The notes under the pieces were generated by a model. It saw only the letters and a list, made by a program, of their open reading frames with translations. It did no database searches and was not told the origin of the DNA. DNA of 64,000 nt. It comes from Buchnera aphidicola (Ceratoglyphina bambusae). Lineage in GTDB: Bacteria > Pseudomonadota > Gammaproteobacteria > Enterobacterales > Enterobacteriaceae. The stretch spans positions 1 to 64,000 of the forward strand of contig NZ_CP134982.1 of the NCBI RefSeq assembly GCF_039363085.1. Reading direction: 5' to 3'. Within the stretch, counting starts at the first letter, position 1. Each line of letters opens with the position of its first letter. This document shows positions 1 through 64,000 of the stretch, in pieces. Made by a program: the position numbers and the translations under genes.

Positions 1-1881
1 ATGCTTAAAAAGAATATTTTTGATGTTATAGTAGTAGGAGGAGGACATGCAGGTACTGAAGCGGCTTTATCTTCTTCTAGAATGAATCAAAAAACTTTAT
101 TGTTAACTCAAAACATTAATACTATAGGTGAGCTTTCATGTAATCCATCTATTGGTGGAATTGGAAAAGGTCATTTAGTTAAAGAAATAGATTCACTTGG
201 TGGTATAATGGCTAGAGTAGCAGATAGATCTTGTATTCAACTTAGATATTTAAATACTAATAAAGGTTTTGCTGTAAGGTCTACTAGAATGCAAGTAGAT
301 AGATATCTTTATAAAAAGTATGTTCAAAAATTTTTATTTGAACAGAAAAATTTATTTATTCTTGAAAAAGAAGTAAAAGATTTAATTATTAAAAATAACA
401 AAGTTATTGGTGTTATAGTTAGCTCATATAAGAAATTTTTTTCTGGAGCTGTTGTTTTAACTACAGGTACTTTTTTAAATGGTAAAATTTACGTTGGAAA
501 TGAAAGTTTTTCTGGAGGTAGAGTAAATGATTTTTCTTCTGTTAATTTGTCTGAAAATTTAAAAAAATTTCCATTTAAATTTGGAAGATTAAAAACTGGA
601 ACTCCTCCTAGAATAGATTCTAGAACTATAAATTTTAATATTTTAAAAGCTCAAAATAGTCATAAAAAAGTTTTTAATTTTTCTTTTTTAAAAGAAAAGT
701 ATAAAAAGATAAATAATATTCCTTGTTATATAACTTATACTAATGAAAAAACCATCAATTTTATTAAAAAAAATATTAAAAAAAGTCCTATGTATTCAGG
801 AATGATAAAAAGTGTTGGGCCTAGATACTGCCCATCTATAGAAGATAAAGTAATTAGATTTTCTGATAGATTTAAACATCAAATATTTTTAGAACCTGAA
901 GGATTAAATGATATTTCAGTTTATCCAAATGGTATTTCTACTAGTTTACCTAAAGATATACAGTTAAAAGTTTTACATTCTATAAAAGGTTTAGAAAAAT
1001 CTAAAATTATAAAATTTGGATATGCAGTTGAATATGATTTTTTTGATCCAAGAAATTTAAAAAAAACTTTAGAAAGTATTTATATAAAAGGGTTGTTTTT
1101 TGCTGGTCAGATAAATGGTACTACAGGTTATGAAGAAGCAGCTGCGCAGGGTTTATTAGCTGGTTTAAATTCTGCTTTATATAATTTAAATTCTTCTTCT
1201 TGGTTCCCAAAAAGAGATTTAGCTTACATAGGAGTTTTAGTAGATGATTTATGTATTAAGGGGACTAAAGAGCCTTATAGAATGTTTACATCTAGAGCTG
1301 AACATAGATTATTTTTAAGAGAAGATAATGCTGATATTAGATTAACTAAAATAGGAAGAAATTTAGGATTAGTAGACAATTTGAGATGGAATAGATATTG
1401 TGAGAAAAAAAAAAATATTGATAATGAAATTATTAATATGAAAAAATATAAATTGTTATTAAATTCTTTAGATTGTTTAATATTAAAAAAAAAATTTAGA
1501 ATAAATTTGAATAAGAAAACTTCTTGTTTTAATATTTTAAAAAGACCTAATTTTAATGTTGAGAATTTAAATTTTTTAAAATTTTTTAATTTTATTTCTA
1601 AAGATATAGAGGCTATAAAACAAGTGGAAATAATTTCTAAATATGAAGGATATATAAATAAACAAAAAAAAGAAATTAGTAAGATTTCTTTTTATGAAAA
1701 TATAATTTTACCTTATGATTTTAACTATTCAATAATAAAAGGTTTATCAAAAGAAGTTTGTTTAATATTAAACAAATATAAACCTTGTTCTATAGGTCAA
1801 GCATTTAGAATACAAGGAATTACACCTGCGGCAATATCTGTATTATTAATTAATATAAAGAAAAAAATATTAAAAAGTTAA
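1..1881 (+). CDS. mnmG: tRNA uridine-5-carboxymethylaminomethyl modification enzyme MnmG (GidA)
   Basis: FAD-dependent subunit of the MnmE-MnmG complex that installs the cmnm5 group on the wobble uridine of certain tRNAs. The 626-residue protein has the usual full length. The FAD-binding dinucleotide fold opens the protein with [12 protein letters not shown] (about residues 11-22), followed by the family signatures [18 protein letters not shown] (about 47-64) and TGTPPRID (about 200-207), and a later [10 protein letters not shown] (about 376-385). The partner gene mnmE lies in the same window at 14856, so both halves of the complex are retained. The window starts exactly at the ATG, so the upstream region cannot be seen. 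An in-frame A11 tract at 1405-1415 does not disturb the frame. Confidence 0.98.
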
Positions 1882-1943
1882 TTTTTTAATATAAGTTTCT
1901 ATTATATTTTTTTTTTGTTTTAAATATTTAATAAATTTTTTAA

Positions 1944-3106
<1,163 letters not shown>

Positions 3107-3179
3107 TTTTTTTTTTAAAAACATTGTGTAGTGAACTGAATATTTTAATTGTACAAAATTATTTTGGATAAAAATTAAA

Positions 3180-3650
3180 ATGAATATTAATGCAACTATT
3201 TTAGGTCAAACAATATCTTTTATATTTTTTGTATTAATTTGTATGAAATATATATTACCCAATATAACAAATTTAATTGAGAATAGACAAAAAGAAATAC
3301 AATTATCTTTAAAATTTTCTGAAGATCTTAAAAAAGAAACACTTAATATGAGAGAAAAAGCTGAAAATGAAATACATATAGCCAAAAAAAAAGCTAAAGA
3401 GATAATTAATAAAGCTAAAAATAATAGAGATTTAATTATAGATGCCGCTATTATTAATGCTAAACAAAAAAGAAAGAAAATAATTTTAGATGGAATTAAA
3501 AAATTAAGCTTAAAAAAAAAGATAGTTTTAAATGATTTAAAGAATGAATCAATTGTTTTATCTATTTCAATCGCTAAAAAAATTTTAAAAAAATATGTAT
3601 ATAATAATGATATAGATAATGTATTTAAAAAAATTAATTTTGATATTTAA
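3180..3650 (+). CDS. atpF: F1Fo ATP synthase subunit b
   Basis: Peripheral stalk subunit that holds the F1 head against the membrane sector. The 156-residue protein has one N-terminal membrane helix (about residues 8-27) followed by a long charged alpha-helical domain rich in Lys, Glu and Ala, as in the E. coli subunit of the same length. It is followed after 28 bases by the preferred start of atpH. Confidence 0.97.
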
Positions 3651-3678
3651 TGAATTTGAAAAGAAGATTTATAACAAA

Positions 3679-4215
3679 ATGTTAAATAAAACTATTTCTA
3701 GATCTTATGCAATAGCTGCATTTAATTTTGCTAAAAAAAATGATGTTATTTTTGTTTGGTATAATATGCTAAATTTTTCTAGCAAACTTTCTATTAAAAA
3801 AAAGATGAAAAATGTAGTTTTAGGTATTTTAGGAAAAAAAAAATCTGAAAAAATTTTTGTACAAATTTGTAAAGATTATATAGATGATAATTTTTGTAAC
3901 TTTATAAAAATTTTAAATGAAAATAATCAATTATATTTATTACCTGAAATAAAAATTTTATTTTATGAATATTGGAAAAAAAGTAAAAATATTACTACTG
4001 CAACAGTATATTCTAATAAGTTATTATCTAAATCTTTTATAAAACATATATATGATTTTATAAAGATTAATTTTTCTAAAAGAATATTTTTGAAAAATAT
4101 ATTAGATAAATCTATAACTCATGGTTTTATAATAAAAATAGATGATAAAATATTTGATAATAGTTTTGATTGTTACTTAAATAAATTAAAAAAATATTTA
4201 TTTAACGAATTATAG
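3679..4215 (+). CDS. atpH: F1Fo ATP synthase subunit delta
   Basis: Delta subunit that links the b stalk to the top of F1. The frame is open from an ATG at 3619, overlapping atpF by 32 bases, but family similarity begins at [20 protein letters not shown], so the ATG at 3679 is chosen. This gives 178 residues against 177 in E. coli and removes the overlap. The ending is typical of the family, with [19 protein letters not shown] in the C-terminal part. It is followed 10 bases later by atpA, which has a good AGAGGTG Shine-Dalgarno sequence. Confidence 0.95.
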
Positions 4216-4225
4216 AGGTGATAAT

Positions 4226-5767
4226 ATGCATTTAAATGCTAAAGCTATTAGTAATATTATAGAAGAAAGAATTTCTAATTTTAAAATTTTAAATGAAAAT
4301 TATAGTCAAGGTAAGATAATTTCAGTTATTGATGGTATCATAAAAATATCAGGATTATCTGATGCAATGCTCGGTGAAATGTTAATAATTAACGATAATA
4401 AATATGCTATAGCTTTAAATTTAGAGCGTGATTATGTTGGAGCTATTGTGCTTGGATCATATATAGATTTATTTGAAGGAATGATTGTAAAATGTACTGG
4501 AAAAATATTAGAAGTTCCTGTTGGAAATGAATTATTAGGCAGAGTATTAAATAGTTTAGGAGATCCTATAGATGGTAAAGGAAAATTAAAATTTATTAAA
4601 TATTCTTCTGTAGAATCTGATGCTCCAGATGTTATTTCTCGTGTATCTGTTACAGAGCCTATACAAACAGGTTATAAGTCTATAGATTCTATGATTCCTG
4701 TAGGAAAAGGACAAAGAGAATTAATAATAGGAGATAGGCAAACAGGAAAAACTACAATTGCATTAGATATAATTATAAACCAAAAACAGTCTAAAGTAAA
4801 ATGTATATATGTCGCTATAGGACAAAAAATGTCTACTATATCTAGTATTATAAAAATATTAGAAGAAAAAGATGTTTTAAATAATACTATTATTATAGCG
4901 TCTTCTGCGTCAGATTCAGCTTCTTTGCAGTATTTATCTCCATATACAGGTTGTACTATTGGTGAATTCTTTAGAGATTCAGGAGAAGATGCTTTAATAA
5001 TATATGATGACTTGTCTAAACATGCTATTGCATATAGACAGATATCTCTTTTGTTGAAAAGACCGCCTGGTAGAGAGGCTTTTCCTGGTGATATTTTTTA
5101 TTTGCATTCTAGATTATTAGAAAGATCTTCTCGTGTTAGTAAAGAATACGTTTTTAAAAAAACTAATGGAATAGTAAAAAATAAAACAGGTTCTCTTACT
5201 GCATTTCCTATTGTTGAAACTCAAGAAGGAGATATTTCTTCCTTTATACCTACAAATATAATATCTATTACAGATGGTCAGATATTTTTAGAGTCTAGTT
5301 TATTTAATTCAGGAATAATACCTGCTATAAATCCTGGTATTTCTGTGTCTAGAGTAGGCGGAGCAGCTCAAACTAATATAATAAAAAATTTTTCATCTAG
5401 TATTAGAACTTCTTTAGCTCAGTATAGAGAGTTGTCTTCATTTTCACAATTTTCTTCTGATTTAGATGATATTACTAAAAAACAATTATTAAATGGAGAA
5501 AAATTAATTGAATTATTAAAGCAAAACAAACATAATCCAATTAGTATAGCTGAACAATCTATACTTTTATTTTGTGTAAAAAATAATTTTCTTGAAAAAG
5601 TTTCATTAAAAAAAATTTATAATTTTGAAAAATTTTTATTAAATTACTTTAATGAAAATTTTTTTAATCTTATGCAAGAAATTAATTCTTTTGGGTTATA
5701 TAATGAAATTATAGAAAAAAAATTTTTTGAAGTAATGGAAAATTTTAGTTTAAAAAATTTTATTTAA
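4226..5767 (+). CDS. atpA: F1Fo ATP synthase subunit alpha
   Basis: Regulatory nucleotide-binding subunit of the F1 hexamer. The 513-residue length equals E. coli. The Walker A loop GDRQTGKT is at residues 169-176, and the family signature [17 protein letters not shown] lies at about 370-386. The strong conservation is shared with atpD. It is preceded by a clear Shine-Dalgarno sequence at about 4214-4219. Confidence 0.99.
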
Positions 5768-5784
5768 TATTTTAGGAAGTAATT

Positions 5785-6657
5785 ATGCTGTCTGTAAAAG
5801 AAATACGAAACAATATTTCTGGTATTAAAAATACTAATAGAATTACTAAAACTATGGAAATGATTTCTATTTCTAAAATGAAAAAAATTTATTTTAGAAT
5901 GAATTCAAGTATGTCATATTATAATTTAATTTGTAAAGTTGTTAATAACGTTAAAAATATAAATTTAGAATATAAACATATATATTTAAAAAAAAAAATA
6001 AAAGTTAAAATAATTTGTATAATAATATTATCTACAGATAAAGGATTATGTGGTAATTTAAATATAAATTTATTTAGTAAAGTCTTATCAGAAATAAAAA
6101 AATATTCTAAAAAGAACATTAAAGTTAAATTAGCTATTATTGGTGAAAAAGGAATTAATTTTTTTAAATTATTTTCTAAAAATATAATTTTTAAAATTTC
6201 AAATTTAAAAGATATTCCTTCTTTTTCGAAAATTACTATTTTTCTTAGTAATATAATAAAGTTATATAAAAAAAATATTGTTGAAAAAATTTATTTAGCT
6301 GGTAACAATTTTATTAGTTCAACATTTTTTAAATCTAGCATTTTTAGATTACTTCCAATTTATAAAAAATTACATAAAAAGAAATTAAATAAATTTAATT
6401 GGGACTATATATACGAACCTAATTCAAAATTTTTATTAGATATATTATTTAAAAGATATTTAGAATATACAATTTATTATAAAATTTTAGAAAATTCATC
6501 TTGTGAACAATCTTCTAGAATATTTTCTATGAAGCAAGCATCAAAAAATAGTAATGATATAATTAAAAAATTACAATTAATGTATAATAAATCTCGTCAA
6601 GCTAATGTTACAAAAGAACTTATAGAAATTGTTTCAGGATATTCGGCAATTTTATAA
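5785..6657 (+). CDS. atpG: F1Fo ATP synthase subunit gamma
   Basis: Central rotor shaft of F1. The 290-residue protein has the conserved N-terminal coiled-coil helix beginning KEIRNNISGIKNTNRITKTMEMI and the C-terminal helix with MKQASKNSNDIIKKL and SRQANVTKELIEIVSG. These two helices form the shaft. The middle Rossmann-like part, including STDKGLCGNLN (about residues 81-91), is more diverged and Lys/Ile-rich. The start has an AGGAAG Shine-Dalgarno sequence. Confidence 0.98.
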   Translation: MLSVKEIRNNISGIKNTNRITKTMEMISISKMKKIYFRMNSSMSYYNLICKVVNNVKNINLEYKHIYLKKKIKVKIICIIILSTDKGLCGNLNINLFSKVLSEIKKYSKKNIKVKLAIIGEKGINFFKLFSKNIIFKISNLKDIPSFSKITIFLSNIIKLYKKNIVEKIYLAGNNFISSTFFKSSIFRLLPIYKKLHKKKLNKFNWDYIYEPNSKFLLDILFKRYLEYTIYYKILENSSCEQSSRIFSMKQASKNSNDIIKKLQLMYNKSRQANVTKELIEIVSGYSAIL

Positions 6658-6693
6658 AATTTATTTATAAAATATTTATAAAGGTTTTAATAA

Positions 6694-8103
<1,410 letters not shown>

Positions 8104-8139
8104 TTTTTAATAATATTATATTCGGTTAGGATTAAATAT

Positions 8140-8547
8140 ATGTGTTTTAATTTAAAGGTTGCAAGTATAGAAAAAAAAATATTTTTTGGAAATGTTTTAA
8201 AAATAATTTTGTCCGGAATATTAGGAGATATGTGTATATATCCTAAACATTCGCCATTATTAACTTATATAAAGCCTTGTGTTTTATATATTTTAAAAAG
8301 TAACAATAAAAAAAAATATTTTTATTTATATAGTGGAATATTAGAAATACAACCTAATTATGTTATTATTTTGTCTGATATTACTGTTTTAGACTTTTCT
8401 ACAGACAAAAATTTTATATTAAGTAAAAAAGATATTTTAAAAAAAATTGTAAATTCAGATATAAATAATAAAAATAGAATTTTACTTTTAGATTCTTTAT
8501 CAAGATCTATAGATAAATTTAATGTTATAGAAGGATCTAACAAATAA
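8140..8547 (+). CDS. atpC: F1Fo ATP synthase subunit epsilon
   Basis: Epsilon subunit that couples the gamma shaft to the c-ring and regulates ATPase activity. The 135-residue protein has the N-terminal beta-sandwich with GILGDMCIYPKHSPLLTYIKP, as in the family, and a helical C-terminal part. It is the last gene of the atp operon and is followed by a strong terminator at 8581. Confidence 0.95.
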   Translation: MCFNLKVASIEKKIFFGNVLKIILSGILGDMCIYPKHSPLLTYIKPCVLYILKSNNKKKYFYLYSGILEIQPNYVIILSDITVLDFSTDKNFILSKKDILKKIVNSDINNKNRILLLDSLSRSIDKFNVIEGSNK

Positions 8548-8580
8548 AAATTTAAAAAAATATATTATTTAAATATTTTA

Positions 8581-8615
8581 GCGGCGGGCTATTTTAATTC
8601 CTGCCGCATTTTTTT
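8581..8615 (+). terminator. Rho-independent terminator after atpC
   Basis: GCGGCGGG (8581-8588) pairs with CCTGCCGC (8600-8607) with one G-U pair and an 11-base loop, then T7. It is one of the very few G+C-rich stretches outside genes. It lies between the convergent atpC and gyrB and could also slow transcription arriving from gyrB, although the minus-strand side has no good T-run. Confidence 0.9.
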
Positions 8616-8641
8616 ATATAATTTTTTTTCTAAATATTCTT

Positions 8642-11092
<2,451 letters not shown>

Positions 11093-11180
11093 TTATCAAA
11101 ATTGATAATTTTTAAATTGTTTTAAATTTTTGTTTTTATAAAATTAATATTTTAATTTTTATTATTAAAATTTTTAACAT

Positions 11181-12287
11181 TTAAAATATTAAAGGCATTA
11201 TAATGTAAATATTAAGATTATTGTTTTTTTCTTTAATTTGTATAATAGAAATTTTTTTATTTAGTAAAAAATGTATCTTTTCACTATTTATGTTTTGCAA
11301 TATGTTTAATAAATATTTTGAATTTAAATTAAATTTTATATTTTTAGGATGTTTTTGTTTTATTAATATTTTTTCTTTAGCTGATTCGTTTTCTTCATTT
11401 TTAGAAATAATTTTCATAACATTTTTTTTTACATGGAATTGTATTCCATAAAATGAAGAATCTGATAGAATAGAAATTCTGTTTAAAGCTTTTTTAAAAA
11501 TTTTTAAATTAATTTCTAAAATTATTTCTGGTTTTTTTATTATTAAATTTTTGTAATTTGGGAAATTTCCTTCAATTAATTTTGTAGTAAATATTATTTT
11601 TTTTGTATATATTCTTAAGTTATAATTGTTTATTAATATATATATTTTTTCATCATTTTCTTTCAACAATTTTAACATTTCTAATATACCTGTTTTTGTA
11701 ATTATTATAGAATTATTTTTGAAATTTACATTTTTTAATAAAATTGTAGATATTGCCATTCTATATCCATCTGTAGAGACTGCTCTTATAAATTTTTTAT
11801 TAAATATAAAATATAATCCGTTTAAATAATGTCTGGCATCATTTTTAGCTATACAAAAATATGATTTTTGTATTATTTTTTTAAAATATTTTTGTGATAT
11901 TGTAAATTTTTTATATTTTTTTAATGAATTAAATTTGGGATATTCTGAACTAGGTAATGTAGAAAGTTTAAAGACAACTGTTTCTATATTTATTTTCATA
12001 ATTTTTTTTTTTAAAGAAAATAATATTTTTGAATGTTCGGAAAAACTTTTGCATATATTAAATAATTTTTTTCCAGAAATTGTAGTTTCACCTGAAGAAA
12101 ATTGATGGTCTACATATGTTTTAGTAATTAATTCTGTTTCAACATTGTTTGATATTAAAATTAATTTTTTTTTATTTAACTTTATAAATATATTTTCTAA
12201 AATAGGATTATTATAGTTTTTTACTATTATTGAATTGTTTTTTTTTAATATTTTTAATATTTTCTTTTGTTCTATAATGAATTTCAT
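11181..12287 (-). CDS. dnaN: DNA polymerase III beta sliding clamp
   Basis: Ring-shaped processivity clamp of the replicase. The 368-residue length matches E. coli (366). Recognisable segments are TRHYLNGLYF-like ARHYLNGLYFIFNKK and AVSTDGYRMA in the second domain, and IIMPLIF at the C-terminus in place of E. coli MPMRL. The sequence is otherwise heavily diverged toward Lys, Ile and Asn. In E. coli the order is dnaA-dnaN-recF-gyrB; here neither dnaA (upstream) nor recF (between dnaN and gyrB) is present. Confidence 0.95.
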   Translation of the reverse strand: MKFIIEQKKILKILKKNNSIIVKNYNNPILENIFIKLNKKKLILISNNVETELITKTYVDHQFSSGETTISGKKLFNICKSFSEHSKILFSLKKKIMKINIETVVFKLSTLPSSEYPKFNSLKKYKKFTISQKYFKKIIQKSYFCIAKNDARHYLNGLYFIFNKKFIRAVSTDGYRMAISTILLKNVNFKNNSIIITKTGILEMLKLLKENDEKIYILINNYNLRIYTKKIIFTTKLIEGNFPNYKNLIIKKPEIILEINLKIFKKALNRISILSDSSFYGIQFHVKKNVMKIISKNEENESAKEKILIKQKHPKNIKFNLNSKYLLNILQNINSEKIHFLLNKKISIIQIKEKNNNLNIYIIMPLIF

Positions 12288-12552
12288 AACATTTTTTTTT
12301 TAATAAAATTTAAAATATTTTATTTATAATAAATAATTTTTTATTTTTTCGTTTGTGTATATTAATATATATTTTTTATTTATAGAATGTTTAAATAAAA
12401 GATTGTATATTTAAATATAATTAATATTATGTTTATATTTTTTTTGTAAAATTGTATTTTTTTATAAAAATTATAATTACATTTTCATTTTTACAATGTG
12501 TAAAATAAAATTATATAGAATTTTATAAAGCATTATATATATTAGAGGTTTT
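12288..12552. other. Intergenic region at the expected dnaA locus
   Basis: These 265 bases separate the divergent dnaN and rpmH genes, where other Buchnera and E. coli carry dnaA. The region is nearly pure A/T, too short to hold dnaA, and has no recognisable dnaA fragment. I see no good match to the DnaA box TTATCCACA. It must contain the promoters for dnaN-gyrB and rpmH-rnpA, but A/T-richness prevents confident placement. Confidence 0.6.
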
Positions 12553-12696
12553 ATGAAAAGAACTTATCAACCATCAATATTAAAAAGGAATAGAACTCAT
12601 GGATTTAGACATAGAATGTCTACTAAAAATGGAAAACGTATTCTATATAGAAGAAGATTTAAGTATAGATCTAAATTAACAGTTTCTTCAGAATAA
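12553..12696 (+). CDS. rpmH: 50S ribosomal protein L34
   Basis: Small basic large-subunit protein of 47 residues: starts [19 protein letters not shown], then [13 protein letters not shown], typical of L34. ATG at 12553 has the Shine-Dalgarno sequence AGAGGT at 12543-12548. It is 13 bases upstream of rnpA, the conserved rpmH-rnpA pair of most bacteria. Confidence 0.98.
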
Positions 12697-12709
12697 AATT
12701 ATAAATTTA

Positions 12710-13060
12710 ATGATAAACTTTTTTTTTAAAAAAAAACATAGATTATTTAAAGATAATCAATTTAATTTTGTATTTTTAAGATCATATAGAGTATTTAATA
12801 AAGAATTTTTAATATTAAGTAGGAAAAATATATATAAATATCCAAGGCTAGGTATAAGAATATCTTCTAAAATTATAAAATTGTCTTGCAAAAGAAATGT
12901 TATTAAAAGATTAATTAGAGAAAGTTTTAGAAACAATAAAAATAAATTATTATATATGGATTTTGTTGTAATAGTAAAAAAAAATATATTAATTATTAAA
13001 AATAATTATTTATTTAGTCGTTTAAAAAATTTATGGTTAAGATATTATAAAAAAACTTAA
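12710..13060 (+). CDS. rnpA: Ribonuclease P protein component
   Basis: Protein cofactor of RNase P, which trims the 5' ends of pre-tRNAs together with the rnpB RNA (not in this window). The 116-residue basic protein carries the RNR signature as CKRNVIKRLIRESFR (about residues 62-76) and the N-terminal HRLFKDNQF. It is co-oriented with rpmH. The yidD gene often found next is missing, and yidC follows after 144 bases. Confidence 0.97.
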   Translation: MINFFFKKKHRLFKDNQFNFVFLRSYRVFNKEFLILSRKNIYKYPRLGIRISSKIIKLSCKRNVIKRLIRESFRNNKNKLLYMDFVVIVKKNILIIKNNYLFSRLKNLWLRYYKKT

Positions 13061-13204
13061 TAGTTTTAAAACTTATTTTTTATAAAAATAAATTAATAAA
13101 ATTATTTTATAATTTTTTATTTAAAATTTTTATTAAGAAGATAATTTTATATTAACTTTATAAAATATGTTATTAATAAAATATTAATATAGAGAGCACA
13201 AAAA

Positions 13205-14809
13205 ATGTATTGGATTAGAAATACGTTTATATTAATTTTTTTATTTGTATTAGCTTTTTTCGTGTATAAATTTAATAATGAAAATTTTTTTTATAAAGCA
13301 TTTCAAAAAGAAAAATTAAGTAATATTAAAATTAATGAAAGTTATAAAAAATTAGATTTAAAAGATGTAATTTCTATACAAACTGATACTTTAAAAATTT
13401 TTATAGATAAAAAAACTGGAGATATAATAAAAGCAGATTTATTAAAATATAAAGAAAAAATTAATAAAAGTGATTCTTTTTCTTTACTAAAGTCAGAAAA
13501 AAATTTTTTATATCAAGCAAACAGTGGTCTTACTGGATTAAGTAATTATAATTTTGTTTATGATGAAAAGTATAATAAATTAAATAATTTTTTAATTACA
13601 GATAGTCAGAAAGAATTAAAAGTTCCTATGAAATGGATTTCTTCAGATGGAAATATTTCGTTTATAAAAACTTTTATATTTGAAAAGGGAAAATATTTTA
13701 TTGAAATAAAATATGATATATTAAATAAAACTAATAAACCATTAAATATATCTATGTATGGAAATTTAAAACAAAGTATTATAGACTCTCAAAAGGTAAA
13801 TAATAATTATAGTTTTGGATTAAAAACTTTTAGAGGCGCAGCATATTCTAATGATGAAGAAAAATATTCTAAAATTAATTTTTTTTCTATAGATAAAAAA
13901 GAAAATATTTCTGGATATACTAAAAATAATTGGATAGCAATGGTCCAACCATATTTTGTAACAGCTTGGATACCTGATACTTTTGTTAAAAATAAAATAT
14001 TTTCAGAAAAAATTGATTCTAATGTTGTTTCTGTAGGATATACTACAGAAAATTTTAACATTAATTCTAATAGTTCTCAATCTATATCTTCTAAGTTATG
14101 GATTGGTCCTAAAATTAAAAAAAATATGTTAGAAGTATCAGATAGTTTATATTTAACTATAGATTATGGTTTTCTTTGGTTTTTTTCACAACCTTTGTTT
14201 AAATTGTTAAATTATTTAAATAGTTTTTTCAATAATTGGGGTATTTCTATTATTGCAATCACTTGTATAATAAAATTAATAATGTTTCCTATTTCTAAAG
14301 TTCAATACACTCAGATGGCAAAGATGAGATCTATTCAAGGTGAAGTTAATGAAATAAAAAAAAAATATAAAGATAATAAAAGTGTTTTAAATAAAAAAAT
14401 AATTGATTTATATAAAAAAAATGATATAAATCCAATAGGTGGTTTTTTACCTTTAATTATTCAGATGCCAATATTTTTGTCTTTATATTATATGCTTATT
14501 GAGTCAGTGGAATTAAGACACTCTCCATTTTTTTTATGGATAAATGATTTATCTGATAAAGATCCATATTTTGTATTGCCAATTTTGATGGGAATAACTA
14601 CATTTCTATTGCAGAAAATTTCTGGAAATGAAGATAATATAGATGAAACTCAGAAAAAAATAATGCAATTTATGCCTATTGTATTTACTATATTTTTCTT
14701 ATGGTTTCCTTCTGGTTTAGTTTTATATTATATAGTAAGTAACATTTTAACTATAATTCAACAAAAAATAATTTATAAACAATTAAAAAAAGAAAAAAAT
14801 AAATTGTAA
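13205..14809 (+). CDS. yidC: Membrane protein insertase YidC
   Basis: Inserts and folds inner-membrane proteins, alone (for example ATP synthase subunit c) or with SecYEG. The 534-residue protein has an N-terminal anchor (about 5-22), a large periplasmic domain with MYGNLKQS and NWIAMVQPYFVTAWIPD, and a conserved C-terminal five-helix core: YGFLWFFSQPLFKLLNYLN, NWGISIIAITCIIKLIMFPIS, then GGFLPLIIQMPIFLSLYYML and the last helices ending near 525. The key membrane arginine of the family fits in the segment around 350-375 (KVQYTQMAKMR). The relatives ftsY and secE needed for targeting are also in this window but both carry frameshifts. Confidence 0.98.
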   Translation: MYWIRNTFILIFLFVLAFFVYKFNNENFFYKAFQKEKLSNIKINESYKKLDLKDVISIQTDTLKIFIDKKTGDIIKADLLKYKEKINKSDSFSLLKSEKNFLYQANSGLTGLSNYNFVYDEKYNKLNNFLITDSQKELKVPMKWISSDGNISFIKTFIFEKGKYFIEIKYDILNKTNKPLNISMYGNLKQSIIDSQKVNNNYSFGLKTFRGAAYSNDEEKYSKINFFSIDKKENISGYTKNNWIAMVQPYFVTAWIPDTFVKNKIFSEKIDSNVVSVGYTTENFNINSNSSQSISSKLWIGPKIKKNMLEVSDSLYLTIDYGFLWFFSQPLFKLLNYLNSFFNNWGISIIAITCIIKLIMFPISKVQYTQMAKMRSIQGEVNEIKKKYKDNKSVLNKKIIDLYKKNDINPIGGFLPLIIQMPIFLSLYYMLIESVELRHSPFFLWINDLSDKDPYFVLPILMGITTFLLQKISGNEDNIDETQKKIMQFMPIVFTIFFLWFPSGLVLYYIVSNILTIIQQKIIYKQLKKEKNKL

Positions 14810-14855
14810 ATTTTAAAATAAAATGATTTAATTATTTTAGGATTTTTTAAAAATT

Positions 14856-16220
14856 ATGTATGTAAAAGATACTATAGTAGCTCAGTCTACTCCACAGGGT
14901 ATATCTGGTGTAGCTATATTACGTATTTCTGGTAATAAGATAAAAAAAATATGTAAAAAAATGTTAGGTTTTGTTCCTAAAATAAGATATGCTAATTATT
15001 CAAGTTTTTTAAATATAAGAGATAAATCTGTAATAGATAAAGGAATTGTTATAAGATATAAAAGTCCTAGTTCATTTACTGGAGAAGATGTTTTAGAAAT
15101 ACAATGTCATGGAAATCCTATTATAATTGATATGTTAATAAAAAATATTTTATTAATAAATGAAGTTAGAATTGCTGAACCAGGAGAATTTACTAAGAGA
15201 GCTTTTTTTAATAATAAAATTGATTTATTGCAGGCTGAAGGAATAGATGATTTAATACATGCAAATTCTAAAGTATCTGTAAAATCATATTTTAATTCTG
15301 CTTATGGAATATATTCTATTTATATAAGTAAATTATCTTCTAAAATTTCAAGTATCAGAACAGATATAGAAGCTATTTTAAATTTTGAATATAAATATGA
15401 TAATAACATTAAAAAAATATTTTTAAAAAAAATTGATAAAATTATATATGATTTTAAAAAAGTATTAGAAAAATTAAAAAAAAGTTATATATTTAAAGAA
15501 GGAATTAATGTAGCAATAGTTGGTAAACCTAATTCTGGTAAATCTAGTCTTTTTAACTCTATTATATCAGATGATAGATCTATAGTTACAAAAATTCCAG
15601 GCACTACTCGAGACATATTAAAAGAATTTTTTTTTTTTGATGGATTATCATTTAATGTTTCAGATACAGCCGGAATTAGAGAATCTAATAATAAAATAGA
15701 AAAAATAGGTGTTTTAAAAACTTGGAAAGAATTAGATAATTCTAACTATGCTTTATTAGTTATAGATTCATCTGATTTGAATTATAAAAATAGCAACACA
15801 AACAACAAAATTATTAAACATTTTAAGTTTAAAAATATACCTTATAGTATAGTTTTAAATAAGTGTGATATTTTAAATTTAAAACCTAACATAGAAATAT
15901 TAAAAAATGTTCATTATATTACTTTATCTGCTAAAAAAAATGTTGGAATAAACATGTTATTAAAGTTTTTAAAAGATCAGTTATTATTTAAAAATTTTAA
16001 TAGAAATGGCTTTTTATCTAAAAGAAGACATTTAAATTTGATACAAAAGTCTTTATGTAAGTTAATTAGTTCTAAAAAGGATTTTTTAAAATTTAATAAT
16101 ATAGAAATTTTAGCTCAAGATATTAATGATGCTCAAAAATTTTTAGATTATATAGTAGGAAAGGTTTATACAAATGATTTGTTAGATTCTATATTTTCAA
16201 ATTTTTGTATAGGTAAGTAA
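14856..16220 (+). CDS. mnmE: tRNA modification GTPase MnmE (TrmE/ThdF)
   Basis: GTPase partner of MnmG in wobble-uridine modification. The 454-residue length matches E. coli. The N-terminal tetrahydrofolate-binding domain has DTIVAQSTPQGISGVAILRISG and EIQCHGNP; the G domain has GKPNSGKS (residues 223-230), the G2 segment TTRDI, DTAGIRES and NKCD. The protein ends with the catalytic FCIGK. It is followed by the oppositely oriented tRNA-Phe. Confidence 0.98.
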   Translation: MYVKDTIVAQSTPQGISGVAILRISGNKIKKICKKMLGFVPKIRYANYSSFLNIRDKSVIDKGIVIRYKSPSSFTGEDVLEIQCHGNPIIIDMLIKNILLINEVRIAEPGEFTKRAFFNNKIDLLQAEGIDDLIHANSKVSVKSYFNSAYGIYSIYISKLSSKISSIRTDIEAILNFEYKYDNNIKKIFLKKIDKIIYDFKKVLEKLKKSYIFKEGINVAIVGKPNSGKSSLFNSIISDDRSIVTKIPGTTRDILKEFFFFDGLSFNVSDTAGIRESNNKIEKIGVLKTWKELDNSNYALLVIDSSDLNYKNSNTNNKIIKHFKFKNIPYSIVLNKCDILNLKPNIEILKNVHYITLSAKKNVGINMLLKFLKDQLLFKNFNRNGFLSKRRHLNLIQKSLCKLISSKKDFLKFNNIEILAQDINDAQKFLDYIVGKVYTNDLLDSIFSNFCIGK

Positions 16221-16238
16221 ATATTTATAAGTTAAATT

Positions 16239-16311
16239 TGCCCGAAGGTGGAATCGAACCACCGACACGGGGATTTTCAGTCCACTGCTCTACCGACTGA
16301 GCTATCCGGGC
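16239..16311 (-). tRNA. tRNA-Phe (GAA)
   Basis: The 73-base minus-strand sequence folds as a cloverleaf: acceptor GCCCGGA with its partner (one G-U), D arm with AGCTCAGTCGGTAGAGC, anticodon loop with GAA, T loop GGTTCGATTCC and discriminator A. The terminal CCA is not encoded, so it depends on the CCA enzyme at 48563. The rest of the 313-base interval between mnmE and groES is A/T-rich, and I saw no sigma-32 type sequence (CTTGAAA plus CCCCAT) in it. Confidence 0.97.
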
Positions 16312-16533
16312 AATAAACTTTAATTATTACAATAAAAATAAAAAAGTCAAATGTTTTTTATTTTTTTTTAAATAAAATTTTTATATAATTTATAATTAAA
16401 TAAATTTATGAAATATAATTTTATACTTTAAAGTATATGATACAATTTATATATATAATTTAATTAGATGAAATATTATAAATTTTTTAAGATAATATAT
16501 TTATTATATTAATTTTTATAAAGGACTAATAAA

Positions 16534-16824
16534 ATGAAAATTCGTCCATTACATGATCGTATTATTGTTGAGAGAAATAAAAAAGAAGCAAAATCAGCTG
16601 GGGGTATTGTGTTAACTGGCTCAGCGGCTGGAAAATCTACTAGAGGAACGGTTATAGCTGTAGGAAGGGGAAGAATTTTAGAAAATGGAAAAGTAAAACC
16701 ATTAGATGTTAAAGTTGGAGATGTAGTAATTTTTAATGAAGGATACGGTGCTAAAACAGAAAAAATTGATAATAAAGAAGTATTAATTTTAACTGAGAGT
16801 GATATTCTTGCAATTGTAGAATAA
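16534..16824 (+). CDS. groES: Co-chaperonin GroES
   Basis: Heptameric lid of the GroEL chamber. The 96-residue protein has [14 protein letters not shown] at the start, the mobile loop with [16 protein letters not shown] (about 20-35), and the terminal [14 protein letters not shown]. It is followed after 71 bases by groEL. A Shine-Dalgarno AAGGAC precedes the ATG. In Buchnera the GroE system is very abundant and is thought to buffer unstable proteins. Confidence 0.99.
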
Positions 16825-16880
16825 AATTAAAATTAAATAATATAAAACAATATTTATTTTTTTATAATAATAATTGCTAA

Positions 16881-18542
<1,662 letters not shown>

Positions 18543-18591
18543 TCCTGATTCTCGTTCTTTGTTTTAAAAGATCATTGTATTTTAATATTTT

Positions 18592-18629
18592 CTTATCCTT
18601 AGATTTTTATTTCTAAGGATAAGTTTTTT
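18592..18629 (+). terminator. Rho-independent terminator of groES-groEL
   Basis: CTTATCCTTAGA (18592-18603) pairs perfectly with TCTAAGGATAAG (18612-18623) across an 8-base loop, followed by T6. It is placed 50 bases after the groEL stop codon and before efp, so efp probably has its own promoter. Confidence 0.93.
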
Positions 18630-18660
18630 ATTTTATTTTTTAATAAGAGTATAAAATTAT

Positions 18661-19227
18661 ATGATATTTTGTAATAGTAATAATTTTAAAAATGGATTAA
18701 AAATTATTTTTAATAAAGTTCCTTTTAATATAGAACATGTTGAATTTGTAAAACCAGGCAAAGGACAAACTTTTATAAGAACTAAAATTAGAAATTTAAT
18801 AAATAATAGATTGTTAGAAAAAACCTTAAGATCTAATGAAAATTTTGAACTAGCAGATATAGAAAATATAAAAATTTCTTTTTTATATAAATCTGAAGAC
18901 ACTTTTTATTTTATGAACTTAAAAAATTATGACCAAATTTCAACAAAATATAATAATATAAAAAATGTATTAAATTGGATATTGCAAGGAGAAAAATATT
19001 CTGGATTAGTATGGAACAAAAATTTAATTTCAGTCATTCCTAAAAAATTTATGAATTTTAAAATTTATGATTTTGAAAAATTTTCTAAAAACAATGTAAA
19101 TTCTAAAAATAAATTAGCAATTTTAAAAAACGGAATTAAAATTTGTGTACCTTTATTTATTAAAATAAATGATATTATAAAAATAGATACTAAAAATTCT
19201 AAATATGTTTCTAGAGTTAAACAATAA
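18661..19227 (+). CDS. efp: Elongation factor P
   Basis: Relieves ribosome stalling at polyproline. The 188-residue length equals E. coli. The modifiable lysine is Lys34 in the loop VKPGKGQ, the site of beta-lysylation in gamma-proteobacteria, and the C-terminus has the family ending PLFIKINDIIKIDTKN and YVSRVK. The modifying enzymes are not in this window. It converges with dnaC, the stop codons being only 6 bases apart with no hairpin between. Confidence 0.97.
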   Translation: MIFCNSNNFKNGLKIIFNKVPFNIEHVEFVKPGKGQTFIRTKIRNLINNRLLEKTLRSNENFELADIENIKISFLYKSEDTFYFMNLKNYDQISTKYNNIKNVLNWILQGEKYSGLVWNKNLISVIPKKFMNFKIYDFEKFSKNNVNSKNKLAILKNGIKICVPLFIKINDIIKIDTKNSKYVSRVKQ

Positions 19228-19233
19228 TTTTTT

Positions 19234-19962
19234 TTATACATATTTTCTATAACTATTCCATTCAAAATTTAACCATAAACTGTTTCCTAACCTCATTCTA
19301 TCTATGACTCTTTCTCCTAATAAATTTTTCATTCCTTCATGATTTAAATTTGATAGCATGCCAGTAGATCTTTTTGAAGAAGATCTTCTGTCTACAATTT
19401 GGTTTATAACTATTTTTTCATATCTAGATTCTGTTTGCATTCCTATTTCGTCTATCATTAAAAGATCAACTGTACTTAGTTTGTTTAATAAATTTTCTTC
19501 TGTCATATGATTGGAACCATTGAAAGTTCCTTTCATATTAGACATTAAATCTGCTACTGTAACTATTAAAACAGTTTTTCCTTTTAATATTAAGTAATTA
19601 CCAATAGCTGAAGCTAAATGATTTTTTCCAGTTCCTGGGTTTCCTGAAAATATAAAACTAGAGATATTGTTGTTAAAATTTTTAGCATATTTTTTTGCTG
19701 CTTTTAAAACTCTTTCATGTCCTTTATGTTCTATTTTATAATTTTTAAATGAACATTTTATATATAATTCTTTTATTCCTGATTTGTTAAATGTTTTTTT
19801 TATTTTCATAATTTTATTTTTTTTTAAAATAGATTTAGAAGAAATTATTCCTTGCTCTTGATTCCAAGATAATAAATCTTTATCATTTTTAAATTTTGGT
19901 TTTATATGACTTGGAATTAATTTTTTTAATCTTTTTAAAAAATTAATAGTATTTTTTTTCAT
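19234..19962 (-). CDS. dnaC: DNA helicase loader DnaC
   Basis: AAA+ ATPase that delivers DnaB helicase to DNA. The 242-residue length matches E. coli (245). Walker A GNPGTGKN is at about 107-114, Walker B LLMIDEIG at about 170, and the sensor/arginine-finger region RVIDRMR near the C-terminus. The ATG overlaps the dnaT stop codon by one base (TAATG), so the pair is translationally coupled as dnaT-dnaC. Confidence 0.97.
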   Translation of the reverse strand: MKKNTINFLKRLKKLIPSHIKPKFKNDKDLLSWNQEQGIISSKSILKKNKIMKIKKTFNKSGIKELYIKCSFKNYKIEHKGHERVLKAAKKYAKNFNNNISSFIFSGNPGTGKNHLASAIGNYLILKGKTVLIVTVADLMSNMKGTFNGSNHMTEENLLNKLSTVDLLMIDEIGMQTESRYEKIVINQIVDRRSSSKRSTGMLSNLNHEGMKNLLGERVIDRMRLGNSLWLNFEWNSYRKYV

Positions 19963-20501
19963 TATTTATCTCTAAAACCATCTGGAATAATACTATTTTT
20001 GGAGCATATCTTATTTATTTCATTTTTATATACTTTTGATTTTATTGATCTAGTTATTTTTAAACTATAAGCTAATTTTTGTTGCCATTGTATATTATGT
20101 AAAAATCTTCCCTCAGCTTCCCAATAATCTATAAATGCATTTAATTCATTCTTAGAAACTTTTTTATTTATATTGATCCCCCATATAGAGGCTTTTTTTA
20201 AAAAATCTTTATCAGGTTTCCAATTTTTATGCATTGAAAATTTATGATTCATTTTTAATTTTGATTCTAATATTTTCTTATTAATTATGTTATTAAATCT
20301 TTTTATTTTTTTTTTTTTTATATATTTATTATTTTTAGATATAATTTTTTTTATAGATTTAGGGCTAAAAATATACATTACAGGCATATCATTTTTAACT
20401 ATAGATATAATTTCTTTTTTGCTTTTATACAAAATTTTTAATGGATTTTTTATAAAATTTTCTATAGTTTCGTTTAAACTATTTATTTTTTTCATATTCA
20501 T
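19962..20501 (-). CDS. dnaT: Primosomal protein DnaT
   Basis: Component of the replication restart primosome that bridges PriA/PriB and DnaB-DnaC. The 179-residue length equals E. coli. The C-terminal half is well conserved: HKNWKPDKDFLKKASIWG, AFIDYWEAEGRFLHNIQWQQKLAYSLK and a final IIPDGFRDK. The N-terminal half is diverged and Lys/Ile-rich. Its retention next to dnaC matters because dnaA is absent from its usual place in this genome. Confidence 0.95.
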   Translation of the reverse strand: MNMKKINSLNETIENFIKNPLKILYKSKKEIISIVKNDMPVMYIFSPKSIKKIISKNNKYIKKKKIKRFNNIINKKILESKLKMNHKFSMHKNWKPDKDFLKKASIWGININKKVSKNELNAFIDYWEAEGRFLHNIQWQQKLAYSLKITRSIKSKVYKNEINKICSKNSIIPDGFRDK

Positions 20502-20577
20502 ATTTTTTTCTCTTAATATATTTATATTTACTAAAATTATATTTTTATATTTTTTATTTATATTTAATATTTAAATT

Positions 20578-21114
20578 TTATTTTATTATATATAAATTAC
20601 CAATAGTTTGTCCTACAGTTTTTTTTTTATATTTTTTCCAATTTTTAGGTATAAATATTTTTTTTTTAATTTGATTTTCTAAATATATAAATGTATTTTT
20701 TTTTGTCCAATTATTTTTTTTTAATAAAGTTATTATATAATTTATAATTGTTGTTTTAAATGGTGGGTCTAAAAATATTATATCATATGGTTTTCCATAT
20801 TTTTTTAACCATATAATTGAATTTACATTTATAATTTCAATATTTTTTATTGATAGATTATTTATATTTTTTAATATATTTTTATATATATTAAAGTTTT
20901 TTTCTAAGCAAGTTACAAATTTAGCATTTCTTGATATAGCTTCTATTCCTAAAGCAGCGCTTCCTGAAAAACAATCTAAACATTTAGAATTTTTTATATA
21001 GTTAGATAACCAGTTAAATAATGTTTTTTTCATTAAATTTGTTGTTGGTTTTAACTTTTTGTTTTTATTTATTTTTATAATTCTAGATTTAAATTTTCCG
21101 GCAATTATTTTCAT
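20578..21114 (-). CDS. rsmD: 16S rRNA (guanine966-N2)-methyltransferase RsmD
   Basis: Methylates G966 of 16S rRNA. The 178-residue protein shows the start MKIIAGKFKSRII, the SAM-binding DCFSGSAALGIEAISR (about 44-59) and the catalytic IIFLDPPF (about 113-120). It is divergent from ftsY, the same arrangement as in E. coli; ftsE and ftsX, which follow ftsY in E. coli, are missing. Confidence 0.96.
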   Translation of the reverse strand: MKIIAGKFKSRIIKINKNKKLKPTTNLMKKTLFNWLSNYIKNSKCLDCFSGSAALGIEAISRNAKFVTCLEKNFNIYKNILKNINNLSIKNIEIINVNSIIWLKKYGKPYDIIFLDPPFKTTIINYIITLLKKNNWTKKNTFIYLENQIKKKIFIPKNWKKYKKKTVGQTIGNLYIIK

Positions 21115-21242
21115 ATTTTTATAATATTATTATGTTGTATTTAGTTTGTATTTTTTTTATAATATAAAATTATTAATTTATTTTTTTATAAATAAATTTT
21201 ATAAAATTTGTAATAATAAATATTATAAAAAGAGAATAAAAT

Positions 21243-22285
21243 ATGTCAAAAAATAAATTTAGCAGATTTTTTTCTTGGTTCACTCCTAATTTTAAAAAAA
21301 AAAAAATATAGTTAAAGATAAACAAGATAATAATGTAATTTTAAAAAAAAATTATAATGAGCATGATAAAAAAAAATCTAATATATTAAATGTTTTTAAA
21401 AAAAAATTCTATAATACTAGAAAAAAAATTAGTGATAAAATTAAAAATTTTTTTTTAAAAAATTCTATAGATAAAAAATTTTTTCATAATTTGGAAAATA
21501 AATTATTGTTATGTGATATAGGATTTGATACTTCTTCTAAAATAATATCTGAGCTAATAAGCGAAGTTGATTCAAAAAATATAGTTGATAAAGAATTAAT
21601 TTATAAAATTTTACAGAAAAAGTTACTAAATATATTAAAATATTCAGACAAACCTTTAATTATAAAAAAAAAATATCCATTTTTAATTTTAATAGTAGGA
21701 GTAAATGGTGTAGGGAAAACTACTACTATCGGAAAATTAGCTTGGATGTATAAAAATCAAGGTAAATCGGTTATGATAGCTGCAGGTGATACATTTAGAG
21801 CTGCTGCTATAGATCAATTAAAAATTATTTCAAAAAAAATAGATGTTCCAATAGTTTCCCAACATTATAGATCTGATTCTGCTTCAGTCATATTTGATGC
21901 CATAAATTCTGCGAGAAGTAAAAATATTGAGATATTAATAGCAGATACTTCTGGAAGACTGCATAATAATAAAAATTTTATATTTGAATTAAAAAAAATT
22001 GTAAAAGTTTCAAAAAAAATAGATATAAATTTTCCAGATGAAATAATTTTAATTATAGATTCATCCAGCGGTCATAATGTTATAGAACAAACTAAAATAT
22101 TTTACAAAGAATTGAATATAACTGGAATAATTTTTACTAAACTTGATGGCTCTGCTAAGGGTGGAATGATATTTAATATATCTGATAAATTTAATATTCC
22201 CATAAGATATGTATGTTTAGGAGAAAATAAAGAAGATTTATATGAATTTAAAAAAAAAGATTTTGTTGAATCTATTTTAAAATAA
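21243..22285 (+). CDS. ftsY: Signal recognition particle receptor FtsY, frame broken at an A13 tract
   Basis: SRP receptor GTPase that docks translating ribosomes at the membrane. ATG at 21243 begins MSKNKFSRFFSWFTPNFKKKK, the usual FtsY opening, but reading through A13 (21294-21306) leads to TAG at 21309. The rest of FtsY is open in the frame one base back, starting directly behind the tract and ending at 22285. It contains the N domain, the GTPase loop VNGVGKTTTIGKLAW, AAGDTFRAAA, ADTSGRLH, TKLDGSAKGG and the terminal CLGENKEDLYEF. One added A gives 347 residues. An internal TTG at 21491 would give only an N-truncated 264-residue NG core. The acidic A domain of E. coli is shortened. Rescue by slippage on poly(A) is inferred. 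Confidence 0.93.
21294..21306 (+). repeat. A13 tract that breaks the ftsY frame
   Basis: Thirteen consecutive A directly after codon 17 of ftsY. The two open halves meet here and are out of phase by one base: fourteen A would restore a continuous reading frame. Confidence 0.9.
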
Positions 22286-22379
22286 AATATATTTTTTTAA
22301 AAGTTAATATATTTTTTTATTTTATTTATATGTAATTATTAAAATTTTGATTTATTTTATAATTTTAATTATAATAAAA

Positions 22380-22407
22380 AATTATTTATATATTTTTATA
22401 AATAATT
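22380..22407 (+). other. Stem-loop upstream of rpoH
   Basis: AATTATTTATA (22380-22390) pairs perfectly with TATAAATAATT (22397-22407) over a 6-base loop; a T5 run follows at 22411-22415. It may end ftsY transcription or be part of the rpoH leader. The stem is pure A/T, so it would be weak. Confidence 0.4.
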
Positions 22408-22427
22408 ATAATTTTTAGGTATTTGAA

Positions 22428-23285
22428 ATGTTAAAAACTTTTTATACTGTTTCTAATGGATCTTTAGGTAATTTAAATTCTTATATAAAATTAATTTTTT
22501 CTTGGCCTGTACTTGATAAAGAAAAAGAAATAAATCTTTCTAAACTTTTATATTATAAAAATGATTTAAACGCAGCAAAAACTTTAGTTTTATCTAATCT
22601 AAGGTTTGTAATACATATATCAAAAAATTATTTAGGATATGGTTTATTACAATCAGATTTAATACAAGAAGGAAATATAGGATTGATGAAAGCAGTTAAG
22701 AAGTTTAATCCTAAAATAGGAGTTAGATTAATATCTTTTGCTGTACATTGGATAAAGTCAGAAATACATGAATACATTCTAAAAAATTGGAGAATAGTTA
22801 AAGTAGCTACTACTAAATCTCAAAGAAAACTATTTTTTAACATAAGAAAGAACAAAAAAAAATTTGGTTGGTTTAATAAAAAAGAATTAGAACTAGTTGC
22901 AGAAGAATTAGGTGTTACATGTGAAGAAGTTCAAGAAATGGAATCTAGAATGTCTACCAAAGACATCACATTTAATTTTTCTTCAATAGATGAAAAAAAA
23001 GATTTGAAATTTAAATATATTTCTTCATATTTAAAAGATAAAACTTCTAATTTTGCGAATGTTTTTGAGAAAGATAACTTAGGAAAATATAATAATAGTA
23101 AATTGAACAATGCTTTATTAAATTTAGATAAGAGAAGTAGATATATTATAAATTCTAGATGGTTGTATAATAATAGAAAACGTACTTTACAAAGTTTAGC
23201 TAAATATTATGGTATTTCTGCTGAAAGAGTAAGACAAATAGAAAAAGTTGCTATGAAAAAATTAAAATTAGAAATAGAAAATTAA
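22428..23285 (+). CDS. rpoH: RNA polymerase sigma-32 (heat shock sigma factor)
   Basis: Alternative sigma factor for heat-shock genes. The 285-residue length equals E. coli (284). It has region 2 with [35 protein letters not shown] and SFAVHWIKSEIHEYI, the RpoH box QRKLFFNIRKNKKK (about 125-138), and region 4.2 LQSLAKYYGISAERVRQIE. It lies downstream of ftsY as in E. coli, with ftsE and ftsX lost. Together with rpoD at 42960 it gives the two sigma factors known from Buchnera. Confidence 0.97.
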   Translation: MLKTFYTVSNGSLGNLNSYIKLIFSWPVLDKEKEINLSKLLYYKNDLNAAKTLVLSNLRFVIHISKNYLGYGLLQSDLIQEGNIGLMKAVKKFNPKIGVRLISFAVHWIKSEIHEYILKNWRIVKVATTKSQRKLFFNIRKNKKKFGWFNKKELELVAEELGVTCEEVQEMESRMSTKDITFNFSSIDEKKDLKFKYISSYLKDKTSNFANVFEKDNLGKYNNSKLNNALLNLDKRSRYIINSRWLYNNRKRTLQSLAKYYGISAERVRQIEKVAMKKLKLEIEN

Positions 23286-23561
23286 CATATTGAATTTTTA
23301 TTTTTTTATATGAAACTTATAGAAACTATATTTTTAATTTTAAATATTTTATATTATGTTATTAACATTAGTGATATAATTACTTAAATTTATATTTTTG
23401 TTTTATAACAATATTGTATTAAATTTATATTTATATTTTTTTTTAAATTTTTATTATTATTTAATTATAGTAATAACATTTTTAATTTTTAAATTAAATT
23501 TTTATTTTTTAAATTAATATTTTTATTAAATATAGTTTTCTTATATAAGAGAAATAAATTA

Positions 23562-25832
23562 ATGAATATTTTTAGTCATATATTAGGATTTCCAAGAATA
23601 GGTTCTATGAGAGAATTAAAAATATCTCAAGAAAAATATTGGAATAATGAAATTAATAAAAAAAAATTGTTTGAAGAAGGTAAAAAAATATTAAAAAAAA
23701 ATTGGCATATTCAAAAATCTAAAGGATTAGACTTCATTTCTATTGGGGATTTTTGTTGGTATGATCATGTTTTGCAAACTAGTATGATGATTGGAAATAT
23801 ACCAGAAAGACATAAAAATATTAATAATAGAACTATTGATATAGATACTTTATTTAAAGTTGCTAGAGGATCATCTTCTATTGGAGATTCTTCTGATGCT
23901 TCTGAGATGACTAAATGGTTTAATACTAATTATCATTATATAGTACCAGAATTTAAGAAAAATTCTTTTTTTAAATTTTCATGGAATCAAATAATAGAAG
24001 AAGTTGACTATGCTATAAATTTAGGATTTAAGCGAATAAAAGTTATTTTGTTAGGACCCATAAGTTATTTATGGTTGGGTAAAAAAGTAGATAATAATAA
24101 TTTTAGTAGATTAGAACTTTTAGATAAAATTTTACCAATATATAAATATATTTTGTCAGAATTACGTAATAGAAATGTTGACTATGTTCAAATCGATGAG
24201 CCTATATTAGTTTTAGACTTAAAAAAAAAATGGCTAAATTCTTTTATATATTCATATAATTTTTTATATAATGAAAACAACAAAATTTTATTAACTACTT
24301 ATTTTGGTAATATTAGTCATAACATAAATACTATAAAGAACATTCCTGTAAGTGGAATTCATATAGATTGTGTTAGTGAAAAATATAATATTAAAGATAT
24401 AGAAAAAAAAATACCAGAAGATTGGATATTATCTTTGGGTGTTATAAATGGAAGGAATATATGGAAATCTAATTTAAAAAAAATATATAAAAAAATAAAT
24501 TGTATTATTAAAAATAATATTAAGAGAAAAATATTTTTAGGAAGTTCTTGTTCATTAATTCACGTTCCAGTTGATTTTGATTTAGAAAAAAATCTTAAAA
24601 AAAAATTTAGTAATATTTTTTCTTTTGCTGTGCAAAAATGTGAAGAATTATCATTATTAACTAAATGTTTAAATAATTCAGACATAAATTTATTAAATAA
24701 AATTATAATATATGATAACAAAGTAAAAATAAATACAAAATTTAATTTAAATATTAAAAAAAAATGTTTATATAGAACAAGTTCTTATGATAAAAGATAT
24801 ATAAAACAAAAAGATAATTTAAAATTACCTATATTACCTATTACGACTATAGGATCATTTCCTCAAACAGAAATTTTAAGAAAAATTAGATTGAATTTTA
24901 AAAATAAAAAAATAGATAACGTTACTTATGATAATGCTATTAAAAAATATATTAAAAATGTAATTTTAGAACAAGAAAAGTTAGGTATAGATGTATTAGT
25001 TCATGGAGAACCAGAAAGAAATGACATGGTGGAATATTTTGGAGAAAATTTAGAAGGATTTGTTTTTACAGAATTTGGATGGGTTCAAAGTTACGGATCT
25101 AGATGTGTAAAACCTCCTATTATAATTAGTGATGTTTATAGAAAAAAACCTATTACATTAAGATGGATAAAATACGCTAAATCCAAAACTAATAAATTAG
25201 TTAAAGGAATGTTAACTGGGCCAATAACTATTTTATTGTGGTCTTTTTGTAGAGAAGATATATCAAAAAATATTATATCTAAACAAATTGCTATTTCTTT
25301 AAGAGATGAAGTAAAAGATTTAGAAAAATTAGGAATAAAAATAATTCAAATTGATGAGCCTGCTATTAGAGAAGGATTACCTCTAAGAAAAAAATTTAAA
25401 AAGGAATATTTATCTTGGGCTGTAGATGCATTTAAATTGTCTTCTTCTGTAGTAAAAGATGAAACACAAATTCATACACACATGTGTTATTCAGAATTTA
25501 GTGATATTATAGATGCTATAATAAAGTTAGATGCTGATGTAATTACTATAGAATCGTCTAAATCTAGTTTTAAAATTTTAAAATTTTTTGAAAAAAATAA
25601 GTATCCTAATAGTATAGGTCCTGGAATATATGATATTCATAATCCTAATATCCCTAGTAAAAGAGATTTAGAAATTAACATAAAAAAATGTATAAAAAAA
25701 ATTAATATAAAAAATTTATGGATAAATCCAGATTGCGGATTAAAAACTAGAACGTGGAAAGAAACTAAACTGTCTTTAAAAAATATGGTTTTATCTGTTA
25801 AAAATATAAGAAATAAACTTTTAAAAAAATAA
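23562..25832 (+). CDS. metE: Cobalamin-independent methionine synthase
   Basis: Transfers the methyl group of 5-methyltetrahydrofolate to homocysteine to make methionine, a nutrient the symbiont gives its host. The 756-residue length matches E. coli (753). The N-terminal half has LGFPRIGSMRELK and EMTKWFNTNYHYIVPEF; the catalytic C-terminal half has TTIGSFPQT, the zinc ligands in HTHMCYSEF (His and Cys, about 640-646), a Glu in IESSKSS, and Cys in NPDCGLKTR (about 726). All ligands are present. MetF, which supplies the methyl donor, is in this window at 39082. Confidence 0.98.
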   Translation: MNIFSHILGFPRIGSMRELKISQEKYWNNEINKKKLFEEGKKILKKNWHIQKSKGLDFISIGDFCWYDHVLQTSMMIGNIPERHKNINNRTIDIDTLFKVARGSSSIGDSSDASEMTKWFNTNYHYIVPEFKKNSFFKFSWNQIIEEVDYAINLGFKRIKVILLGPISYLWLGKKVDNNNFSRLELLDKILPIYKYILSELRNRNVDYVQIDEPILVLDLKKKWLNSFIYSYNFLYNENNKILLTTYFGNISHNINTIKNIPVSGIHIDCVSEKYNIKDIEKKIPEDWILSLGVINGRNIWKSNLKKIYKKINCIIKNNIKRKIFLGSSCSLIHVPVDFDLEKNLKKKFSNIFSFAVQKCEELSLLTKCLNNSDINLLNKIIIYDNKVKINTKFNLNIKKKCLYRTSSYDKRYIKQKDNLKLPILPITTIGSFPQTEILRKIRLNFKNKKIDNVTYDNAIKKYIKNVILEQEKLGIDVLVHGEPERNDMVEYFGENLEGFVFTEFGWVQSYGSRCVKPPIIISDVYRKKPITLRWIKYAKSKTNKLVKGMLTGPITILLWSFCREDISKNIISKQIAISLRDEVKDLEKLGIKIIQIDEPAIREGLPLRKKFKKEYLSWAVDAFKLSSSVVKDETQIHTHMCYSEFSDIIDAIIKLDADVITIESSKSSFKILKFFEKNKYPNSIGPGIYDIHNPNIPSKRDLEINIKKCIKKINIKNLWINPDCGLKTRTWKETKLSLKNMVLSVKNIRNKLLKK

Positions 25833-26141
25833 AATTTTATTTTTTTTAAAATATTGTTTACTATTAAAACTGAAGTTAAATGTTATGTTCAGTTTTAATA
25901 GTTTGTAATTTTAATTACAATTTAATTATATAATTATATATTATATTTTAGTATATTTTACTATAATATAATTTTGTATTACAATTTATGTTTTAATAAT
26001 TTTTAATATTATGCATATTAATTATTAAAAATTTGTTTATTTAATTTATTTAATTTTTATTTTTTTTTCAAAAAAAATATTTTATTAAAATATATTTTTT
26101 TTTAAAAAATAAGAAGAACTATAATTTTTTATAATAATAGA
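25833..26141. other. Gene-free interval between metE and hupA
   Basis: The 309 bases contain the metE hairpin at 25860-25902 and then only A/T-rich DNA. In other Buchnera a pur gene (purH) is remembered from this neighbourhood; I see no trace of it here. Confidence 0.5.
25860..25902 (+). terminator. Hairpin after metE, probable terminator
   Basis: A perfect 15-bp stem: ACTATTAAAACTGAA (25860-25874) pairs with TTCAGTTTTAATAGT (25888-25902) over a 13-base loop. It lies between the convergent metE and hupA, so it may act on both strands; the following T-run is short (TTTG). Confidence 0.75.
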
Positions 26142-26414
26142 TTATCTTACAGCGTTTTTTAATGCTTTTCCTGAAACAAAAGAAGGAACTTTAGTGGCAG
26201 CTATTTTAATTTCTTCTCCTGTTTGTGGGTTTCTTCCTATTCTTTCAGATCTTTTATTGACCTTAAAAGTTCCGAATCCTACTATTTGAACTGTTTGTCC
26301 ATTTTTTAAAGATTGAGTAATTATTTTTAATGTAGTTTCTAATGTATTTTTAGTTTGAGATTTAGTTAGAGAAGTTTTTTCTGCAATAGCATTAATTAAT
26401 TGCGCTTTATTCAT
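26142..26414 (-). CDS. hupA: DNA-binding protein HU
   Basis: Histone-like protein that bends and compacts DNA. The 90-residue length is standard. It begins [20 protein letters not shown] and has the DNA-binding beta-arm [26 protein letters not shown]. Only one HU gene is expected in Buchnera. It lies downstream of rpoC on the same strand, separated by 294 bases of A/T-rich DNA. Confidence 0.98.
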
Positions 26415-26708
26415 AAATGTTCCTTAATATTATTATATATTTATATAAAATTTATATTGTTTTGTAGAAAAAATTTCATTAATAATAATGTTATATTATG
26501 TTTTTATTTACATAACAAGTATTATTTTATATTATATACATAGTATATAAAATTTTAATAAGTGTTATTTATTGTGAATTTTATTAAGTTTTTGTTTAAA
26601 TATATAAAATTTATATTTTTAATAAAAAATTTTATTAATAAATATTTTATTAATTTTATAAAAAATAAAATTTAAAAATTATATGTTATGTTTTTTGAAA
26701 TAAAAATT

Positions 26709-29700
26709 TTATAAGTTAGAATTTAACATTTCTGATAAATTTGCTGAAGCTTCTTCTACTGTAGTTATATTTTTTTTATTTTCTTTATTTTTATTTTTTT
26801 CTTTTTCTCTGATTTTTAATCTTTTTTTGTGATAAGAATATCCAGTACCAGCAGGTATTAATCTTCCAACTATTACATTTTCTTTTAATCCTCTTAATTT
26901 ATCTTTTTTACCAGCTATAGATGATTCTGTTAACACTCTAGTAGTTTCTTGAAATGACGCAGCGGAAATAAATGATTCTGTTGCTAAAGAAGCTTTAGTT
27001 ATTCCTAAAAGATTTCTATTAAATGTAGCTATTTTTTTGTTTTTCTTTTTTAATTTTTTATTTTCTGAAATTATTTTTGAATATTCTACTTGCTCTTCAT
27101 GTAAAAAATTAGAATCACCAGGATTTATAATAGTAGCTTTTCTTAGCATTTGCCTTACTATAACTTCTATATGTTTATCATTTATTTTTACTCCTTGTAA
27201 TTTATATACTTCTTGTACTTCATTTATTATATATTTAGTAACAGGTATTACTCCTCTTAATCTCAATATGTCATGAGGAGATTCTGATCCATCTGAAATT
27301 ATGTCACCTTTTTCTACTTTTTCTCCTTCAAATACATTTAATTGTCTCCATTTTGGTATCATTTCTTCATGTGTTTTTTTTTTATTTGTATGAGTTATTA
27401 TTAATCGTCTTTTTCCTTTTGTTTCTTTCCCAAAAGATATTATTCCACTTATTTCTGCTAATATAGCTAATTCTTTAGATTTTCTAGCTTCAAATAAATC
27501 TGCGACTCTAGGTAATCCTCCAGTAATATCTTTAGTTACACTAGATTCTTGTGGTATTTTAGCTAAAACATCTCCTGATGATATTTTTTGATTGTTTTCA
27601 AATTGAATTATTGATTTTCCTGGTAAAAAATATTGTATAGGAATTTCTGAATTTGATGTTAATTTTTTGTTTCCTTTCTTATCAACAATTTTTATAGCAG
27701 GTCTTAGATCTTTTCCTAAATTTGTTCTTTCAGAAGTATCTAAAACTATTATTGAAGATAATCCTGTTAATTCATCAGTTTGTTTTATTATACTTTGTCC
27801 TTCTATCATTTCGGAAAATTTTATATATCCATCAACTTCAGATATTATAGGAATGGCATGGGGATCCCATTGTGCTGCTATTTCTCCGGAATTTATTTTT
27901 TCTTTATTTTTCTTTTTTAAGATAGCCCCATAAGGAATTTTATAATTTTCTTTTATTCTTCCATGTTCATCTATTATTCTTAATTTAACGTTTCTAGAAG
28001 TTATAATTACTTTTCCATCATTTCTAGTAACAGTTTTAGCATTATGTAATTTTATTATTCCTGAATTTTTTATTTGTATGTTAAATTCTGATGCTAATCT
28101 AGAAGCGGCTCCTCCTATATGAAATGTTCTCATAGTTAATTGAGTTCCAGGCTCTCCAATAGATTGTGCCGCGACAACTCCTATAGCTTCTCCCTTTTTT
28201 ACTAGTTTTCCCCTAGACAAGTCTCTTCCATAGCATTTCGCGCATACACCAAAATTTGTTTCACAGTTTACAACTGTTCTAACATTTATTTTATTTATAG
28301 AATGTTCTTCTAATTTTTTGCAAAGTTTTTCATTTAATAAAGTATTTTTGTATATTAATATTTCTTTTGTTTCTGGTATTTTTATATCTTTTGAAACTAC
28401 TCTTCCTAATACTTTGTCTTTTAAAAATTCTTTAATTTCTCCACTTTCTATTGTATCGAATATAGACATTCCATTATTAGTTTTGCAATCATCTTCAGTT
28501 ATTACTAAATCTTGAGCAACATCTACTAATCTTCTAGTTAAATAACCAGAGTTTGCAGTTTTTAATGCAGTGTCTGCCAATCCTTTTCTGGCTCCATGTG
28601 TAGATATAAAATATTGTAAAACGTTTAATCCTTCTCTAAAATTTGCTATTATAGGGGTCTCTATTATAGATCCATCAGGTTTTGCCATTAGACCTCTCAT
28701 TCCTGCTAGTTGTCTTATTTGCGCGGCAGATCCTCTTGCTCCTGAATCAGCCATAATAAAAATACTATTAAAAGAAATTTGATTTAATAATTTTCCATGT
28801 TTATTAAGTATTTTTTCAGTGGAAAGATTTTTCATCATAGCTTTGGAAACTTTTTCATTTGCATTAGCCCATATATCTATAACTTTATTATATCTTTCTC
28901 CCGCGGTAACTAATCCTGAATGAAATTGTTCTTGTATTTCTGATACTTCTATTTCAGCATCGTTTATAATTTCATATTTTTCTGTTGGTATAGTCATATC
29001 ATCTATTCCTACAGAAGAGCCAGATTTAGCAGCGTAATAAAATCCTGTATACATAATTTGATCAGCAAAATTTACAGTTTTTTTCAATCCTAGTATTCTA
29101 TAACAAGCATTTAACATTTCTGAGATGGATTTTTTTTCTAAAACTTTATTTATAATTTTAAAGGGCAATCCTTTTGGCACTATATTCCACAATATTGATC
29201 TTCCTATAGTAGTGTTTATTATATTAGTATTTTTTTTAAAAATATTTTCATTATTTTTTTTATATTCTGTAATTCTGACTTTTACTTTAGAGTGCAATGA
29301 TACTAAATTGGAAAAATACATTCTTTCTGCTTCATCAGGGCCAGTTAAAATTAATCCTTCTCCTTTTGCATTTATTTTTTCTCTAGTCATATAGTATAAA
29401 CCTAATACTACATCTTGAGATGGTACTATTATAGGCTCGCCATTTGCTGGAGATAGAACATTTTGTGTTGACATCATTAACAATGTAGCTTCTTTTTGTG
29501 CTTTTAATGTAAGAGGTATATGTACAGCCATTTGATCTCCATCAAAATCCGCATTATAAGCAGCACACACTAAAGGATGTAATTGAATAGCTTTTCCTTC
29601 TATTAAAATTGGTTGAAATGCTTGTATTCCTAATCTATGTAATGTAGGAGCTCTGTTTAATAATACTGGATGTTTTTTTATAACTTCATCTAGTATATCC

Positions 29701-30926
29701 CATACTATGGAGTCTTCTCTTTCTACCATTTTTTTGGCGGATTTTATAGTGTTTGCTAAACCCTTTGATTCTAATTTTCCATATATAAATGGTTTAAAAA
29801 GTTCTAAAGCCATTTTTTTAGGAAGCCCACATTGACTAAGTTTTAAATAAGGTCCTACAGTTATTACAGATCTTCCAGAATAATCTACTCTTTTTCCTAA
29901 TAAATTTTGTCTAAATCTTCCTTGTTTTCCTTTTATCATATCAGCTAGTGATTTTAATGGTCTCTTGTTAGAACCAATGATTGCTCTACCCCTTCTGCCG
30001 TTATCTAATAATGCATCCACTGCTTCTTGTAACATTCTTTTTTCATTTCTAACTATTATATCTGGAGCTGAAAGATCCAATAATCTTTTTAGTCTATTAT
30101 TTCTGTTTATAACTCTTCTATATAAATCATTTAAATCAGATGTAGCAAATCTTCCTCCATCTAATGGTACTAATGGTCTTAAGTCAGGCGGTAACACTGG
30201 TAAAACATTAAAAATCATCCATTCTGGTTTGTTATTTGATTGTATAAAAGAATCTATGAGTTTTATTCTTTTTGATATTTTTTTTCTTTTATTATCTGAA
30301 TTAGTCTTTTTAAATTTTTTTCTTAAAAGTTTAGACATTTTTTTTAAATTTATATTTTTTAAAAGAATTTGTATTGCTTCAGCTCCCATTTTTGCTTTAA
30401 AACTTTCACCAAATTCTTCTATTAAATTTAAATATTGTTCTTCAGATAACACTTGATTATTTTTTAATTTTGTAGATCCGCTATCTAAAACTATATATGA
30501 TTCAAAATATAAAACTCTTTCTATATCTTTTAATGGAAGATCTAATAATAATCCTATTCTTGATGGAAGAGATTTTAAAAACCAAATATGTGCTATAGGT
30601 GAGGCTAGTTCTATATGCCCCATTCTGTCTCTTCTTACTTTACTTTTTGTAACTTCTACTCCACATTTTTCACATATCACCCCTCTATATTTTAATCTTT
30701 TATATTTTCCACATAAACATTCGTAATCTTTTATAGGGCCAAAAATTTTTGCACAGAATAGACCTTCTCTTTCTGGTTTAAATGTTCTATAATTTATTGT
30801 TTCTGGTTTTTTTACTTCCCCAAATGACCATGATCTTATTATATCTGGAGATGAAAGTGAAATTTTTATAGAATCGAATTCTAGATTTTTAGTTTTTCCT
30901 TTTAAAAATTTTAGTAAATTTTTCAA
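26709..30926 (-). CDS. rpoC: RNA polymerase subunit beta-prime
   Basis: Catalytic subunit of RNA polymerase. The 1405-residue length matches E. coli (1407). The N-terminal zinc site has [23 protein letters not shown] (about 70-92), the magnesium-binding [12 protein letters not shown] is at about 458-469, the trigger-loop region [11 protein letters not shown] and the second zinc site [16 protein letters not shown] follow. No break is seen. It is last in the secE-nusG-rplKAJL-rpoBC block. Confidence 0.99.
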
Positions 30927-30984
30927 AATTTTTTCTCTATAGATTAAATATATTAATATAAGTATTTTATAAAAAGTTATATGT

Positions 30985-33900
30985 TTATTTGTTTTCTAAT
31001 TCTATATTTATTCCTAATGATCTTATTTCTTTTAAAAGCACATTAAATGATTCAGGCATTCCTGGGTTCATTTTATATGCTCCATCTACAATATTTTTGT
31101 ACATTTTTGTTCTACCGCTAACATCATCTGATTTAACAGTTAGCATTTCTTGGAGAGTATGTGAGGCACCATACGCTTCTAAAGCCCATACTTCCATTTC
31201 TCCAAACCTTTGACCTCCAAATTGAGCTTTTCCACCTAATGGTTGTTGTGTTATTAAACTATATGATCCTGTTGATCTAGCATGCATTTTATCATCTACT
31301 AGATGATTTAATTTAAGCATGTACATATATCCTACAGTTACTAATCTTTCGAATTTTTCCCCTGTTTTACCATCAAACAATTCTATTTGCCCAGATGTTG
31401 GGCATCCAGCCAATTTGAGCATTTTTTTAATTTCATCTTCTTTAGCCCCATCAAAAACTGGTGTAGAAATAGGAACTCCTTTAGAAAAATTTTTAGCTAA
31501 AGTTAATATTTCTTCTTCTGAAAAATTTTGTATATCTATTTTTTGTGTAACGTTATTTCCTAAATCAAATATTTTTTTTATATATTTTTTAATATTTTTT
31601 GTTTTTTCTTTTTTGATTAACATTTTTTTAATTTTTTTTCCTATTCCTTTAGATGCCATACCAAGATGTGTTTCTAAAATTTGCCCTATATTCATTCTAG
31701 AAGGTACACCTAATGGATTTAAAACTATATCTACAGGTTTTCCAAATTTGTCATAAGGCATATCTTCTACTGGATTTATTTTAGATATAACTCCTTTATT
31801 ACCATGCCTTCCAGCCATCTTATCTCCAGATTGTATATTTCTTTTAACTGCTAAATAAATTTTTACTATCTTTAATATACCTGGAGCTAAATCGTCTCCC
31901 TTTAAGAATTTTTTTTTATCTATTTTTATTTTTCTTTTTGTTTCTTTTTTTAGTTTTTTATATTGTTTTATTAAGAATTTTATTATTTTTTGTTTATTTT
32001 TGTCTATTTTTTTTTTAAACATTTTTTTTTTATATATTGTTAATATTTTTTCTTCCTTATATTTTTTTATATTTATAGTTTTATTAATTAGATTAAATAT
32101 GTTTTTTTTAAAAATTTTAAATCTTTCTAATATTTTTTTTTTATTTTTTTTAAAATTCATTTTTTCTATTTCTTTTGTTCTTTTATCTTTTTTCACTCCA
32201 TCTCTAGTAAAAATTTGTACATCTATTACAGTTCCTAGTGTTCCATTAGGAACTCTCAAGGAAGAATCTTTTACATCTGAAGCTTTTTCTCCAAAAATAG
32301 CTCTTAGTAATTTTTCTTCTGGTGTTAATTGTGTTTCTCCTTTAGGAGTTACTTTTCCTATTAAAATATCATTTTCTCTAACTTCAGCTCCTATATATGC
32401 TATTCCAGATTCATCTAGTTTAGACAATGCATGTTCACTAACATTAGGTATATCTGATGTAATTTCTTCAGGACCTAATTTAGTATCTCTTGCTATACAA
32501 GAAAGTTCTTGTATATGTATTGTTGTAAATCTGTTTTCTTTTAATACTTTTTCTGATATTAATATAGAATCTTCAAAGTTGTATCCGTTCCAAGGCATAA
32601 ATGCTACTCTTAAATTTTGACCTAAAGCTAATTCTCCTAAATCTGTAGATGTTCCATCTGCTAAAACATCTCCTTTTAATATTTTTTCTCCTACTTTCAC
32701 ACAAGTAGTTTGATTTATACAAGTATTTTGATTTGATCTAGTATATTTTGTTAAATTATAAATATCTATTCCTAGATTATTTTTATTGTTAAATTTTTCA
32801 TAATTTTTTATTATTATTTTAGATGCATCTACATATTTTACTATTCCATTTCTTTTAGCAATTACTGTCACTCCGGAATCTACAGCAACAGATCTTTCCA
32901 TTCCAGTTCCTATTAATGGTTTTTCTGCTTTTAGTGTTGGGACAGCTTGTCTTTGCATATTAGCCCCCATAAGAGCTCTATTTGCGTCATCGTGTTCTAA
33001 AAATGGTATTAAAGATGCTCCAACTGAAACTATTTGTTGAGTAGACACATCCATATAGTTTATTTTATCTGGCGCAAATAATCCAGATTCTCCGTTATAC
33101 CTGCATGTTATTAAATTATCTACAAATTCATTGTTTTTGTTTATATTAGTATTAGCTTGCGCAATTATAAATTGACATTCTTCTATTGCAGATAAATAAT
33201 GAATTTTTTTAGTTATTTTTTTATTTATTACTTTTATGTAGGGAGTTTCTAGAAAACCATATTTATTAATTTTCGCATAAACTGATAATGAATTTATTAA
33301 CCCTATATTTGGCCCTTCTGGGGTTTCTATAGGGCATACTCTTCCATAATGTGTTGGATGTACGTCTCTTACTTCAAATCCAGCTCTTTCTCTAGTTAAT
33401 CCACCTACACCTAGAGCTGAAATTCTTCTTTTATGAGTAATTTCTGCTAATGGATTATTTTGATCCATAAATTGAGATAGCTGGCTAGATCCGAAGAATT
33501 CTTTTATAGATGCTGAAATTGGTTTTGCATTTACTATTTCTTGAGGTGTTAAAGATTCTAAATCATTTGATGATAGTCTTTCTTTTACTGATCGTTCTAC
33601 TCTTACTAATCCTACTCTAAATTGATTTTCAACCATTTCACCAACTGATCTAATTCTTCTGTTTCCTAAATGATCTATATCATCTATATTTCCATATCCA
33701 TTTCTTATGTTTATTAATTTTTTTATAACTTCTATTATATCTTTTTTTTCTAATGTTAATGGTCCATATATACTTTTCCTAGAAAGAGATTTATTTAATT
33801 TCATTCTTCCTACAACTGATAAATCATATCTATCTTCTGAGAAAAACAAGTTATTAAACAATTTTTTTGCCGCATCACGAGCTGGTGGCTCTCCTGGTCT

Positions 33901-35007
33901 CATCATTCTATATATTTCAATTAATGATTGAGTTTTATTTTTTGTAGTATCTATTTTTAAAGTATTTGAAATATATGGACCTTGGTCTAAATCATTTGTA
34001 AATATTGTTTTTATTGAAGAATATTTGGATTTAATTATTTTTTTTATAGTTTTTATAGATAATTCTGAATTTGCAGATATAATAATTTTATTATTGTTGT
34101 AATAATTGTCAGATACAATTTTTCCAATTAAATATTCTATTGGAACTTTTATTTCTTTTATTTTTTCTTTTTTTAATTTTTTAATGTTATTTATTGTTAC
34201 TTTTTTTCCTTTTTTTACATATATTTTTTTTTTATGTATAATATCAAAATATGCTGTTTCTCCTCTTAATCTTTCAGGGTACAGTTTCATATAAAATTTA
34301 TTTTTAACTATATTAAATTTATCTTTTTTAAAAAATATATTTAATATTTCTTCTTTTTTATAATTTAATGCTTTTAAAAATATACTAATTGGTAATTTTC
34401 TTCTTCTATCTATTCTTACGAATAAGTTATCTTTAGGATCAAATTCAAAGTCTATCCAGGATCCTCTATATGGTATAATTCGTGCATTATATAATATTTT
34501 TCCAGAAGAATGAGTTTTGCCTTTATCACTGTCAAAGAAGACTCCAGGACTTCTATGCAATTGAGATACTACTACTCTTTCAGTTCCATTTATCATAAAA
34601 GTTCCATTTTTTGTCATTAATGGTATATCTCCCATATATACTTCTTGTTCTTTAATGCTTTTTATTATTTTATTTTTTAACTCTTCTTTTTCATATATTA
34701 TAAGTTTTAATTGAACTTTTAATGGAACGGAATATGTTAAACCTCTAGTGTTACATTCTTTCACATTAAAAGTTTTTTTTCCTAATTTATATTTTATATA
34801 TTGTAACTCAGCACTGCAATTATAGTTTTTTATAGGAAAGACTGATTTAAAAGCAGATTCTAAACCATATAAATTTTTTTTGTCTTTTTTAATAAATTTT
34901 TTAAAAGAATTTATTTGAATGGATAGTAGATATGGTATATCTAAACTTTTAGATCTTTTACTAAAATTTTTTCTAATTCTTTTTTTTTCAGTATAAGAGT
35001 AAACCAT
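30985..35007 (-). CDS. rpoB: RNA polymerase subunit beta
   Basis: Second catalytic subunit of RNA polymerase. The 1340-residue length matches E. coli (1342). The rifampicin-binding region is intact ([20 protein letters not shown] and KRRISALG, about 507-535), followed by [14 protein letters not shown] and the C-terminal [21 protein letters not shown] Lys-rich segment of about 90 residues (about 935-1030) corresponds to a variable insertion of the family. It is preceded by a hairpin in the rplL-rpoB spacer and followed by rpoC after 58 bases. Confidence 0.99.
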
Positions 35008-35113
35008 TTTTTTTCTCTTGATTATATAAAAAAAATAAAATTTTTTATTTATTTTTTTGGATTTTATCTAGAAAATTTTATATTTTTCTTTATTATTAAA
35101 ACAAATTTATAAT

Positions 35114-35138
35114 ACTGGTGATTTCTAAAATCACCAGT
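35114..35138 (-). terminator. Hairpin in the rplL-rpoB spacer, possible attenuator
   Basis: ACTGGTGATTT (35114-35124) pairs perfectly with AAATCACCAGT (35128-35138) with a 3-base loop, in an otherwise featureless A/T-rich spacer. On the minus strand a weak T-rich stretch (TTTGTTTT) follows about 10 bases after the stem. E. coli has an attenuator and an RNase III site in the same spacer, so this could reduce rpoBC relative to ribosomal proteins. Confidence 0.7.
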
Positions 35139-35175
35139 TAATTTATTTTTACTTAGATTACTAATAGATGTAAAA

Positions 35176-35544
35176 TTATTTTATTTCTACTATAGCACCG
35201 GATTTTTCTAATGTTTCTTTTAATATTTCTGATTCTTTTTTGTCAATTTTTTCTTTTATTATTACAGGAGCTGATTCTACTAAATCTTTTGATTCTTTTA
35301 ACCCTAATCCAGTAATACTTCTTATTGATTTTATTACTGATATTTTATTAGGCCCTACAGATTGTAAAAATATACTGAATTCTGTTTTTTCTTTTTCTTC
35401 TAATTTGTCGTTAGTTTTAGTATTGTTAGATAAGTCTTTAGAAGATATATTAAATTTTTTTTCCATAATGGAAATCAATTTTAATACATCTTTTACAGAC
35501 ATTTTTTCTATTTCTTTAACTATTTCGTTTTTACTAATTGACAT
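35176..35544 (-). CDS. rplL: 50S ribosomal protein L7/L12
   Basis: Stalk protein that recruits translation factors. The 122-residue protein has the N-terminal dimerisation domain ([24 protein letters not shown]), a linker that has lost the usual Ala-rich composition (Asn, Thr, Lys and Glu instead), and the well-conserved C-terminal domain with [28 protein letters not shown]. Downstream of rplJ as usual. Confidence 0.97.
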
Positions 35545-35571
35545 AAATATTCCTAATTTTAATATTTTATT

Positions 35572-36081
35572 TTATAAATTATTTTTTAATTTTATTTTTT
35601 TATTTTTTACAACGTTTATTATTTTTAATATTCTTATTATGCATATTTCTTTTAAAAAATTAATTAAGATTATTATTGATTCTTTATATGTTGGCATAAT
35701 AGATAATGCTAATATTTCTTTTCTAGATATGATTTTTCCTTCAAAAACTCCAATTAATGCTTTAAAATTAGGATTTTTTTTTTCGAATCTATTTAGTAAT
35801 CTAGCAGCATTACCAGGGTGATTTATAGAATATGCTATTAAAATAGGTCCATTAATATTTTTGCCTAAACATTCTAAATTAGTTTTTTTTATAGATATTT
35901 TTAACAATGTATTTTTAACTATTTTTATTATTACTTTTTCTTTTTTAGATTTTTTTCTTAAATCGTTTATTTCATTAGCTTTTATTCCAATAAAATTTAT
36001 TATAATAGCTGATTGTGCTATTTTTGAATATTTTCGTATTTTTTTTACAATATATTTTTTTTTTTTAATATTTAATATCAT
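35572..36081 (-). CDS. rplJ: 50S ribosomal protein L10
   Basis: Stalk base protein that binds L7/L12 dimers and 23S rRNA. The 169-residue protein is recognisable by KNTLLKISIKKTNLECL and GPILIAYSINHPGNAARLLNRFEK. It is Lys/Ile-rich and diverged. A 232-base leader separates it from rplA; in E. coli L10 binds the corresponding leader for autoregulation, but I could not identify that fold here. Confidence 0.95.
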   Translation of the reverse strand: MILNIKKKKYIVKKIRKYSKIAQSAIIINFIGIKANEINDLRKKSKKEKVIIKIVKNTLLKISIKKTNLECLGKNINGPILIAYSINHPGNAARLLNRFEKKNPNFKALIGVFEGKIISRKEILALSIMPTYKESIIILINFLKEICIIRILKIINVVKNKKIKLKNNL

Positions 36082-36313
36082 TTGAACTCTATTCCTAAAA
36101 TTTTTTAGAATATTTATTAAAATAGTCTTTATCTTAAAATTTTTAATTATTTAGTTCATATTAACTATATTTTTTAAATCAATCATATAACATTAATTTA
36201 TTTTATATTTTTATAAATTTGTAATAATATAAGCTTTTTATTTTTTATATTTATTTAGGAAATAATTAGATATTAGATTTAATTGTTTTTTTTGAAAAGT
36301 TAAAATAAAATAT

Positions 36314-37003
36314 TTATATATTTAATTCAGAGTGATTTATAGGTATGGATCCACCCATAGTTGTAGAAAAATAAATTTTTTTAAAAAATTCACCTTTTAT
36401 TTTGGTAGGTTTTGATTTTTTTAATGATTCTATCAATGATATAAAATTTTCTTCAATTTGTTTGTTAGTAAAATATATTTTTCCTATAGAAGAATGTATG
36501 ATTCCATTTTTATCGTTTTTATAGCTTATTTGTTTTCCATTTTTTATTTTTTTAATAGATTTATATATATTGTTTGTTATTGTTCCAAGTTTAGAATTAG
36601 GCATAAGACCTCTAGGACCTAGTATATGGCCTAATTTTCCAACTATTTTCATAGTATCAGGAGATGATATTACTACATCAATTTCTTTTATCTTTTTTTT
36701 AATATTTTTTATTTCTTCTGACCAGATAATATCTGCTTTAGCTTTTTTTGCCATTTCAATATTTTTACCTTGAGTAAAAACTAATATTTTTACTTTTTTA
36801 CCTAGCCCATTTGGTAAAAATGCAGTACTTATTATATTTTGTTCATTTTTTTTAGTGTCTATATTTAAATTTATTGCAACATCTATGCTTTCTTTAAACT
36901 TTACTTTAGTAAATTTTTTTAGTATTTCTATTGCTTCATTTATATTATATTTTTTTTTTTTTATATTTTCTCTTATATTTTTCATTCTTTTGCTATTTTT
37001 CAT
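36314..37003 (-). CDS. rplA: 50S ribosomal protein L1
   Basis: L1 stalk protein involved in release of deacylated tRNA. The 229-residue protein (E. coli 234) has the signature GKLGHILGPRGLMPNSKLGTI (about 123-143, shown here in part) and the final STTMGGSIPINHSEL. It is 2 bases behind rplK, so the two are co-translated. Confidence 0.98.
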   Translation of the reverse strand: MKNSKRMKNIRENIKKKKYNINEAIEILKKFTKVKFKESIDVAINLNIDTKKNEQNIISTAFLPNGLGKKVKILVFTQGKNIEMAKKAKADIIWSEEIKNIKKKIKEIDVVISSPDTMKIVGKLGHILGPRGLMPNSKLGTITNNIYKSIKKIKNGKQISYKNDKNGIIHSSIGKIYFTNKQIEENFISLIESLKKSKPTKIKGEFFKKIYFSTTMGGSIPINHSELNI

Positions 37004-37005
37004 AT

Positions 37006-37434
37006 TTATTCTTCTATTGTTAAACCCATAGATTTTGCAGTTCCTTCTATAGAACGAGCGATTTTTTTTATATCAGTACTATTCATGTCATTAATTTTTA
37101 TTTTTGATATTTCATATATTTGTTTTTTAGTAATTTTTCCTATTTTTTCTGTTTTATTTTTTCCAGATCCTTTTTTAATTTTTGAAAGTTTTTTTAACAA
37201 TATAGATGCAGGTGGAGTTTTTGTTATAAAAGTAAAACTTTTATCAGCAAAAATAGAAATTACGACTGGAATAGGTAAATTTTTTTCTAAATTTTTAGTT
37301 TTTTCATTAAATTTTTTACAAAATTCCATTATATTTATTCCTTTTTGCCCTAAAGCAGGACCTACTGGGGGGCTTGGATTAGCCATACCTGATGGTACTT
37401 GTAATTTTATATAACTTTGGGCTTTTTTGAACAT
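37006..37434 (-). CDS. rplK: 50S ribosomal protein L11
   Basis: Factor-binding centre protein. The 142-residue length equals E. coli. It starts [20 protein letters not shown] and contains [19 protein letters not shown], the typical L11 opening; the C-terminal rRNA-binding domain ends with [13 protein letters not shown]. It follows nusG after 20 bases. Confidence 0.98.
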
Positions 37435-37454
37435 AATTTATTTCCTTTAAGATT

Positions 37455-37990
37455 TTATATTTTTTCTATTTGTGAAAAGTTTAATTCTACAGGAGTTGAT
37501 CTTCCGAATATAGACACTGATACTGTTAGTCTATTTTTATCATAATCTACATTTTCTACTGTTCCATTAAAATCTGAGAAAGGGCCATGCTTTATTCTTA
37601 TTATTTCACCTGGCTCAAACAATATTTTTGGTCTAGGTTTATTTTCTATTTTTTTTAACTTGTTTATTATACATTTTACATCTTTATCATTTATTGGTGT
37701 AGGTTTGTCTGGAGATCCTCCTATAAATCCTAATACTTTTGGGACATTTCTTATTATGTGCCAACTTTCATCATTCATTTCCATTTTTATTAAAATATAT
37801 CCAGGAAAAAATTTGTTATCACTTTTTTTTTTTTTCCATTTTTTATTTCTATTACTTCTTCTGTAGGGATCATTATTTTTTCGAACATATTTTGCACATT
37901 GTTCATTTTAATATGCTTTTTTATTAAATCTGCTACTTTATTTTCAAATCCAGAAAAAGATTGTATTACATACCATTTTTTTTTGTTCAT
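37455..37990 (-). CDS. nusG: Transcription factor NusG, frame broken at an A13 tract
   Basis: Elongation factor that contacts RNA polymerase through its NGN domain and Rho or ribosome through its KOW domain. ATG at 37990 begins [20 protein letters not shown] and proceeds through [13 protein letters not shown], then enters A13 (37835-37823) and runs into a stop. The continuation is directly open one base back: [20 protein letters not shown], then [26 protein letters not shown] and the C-terminal [17 protein letters not shown]. With fourteen A the product has 178 residues against 181 in E. coli. NusG is generally essential in enterobacteria, so decay is unlikely; slippage during transcription or translation is inferred. 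Sequencing error remains possible. Confidence 0.93.
37823..37835 (-). repeat. A13 tract that breaks the nusG frame
   Basis: Thirteen A on the coding strand at the junction [12 protein letters not shown] of NusG. One additional A joins the two halves without loss of any conserved residue. Confidence 0.9.
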
Positions 37991-37991
37991 T

Positions 37992-38364
37992 TCATAATCT
38001 CATGGTTATAATATTTGATATTGCATAAAATAATAAATTATCTATTATCCATAAAATAATTGATATTATAGTGGATACTAAAATTATAGTAATTGAAATA
38101 TAAAATATTTCTATTTTTTTAGGCCATTCTATTTTTTTTAATTCTATAGATATTTCTTTTATAAATTTTAAAAAATTAGTACCATATTTAGTATATTTTA
38201 TTAATAATAACAATGTTAATGATAAAGATATTAATGATATAATTTGTTTTACAATATTATTTTTTTTAAAAAAGTTAAAAAATAATAAAATTTCTATAAT
38301 TAAAAAAAACAATATTATTAAATATTTAATATTTTTATTAAATTTTATTTTTTTTTTTTTTCAT
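37992..38364 (-). CDS. secE: Preprotein translocase subunit SecE, frame broken at an A14 tract after the start codon
   Basis: Small membrane subunit of the SecYEG channel. The body is clear: three hydrophobic helices and the family segment EISIELKKIEWPKKIEIF (about residues 70-87 of the corrected protein), then the third helix and the final NIITMRL. In this frame there is no ATG; the first usable codon is TTG at 38312, inside the first membrane helix. An ATG at 38364 is followed by A14 (38361-38348) and then by the SecE frame one position off. With thirteen A (or sixteen) the protein starts MKKKKIKFNKNIKYLIIL and has 123 residues, against 127 in E. coli. It ends one base before nusG. SecE is essential, so slippage or start at TTG must be considered. 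Confidence 0.85.
38348..38361 (-). repeat. A14 tract that breaks the secE frame
   Basis: Fourteen A directly after the presumed ATG of secE. Unlike the other tracts in this window the correction needed is one A fewer (or two more). Confidence 0.8.
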
Positions 38365-38539
38365 AATGTTTGTATTTTTTTAAACATTAATAAAATTAAA
38401 TTAATTTAATTTTTTTTATTTAATTTTATTAAAAATAACAAATTTTTTTTTGTAAAGTATTTTTTTTTAAAAAAAGTAATATTTTTATATTTAAAATATT
38501 TTTAATAAAATTTTTTTTCATATAATATAAAAATTTTTT
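38365..38539. other. Gene-free interval upstream of secE
   Basis: 175 bases of A/T-rich DNA between tRNA-Gly and secE. In E. coli the second tRNA-Thr (thrT) and tufB lie here; neither is seen. Confidence 0.6.
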
Positions 38540-38611
38540 AGCAGGCAGCGGGAATCGAACCCGCATTATTAACTTGGAAGGCTAAAGTAATAACCATTAT
38601 ACTATGCCTGC
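38540..38611 (-). tRNA. tRNA-Gly (TCC)
   Basis: 72-base cloverleaf on the minus strand, acceptor GCAGGCA, anticodon TCC in the loop CTTCCAA, T arm GCGGGTTCGATTCCCGC and discriminator T, as in E. coli glyT. CCA is not encoded. Third member of the thrU-tyrU-glyT type cluster. Confidence 0.96.
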
Positions 38612-38635
38612 AAAATAAATTTAAATAAATTATAA

Positions 38636-38717
38636 TGGTGGGAGAAGGATTCGAACCTTCGAAGTCTATGACGGCAGATTTACAGTCTGCTCCCTTTAAC
38701 CACTCGGGAATCCCACC
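38636..38717 (-). tRNA. tRNA-Tyr (GTA)
   Basis: 82-base class II tRNA on the minus strand with a long variable arm, acceptor GGTGGGA, anticodon GTA in CTGTAAA, T arm GAAGGTTCGAATCCTTC, discriminator A. CCA is not encoded. Confidence 0.97.
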
Positions 38718-38747
38718 TGTATATTTTTATAGTATAAATTTATTTTT

Positions 38748-38820
38748 TGCCGGCTACCGGAATTGAACTGGTGACCTACTGATTACAAATCAGTTGCTCT
38801 ACCTGCTGAGCTAAGCCGGC
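38748..38820 (-). tRNA. tRNA-Thr (TGT)
   Basis: 73-base cloverleaf on the minus strand, acceptor GCCGGCT, anticodon TGT in TTTGTAA, T arm with GGTTCAATTCC-like CAGTTCAATTCCGG, discriminator A. CCA is not encoded. It is first in the Thr-Tyr-Gly cluster in transcription order. Confidence 0.96.
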
Positions 38821-39081
38821 TTAATTATTATATAAAATAATTGTATGAATATATTTTATAATTATATTTTTTTTTTTATTAAATGTAAAGATATAATTTT
38901 TTGTTAGAATGAAATAATTTTTTGAGTATACTAATTTAAATATATATATTTAATTTACACGAGTTTATATATTAATTTATATTAGTTTTATTTACATATT
39001 TTTTTTATAATTTTAATTATAAAATTATTTTTATGTTTTTTTTATGATATTATTAATTTAAAATATTTTAGAGATATAAAT
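38821..39081. other. Gene-free interval upstream of metF
   Basis: 261 bases of almost pure A/T DNA between the divergent tRNA-Thr and metF. I recall murB from this place in Buchnera of Acyrthosiphon; nothing recognisable remains. Confidence 0.5.
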
Positions 39082-39960
39082 ATGAAAAATTATAATAATA
39101 GTTTAGAGAAAATATATGAAACTTATAGCAATTGTAAAGATAAAATAAATATTTCTTTTGAAATGTTTCCTCCTAATAATAATTTTGTAAAAAAAAAATT
39201 TAAAAAAAGCTTTAAAAAGTTATCTGAAATGAATCCAGATTTTTTTTCTATTACTTGCAGTGAAAATTCCGGTGGAAATAAAAATACATTTTCTTTTATT
39301 AAAAATATTAAAAAAAATACAAAAATAGATATTATTCCTCATTTAACTTGTGTTGGATATAATAAAAGTGATATAAAAAAAATTGCAGAAGATTATTGGA
39401 GAATAGGGGTAAAAAAAATATTAGCTCTAAGGGGAGATTATAATTTTAAAAAATCTAAAAATGTTTTTTTTTATGCTTCGGACTTAATTTATGAGTTAAA
39501 GAAAATAAAGAATTTTAATATTTTAGTAGCTGCTTATCCAGAAGTCCATCCAGAGTCCAAAAATGCTTTAGAGGATCTAATGTTCTTAAAAAGAAAATTT
39601 GACAATGGAGCTGATAAAGCGATCACTCAATTTTTTTTCGATACTGATAAATATTTAAAATTTAGAGATAAATGTTTTTCCGTAGGAATTGATAAAGAAG
39701 TTATTCCAGGAATATTGCCTGTATATAATTTATCTCAATTAAAAAAATTTTCCAATATGACTAATGTAAAGATACCGAAATGGATATATTATATTTTTAA
39801 TTCTTTAGAAAACAATACTAATGTTTACAAAATAATTAGTAGTGCTGTAATATTAAATATTGTAAATAAATTATTTTTAGAAGGAATAAGGGCTTTTCAT
39901 TTTTACACTTTAAATCGTTCAGATATAGTTTATTCTATAAGTCATTTGTTAAGGATATAA
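39082..39960 (+). CDS. metF: 5,10-methylenetetrahydrofolate reductase
   Basis: FAD enzyme that makes 5-methyltetrahydrofolate for MetE. The 292-residue length matches E. coli (296). Visible motifs are ISFEMFPPNN (catalytic Glu, about 24-33), IPHLTCVGYN, ILALRGDYN, AAYPEVHPES, and GADKAITQFFFD, and the C-terminal GIRAFHFYTLNRSD. With metE it completes the final methyl transfer of methionine synthesis. No MetJ box is apparent upstream. Confidence 0.98.
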   Translation: MKNYNNSLEKIYETYSNCKDKINISFEMFPPNNNFVKKKFKKSFKKLSEMNPDFFSITCSENSGGNKNTFSFIKNIKKNTKIDIIPHLTCVGYNKSDIKKIAEDYWRIGVKKILALRGDYNFKKSKNVFFYASDLIYELKKIKNFNILVAAYPEVHPESKNALEDLMFLKRKFDNGADKAITQFFFDTDKYLKFRDKCFSVGIDKEVIPGILPVYNLSQLKKFSNMTNVKIPKWIYYIFNSLENNTNVYKIISSAVILNIVNKLFLEGIRAFHFYTLNRSDIVYSISHLLRI

Positions 39961-40104
39961 ATTGTAAATTTTTTATATATTTATATGAATTTTTATGTAA
40001 AATAAAATTTTTTATATGCTATATTATTAAATATAAATTTTATTTTGTTAAATTTGTTTTATTTTATTTTTATAATTTTAAATTTTTTTTTAGAAAAAGA
40101 TATT

Positions 40105-41322
40105 ATGAAAAATAAAAATATTAAAAAAGTAGTTTTGGCTTATTCAGGCGGTTTAGATACTTCAGCAATAATTCCTTGGATAAAAGAGAATTATAATTCT
40201 GAAGTTGTAGCTTTTGTAGCTAATATTGGTCAATCTAAAGAAGATTTATATAATATAAAAGAACGAGCTATTAATTCTGGTGCCACAAAATGTTATGTTA
40301 AAGATTTAAGAAAAAAATTTATAAAATTCTACATATATCCATTACTTCAATCTATGTCCCTATATGAATCTAATTATCTTTTAGGCACTGCAATAGCTAG
40401 ACCTATTATTGCTAAAGAGCAAGTTAAATTAGCTATTAAAATAAATGCTGATGCTTTATGTCATGGATCTACTGGTAAAGGAAATGATCAAATTAGATTT
40501 GAAAGTGCATATATATCTTTAGCTCCTAAATTAAAAATTATTTCTCCATGGAGAGAATGGAAATTTAAGTCTAGAATAGATTTATTAAAGTATTTAAAAT
40601 TAAACAATATATCTACTATTTATAATAAAAAAAAAATTTATAGTAAAGACGAAAATATATTTCATGTATCTACAGAGGGTGGAATTTTAGAAAATATATG
40701 GAATTCTTCAGAAAAAAAAAAAATATGGTCTTTAACTAAAGATCCATTATGTTCTAATAAAAAACCTAAATATATAAAGATACAATTTAAAAATGGATAT
40801 ATAAAAAAAATAAATAATAAAAATATTTCATTATTAAGAAGTTTAAAAAAACTTAATAAATTAGGTTCCGAACATGGTATAGGAAGAATAGATATTATAG
40901 AAAATAGATTAATTGGAATAAAATCTAGAGGATGTTATGAAACTCCAGGAGGTACTATAATTTCAAAAGCTATTCAAGCTATAGATCAGTTAGTATTAGA
41001 CAGAGATTGTACTAAATGGAAAAATAATGTAGGAGTAGAGTTTTCTTATGTAATATATGATGGTAAATGGTTTACTCCGTTAAGAAGAGTTTTGCAACAG
41101 TCTATAACTTTTTTTTCTAAATTAATAAATGGTACAGTTATTTTAAGATTATACAAAGGAAATATAACAATATTACAAAGAAAATCTAAAAATTCTTTAT
41201 ATTCTAAAAAATTTTGTACTTTTAATAATAGCAATTTTTCTTATAAACATAGTTATGCTGAAGGTTTTATAAAATTATCTACTATGTCATCTTTAATAAG
41301 AGCAATTAAGAAATTAAAGTAG
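40105..41322 (+). CDS. argG: Argininosuccinate synthase
   Basis: Joins citrulline and aspartate in the penultimate step of arginine synthesis. The frame is open from 40045, but similarity begins with KKVVLAYSGGLDTSAIIPWI (ATP pyrophosphatase P-loop), so ATG 40105 is chosen, giving 405 residues, the size of the shorter ArgG type. Other motifs are CHGSTGKGNDQIRFE and SEHGIGRIDIIENRLIGIKSRG. An in-frame A12 tract (40712-40723) is tolerated. The genes argC and argB expected upstream and argE are missing, since metF ends only 144 bases before. Confidence 0.97.
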   Translation: MKNKNIKKVVLAYSGGLDTSAIIPWIKENYNSEVVAFVANIGQSKEDLYNIKERAINSGATKCYVKDLRKKFIKFYIYPLLQSMSLYESNYLLGTAIARPIIAKEQVKLAIKINADALCHGSTGKGNDQIRFESAYISLAPKLKIISPWREWKFKSRIDLLKYLKLNNISTIYNKKKIYSKDENIFHVSTEGGILENIWNSSEKKKIWSLTKDPLCSNKKPKYIKIQFKNGYIKKINNKNISLLRSLKKLNKLGSEHGIGRIDIIENRLIGIKSRGCYETPGGTIISKAIQAIDQLVLDRDCTKWKNNVGVEFSYVIYDGKWFTPLRRVLQQSITFFSKLINGTVILRLYKGNITILQRKSKNSLYSKKFCTFNNSNFSYKHSYAEGFIKLSTMSSLIRAIKKLK

Positions 41323-41337
41323 TTTGATTATACTTTT

Positions 41338-41374
41338 TATTTTTTGAAAAAATAAAAAGTATAAAAATATAAAT
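41338..41374 (+). other. A/T stem-loop between argG and argH
   Basis: A perfect 17-bp inverted repeat (41338-41354 with 41358-41374), of which only one pair is G-C, placed 15 bases after the argG stop codon. There is no T-run after it, so it may stabilise the argG 3' end rather than terminate. Confidence 0.5.
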
Positions 41375-41413
41375 TTATTATAATATTTCGTTAAAACTTA
41401 AATAGGAATTTTT

Positions 41414-42784
41414 ATGTTTTTATGGGGTGGAAGATTTAAAAAAAAATCTAATAAAGATTTTTTAAATTTTAACAAATCTATAAATTTTGATTATATGCTT
41501 GCTAAGCAAGACATATCAGCTTCTATAGCTTGGTCTAAATCTTTACTTCTATCTAACTTAATAAGTAAAAAAGAGCAAAAAATTATAGAAAATTGTTTGA
41601 AAAATATAAAAAAATATATAAAAATAAATTTAAAAAAAGTTTTAAAATCTAATTGTGAAGATATCCATACTTGGATAGAAAAAAAACTTATTAAAGAAAT
41701 TGGGGACTTGGGAAAAAAATTACATACTGGAAGAAGTAGAAATGAACAAACCACTACGAATTTAAAAATGTGGTGTAAATATTATATTAAGAAATTGTTG
41801 TATTCATTAAAAAATCTTAAATTAGAATTTTTAAATTTATCAAAAAAATATATTAATATTGTTATGCCTGGATATACTCATTTGCAAATAGCTCAACCTA
41901 TAGTTTTTTCGCATTGGTGTTTAGCTTATTATGAAATGTTAAAAAGAGATGAAAATAGATTAAATTATATTTTAAAAAGATTAGATTTTTGCCCATTAGG
42001 TTCTGGAGCGATTTCCGGAGTTTCCCATTATATAAATAGAATTAAATTAGCTAATGATATTAATTTTAAAAATATAACTAAGAATAGTATAGATAGTGTT
42101 TCAGATAGAGATTATGTTATAGAAATGATATCTTGTGCTTCTATTGGAATGATGCATTTATCTAGATTATCTGAAGATTTAATTTTTTTTAATACTTCCG
42201 AAGCAGATTTTATAGAACTTTCAGATAAAATAACATCAGGATCTTCTTTAATGCCACAAAAAAAAAATCCTGATATATTAGAGTTAATAAGAGGTAAATG
42301 TGGAAGAGTATATGGATCATTAATTAATATATTAGTAGTTTTAAAAGGAATTCCAATGTCATATAATAAAGATATGCAAGAAGATAAAGAGTGTTTGTTT
42401 GATTCTATGATAACTTGGAATAATTGCATTAAAATGTCTACTTTAGTTATTAAAAATATTACCTTAAATAGATCAAATTGTTTTAATGCAGTGAAAAACA
42501 GTTTTTCTAATTCTACAGAATTAGTAGATTATTTAGTTCATAAAGGTGTGTGTTTTAGAGATGCGCATAAAATTGTAGGAAAAATAGTTTTAAAATTAAT
42601 TAAAGAACATAAATATTTACATGATATTAAAATATTAGATTTAAAGAAGTATAATAATTTGTTTGAAGAAGATGTTTATAAATATATTTCTATAGAAAAA
42701 ACTTTAGAAAGAAAAAATTCAATTGGAGGGACTTCTAAAAAACAAATTTTAGAATATATAAAATTAGAACAAAAAAAAATATAA
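41414..42784 (+). CDS. argH: Argininosuccinate lyase
   Basis: Cleaves argininosuccinate to arginine and fumarate. The 456-residue length matches E. coli (457). It starts MFLWGGRFKKK, and has EDIHTWIEKKL, LHTGRSRNEQ, GYTHLQIAQP and the fumarase-superfamily signature GSSLMPQKKNPD (catalytic Ser, about 275-286). It is downstream of argG on the same strand. Confidence 0.98.
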   Translation: MFLWGGRFKKKSNKDFLNFNKSINFDYMLAKQDISASIAWSKSLLLSNLISKKEQKIIENCLKNIKKYIKINLKKVLKSNCEDIHTWIEKKLIKEIGDLGKKLHTGRSRNEQTTTNLKMWCKYYIKKLLYSLKNLKLEFLNLSKKYINIVMPGYTHLQIAQPIVFSHWCLAYYEMLKRDENRLNYILKRLDFCPLGSGAISGVSHYINRIKLANDINFKNITKNSIDSVSDRDYVIEMISCASIGMMHLSRLSEDLIFFNTSEADFIELSDKITSGSSLMPQKKNPDILELIRGKCGRVYGSLINILVVLKGIPMSYNKDMQEDKECLFDSMITWNNCIKMSTLVIKNITLNRSNCFNAVKNSFSNSTELVDYLVHKGVCFRDAHKIVGKIVLKLIKEHKYLHDIKILDLKKYNNLFEEDVYKYISIEKTLERKNSIGGTSKKQILEYIKLEQKKI

Positions 42785-42887
42785 TTTTTTTATTAAAACA
42801 TTTTAATAATTTTATTTTAATTATATTAATAAATATTTTTGTTTAAAATTTTGTTATTTGAATAGAGTTATATTCATTTTTTATATA

Positions 42888-42916
42888 AAGCTTCCTATTT
42901 TTTAACTTGGAAGCTT
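42888..42916. terminator. Hairpin between convergent argH and rpoD
   Basis: AAGCTTCC (42888-42895) pairs with GGAAGCTT (42909-42916) over a 13-base loop. It lies midway between the two convergent genes. There is no good T-run on either strand, so terminator function is only probable. Confidence 0.55.
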
Positions 42917-42959
42917 CATTTAATAATAATGTTTTAAAAAAGTTTAAAAAATTTGTTTT

Positions 42960-44804
42960 TTAATTATCTAAAAAACTTTTTAATATTTCGGATCTACTAG
43001 GATGTCTTAATTTTCTTAGCGCTTTAGCTTCTATTTGTCTTATTCTTTCTCTAGTTACATCGAATTGTTTTCCAACTTCTTCTAATGTATGATCAGTATT
43101 CATATCTATTCCAAATCTCATTCTTAACACTTTAGCTTCTCTAGCTGTTAATCCTGATAATACTAAATTAGTAGCATTTTTTAAACTTTCTGAAGTTGCT
43201 GATTCTAGTGGTAATTTTAAATTAGTATCTTCTATAAAATCTCCTAAATGTGATTCTTCATCATCTCCTATAGGTGTTTCCATAGATATTGGTTCTTTGG
43301 CTATTTTTAAAACTTTTCTTATTTTGTCTTCAGGTATTGACATTTTAATAGATAATTCTTCTGGAGTTGGCTCTCTTCCTACTTCTTGTAATATTTGTCT
43401 AGATATTCTATTTAATTTATTTATTGTTTCTATCATATGTACTGGAATTCTGATAGTTCTAGCTTGGTCTGCTATAGATCTCGTAATAGCTTGTCTTATC
43501 CACCATGTGGCATATGTTGAAAATTTATATCCTCTTCTATATTCAAATTTATCAACAGCTTTCATTAGTCCTATGTTTCCTTCTTGTATTAAATCCAAAA
43601 ATTGTAATCCTCTATTAGTATATTTTTTAGCTATAGAAATTACTAGTCTTAAATTAGCTTCTACCATTTCTTGTTTTGCTCTTTCAGCTTGTTTTTCTCC
43701 ACAAAATATTTTTTTACTAATATTTTTTACTTGATATATAGATAGTCCTGTTTTTTTTTCTATACTCATTAATTTTTTTATAAATACATATATTTCTTCT
43801 TTATATTTATATAACTTTTTAGACCATTTTTTATTCATTTTTATTGCATATTTTATCCATTTTAAATTTGAGTTTTTATTTTTTAAAAGTGTTTTAAGAG
43901 TTTTTTTTGGTATTTTACATTTTTTAATACAAACATTTATAATAATTTTTTCATGCATTAATATTCTTTTTATAATATTTTTTACGTTGTTTACTAAATA
44001 TTTAAATTGTTTAGGAGTTAGTCTAAATTGATTAAATATTTTTGCTAATTTTTTTATTTCTATAAAATATTGTTTTTTCTTATTTTTCTTATTTTTTATT
44101 GTTTTTTTATATTGTTTTTTTAATTGATTAAATTTTTTTTTTGCTAATTTTAAATCTATAATATTTTCTTCATTATCATTTATTATATTCTTGTTAATAA
44201 ATTCTATTTTATTATTTTTTATAAATTCTGATTCTATTATATTTATAGATAATGGTATTTTTTCTTTATTAGTATAATTTTTATTATCTATAAATCCAGT
44301 GATTATGTCTGATAATTTTATTTTTTTAGATTTTACTTTTTCATATTGATTTAAAAAATAATTTATAGATTTAGGATATTCAACTACAGTAGATTGAATT
44401 TTATTTATTCCATTTTCTATTCTTTTAGCTATTTCTATTTCTCCTTTTCTATTCAATAGTTCTATAGTTCCCATTTCTCTCATATACATTCTTACTGGAT
44501 CTGTTGTTTTTCCTAAATCTGATTCTGTGCTTGATATTGCTTGTGATGCTTCTTCGACAATATCATCCTCATTTGTATTGTTATTTTCTGATAATATTAT
44601 ACTTTCTGAATTTTGTGATTTGGATAATACATGTATACCCATTTCATTAATTATTTTTATTATGTTTTCTATTTTATTAGTATCTAATATAGAAGATGGT
44701 AAATGATCGTTTATTTCTTCATAAGTTAAATATCCTTTTTCTTTTCCATGATCAATAAGAAGTTTTAATTTATATTTTTTATTTTTCTCCATAGTATGTT
44801 CCAA
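42960..44804 (-). CDS. rpoD: RNA polymerase sigma-70 (housekeeping sigma factor)
   Basis: Primary sigma factor. The 614-residue length matches E. coli (613). It has region 1.2/2 with [11 protein letters not shown] and [15 protein letters not shown], region 2.4 with [22 protein letters not shown], region 3 and region 4.2 with [33 protein letters not shown]. The long non-conserved region is kept in length but has become a Lys/Ile/Asn-rich stretch (about 190-350). It is the last gene of the rpsU-dnaG-rpoD macromolecular synthesis operon. Confidence 0.99.
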
Positions 44805-44874
44805 ACTTTAAAATAATAATTAGTTAAAATAATGTAAATGTATAAATTTTTTATTTTTCTTATCCATTATTTTT

Positions 44875-46616
44875 TCATTTTTTAAATAAAACTTTATTTA
44901 TTTTCCATAATTTAATTTTTTCTTTTTTGCTTAAACCGTTAGATCTTTCTTTAGCTATTAAATGATCTTGTAATGCTTCTAAATCTTTTTGTAATATATT
45001 ATGTATAGAGTCCAAAAAAACATTTTTTATTTTTTTTTTAGATATCATATGATTCCAGATAGCTATTTTTTTCATTATATAATATTTTTTAGAATTTCGA
45101 TATAATTCTATAATTTGTCCAGTTTTTATATTTTTATGTAGTTCACATATTTTTTTTATTTTTAGAAATAGATTTAATCCTTTTATTTTATATTTATGTA
45201 AATTTTCTATTTTTTTTGGTATTATTTTGTATAAATGTGGATTTTGTATAAGTAATCCTATTAATATTCTTATGGTATTATATTTTATATCGTATTTATA
45301 TTTTTTTTTTTTACTTTTTTTTTCAAAAAAAAATTGTTAAATTTATATATGTCTAGTATTCCTAATTTATTTTTTAATTTTTTTTTTAAAAATGTTTTTA
45401 TCATTTTACCTGGAATTTTTTCTATCATTTTTATGATCACATTACTAAATTTACTTTTTTCCTCAGGAATTAATAAATTTACATTTTTAATTAGTTTTTC
45501 AAATAAAAATTCTGACATAGGAAGCGCTTTTTTAATTCTCATTTTAAATTTTTTTCTACCTTCTTTTTGAATAATACTATCCGGATCTTCTCCTTTTGGC
45601 AAAAATATAAATTTTAATATTTTATTATCGTATATACAAGGTAAGGAAATTTCTAAAGTTTTCCATGCTGCTTTTTTTCCTGCTATATCTCCATCATAAC
45701 AATATATTAAAGTATCAGAGATTCTAAATAATTTTTTTATAGTATTTTGATTTATAGAAGTTCCTAAAGTAGATACAGTATATTTTATATAATTTTGATG
45801 TAGTTTAATTACATCAAAGTATCCTTCTACTATTATTATTTTTTTAATTTTTTTGTTGTATTTATATAATTCATATAATCCATATAAATTGTTTCGTTTT
45901 TGAAATATTTTTGTTTCTGGTGAATTTATATATTTAGGAAATTGTATTGAAGTAGATCTTCCTCCAAATCCGTTTATTTTTCCATTAATATTTTTTATAG
46001 GAAACATTATTCTATTAATAAATCTATTACATAATATATTTTTTTTGTTTTTGTATAATATTCCTGATTCTATAAGTTTTTTTTTATATTTTTTGTCATT
46101 ATATATATTTTTTTTATATTTTTTAATAATATTGCAAGAATATCCTAAAGAAAATATTTTTATGCTTTTTTCGTTTATTCCTCTGTTAAATAAATATTTT
46201 TTTATATTTTTATTTTTTTCTTTTAAAATATTTTTTTTGTATTTTTTTAGAACTTTATGTAATATTTTATGTAATTCGTTTTTTTGATTATTTTCTTTTT
46301 CATAATTTTTATTTTTTTCATATGGTATTTTCATTCCGTTTAATTCAGATAATTCTTTTATACTTTCTATAAAGTTTATTTTTTCATAATTCATTAAGAA
46401 ATCAATCGCGTTTCCATGTACGTGACATCCGAAACAATAATAGAACTGTTTTTCATAACTTATTGAAAATGATGGAGTTTTTTCATTATGAAAGGGGCAT
46501 AATGAATAATAGTTTTTTCCTATTTTTTTAACTTTCATTTTTGAATTTATTATTTCTACAATATTTGTATTATGAAGTAGTTCATTAATAAAATTTTTTG
46601 GTATTTTTTCTAACAT
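44875..46616 (-). CDS. dnaG: DNA primase DnaG, frame broken at an A12 tract
   Basis: Makes RNA primers at the replication fork. The frame is open from 46661, but similarity starts MLEKIPKNFINELLHNTNIVEII, so ATG 46616 is preferred. CHC2 zinc-finger (YSLCPFHNEKTPSF, FYYCFGCHVHGNAIDFL), and the TOPRIM core with IIVEGYFDVIKLHQ and YCYDGDIAGKKAA follow. The frame meets a stop at 45285 just after A12 (45312-45301). One base back the C-terminal helicase-interaction domain is open: NTIRILIGLLIQNPHLYKI, KIKGLNLFLKI, KTGQIIELYR and the final NGLSKKEKIKLWKINKVLF, ending at 44875. With thirteen A the protein has 580 residues against 581 in E. coli. DnaG is essential. Confidence 0.93.
45301..45312 (-). 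repeat. A12 tract that breaks the dnaG frame
   Basis: Twelve A on the coding strand between the TOPRIM core and the C-terminal helicase-binding domain. Thirteen A would fuse both parts. A second run (A9, 45315-45323) lies immediately upstream. Confidence 0.9.
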
Positions 46617-46634
46617 TTTTTTACACTGAGTTAT

Positions 46635-46661
46635 TTGACCGACTTTGAATAAATCGGTCAA
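46635..46661 (-). other. Stem-loop in the rpsU-dnaG spacer
   Basis: TTGACCGA (46635-46642) pairs with TCGGTCAA (46654-46661) over an 11-base loop. It occupies the spacer in which E. coli has the internal terminator T1 that keeps dnaG expression low. No T-run follows on the minus strand, so it may be a processing or attenuation element. Its presence also argues against the upstream dnaG start at 46661. Confidence 0.65.
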
Positions 46662-46686
46662 TTTTTATTAAATTTTAATGCTTTTG

Positions 46687-46902
46687 TTAATACATTCTAA
46701 CTCTTTTAAAACTTTCTCTATTTATTTTTTTTGCTAATCTTTTTATTGCTGAAGCTTTAGCTCTTTTTCTAATTGTTGTAGGTTTTTCATAAAATTCTCT
46801 TTTACGCATTTCTGATAATATTCCGGCTTTTTCACATGCTCTTTTAAATCTTCTTAAAGCTATATCAAATGGTTCATTTTCTCTTATTTTAATTATTGGC
46901 AT
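46687..46902 (-). CDS. rpsU: 30S ribosomal protein S21
   Basis: Small basic protein of the 30S subunit near the anti-Shine-Dalgarno region. The 71-residue length equals E. coli. It has [21 protein letters not shown] and [21 protein letters not shown], typical of S21. It is first in the rpsU-dnaG-rpoD operon and divergent from tsaD, the E. coli arrangement. Confidence 0.98.
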
Positions 46903-47036
46903 AAAATTTATATTACCTTAATTTTACATATTTATAATAAGTTTGTTAAAAATATTTGTAAATTTATATTTATAAGTATATATTATAAAATATATATTTT
47001 ATATTTTTTAAAAATAATATTTTAATAATTTTTTAT

Positions 47037-48062
47037 ATGCAAATATTAGGTATAGAAACTTCATGTGATGATACTAGTATTGCAATATATGATGAATATT
47101 GCGGACTAATATTTTGTAATACAATCAATCAATCTAATGTTCATTCTGTTTATGGCGGTGTAGTTCCAGAAATAGCTGCTAGATTACATTTAAAAAATAT
47201 TTTTTTAATACTAGATGATTTATTAAATAAACAAAAAATTTTGAAAAAAAATATTAAAGCGATAGCTTATACTATTGGTCCTGGTTTATCTGGTTCTTTG
47301 TTAGTTGGCGCTACTGTTGCAAATTCTTTAGCATATTATTGGAATATACCTATAATATTTATTAATCATATGGAAGCTCATTTATTTTCATATATGTTAA
47401 AAGAAAAAAAGTTTTTGTTTCCTAGTTTTCCATTATTAGCATTGCTTGTTTCCGGCGGTCATACTCAAATTGTAATGGCTAAGTCACTAGGAAAATATTT
47501 TATATTGGGTGATTGTTTAGATGATTCAGCAGGTGAAGTTATTGATAAAATTGCTAAAATGTTAGGATTATCATATCCAGGAGGTGAAGAATTATCTATA
47601 TTAGCTAAATCAGGAAAATCTGGAGTTTTTTCTTTTCCCAAACCTATGATATATGGAAATAATTTTAATTTTAGTTTTTCTGGATTAAAAACTCATGTAA
47701 GTAGAGTTATTACAAAAAATTGTATGAACTATCAAAATAAAGCTAATGTTGCTAGAGAGTTAGAAGAAACTATTATTAATATATTAGTTATTAAATGTTT
47801 TAAAGCATTAAAATTTACTGGTATTAAAAAATTAGTTGTTTCTGGTGGTGTTAGTGCAAATGTTTTATTGCGTAATAGAATAAGAAATATGTCAAAAAAA
47901 ATTAATAATTGTATAGTTTATTATACTGACAAAAGATTCTGTACTGATAATGGAGCTATGATAGCATATTTAGGTATGTTATATTTTAAAAATAATTTTT
48001 ATTCTAATCATAAAATATTTTTTTCACCTAAACTTTCTATTTGCAAAAATGTTTATTGTTAA
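47037..48062 (+). CDS. tsaD: tRNA threonylcarbamoyladenosine synthase subunit TsaD
   Basis: Transfers the threonylcarbamoyl group to A37 of ANN-decoding tRNAs, together with TsaB and TsaE (not in this window). The 341-residue protein starts MQILGIETSCDDTSIAIYD; it has the metal-binding motif NHMEAHLFS (about 110-118), VSGGHTQI, DDSAGEVIDKIAKMLGLSYPGG and the final CTDNGAMIAY. All are complete. It is divergent from rpsU as in E. coli. Confidence 0.98.
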   Translation: MQILGIETSCDDTSIAIYDEYCGLIFCNTINQSNVHSVYGGVVPEIAARLHLKNIFLILDDLLNKQKILKKNIKAIAYTIGPGLSGSLLVGATVANSLAYYWNIPIIFINHMEAHLFSYMLKEKKFLFPSFPLLALLVSGGHTQIVMAKSLGKYFILGDCLDDSAGEVIDKIAKMLGLSYPGGEELSILAKSGKSGVFSFPKPMIYGNNFNFSFSGLKTHVSRVITKNCMNYQNKANVARELEETIINILVIKCFKALKFTGIKKLVVSGGVSANVLLRNRIRNMSKKINNCIVYYTDKRFCTDNGAMIAYLGMLYFKNNFYSNHKIFFSPKLSICKNVYC

Positions 48063-48562
48063 AATTAGTTTATTATTTCAAAAAAAATGTTTTTTAACAT
48101 TCCACTTAAATATTTAAATATAATGTTTTTTAATATATTTTATATTTAAAATAATAGAATATATTATTAAATAATTAAACATTTTAATATTTATTTAAAA
48201 TTTCTATATATTTTTTATTATATTATTATGTTTGTTTAATTTTTATATTAAATTATAATAATATTTGTTTTTATAATTTTTATATTATATTTATTTTTTC
48301 ATTTTTATATTTTTTTTTAATTTTTTATTAAAAATTATATTTTACAAATTAATATTTTTAATATTTTTTATTTTTTAAAATAATTTTATTAATTAAATTT
48401 TTTATTATTTAATATTTAAATTTGTATTTCATTTAATATATATTTTTTATTTTAAAAAAATTTGATGTTCTTAAAAATTTTATAATATTATTGTTCTATA
48501 AATATAAAATAATTATAAAACTTTTATATAAATTTTTACTTATATTTTTTTTTGGATAGTTT
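48063..48562. other. 500-base gene-free interval between tsaD and cca
   Basis: The longest gene-free stretch of the window. It is almost pure A/T with many short poly(A) and poly(T) runs, no open frame with family-like content, no tRNA and no strong hairpin. Other Buchnera, as I remember, have ribB here, so this is probably the eroded remnant of a lost gene. Confidence 0.6.
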
Positions 48563-49807
48563 ATGAAAAAATATTTAGTTGGAGGAGCCGTTAGAAACGG
48601 TATTTTAGGATTGCCTATTAAAGACAGAGATTGGGTTATAACAGGATCTAATCCTAAAATTTTAATTTCAAAAAAATATAAACAAGTTGGAAAAAAATTT
48701 CCTGTTTTTTTACATCCAGTTACACATGAAGAATATGCTTTAGCTAGAACAGAAAAGAAAAATGGCACAGGATATAAAGGATTTAAAGTAAATTATTCTT
48801 CAAAAATTACTTTAGAAGAAGATTTAATAAGAAGAGATATTACAATAAATGCTATAGCTAAAGATAAAAATGGAACATATTTTGATCCTTATAATGGTTT
48901 AAAAGATATTAAAAAAAGAATAATAAGACATATATCTTCTTCTTTTTCAGATGATCCACTAAGAGTTTTAAGAGTAGCTAGATTTGCTGCATTATTATTT
49001 CATTTAGGATTTAGAATAAATAAAAAAACACTTATATTAATGTCTAGTAATTTTTTAAGAAGTGAAATATTAAATTTAGAAAAAGAAAGAGTGTGGCAAG
49101 AAACAGAAAAAGCATTTAAAACTTTTAACCCGCATATATATTTTCAAGTATTATTTGATTGTAAAACAATATATATAATTTTTCCAGAAATATATAATTT
49201 ATTGAAATTAAACGAAAAATTTTGTACTTTAAATGATATTAATTTTACTAAACAAAAAGTTTTTCAAGGATTAGCATTTATATCTAAATATACTAAAAAA
49301 ATTGACATTAGGATATCTTTTTTTATACAATTATTCGATTTAAACTTTAATATATTCATTTCAAATAATTTAAGAATATGTTTTTTGAAATTTTTTAAAA
49401 AATATGTTTTAAGTATGTTTGTTAGAATTAATGTTCCAAATAAAATTAAAAATTTATCTATACTATTTATAAAAAATAAATATTTTTTAATTAATATTAA
49501 TGTTAAGTCTTCACATGAAATAGTATTATTTTTAAATAAAATAAATGCGTGGAGAAATCCTAATATAATAAATAAATTATCTTTTTTAGTAGATTTTTAT
49601 ATAAAATTTTTAAACATTTTTTTTTATAAAAAAAAATATAATAATTTTTATCCAGGTAATTATTTAAAAAAAGTTTTTAAATTAACTAAAATAATATCTT
49701 TTAGTTCTATTTCCAAAAATGTAAAAAATGGTATAGAAATACAAAATAAAATAAATGAGTTAAAGAAAATTGCTATAGAAAATTGGAGAAATTCATTGAT
49801 AAAATAA
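48563..49807 (+). CDS. cca: CCA-adding enzyme (tRNA nucleotidyltransferase)
   Basis: Adds CCA to tRNA 3' ends. The 414-residue length matches E. coli (412). The nucleotidyltransferase head is well conserved: YLVGGAVRNGILGLPIKDRDWVI with the catalytic Asp pair in DRD (about 21-23), EEYALARTE, LEEDLIRRDITINAIA and DDPLRVLRVARFAALL. The C-terminal half, which in E. coli is an HD phosphohydrolase, has lost its His-Asp motif (the matching segment reads FFIQLFDLN) and is Phe/Asn/Lys-rich. All six tRNA genes of this window lack encoded CCA, so the enzyme is needed. Confidence 0.96.
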   Translation: MKKYLVGGAVRNGILGLPIKDRDWVITGSNPKILISKKYKQVGKKFPVFLHPVTHEEYALARTEKKNGTGYKGFKVNYSSKITLEEDLIRRDITINAIAKDKNGTYFDPYNGLKDIKKRIIRHISSSFSDDPLRVLRVARFAALLFHLGFRINKKTLILMSSNFLRSEILNLEKERVWQETEKAFKTFNPHIYFQVLFDCKTIYIIFPEIYNLLKLNEKFCTLNDINFTKQKVFQGLAFISKYTKKIDIRISFFIQLFDLNFNIFISNNLRICFLKFFKKYVLSMFVRINVPNKIKNLSILFIKNKYFLININVKSSHEIVLFLNKINAWRNPNIINKLSFLVDFYIKFLNIFFYKKKYNNFYPGNYLKKVFKLTKIISFSSISKNVKNGIEIQNKINELKKIAIENWRNSLIK

Positions 49808-50103
49808 TATATAATATATGTTTTGTATTTTTTTTTTATAATATTTAATATATATTATGTTATAATTTTATATATGTTATTAATTAAAATTTTTATAATA
49901 AAATTAAATTTAAATTTAAATTTAATTTTTTATAGAAATTTTAGTTATATTTTTTTTAAAAATAGATTTTTTAATTAAATATTATTTTATTAATTTTTTT
50001 TAAGATATTTTTATATATTTTATAAACATATTTTATTTAATTAAATGTTATAAATTGTTTTAAAACATTTTTCTATTTTTTTTTAAAAAAATTTATATGT
50101 TTT
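49808..50103. other. Gene-free interval between cca and the pts terminator
   Basis: 296 bases of A/T-rich sequence with no recognisable gene. In other Buchnera uppP (bacA) is remembered from this area; no remnant can be seen. Confidence 0.5.
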
Positions 50104-50125
50104 AAACGGCACTTTAGTGCCGTTT
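50104..50125. terminator. Terminator after crr (and cca)
   Basis: AAACGGCAC (50104-50112) pairs perfectly with GTGCCGTTT (50117-50125) over a TTTA loop. The core GGCAC/GTGCC is G+C-rich and stands out in the region. On the plus strand T-residues follow (T7 in total), and on the minus strand it begins 2 bases after the crr stop codon, so it probably serves both convergent units. Confidence 0.85.
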
Positions 50126-50127
50126 TT

Positions 50128-50631
50128 TTAATTTTCTAAAATCATTATTACAGTTTTTCCAGAAACAATTTTTCCTGACATTTTTTTTATCTTTTTTATT
50201 TTTTCCATATTAGATATTACTACAGGAGTTATTACGGATTTTGCATTTTTTTTTAACATAGGTAAGTCAAATGTTATTATTAAATCTCCTATTTTTACTT
50301 CTTGATTTTCTCTAGCAAATTTTTCAAAACCCTTTCCTTTTAACTTTATAGTATCTATTCCAAAGTGAACAAATAGTTCTATTCCTTCGTCTGATTTTAT
50401 TGAAAACGCATGTAAAGTGTTAAATATTTTACTTATTTTTCCATTTACAGGAGATACTATACTATTTCCTGATGGTTGTATTGCTATTCCATCTCCTACT
50501 ATTTTATCTGAAAATACTGTATCTGGTACTTTTTCAATATCTATTATTTCTCCAGATAAAGGAGCATAAATTTCTATTTTATTATTTTTATAATGGTTTT
50601 TATTTCCAAATATATTAGAAAAAATACCCAT
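50128..50631 (-). CDS. crr: PTS glucose-specific enzyme IIA
   Basis: Soluble phosphocarrier that passes phosphate from HPr to the sugar permease. The 167-residue length matches E. coli (169). The two key histidines are in [12 protein letters not shown] (His75 equivalent) and [15 protein letters not shown] (His90 equivalent), and VSPVNGKI precedes them. It ends the ptsH-ptsI-crr operon. The sugar permease (ptsG or mtlA) is not in the window. Confidence 0.98.
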
Positions 50632-50697
50632 TTATTTCTCCTAAATATTAATATTAATTAATATATTTTGTTATTTTTTAAAATAAAAAAAAAATTG

Positions 50698-52359
50698 TTA
50701 CAATATATTTTTTACTATTTTTTTAGCATTTTTTAAATTACTTTTTCTAATTATTTTTTTTATTATTGGTATTGATGGAGAGTTCATACTTAATTCATCT
50801 ATGCCTATTCCTATTAAAAATTGTGTAGCATGTTTGTTGCTAGCTAGTTCTCCACAAAGTCCAACCCATTTTCCATTAGAATGAGCAGCTTTTACTATTT
50901 TTTTTATTAATTTAATTACTGCTGGATGCATAGGATTATATAAATGAGAAACTAAATCATTTCCTCTATCTACAGCTAAAGTGTATTGAGTTAAATCATT
51001 ACTTCCAATACTAAAAAAATCTACTTCTTTTGCTAATTCATTAGATATTAATGCAGCAGCTGGCGTCTCTATCATTACTCCTATTTTTATATTTTTATTA
51101 AAATTTATATTTTCTTTTTTTAGAGATATTTTAACTTTTTTTACTTCTTTTTTTAAAAAACGTATTTCTTGTAGTGATATTATCATTGGAAACATAATTT
51201 TTAATTGTCCAAAATATGAAGCTCTTAATATTGCTTTTAACTGTGTTCTTAAAATATCTTTTCTTTTCATTAATATTCTTATTGCTCTATATCCTAAAAA
51301 TGGATTATCTTCTCTAGGAAGTTTCATATACTTACAATCTTTATCCCCTCCTATGTCTAAAGTTCTAATTATAACTTCTTTATTTTTCATTTTTTTAGCA
51401 ATTTTTTTGTATGATTCGAATTGTTCATTTTCAGTGGGAAAATTGTTTCTGTTCATAAATAAAAATTCTGTTCTATATAATCCTATTAGTTCAGCTCCAT
51501 TTTTTTTTGCTATTTTTATATCATTAGTATTACTTATATTTGCTCCTATTTTTATTACTTTTCCATCTATAGTTCTTGCTTTAAGATTTTTTAAAAACTT
51601 TAATTTATTTATTTTTTTTAAAAATTTTTTTTTTATTTTTTTTTTATTTTTTATTATATTTTCTTTGGGATTTACATATATTTCATTGTTTATACTATCT
51701 AAAATTATATAATCATTGTTTTTTATTTTCTTAGTAACATTTTTTGCTCCTGCTATAGCTGGTATTCCTAAAGATTTAGCTATAATTGAAGTATGAGATG
51801 TTTCTCCTCCAAGTTCAGTTATAAAACCTAATACGTTTTTTATATTTATTTGCGCTGTTTCAGAAGGAGTTAAATCTTTAGATATAATAATTACTTTTTT
51901 ATTTATTTTATTCAAATTTTTTATATTTATTTTTAATATATTTTTTATTAATCTATTTCCTATATCTTTAATATCTAATGCTCTATTTTTTAAGTATGTA
52001 TTATTTAATTTTTTTATTTCTTTTATTTGTTTTTTTATAATTTTTTTAGTAGAAATTTCTGAAGTATATTGTTTTTTTTTAATAAGAGTTATTATATCTT
52101 TTTCAAACTCTTTATCTTCTAATATCATTATATGGCCTTCAAAAATTTCTGATTTTTCTTTTCCTAATTTTTTTTCTATTTCTTTCTTTATATTTTTTAT
52201 CTGTTTAATAGTTTTCTCTTTAGAATAAAAAAAATTTTTTATTTCTGATTTTATTTCATCTTTCAAAATATTTTTTTTATTTATTTTAACTTTTTGACTA
52301 TCTATTAATAAAGCTTTTCCTAATACTATTCCTGGTGATACTGAAATTCCTGATATCAT
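50698..52359 (-). CDS. ptsI: PTS enzyme I, C-terminally shortened
   Basis: Phosphoenolpyruvate-dependent kinase that phosphorylates HPr. The active-site histidine is in GGETSHTSIIAKSLGIPAI (about 180-198). The PEP-binding TIM barrel shows GIGLYRTEFLFMNR-like LIGLYRTEFLFMNR, RTLDIGGDKDCKYM, FFSIGSNDLTQYTLAVDRGN and the active cysteine in WVGLCGELAS. The protein has 553 residues, about 22 shorter than E. coli (575): it stops after AKKIVKNIL and lacks the last helix. No continuation is seen in another frame. Confidence 0.96.
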   Translation of the reverse strand: MISGISVSPGIVLGKALLIDSQKVKINKKNILKDEIKSEIKNFFYSKEKTIKQIKNIKKEIEKKLGKEKSEIFEGHIMILEDKEFEKDIITLIKKKQYTSEISTKKIIKKQIKEIKKLNNTYLKNRALDIKDIGNRLIKNILKINIKNLNKINKKVIIISKDLTPSETAQINIKNVLGFITELGGETSHTSIIAKSLGIPAIAGAKNVTKKIKNNDYIILDSINNEIYVNPKENIIKNKKKIKKKFLKKINKLKFLKNLKARTIDGKVIKIGANISNTNDIKIAKKNGAELIGLYRTEFLFMNRNNFPTENEQFESYKKIAKKMKNKEVIIRTLDIGGDKDCKYMKLPREDNPFLGYRAIRILMKRKDILRTQLKAILRASYFGQLKIMFPMIISLQEIRFLKKEVKKVKISLKKENINFNKNIKIGVMIETPAAALISNELAKEVDFFSIGSNDLTQYTLAVDRGNDLVSHLYNPMHPAVIKLIKKIVKAAHSNGKWVGLCGELASNKHATQFLIGIGIDELSMNSPSIPIIKKIIRKSNLKNAKKIVKNIL

Positions 52360-52424
52360 AATTTTCCTTCAAAGTTTTTTAAAGTTTATATTTGTTTTGT
52401 AATGTTTTTAAAAAATTAATATAT

Positions 52425-52682
52425 TTAATGTAATTTTGATATAAAATTTTTTAAATGATATACTGCTTTTTTTTCATCTTTACCCTCAGCTGTTATTTTT
52501 ATTATTTTTCCATATGTTAACTCTAATGTTTGTAATTTAAATAAACTTTTTGCATTTACAGTTTTATTTTCTAAAGTTATTTTTATATCTGAAATAAATT
52601 TTTTTGCTTCTTTTACTAATCTAGATGCTGGTCTTATATGTAAACCATTTTTAGACATTATTTTTGTTTCTTCTGTAATCAT
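52425..52682 (-). CDS. ptsH: PTS phosphocarrier protein HPr
   Basis: Small phosphocarrier between enzyme I and the IIA proteins. The 85-residue length equals E. coli. His15 is in NGLHIRPASRLVKEAKKF and Ser46 is in NAKSLFKLQTL, both in the standard places. It is first in the operon, 65 bases before ptsI. Confidence 0.98.
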   Translation of the reverse strand: MITEETKIMSKNGLHIRPASRLVKEAKKFISDIKITLENKTVNAKSLFKLQTLELTYGKIIKITAEGKDEKKAVYHLKNFISKLH

Positions 52683-52998
52683 ATTTTTCTCTTTTAAAAT
52701 TTTATTTATTAATAGAAATTTTAATATTTATAAAAATAAATATTTAAAATATATATTTTATTTTTAAAATAATATTATTATATATAAAAATATAAATCTT
52801 TAAAAATTTATATACAATTTTATTATATATTATTATTAATTTTAACATTAATAGTTTTAATATTTGTCCTGTTTTTTTATATACTTATTTTTTATATTTT
52901 TTTAATTTATATAAATTATATTTTTTATTTTTTATTTATATTTAATACATTTATTTTTTATATAAAAAATATATAATTAATATTTATAATATAATTTC
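52683..52998. other. Gene-free interval between ptsH and ligA
   Basis: 316 bases of A/T-rich DNA between the divergent ptsH and ligA. cysK, which sits upstream of ptsH in E. coli and other Buchnera, is not here and no fragment can be recognised. Confidence 0.55.
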
Positions 52999-54759
52999 AT
53001 GGTATGCAAATTTTTTAAAATGATATCTAACATAAAAAATAAAATTATAAAATTAAAAAAAAAAATTAAGTTATATGAATATTTTTATAACGTCCTTAAC
53101 ATTTCTTTAGTGTCAGATTATAAATATGATAAATTAATGGAATATTTATATAAATTAGAACACAAATATAAATTTATTAATTCTAATGATTCACCTACTA
53201 AAAAAATAGGAGATAATTTTTTAAATGAATTTAAAATTTCTAATCATTTATTACCAATGTTATCATTAGATAGTGTGTATAATAAAGACCGCGTTTTAAA
53301 TTTTTATAATTATATAAAAAAATGTGTGAAAAAAGAATATTTTGATTTTTGTTGTGAATTAAAAATTGATGGTGTTGCTCTAAATGTATTATACAAGGAT
53401 GGTAGTTTGGTACATGCTCTAACTAGAGGAAATGGATATTCTGGAGAAGATGTAACTTCTAACATAAATATAATAAATAATTTGCCCAGAAAGTTATTAG
53501 GTATGCAATTTCCTGAAATATTAGAAGTTAGAGGAGAAGTTTTTATGTTAAAGTCTGATTTTATAAATTTAAATAAGAATTTAAATAAAAATTTTTCAAA
53601 TCCCAGAAACATAGCTTCAGGATCATTAAGAAAAAATAAAAAACTCTCAAATGTTAATTTAAATAGAAAATTATTTTTTTTTGCCTATGGAATAGGTTTT
53701 GTTAAACCAGAAAATTATTTTTTAAGTCATTTTAATATGTTAAAAAAATTAAAGAGTTTTGGTTTTTGTATTAATGCATATAATTTATATTGTAATAGTT
53801 TAAAAAAAATATTTAGTTTTTTTTATAAAAGTGTTTTATTAAAAGAAAAATTAAATTTTGAAATAGATGGTATAGTTATAAAAGTTGATTCAATAAAATA
53901 TCAAAAAAAAATTGGTCATACTTATAAATTTCCTAAATGGGCTATTGCTTTAAAATTTGATACAGAAATTTTAAAGTCTAAAGTTTTGGGAGTAGATTTT
54001 AAAGTTGGACGAACTGGTGTGATTACTCCAGTAGCTAATTTATCTCCTATAAATTTTTCTGGTGTTATTGTTAAAAATGTTTCTATATATAATGAAAATG
54101 AAATTAAAAAGTTAAATTTAAAAATTGGATCTTATGTATTTGTAAAAAGATCTGGTAATGTAATACCTAAAATTGTAAAAGTTATAAATAATAAATTTGA
54201 AAAAGAAATAATTTTCCCTGTAATTTGTCCATGTTGTAAATCTAATCTTTTATTTAATAAAAAAAAAAAAACATCTAGATGTATAAATGGAATTTTTTGT
54301 AAAAAACAAAAAGAAAAGTTAATATTACATTTTTTTTCAAAAAATGGTTTTTATATAAATGGTATAGGCCCAAAATTAATAAAAAAATTAGTAAACTTAA
54401 ATTATATTAATAATCCATTGGACGTCTTTAATTTAAATATAAAAATTTTATGTAAATTAGATAAAATTAATAAAAAATCTGCAAGTAATATAGTAAATAG
54501 ATTAAGAAAATTTAAAAATATAAATTTTTTTAATTTTATATATTCTTTAGGTATTCCGGAAGTGGGTATTTCTACTTCTAAAAATATTTCTGAAGAATTT
54601 AGTTCTTTAAAAGAAATGATGAATGCTAGTTATAAAAGATTTATTAAAATAAAAAATATTGGGAATAAAGTAGCAAAAAATATTTTTAATTTTATTAATT
54701 CTAGTAATAATATTAAATATATAAATAGAATTTCCAAAGTTATAAAAATTTTATTTTAA
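52999..54759 (+). CDS. ligA: NAD-dependent DNA ligase without BRCT domain
   Basis: Seals nicks in DNA using NAD. It has the Ia domain, the adenylation lysine in CELKIDGVAL (about 117-126), LTRGNGYSGEDVT, PRNIASGSLR, the OB fold with KVGRTGVITPVANLSPI and a zinc finger with CPCC and RCINGIFC. Helix-hairpin-helix repeats follow. At 586 residues it is about 85 shorter than E. coli (671): it stops at the end of the HhH part and tRNA-Lys starts 16 bases later, so the BRCT domain is deleted. An in-frame A13 tract lies inside the zinc finger (54249-54261). The start may be the second Met (MISNIKNKI) at 53020. Confidence 0.95.
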   Translation: MVCKFFKMISNIKNKIIKLKKKIKLYEYFYNVLNISLVSDYKYDKLMEYLYKLEHKYKFINSNDSPTKKIGDNFLNEFKISNHLLPMLSLDSVYNKDRVLNFYNYIKKCVKKEYFDFCCELKIDGVALNVLYKDGSLVHALTRGNGYSGEDVTSNINIINNLPRKLLGMQFPEILEVRGEVFMLKSDFINLNKNLNKNFSNPRNIASGSLRKNKKLSNVNLNRKLFFFAYGIGFVKPENYFLSHFNMLKKLKSFGFCINAYNLYCNSLKKIFSFFYKSVLLKEKLNFEIDGIVIKVDSIKYQKKIGHTYKFPKWAIALKFDTEILKSKVLGVDFKVGRTGVITPVANLSPINFSGVIVKNVSIYNENEIKKLNLKIGSYVFVKRSGNVIPKIVKVINNKFEKEIIFPVICPCCKSNLLFNKKKKTSRCINGIFCKKQKEKLILHFFSKNGFYINGIGPKLIKKLVNLNYINNPLDVFNLNIKILCKLDKINKKSASNIVNRLRKFKNINFFNFIYSLGIPEVGISTSKNISEEFSSLKEMMNASYKRFIKIKNIGNKVAKNIFNFINSSNNIKYINRISKVIKILF

Positions 54760-54775
54760 ATTTTAAATTTGTTTA

Positions 54776-54849
54776 TGGGCTGTGCAGGATTTGAACCTGC
54801 GACCAATTGATTAAAAGTCAACTGCTCTACCGGACTGAGCTAACAACCC
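54776..54849 (-). tRNA. tRNA-Lys (TTT)
   Basis: 74-base cloverleaf on the minus strand, acceptor GGGTTGT paired with ACAGCCC (one G-U), anticodon TTT in CTTTTAA, T arm CAGGTTCAAATCCTG, discriminator A. The D loop has one base more than E. coli lysT. CCA is not encoded. Confidence 0.96.
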
Positions 54850-54879
54850 AAATTTTTAATAAAATTATTTTATTTATAT

Positions 54880-54952
54880 TAGGTGATGCCGGATTCGAAC
54901 CGACGACTTCCTCCGTGTAAAGGAGGCACTCTACCGTCTGAGCTAATCACCT
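54880..54952 (-). tRNA. tRNA-Val (TAC)
   Basis: 73-base cloverleaf on the minus strand, acceptor AGGTGAT paired with ATCACCT, anticodon TAC in TTTACAC, T arm CGGTTCGAATCCG, discriminator A. CCA is not encoded. The neighbouring tRNA-Lys suggests a common transcript. Confidence 0.96.
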
Positions 54953-55097
54953 ATTAAAATAATTTACTAATTTTATAGTATAATTAGTTAATAATAACTA
55001 GTCAATATTTTTTTATAATATTTTTCTTTTTTTTATTTTTTAAATATGATTTTATGATTTATAAGAAAAATATAATTTTATGTTACAAAATATTTTT

Positions 55098-56513
55098 ATG
55101 AAAGTGAAAACTAGATTTGCTCCTAGTCCTACTGGTGAATTACATTTTGGAAATATAAGAACTGCTTTATTTTCTTGGTTATTTGCTAGAAAAAATTCAG
55201 GTAAATTTATTTTAAGATTTGAAGATACAGATGTAAACAGAAATGTTTTAGGTTCTATAGAAAAAATTAAAAAAGTAATGAAATGGTTAGGTTTAAATTG
55301 GGATGAGAAAATATATTTTCAAAGTAAAAGATTAAATTATTATTATGATATTATAAATTTTATGCTAAAAAAGAAAATAGCATATAAATGTTATTGTTCA
55401 GAAGAAATATTATATAAAAAAAAAATATGTCAAATAAAAAATCATGAAAATACAAAATATGATGGTTATTGTAGAAATTTAAAACAAAATAACTTTAATT
55501 GTAAAAAACCATATGTTGTTAGATTTAAGAGCCCTAAAAATGGTGTTATATCTTTTGAAGATGCAATAAGGGGATTAATAAAATTTAAAAATAAAGAATT
55601 AGATGATTTTATAATTCAAAGAAGAAATGGAATTCCAACTTATAATTTTTGTGTAGTTTTAGATGATTTAGCGATGAAAATTACTCATGTTATTAGAGGA
55701 GAAGATCATATAAGTAATACACCTAAACAAATAAATATTTTGTTGTCTTTGAACGCTCATATTCCTGTGTATGCACATTTACCTATGTTGTTAGACATTA
55801 ATAAAAACAAACTTTCTAAAAAGAATTTTAATACAAGTATAATTAAATATTTTAATGAAGGATTTTTGCCGGAAGCAATATTAAATTATTTAGTACGATT
55901 AGGATGGTCACATGGAAATAAAGAAATATTTAGTATAACTGAGATGAAAAAATTATTTTCTTTAGAAAAAGTTAGTAAATCGTCTAGTATTTTTGATTAT
56001 AAAAAATTATTATGGATTAATAAATATTATATTAACAATGTTTCTTCTAAAAAAATAGTTTTTTTATTAAAATATTATATGGAAAAAGAAAATATAAATA
56101 TAAAAAATGGACCTAATGTAAAAGAAGTGTTAAAAATTTTTAAAAGTAGATATTTTACTTTAAAGGAAATAGCTTTGTCTTGTCGTTATTTGTATGAGGA
56201 TATAGAAGATTTTAAACATTTATTTTTAAAAAAACATTATTCAAAAGATAGTTTAAAAATGTTAAAGATTATTTATTATAGTTTTAAAAAAATTATTCAT
56301 TGGAATTCTATAGAAATTTGGGAATCTATTAATTCAATATCTTTAAATAACAATATATCTTTAAAAGATATAATTAATTTTATAAGAATAATTTTTACTG
56401 GAAAAAATAATTCTCCAAGTATAAGTATAATAATATATTTAATAGGCAAGAAAAGAGTATTATATAATTTGATTTGTTTGATAAAAATTTTAAGAAAAAA
56501 ATTAATTTTTTAA
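55098..56513 (+). CDS. gltX: Glutamyl-tRNA synthetase
   Basis: Class I synthetase that charges tRNA-Glu. Family similarity begins at MKVKTRFAPSPTGELHFGN, so ATG 55098 is preferred over an upstream ATG at 55080; the product has 471 residues, as in E. coli. HIGH-like motif is LHFGN in the opening, and KMSKS appears as NKLSKKN (about 237-243). VLDDLAMKITHVIRGEDHISNTPKQ is complete. The zinc-site cysteines (CYCSEE, YCRN) are retained. The C-terminal anticodon-binding domain is Lys/Ile-rich. Confidence 0.97.
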   Translation: MKVKTRFAPSPTGELHFGNIRTALFSWLFARKNSGKFILRFEDTDVNRNVLGSIEKIKKVMKWLGLNWDEKIYFQSKRLNYYYDIINFMLKKKIAYKCYCSEEILYKKKICQIKNHENTKYDGYCRNLKQNNFNCKKPYVVRFKSPKNGVISFEDAIRGLIKFKNKELDDFIIQRRNGIPTYNFCVVLDDLAMKITHVIRGEDHISNTPKQINILLSLNAHIPVYAHLPMLLDINKNKLSKKNFNTSIIKYFNEGFLPEAILNYLVRLGWSHGNKEIFSITEMKKLFSLEKVSKSSSIFDYKKLLWINKYYINNVSSKKIVFLLKYYMEKENINIKNGPNVKEVLKIFKSRYFTLKEIALSCRYLYEDIEDFKHLFLKKHYSKDSLKMLKIIYYSFKKIIHWNSIEIWESINSISLNNNISLKDIINFIRIIFTGKNNSPSISIIIYLIGKKRVLYNLICLIKILRKKLIF

Positions 56514-56560
56514 TTTATTTAGTATTTTTTAAAATAGTATAATTTTTTATTTCAAATTTC

Positions 56561-56612
56561 ATTAATATTACATGAATAATTTTTTAAATTTTTCATGTAA
56601 TATTAATTTTTA
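56561..56612. terminator. Terminator between convergent gltX and fliE
   Basis: A perfect 16-bp stem: ATTAATATTACATGAA (56561-56576) pairs with TTCATGTAATATTAAT (56592-56607) over a 15-base loop, followed by T5 on the plus strand. It can end gltX transcription and possibly fliE from the other side. Confidence 0.8.
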
Positions 56613-56614
56613 CA

Positions 56615-56923
56615 TTATATTTGCATGTTCATAATTTCTTTATATGCAGATATCACTTTATCTTTTAGTTTTATAAGCATTTGAATGGATAATGAGGATT
56701 TTTCTAAATTTAATATTATATCGCTTAATGAATTTTTGTTAAAAAAATCTTCTAATTTAAATTTTTCTGTTTCTTTTTCAGCTTTTATACAATTATTGTT
56801 TATTTGTTTAATCATGTCATGAAAACATTTGTAAAAATTATTTTCAGATATTTTATTTTTTGAATTTATTTTATTATTTAGTTCATCAAGTTTTTTTATA
56901 ATGTTGGATTTATTTATTATCAT
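56615..56923 (-). CDS. fliE: Flagellar hook-basal body protein FliE
   Basis: Links the MS ring to the proximal rod. The 102-residue length is usual (E. coli 104). The conserved C-terminal helical part is SSLSIQMLIKLKDKVISAYKEIMNMQI. It is divergent from fliF, the same arrangement as in E. coli. Confidence 0.95.
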   Translation of the reverse strand: MIINKSNIIKKLDELNNKINSKNKISENNFYKCFHDMIKQINNNCIKAEKETEKFKLEDFFNKNSLSDIILNLEKSSLSIQMLIKLKDKVISAYKEIMNMQI

Positions 56924-57102
56924 ATTTTTTTATATAATGTTAATTAAATTATAATTTTATTATATCATATTTATTTTAAAATTATTTTATTATACTTTGT
57001 TTTTATTATATATGTTTGAGTTAATTTTTATTGTTTTTTTATGGTTTTTTATAAAAATGTTTTAATATTATAATTTGTATTATATTAAATGAGAAAATTT
57101 CT

Positions 57103-58824
57103 ATGAATGATAAATTATCAGTTGAAAAAAAGTCGGATAAAAATTTTTTTTTTAAAAATTTGTTAAATTTAATAAAAAAGAATATTATAGTTTCTTTAAT
57201 ATTTTTTTCATTTTCTATTACTGCAATAATTTCTATTTTATTTTTAAGTATATCATCAAATTATAGTACATTATATAATAATTTATCTGATAAGGATAAG
57301 AATTTTATCATCTCAGAATTATCTAGTATGAATATTCCTTATAAATTAAATAAATTTGCTAATGGAATTGAAATACCTAAAAAATTAATTTATAAAGTTA
57401 GAATGAATTTATCTGAAAAAGGTATTCCTAAAGAAAATGTTGTTGGATTTGAAATTTTAGACAAATCTAAATTTGGAGAAAGTCAGTTTTATGAACAAGT
57501 TAATTATCAAAGAGCATTAGAAGGTGAATTATCTAAAACTATAGAAAAAATAGATTCTATAAAAAATGCATCTGTTCATATAGTTTTACATTCTAAATCT
57601 ATATTTGTTAATGATCATATAAATCCTACAGCATCTATTTTATTGACTTTAAAATTTGGTGAAAAATTAAGTTTTAACAAAATAAATGCAATTTTACATT
57701 TAGTTTCTAAAAGTGTTTCTGGTTTAAAATCTAAAAATATAACTATAGTAGATCAATATGGAAATTTTTTAAATCAATCTATGGATTATGATGAATATAA
57801 TAATAATAAATTAATATATTTAGATAGTATAGAAAAAAAATATAAAAATAAAATAGAAGAAATTTTAGTTCCATTATTTGGATTAAATAACGTTAAAGCT
57901 CAAGTTACTGCTCAAATAGATTTTGATAAAAAAGAGAAAATTGAAGAAAAGTATAAACCTAATTATAATTCTAATTCTCAAGCTATACGTTCTAATCAGA
58001 AAATATATCACAAAGAATTTAATAATGTTAATAATAATGTTGAAAACGAAGAAGATGTTTTAAATAAAAATTTGGAAAGAAAAAAAAATAATTTAGAAAA
58101 TAAAAACAAAAGTAGATTTAGTTTTAATATTTTTGGAAACAATAAAAAACAAGTTCAAGATTATGATAAAAATAAATATGTAAAAAAAAATTTGTTGAAG
58201 AAAAATGATAATTATAATTCTAATTATGATAATACTACAAATTATGAATTAGATCATGATATTATAAACACTAAAATGAATACAGGAAATTTAAAAAGAA
58301 TATCTGTGGGAGTGGTTATAAACTATGTAAAGGATTCTAAAGGAAATTTTATACCTATAAGTAATAATAGCATGAAAGAAATTGAAAATTTAATAAAAAA
58401 TTCTATTGGTTTTTGTGAAAAAAGAGGTGATACAGTAGATTTAGTTAATTCATTGTTTTTCAATTCAGAAAAAATTAAAGAAAAAAACATTAAATTAGAA
58501 AAAAAAAATTTTTTAAATTTTTTTAGTAAATGGTATTACTGGATTATATTATTAATTTTTATTTTTATTTTATATGAATTTTTATTTAAAAAAGTTATTT
58601 TTTATTTTATAAAAAATATATTTATTACAAAATCAAAAAATCATAATAAAATAAAAAATAACAAAAATAAAATTGATAACAGTGAAGAAAAAAACATTAA
58701 AAAGAGTTTGTCAACAAGTTTAATTAATATTGACTCATCAAAAAAAAATAAAAAAAATATTTTTAAAGAAAAATCTTTATTTATAGCAAAAGTTATTCAA
58801 AATTGGATAAATAAAAATGAATAA
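57103..58824 (+). CDS. fliF: Flagellar MS-ring protein FliF
   Basis: Forms the MS ring in the inner membrane around the export gate. The 573-residue protein has a first membrane helix (about 29-48), the ring-building motifs with LYNNLSDKDKNFIISEL, IPKKLIYKVRMNLSEKGIPKEN, FGESQFYEQVNYQRALEGELSKTIE and SVHIVLHSKS, a second membrane helix (about 478-497) and a C-terminal tail for FliG. The region of about 285-390 is a long Asn/Lys-rich insertion-like loop. It overlaps fliG by 8 bases. Confidence 0.97.
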   Translation: MNDKLSVEKKSDKNFFFKNLLNLIKKNIIVSLIFFSFSITAIISILFLSISSNYSTLYNNLSDKDKNFIISELSSMNIPYKLNKFANGIEIPKKLIYKVRMNLSEKGIPKENVVGFEILDKSKFGESQFYEQVNYQRALEGELSKTIEKIDSIKNASVHIVLHSKSIFVNDHINPTASILLTLKFGEKLSFNKINAILHLVSKSVSGLKSKNITIVDQYGNFLNQSMDYDEYNNNKLIYLDSIEKKYKNKIEEILVPLFGLNNVKAQVTAQIDFDKKEKIEEKYKPNYNSNSQAIRSNQKIYHKEFNNVNNNVENEEDVLNKNLERKKNNLENKNKSRFSFNIFGNNKKQVQDYDKNKYVKKNLLKKNDNYNSNYDNTTNYELDHDIINTKMNTGNLKRISVGVVINYVKDSKGNFIPISNNSMKEIENLIKNSIGFCEKRGDTVDLVNSLFFNSEKIKEKNIKLEKKNFLNFFSKWYYWIILLIFIFILYEFLFKKVIFYFIKNIFITKSKNHNKIKNNKNKIDNSEEKNIKKSLSTSLINIDSSKKNKKNIFKEKSLFIAKVIQNWINKNE

Positions 58825-59815
58825 TAGATTAGATGGTTATGCAAAAAGTGCATGTTTACTATTTTTTTTAGGAATAGAAAAAAGTTTAGAAATATTAAAA
58901 CATTTAGACAAAAGTGTAATAAAAAAAATAATATATAAATTGTTAGAGCCGGATATTTTATCTAAAGATAATATAGAAATTTCTTTAAATGATTATAAAC
59001 ATTCTTTAAAAAACATTTTGTATAAAAAAAAAAAAGATAAAAACAATTATTTAAATTCTATATTATTTAACATATTTGATAAAAAAGAAATTAATGTTTT
59101 TTTGAATAAAATTAAAAATAAGAAATTATTTTTTAAAAATGTGAATAAAATTTCTTTGTATAATTATAAAGATGTTTATATGATTTTAAAAAAAGAACAT
59201 CCTCAAATAGTTTCTATTTTATTAACTTATCTTGAAAATAAAAAAGTTGTTAAAATACTTTCATTATATAAAAGAAAATATAGATTTAATATTTTACATA
59301 GAATGTTAAATTTTAAAGGTATAAAAAAAAATTTTGAAAATGAATTTTTTATTATAATTAATTCGTTATTTGCTAAAAAAAAAAAATATAAAAAAAATAA
59401 ATATTGTTATATTAAAAATTTATTAAATTTTTTTTCTAAACAAGATAAAATTTATATGTTAAAAAATATTTTTAAAGATGACAATAAGATAAAAAAAAAG
59501 ATTATATGTCAAATTTTTTCTTTTGAAGACATATTTTATTTAAATGATAATAATATATATGTTCTTTTAAAATATATTAATAAAAAAATTTTATATAAAT
59601 CTATATATAATCTTCCTGAAAAATTTAAAAAAAAATTTTTAATAAACATGTCTAAAAAACAGTTAAACTATTTTATTAAAAATATTGGAAAAGAACATAA
59701 AGATTTTTCTTTAAATAAAATTAATATTAGTAAAAAAAATGTTGTAAAAATGTTAAAAACTTTATTAAAAAAAAATGTATTATTGTTAAAAGATTTGGAA
59801 AAAATTTATGATTAA
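58817..59815 (+). CDS. fliG: Flagellar switch protein FliG
   Basis: C-ring protein between FliF and FliM. The 332-residue length matches E. coli (331). It keeps the FliM-binding motif KEHPQIVSILLTYL (about 130-143) and FEDIFYL...FLINMSKKQ in the C-terminal domain. In the torque helix, where E. coli has conserved Arg and Asp residues (SIQRLLQEVDSE), this protein reads NIYVLLKYINKK, so the charged residues that touch the stator are replaced. In-frame A12 tracts occur in two places and are tolerated. It overlaps fliF and fliH by 8 bases each. Confidence 0.95.
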   Translation: MNNRLDGYAKSACLLFFLGIEKSLEILKHLDKSVIKKIIYKLLEPDILSKDNIEISLNDYKHSLKNILYKKKKDKNNYLNSILFNIFDKKEINVFLNKIKNKKLFFKNVNKISLYNYKDVYMILKKEHPQIVSILLTYLENKKVVKILSLYKRKYRFNILHRMLNFKGIKKNFENEFFIIINSLFAKKKKYKKNKYCYIKNLLNFFSKQDKIYMLKNIFKDDNKIKKKIICQIFSFEDIFYLNDNNIYVLLKYINKKILYKSIYNLPEKFKKKFLINMSKKQLNYFIKNIGKEHKDFSLNKINISKKNVVKMLKTLLKKNVLLLKDLEKIYD

Positions 59816-60461
59816 ATTATTTTATAATAATGAATGGATAAAGTGGAATCCTAAGGATTGTTTTTCTGACAATAAAAAAAATAGTATTAATAAAATTAAA
59901 GTAAAGACAGAAAAAGAAAGTAAAATTTTAAAAAATAATTTTCTATTAAAAAGAAAAAATATTTATAATAAAGCCTTTTTAAAAGGAAAAGAAGAAGGAT
60001 ATAAATTAGGAATTAAAAAATATATATTATTTAAAAAAAATAATAAAAAAAAAAATAAAAAAATAGACAAGTTATTTTATAATTTAAAAAAATCTATTAA
60101 TTCTATAGATTCTTATATTTCTATAAGATTAGTAAAAGCATTATTTAGCATTTTAAAAAATAATAATAATGTTATTATTAAAAAAAAATCTAAAAATTTA
60201 ATTACTAAAGTAAAAAAATATTTATATAAAGAATTTATGTTTTTAAATAATTTTAATTTTATAGTTAATCCAAAAGATATAAATATAGTTAAAAAACATT
60301 TTAAAATTTTTTTTAAATATAAAAATTGGACTTTAATTTCAAATAACAATGTTTGTAGAGGAGAGTTTAAAATTTATTCTCCTGAAATAAATGTTAATTT
60401 TACTAATTCAGATTGTTGGAACCATTTGTATAGAATTTTTTTAGTAGAGAAAAATAAATGA
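59808..60461 (+). CDS. fliH: Flagellar assembly protein FliH
   Basis: Regulatory stator of the flagellar export ATPase. The 217-residue protein has an N-terminal KLFYNNEWIKWNPKDC, a middle Lys-rich helical part and a C-terminal VNPKDINIVKKHF and WTLISNNNVCRGEFKI comparable to the family. It is very rich in Lys and contains an in-frame A11 tract (60045-60055). Its place between fliG and fliI makes the identification firm. The stop TGA overlaps the fliI ATG (ATGA). Confidence 0.92.
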   Translation: MIKLFYNNEWIKWNPKDCFSDNKKNSINKIKVKTEKESKILKNNFLLKRKNIYNKAFLKGKEEGYKLGIKKYILFKKNNKKKNKKIDKLFYNLKKSINSIDSYISIRLVKALFSILKNNNNVIIKKKSKNLITKVKKYLYKEFMFLNNFNFIVNPKDINIVKKHFKIFFKYKNWTLISNNNVCRGEFKIYSPEINVNFTNSDCWNHLYRIFLVEKNK

Positions 60462-61822
60462 ATGAAAATTTAGAAAGTTGGTTAAAAAATATAAAATTTT
60501 TAGAAAAAAAAATTAAAAAAATACCAAATATTAATAAACATGGATATTTAGTGAGTTTTGTTGGTCTATTATTAGAAGTATCTGGATTAAATTTGTCTGT
60601 AGGAGAAATATGTATAATTGAAGTAATTTATAACAAAAGTATTTTTTTAATAGAAGGGGAAGTCATAGGGTTTAAAAATAATAATATATTTGTTATGTTA
60701 TTTGAAGATTCTAAAGGTATATCTCCTGGTTTAAGAGTTTTTCCTAAAGTAGATAAACATGGAAATCATAAAAGAAAAAAATTTCCTGTAGGTTATGAGT
60801 TGTTAGGAAGAACTATTGATAGTTATGGTAATCCATTAGATGAATTAGGATCTATAGATTGTTCAGAATTAGTTTCTACTTCTTATGAAAAAATTAATCC
60901 ATTAAAAAGACATCCAGTTACTGAAATTTTAGATACTGGAATTAGAGCAATAAATTTTTTTTTAACTGTTGGTAAAGGGCAAAGAATTGGTTTATTTGCA
61001 AGAACTGGGGTTGGTAAAAGTGTTTTATTAAGTATGATTTCTAAATATTCCAAGTTTGATGTATGTGTTATTGGATTAATAGGGGAAAGAAGTAGAGAAA
61101 TTTTAGAATTTATAAAAAATATAAAAGTTGCAAAAAATTTTAACAAATCTGTTGTAATAGTATCTCCAGCTAATACTACTCCATTATTAAAAATACAAGG
61201 ATCTTTATATTCTGCTAAAATAGCTGAATATTTTAGAAAAAAAGGAAATCATGTTTTATTTATATTAGATTCTTTAACAAGATATGCTATGGCTGAAAGA
61301 GAAGTTGCTTTGTCTATAGGAGAATTACCAGTAGTAAGAGGTTATCCAACTTCTATATTTTATAAATTACCTTTATTCATAGAAAGATCTGGAAATAGTA
61401 ACATAAAAAATGGTTCTATAACTGGATTATATACTGTTCTTACTGAAAACAATGAGAGTTTAGATCCAATATCTGATTTAGCTAAATCTATATTGGATGG
61501 ACATATTGTTTTATCTAAAAATTATGCTGATTCAGGTCATTATCCTGCTATTGATGTTGAATCTTCTATAAGTAGAATTATGTATGACATAGTAGATAAA
61601 GATCATTATAAAAAATCTGTTTATTTAAAACAATTGATATCTGAATATATGAAAAATAAAGATTTAATACACTTAGGGGCTTATGTAAAAGGAATTGATA
61701 AAAATTTAGATAATGCTATAGAATTATGGCCTAAAATTAAAAAATTTTTGCAACAAGATAGAGATGTTATGCATAATTTTAAAGATTCTTATAAATATTT
61801 TGTTAAAATATTAAACAAATAA
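60458..61822 (+). CDS. fliI: Flagellar export ATPase FliI
   Basis: Hexameric ATPase that powers protein export at the flagellar base, related to F1 beta. The 454-residue length matches E. coli (457). Walker A ARTGVGKS is at residues 181-188, GLIGERSREILEFI and the Walker B segment VLFILDSLTRYAMAEREVALS follow, with the family motif GELPVVRGYPTSIFYKLP. It is the best conserved protein of the flagellar block. Confidence 0.98.
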   Translation: MNENLESWLKNIKFLEKKIKKIPNINKHGYLVSFVGLLLEVSGLNLSVGEICIIEVIYNKSIFLIEGEVIGFKNNNIFVMLFEDSKGISPGLRVFPKVDKHGNHKRKKFPVGYELLGRTIDSYGNPLDELGSIDCSELVSTSYEKINPLKRHPVTEILDTGIRAINFFLTVGKGQRIGLFARTGVGKSVLLSMISKYSKFDVCVIGLIGERSREILEFIKNIKVAKNFNKSVVIVSPANTTPLLKIQGSLYSAKIAEYFRKKGNHVLFILDSLTRYAMAEREVALSIGELPVVRGYPTSIFYKLPLFIERSGNSNIKNGSITGLYTVLTENNESLDPISDLAKSILDGHIVLSKNYADSGHYPAIDVESSISRIMYDIVDKDHYKKSVYLKQLISEYMKNKDLIHLGAYVKGIDKNLDNAIELWPKIKKFLQQDRDVMHNFKDSYKYFVKILNK

Positions 61823-61848
61823 ATTTTTTATGAAATATTAGGAAATGT

Positions 61849-62285
61849 ATGAAAAGTAAAATACGTTTATTAAATTTATTATTAATTTTAAAAAAAATTA
61901 AATTAAAAAAAAATTCTGAAAAATATTTAAATTTAAAAAAAAAAAAATAAATAATATAAAAGAATTAAAATTATTAAAATATTATAATTATGAATATTAT
62001 AAAAACTTTAATAAAAAGATTTTACGTGGAATTAAATCTGTTGAATTAAATAATTTTAATAACTTTTTAAGTTTATTAAACTATGGTATAAAAAAAAAAG
62101 AAAAACATATTTTAAAAATAAATACAAAATATAAAAATTTTTTATTAAATTTTTTAAAAAATAAAAAAGAAATAGAAATTTTAAAATTTTTTAAATTTTT
62201 TTTTATAAAAAAAAAATGTAAAAAAGAGTTTTTTGAGTATCAATTAAATAATGAGGAAAATACTAAAATATTTTTTTTTAAATAG
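61849..62285 (+). CDS. fliJ: Flagellar protein FliJ, frame broken at an A13 tract
   Basis: Coiled-coil stalk of the flagellar export ATPase, comparable to F1 gamma. ATG 61849 with AGGAA upstream starts MKSKIRLLNLLLILKKIK; at A13 (61935-61947) the frame ends in TAA. One base back the frame is open to TAG at 62283-62285 and continues with helical Lys/Asn-rich sequence (NNIKELKLLKYYNYEYY and later KKCKKEFFEYQLNNEENTK). With fourteen A the protein has 145 residues against 147 in E. coli. Sequence identity is low, so the assignment rests on position after fliI, length and helical nature. Confidence 0.8.
61935..61947 (+). repeat. A13 tract that breaks the fliJ frame
   Basis: Thirteen A after codon 29 of fliJ. 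One extra A opens the frame to the stop codon at 62283-62285. Confidence 0.85.
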
Positions 62286-62350
62286 AAACAAATAAATATA
62301 ATTAATTATATTTTAAATTTTTATATATTTATATATTTTTAAGGAAATTT

Positions 62351-63730
62351 ATGAAAAAAAATTTTAATTGTTTTGTTCATGTTAACAAAATTTTTAAAAA
62401 ATATGATTGTGTTTTAAAAAAGAATAAGAAAATTAAATTTGATAAAAAATTTCTTATAAATGATTTATATTTATCAAAAATTTTTAATATAAATTTAAAT
62501 AATTTTTATTCGAAAGAAAAAAACTTTTTATATAAAATATTTAAAGAATTTTCTAAAAATTTAGAAATATTTTTATCAAACATGTTAGATTACAATATTA
62601 AAGTAGATGTTGATAAAATAAAAATAAATACTTATAAAAAATATTTTAGAAATTCATCTTCTTTAATTAGTTTGAATTGTTTTAAAATAAATTCTATAAA
62701 AGATTTTGGTTTTTTAATTTATTCTCATAGTTTCATACTAAGAATTTTAGAAATATTTTTTAGAGGAAAATACAATTTTTTATATGAAAATAAATTTAAT
62801 AGTATTTCTTATAGTGAAATTTTTATAAATAACAAGTTTAAAAGCTGTGTTATTAAAAAATTATCTAAAATATTATATAAACATTTATTTTTAAATATAA
62901 TTTCATATAGAACTAATAAATTTATGTACAAATTTAATAAAAATTTTTTTTCTTTAAATAATTTTGTAATTATTGTTAATTTTAATTTTTGTACTAATGA
63001 ACATAGCAATTCTTTTAGCATATGTTTCCCTTTAAATTTTATTAAATATGTAAATAAATTATTAATAAAAAAAATAAATAGTGCTAAAAAAATAAATAGT
63101 AAAATAACTTTTAATTTATTTAAAAATATAAAATTTGTTATGAAATCTTATTTAAAACATTTTTATATAACTTTGTTAAATTTATATAAATTAAAAAAAA
63201 ATGATATTCTAAAAATAGAAAATCCTAAAAAAACATTTATATATATTGATAAAAAATTATTTTTTACCGGTGAAAACATAGTTTTTAAAAGTAAAAATTC
63301 TATCTTAATACAAAAAATAGTTTATTCAACATTTTTAAAACATGGAGATAATATGAATAATGAATTAGACAAATTTAAAAAATATTCTTCAAAAAATAAT
63401 ACTGAAAGTAAATATGAGTTAGATAATGAAACTTTTTCTGAAAATTTAAATAAAGATGTTTTAAACTCAGAGGATTTAAATAAAAAAATTAATTATATTG
63501 GAGATATTAAAATAAAAATATCTGTAAAATTAGGTAGTGTAAAAATAAAAACAAAAAAATTATTGTCTATAAAAAATGGTTCAGTAATACAATTAAATAA
63601 ATTAGCTGGAGAGCCGTTAGATGTTTTAGCTAATAATTGTGTGATAGCTAAAGGTGAAATAGTGGTTATTAAAAATAGTTATGGAATTAGAATTTTAGAA
63701 ATATTAAATAATTTAAAAGAAATAAAATAA
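62351..63730 (+). CDS. fliM-fliN: Fused flagellar C-ring protein FliM-FliN
   Basis: A single 459-residue frame joins FliM and FliN, which form the C-ring and, in export, a sorting platform. Residues 1 to about 330 correspond to FliM (E. coli 334): a diverged middle domain, then the first SpoA-like part with LLNLYKLKKNDILKIENPKK and FFTGENIVFKSKNSILIQKI. Residues 335-459 correspond to FliN (E. coli 137), with GDIKIKISVKLGSVKIKTKK and LNKLAGEPLDVLANNCVIAKGEIVV-type SpoA2 sequence and the end YGIRILEIL. There is no stop codon between. The CheY-binding EIDALLNG of FliM and its GGDGR motif are absent. Shine-Dalgarno AAGGAA precedes the start. Confidence 0.93.
   Translation: MKKNFNCFVHVNKIFKKYDCVLKKNKKIKFDKKFLINDLYLSKIFNINLNNFYSKEKNFLYKIFKEFSKNLEIFLSNMLDYNIKVDVDKIKINTYKKYFRNSSSLISLNCFKINSIKDFGFLIYSHSFILRILEIFFRGKYNFLYENKFNSISYSEIFINNKFKSCVIKKLSKILYKHLFLNIISYRTNKFMYKFNKNFFSLNNFVIIVNFNFCTNEHSNSFSICFPLNFIKYVNKLLIKKINSAKKINSKITFNLFKNIKFVMKSYLKHFYITLLNLYKLKKNDILKIENPKKTFIYIDKKLFFTGENIVFKSKNSILIQKIVYSTFLKHGDNMNNELDKFKKYSSKNNTESKYELDNETFSENLNKDVLNSEDLNKKINYIGDIKIKISVKLGSVKIKTKKLLSIKNGSVIQLNKLAGEPLDVLANNCVIAKGEIVVIKNSYGIRILEILNNLKEIK
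63344..63355 (+). promoter_or_regulatory. Internal ribosome binding site and start codon for FliN
   Basis: GGAGA at 63344-63348 lies 5 bases (counted from GGAG) before an in-frame ATG at 63353, exactly where FliN should begin (MNNELDKFK; E. coli FliN also starts with an MSDMNN-type sequence). It is among the better Shine-Dalgarno sequences of this region and could give a separate FliN. Confidence 0.65.
63353..63730 (+). CDS. fliN: FliN from internal start (second product of fliM-fliN)
   Basis: Translation from ATG 63353 would give a 125-residue protein, close to E. coli FliN (137). It comprises an acidic, Asn/Glu/Ser-rich N-terminal stretch (about 40 residues) and the SpoA domain with KLGSVKIKTKKLL, NGSVIQLNKLAGEPLDVL and GEIVVIKNSYGIRI. 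It overlaps the fused frame completely. Whether both products exist cannot be told from DNA; the spacing and position of the ribosome-binding site support it. Confidence 0.6.
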   Translation: MNNELDKFKKYSSKNNTESKYELDNETFSENLNKDVLNSEDLNKKINYIGDIKIKISVKLGSVKIKTKKLLSIKNGSVIQLNKLAGEPLDVLANNCVIAKGEIVVIKNSYGIRILEILNNLKEIK

Positions 63731-63845
63731 TATAAAAAATTTTAAAATAGTAATTTTAAAATTTTTTATTTAATAAAATATAAATAATTTATTAACATAA
63801 ATAATATTATAATTTTTATAATAATTTTATAATTCTTTGGATACT

Positions 63846-64000
63846 ATGATGAGATATAGTAAGATTTTATTATTTTTTTTTTCATTATTTTCTACTTCTG
63901 TTTATGCTTCAAATTTGAATTCAATAAATAATTTGTTTTTAAATAAAGAAAACAATTTTTCTATTCCTTTAGACATTTTAATAATAATTAGTTCTCTAAG
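63846..64000 (+). CDS. fliP: Flagellar export gate protein FliP (N-terminal part, continues beyond the window)
   Basis: Membrane core of the flagellar export gate. Only the first 51 codons are visible: two adjacent ATG codons (63846 and 63849), a signal-peptide-like stretch RYSKILLFFFSLFSTSVYAS ending in an Ala-type cleavage site, then a short periplasmic part and the beginning of the first mature helix FSIPLDILIIISSL, which matches the family (LPVQTLVFITSL in E. coli). fliL and fliO, present around this gene in E. coli, are missing. Confidence 0.9.
   Translation, partial: MMRYSKILLFFFSLFSTSVYASNLNSINNLFLNKENNFSIPLDILIIISSL

Follow-up and report, generated by a model that had tools for sequence, protein, structure and literature searches.

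The systems nearest to the locus described here are the injectisome protein SctQ and FliM–FliN fusions obtained in Salmonella. In one report (PMC4832279), full-length SctQ is equated with a FliM–FliN fusion and its short form with free FliN, with a 1:2 logic for Spa33-FL and Spa33-C and a 1:3 logic for FliM and FliN, and a Salmonella mutant (Kihara 1996) is said to express the fusion alone. A second source (PMC4443714) states that an engineered FliM–FliN fusion supported flagellin secretion and some swarming. No publication naming a fliM–fliN fusion in Buchnera was found in the literature searched.

The window, meaning the whole stretch of 64,000 nucleotides analysed, is the beginning of contig 1 (424,619 bases) of the 433,948-base genome of Buchnera from Ceratoglyphina bambusae (CP134982; PMC11193766). 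Here, fliM and fliN lie in one open frame that still holds a fliN start, and we consider it probable (roughly 0.7), judging from sequence comparison, that this single gene yields both a FliM–FliN fusion and a predicted free FliN, a design equivalent to SctQ and SctQ-C that would have been reached independently.

Fused frame and flagellar neighbourhood

The fused frame (62351–63730, + strand) has 459 codons with no stop at the FliM/FliN boundary, and an uninterrupted fusion (456–461 aa, 52–57% identity to the window) was found in all six genomes of the genus, the five relatives being, by inferred name, Buchnera of Chaitoregma tattakana, Astegopteryx bambusae, Ceratovacuna japonica, Ceratovacuna keduensis and Pseudoregma panicola. 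Profile searches placed the FliM middle domain at 62510–63061 (+; Pfam FliM, residues 54–237, 43.9 bits against a cut-off of 27), and two FliMN_C (SpoA) stretches, scoring 90 bits, at 63122–63322 (+; SpoA1, of FliM) and 63497–63706 (+; SpoA2, of FliN), bearing out the first-pass annotation, which had read the locus as one frame with both SpoA domains and no stop. These were the only FliMN_C matches in a search of the whole genome, which showed no further SpoA gene. The fliN profile TIGR02480 scored above its cut-off (93 bits), and the full-length FliM profile TIGR01397 fell below its curated one (83.8 against 219.6 bits), a naming threshold that corresponds to no structural feature; orthology was taken from domains, synteny and the six-genome alignment, and on the TIGR01397 score the FliM half is strongly diverged.

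Pairwise dN/dS was 0.09–0.22 for SpoA2, 0.20–0.37 for SpoA1, 0.28–0.69 for the remainder of FliM, and 0.37–1.7 for the variable linker between the fliN start region and SpoA2 (63398–63484, +, end approximate). The SpoA domains are under purifying selection, and both halves of the fusion look functional in this comparison; since FliM evolves loosely, its function may be eroding.

An AlphaFold model was built from 33 window and locus sequences, with separate FliM rows cropped; full-length rows wrongly align their SpoA with the SpoA of FliN. Both SpoA folds were confident (pLDDT 81–90 at residues 261–320, in SpoA1), the linker between them was disordered, and the N-terminal half was modelled poorly (mean pLDDT 60.5). 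The top match, by Foldseek and by sequence search alike, was the engineered Salmonella FliM(SPOA)::FliN (PDB 4yxc, 4yxb), with SctQ-type proteins (YscQ-C, HrcQb) ranking far behind.

The fused gene belongs to a flagellar operon that also encodes FliF, FliG, FliH, FliI and FliP. In the window, fliG (58817–59815, +) encodes an EHPQ motif, which we take to be the FliM-docking motif, and lacks the DD pair, which we take to belong to the torque helix; EHPQ was present, and the DD pair missing, in 6/6 genomes. The product of fliH (59808–60461, +) has an N-terminal WxxW, the flagellar adaptor peptide that binds FliM/FliN, which is kept in five of the six, a single W being left in the symbiont of Ceratovacuna keduensis (inferred name). 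Two such FliH tryptophans form a clamp that binds FliN in a flagellar FliH–FliM–FliN structure (PMC4443714). The export ATPase gene fliI follows at 60458–61822 (+). FlhA was present in all six genomes and neither MotB nor flagellin was found in any of them, in keeping with the earlier suggestion that the Buchnera flagellar base serves export and not rotation.

Several further features of these operons were recorded. In the window, an A-run of about 13 bases near 61935–61947 divides fliJ (61849–62285) into two frames. The five relatives have it intact, and poly(A) transcriptional slippage is a candidate means of rescue. In the Ceratovacuna keduensis symbiont (inferred name), the end of fliF and the start of fliG are duplicated in tandem (L075:2708–4287, offset 858 bases), and a VNNKD repeat lies within the duplicated stretch. 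FliN of the Formosaphis symbiont (L062:3404–4234) is enlarged to 276 aa by an NVNNHIST-like repeat. FliO and FliP occupy one frame in several other Buchnera (L068:3939–5063, L061:4037–5116), and no FliO frame was seen between fliMN and fliP in the genus of the window.

Internal fliN start

At the boundary, the fused frame has the sequence AACATGGAGATAAT-ATG-AATAAT; its ATG, at 63353, encodes Met335, the sole invariant Met of the fused protein besides Met1 in the six genomes. Initiation there would give a free FliN of 125 aa (63353–63730, +); the predicted masses of 54.5 kDa for the fusion and 14.1 kDa for this product agree with the forms of 55 and 14 kDa anticipated earlier. The sequence 5′ of Met335 is GGAGATAAT in the window, and GGTGATAAT, GGTGATAAA, GGTGATAAG or GGTGAAAAT in the relatives. 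The first-pass annotation had pointed to a Shine-Dalgarno (SD) sequence, GGAGA, and an ATG at this boundary; both are present (GGAGA at 63344–63348, +, 4 nt 5′ of the ATG), and the start is conserved with strong pairing, but the wording GGAGA is peculiar to the window genome, the five relatives reading GGTGAT or GGTGAA in the equivalent position, so conservation of GGAGA itself was rejected. All six genomes share the 16S 3′ end ...GGATCACCTCCTTA, with which both the GGAGA and the GGTGA wordings therefore pair.

Anti-SD duplex energies at Met335 were −6.4 (window), −7.4, −9.7, −9.8, −9.8 and −8.8 kcal/mol. For comparison, gene starts in the window had a median of −2.95 kcal/mol (n = 30) and internal in-frame ATGs a median of −1.9 kcal/mol (n = 235), with pairing at least as strong as −6.4 kcal/mol at 3% of the former and about 5.5% of the latter. 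Among the 27 invariant Met codons of eight ORFs (fliF, fliG, fliH, fliI, fliMN, fliP, fliQ and fliR; six genomes), true starts included, the internal fliN start had the strongest mean pairing (−8.65 kcal/mol), followed by the fliM start (−6.0 kcal/mol). The GG comes from a Gly codon that does not vary, though only 2 of the 12 columns 5′ of Met335 (17%) are identical in the six genomes, compared with 47% of the 15 columns from Met335 on, 3% of linker columns and 61% of those in SpoA2. The invariance of Met335 and its top mean pairing, next to a drifting linker, indicate in this comparison that the internal start is evolutionarily maintained, under selection. Local mRNA openness was considered as a further mark of the start and not supported, the structure around the site being not specially open.

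The start could also persist as a relic, or because the residues GD[NK]MNNELEKFKKY are needed; most of this block is within FliN, and constraint on the protein may account for its conservation. On such a reading, the internal start is a silent remnant of fliN, and the fused protein suffices by itself or is cleaved to FliM and FliN by a protease in the linker, whose modelled disorder would suit cleavage; a fused frame with no internal ATG in another Buchnera (G015) likewise agrees with it. A relic start should decay at the divergence of this genus, and the ATG is instead invariant in six genomes, where different bases give equal pairing that is the strongest of the region. The Salmonella fusion alone, moreover, gives few and fragmented C-rings, a defect rescued by FliN (PMC4832279). 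We regard a fusion that acts alone as unlikely, if still the best placed of the alternatives to a gene with two products.

Junctions in other genomes

The fliN start of free-living relatives falls within the last part of fliM, in another frame. In nine further genera of the family with small genomes, the two genes are separate frames. Among Buchnera, the genes overlap by 4 nt in one genome (G188, Therioaphis by inferred name) and by 8 nt in two (G049, Baizongia by inferred name, and G105), and are spaced apart in others. In Nipponaphis monzeni (G035; same aphid subfamily, inferred name), they share one frame and are separated by one TAA and 48 nt. Unfused Buchnera had fliN start pairings of −0.3 to −9.3 kcal/mol, which puts the fused genus at the strong end.

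Further fused frames were found in 3 of the 15 FliN-bearing genomes of a Lachninae genus (Cinara confinis, Nippolachnus piri and Tuberolachnus salignus, names inferred; L059:2074–3468, L109:830–2248 and L113:1040–2290). One of these (G015, Cinara confinis by inferred name) lacks a junction ATG, which shows that a fusion does not require an internal start; one (G208, Nippolachnus piri by inferred name) retains both SD and ATG at the fused boundary (−6.9 kcal/mol); and one (G213) has no ATG in the fused frame ahead of that of FliN. Three changes are required to explain the fused state on the tree of FliI, FliP and FliN, and the two fused groups stand well apart on it, from which fusion is placed at two or more separate origins. 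The fusion is not found in all Buchnera, an outcome that the first-pass annotation had named as a point against its reading; most have separate genes. Nor was a wider spread borne out by a survey of 200 genomes of the phylum, 141 of which had FliM above the cut-off: the eight other FliM frames of at least 424 codons, the length range covered, had no FliN domain.

In the other 12 of the 15 Lachninae genomes with FliN, FliM stops before its SpoA domain. These twelve Cinara-type Buchnera (L101–L108, L110–L112, L114) have a FliM ending at about 210–265 aa, a retained FliN, and about 130–280 nt between the FliM end and the first fliN ATG; their C-ring would lack the SpoA1 of FliM.

Such truncation would fit a reading in which fliM is dying in the genus of the window, loss of its stop being one step of ongoing decay, with free FliN the only product that matters and the upstream half mainly a transcript leader. 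The dN/dS of about 0.3–0.7 in FliM, the A-runs near fliM codon 25 in three genomes (11, 14 and 11 bases at codons 25–26 in L073–L075) and the fused frame of G213 fit such a course. Against it, the FliM half has stayed open over about 334 codons in six genomes, SpoA1 is constrained at the dN/dS given above, and within the region only the internal fliN start exceeds the fliM start in SD strength, so we hold decay to be improbable, a shade more so than the silent relic. Slippage at the fliM A-runs could lower the yield of full-length fusion, making internal initiation matter more. A sequencing or assembly error, or poly(A) slippage restoring separate FliM and FliN, is very improbable, since the junction is equally open in six assemblies from two studies (PMC11193766, PMC9672956) and no long A-run is conserved there, for all that A-runs are many in Buchnera and the adjoining fliJ is frameshifted at one.

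Proposed mechanism and comparison with known systems

For a gene with two products, the following course is proposed. In the ancestor of the lineage, the fliM stop would have been lost, joining FliM to FliN, through either a small indel close to where fliM and fliN once overlapped out of frame or the disappearance of an in-frame stop (compare Nipponaphis), while the fliN ribosome-binding site and ATG were retained, and strong, within the fused frame. Initiation at fliM would yield the fusion, whose SpoA1 and SpoA2 could pair within the chain, and initiation at the internal ATG would yield free FliN; one fusion and two free FliN would then restore the flagellar C-ring unit of 1 FliM to 3 FliN. 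Because the genome has no other SpoA gene, no source but the internal start is evident for the two extra FliN per unit. The FliM–FliN ring would dock on FliG and hold FliH–FliI for export, without rotation, and an exporting, non-rotating base would still require that ring as the seat of FliH–FliI.

If both products are made, the locus would lend evolutionary support to a ring unit of 1 FliM to 3 FliN, would mean that the SctQ gene design arose a second time, independently, in a system without rotation, and would bear on why Buchnera retains flagellar bases. The broader proposal, that a flagellar C-ring, having lost rotation, arrived independently at the whole of the SctQ gene design (fused SpoA1–SpoA2 plus internally started free SpoA2), is put forward tentatively, with the odds somewhat against it; if true, that design would be a natural end state of an export-only type III base, and the locus would show one way in which FliM and FliN may have given rise to SctQ.

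The joining of adjacent flagellar genes within an operon recurs in the FliO–FliP single frame of other Buchnera (G197, G049), which involves other genes. FliM and FliN of other Buchnera are orthologous and hold the same operon place, but are separate frames, overlapping by 4–8 nt or spaced. The Salmonella fusions (the Kihara 1996 mutant and FliM(SPOA)::FliN, 4yxb and 4yxc) have the same domain order but are laboratory-made, whereas the Buchnera fusion is natural and fixed and retains the fliN start, making it a natural, conserved counterpart of the construct built by structural biologists arguing that SctQ equals FliM–FliN.

With SctQ (SpaO, Spa33, YscQ, SsaQ, HrcQ), the locus shares one gene and two SpoA domains, with an internal start signal from which a C-terminal SpoA protein may be made, and the likeness to SctQ first noted is apt as a gene design, with two SpoA domains and a maintained internal start. 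It differs in that its sequence is that of flagellar FliM and FliN, with FliG and the FliM middle domain retained, and in that its neighbourhood is flagellar, with EHPQ-bearing fliG throughout the genus, and not that of an injectisome. Membership in SctQ was rejected, as the profile (TIGR02551, 32.9 bits, under its cut-off of 100.8), the neighbours and the best structural match are all flagellar. The first-pass suggestion of a C-ring converged on an injectisome-type sorting platform fares poorly for the same kind of reason: the kept features (FliG EHPQ, FliH WxxW in 5/6, the FliM middle domain) are flagellar, and the closest match is flagellar FliM::FliN, not SpaO or YscQ. Conversion to such a platform is speculation. 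Because the internal start is that of the former separate fliN, the fused architecture would have an origin separate from that of SctQ, and recent, and convergence with SctQ in gene design is a fair claim.
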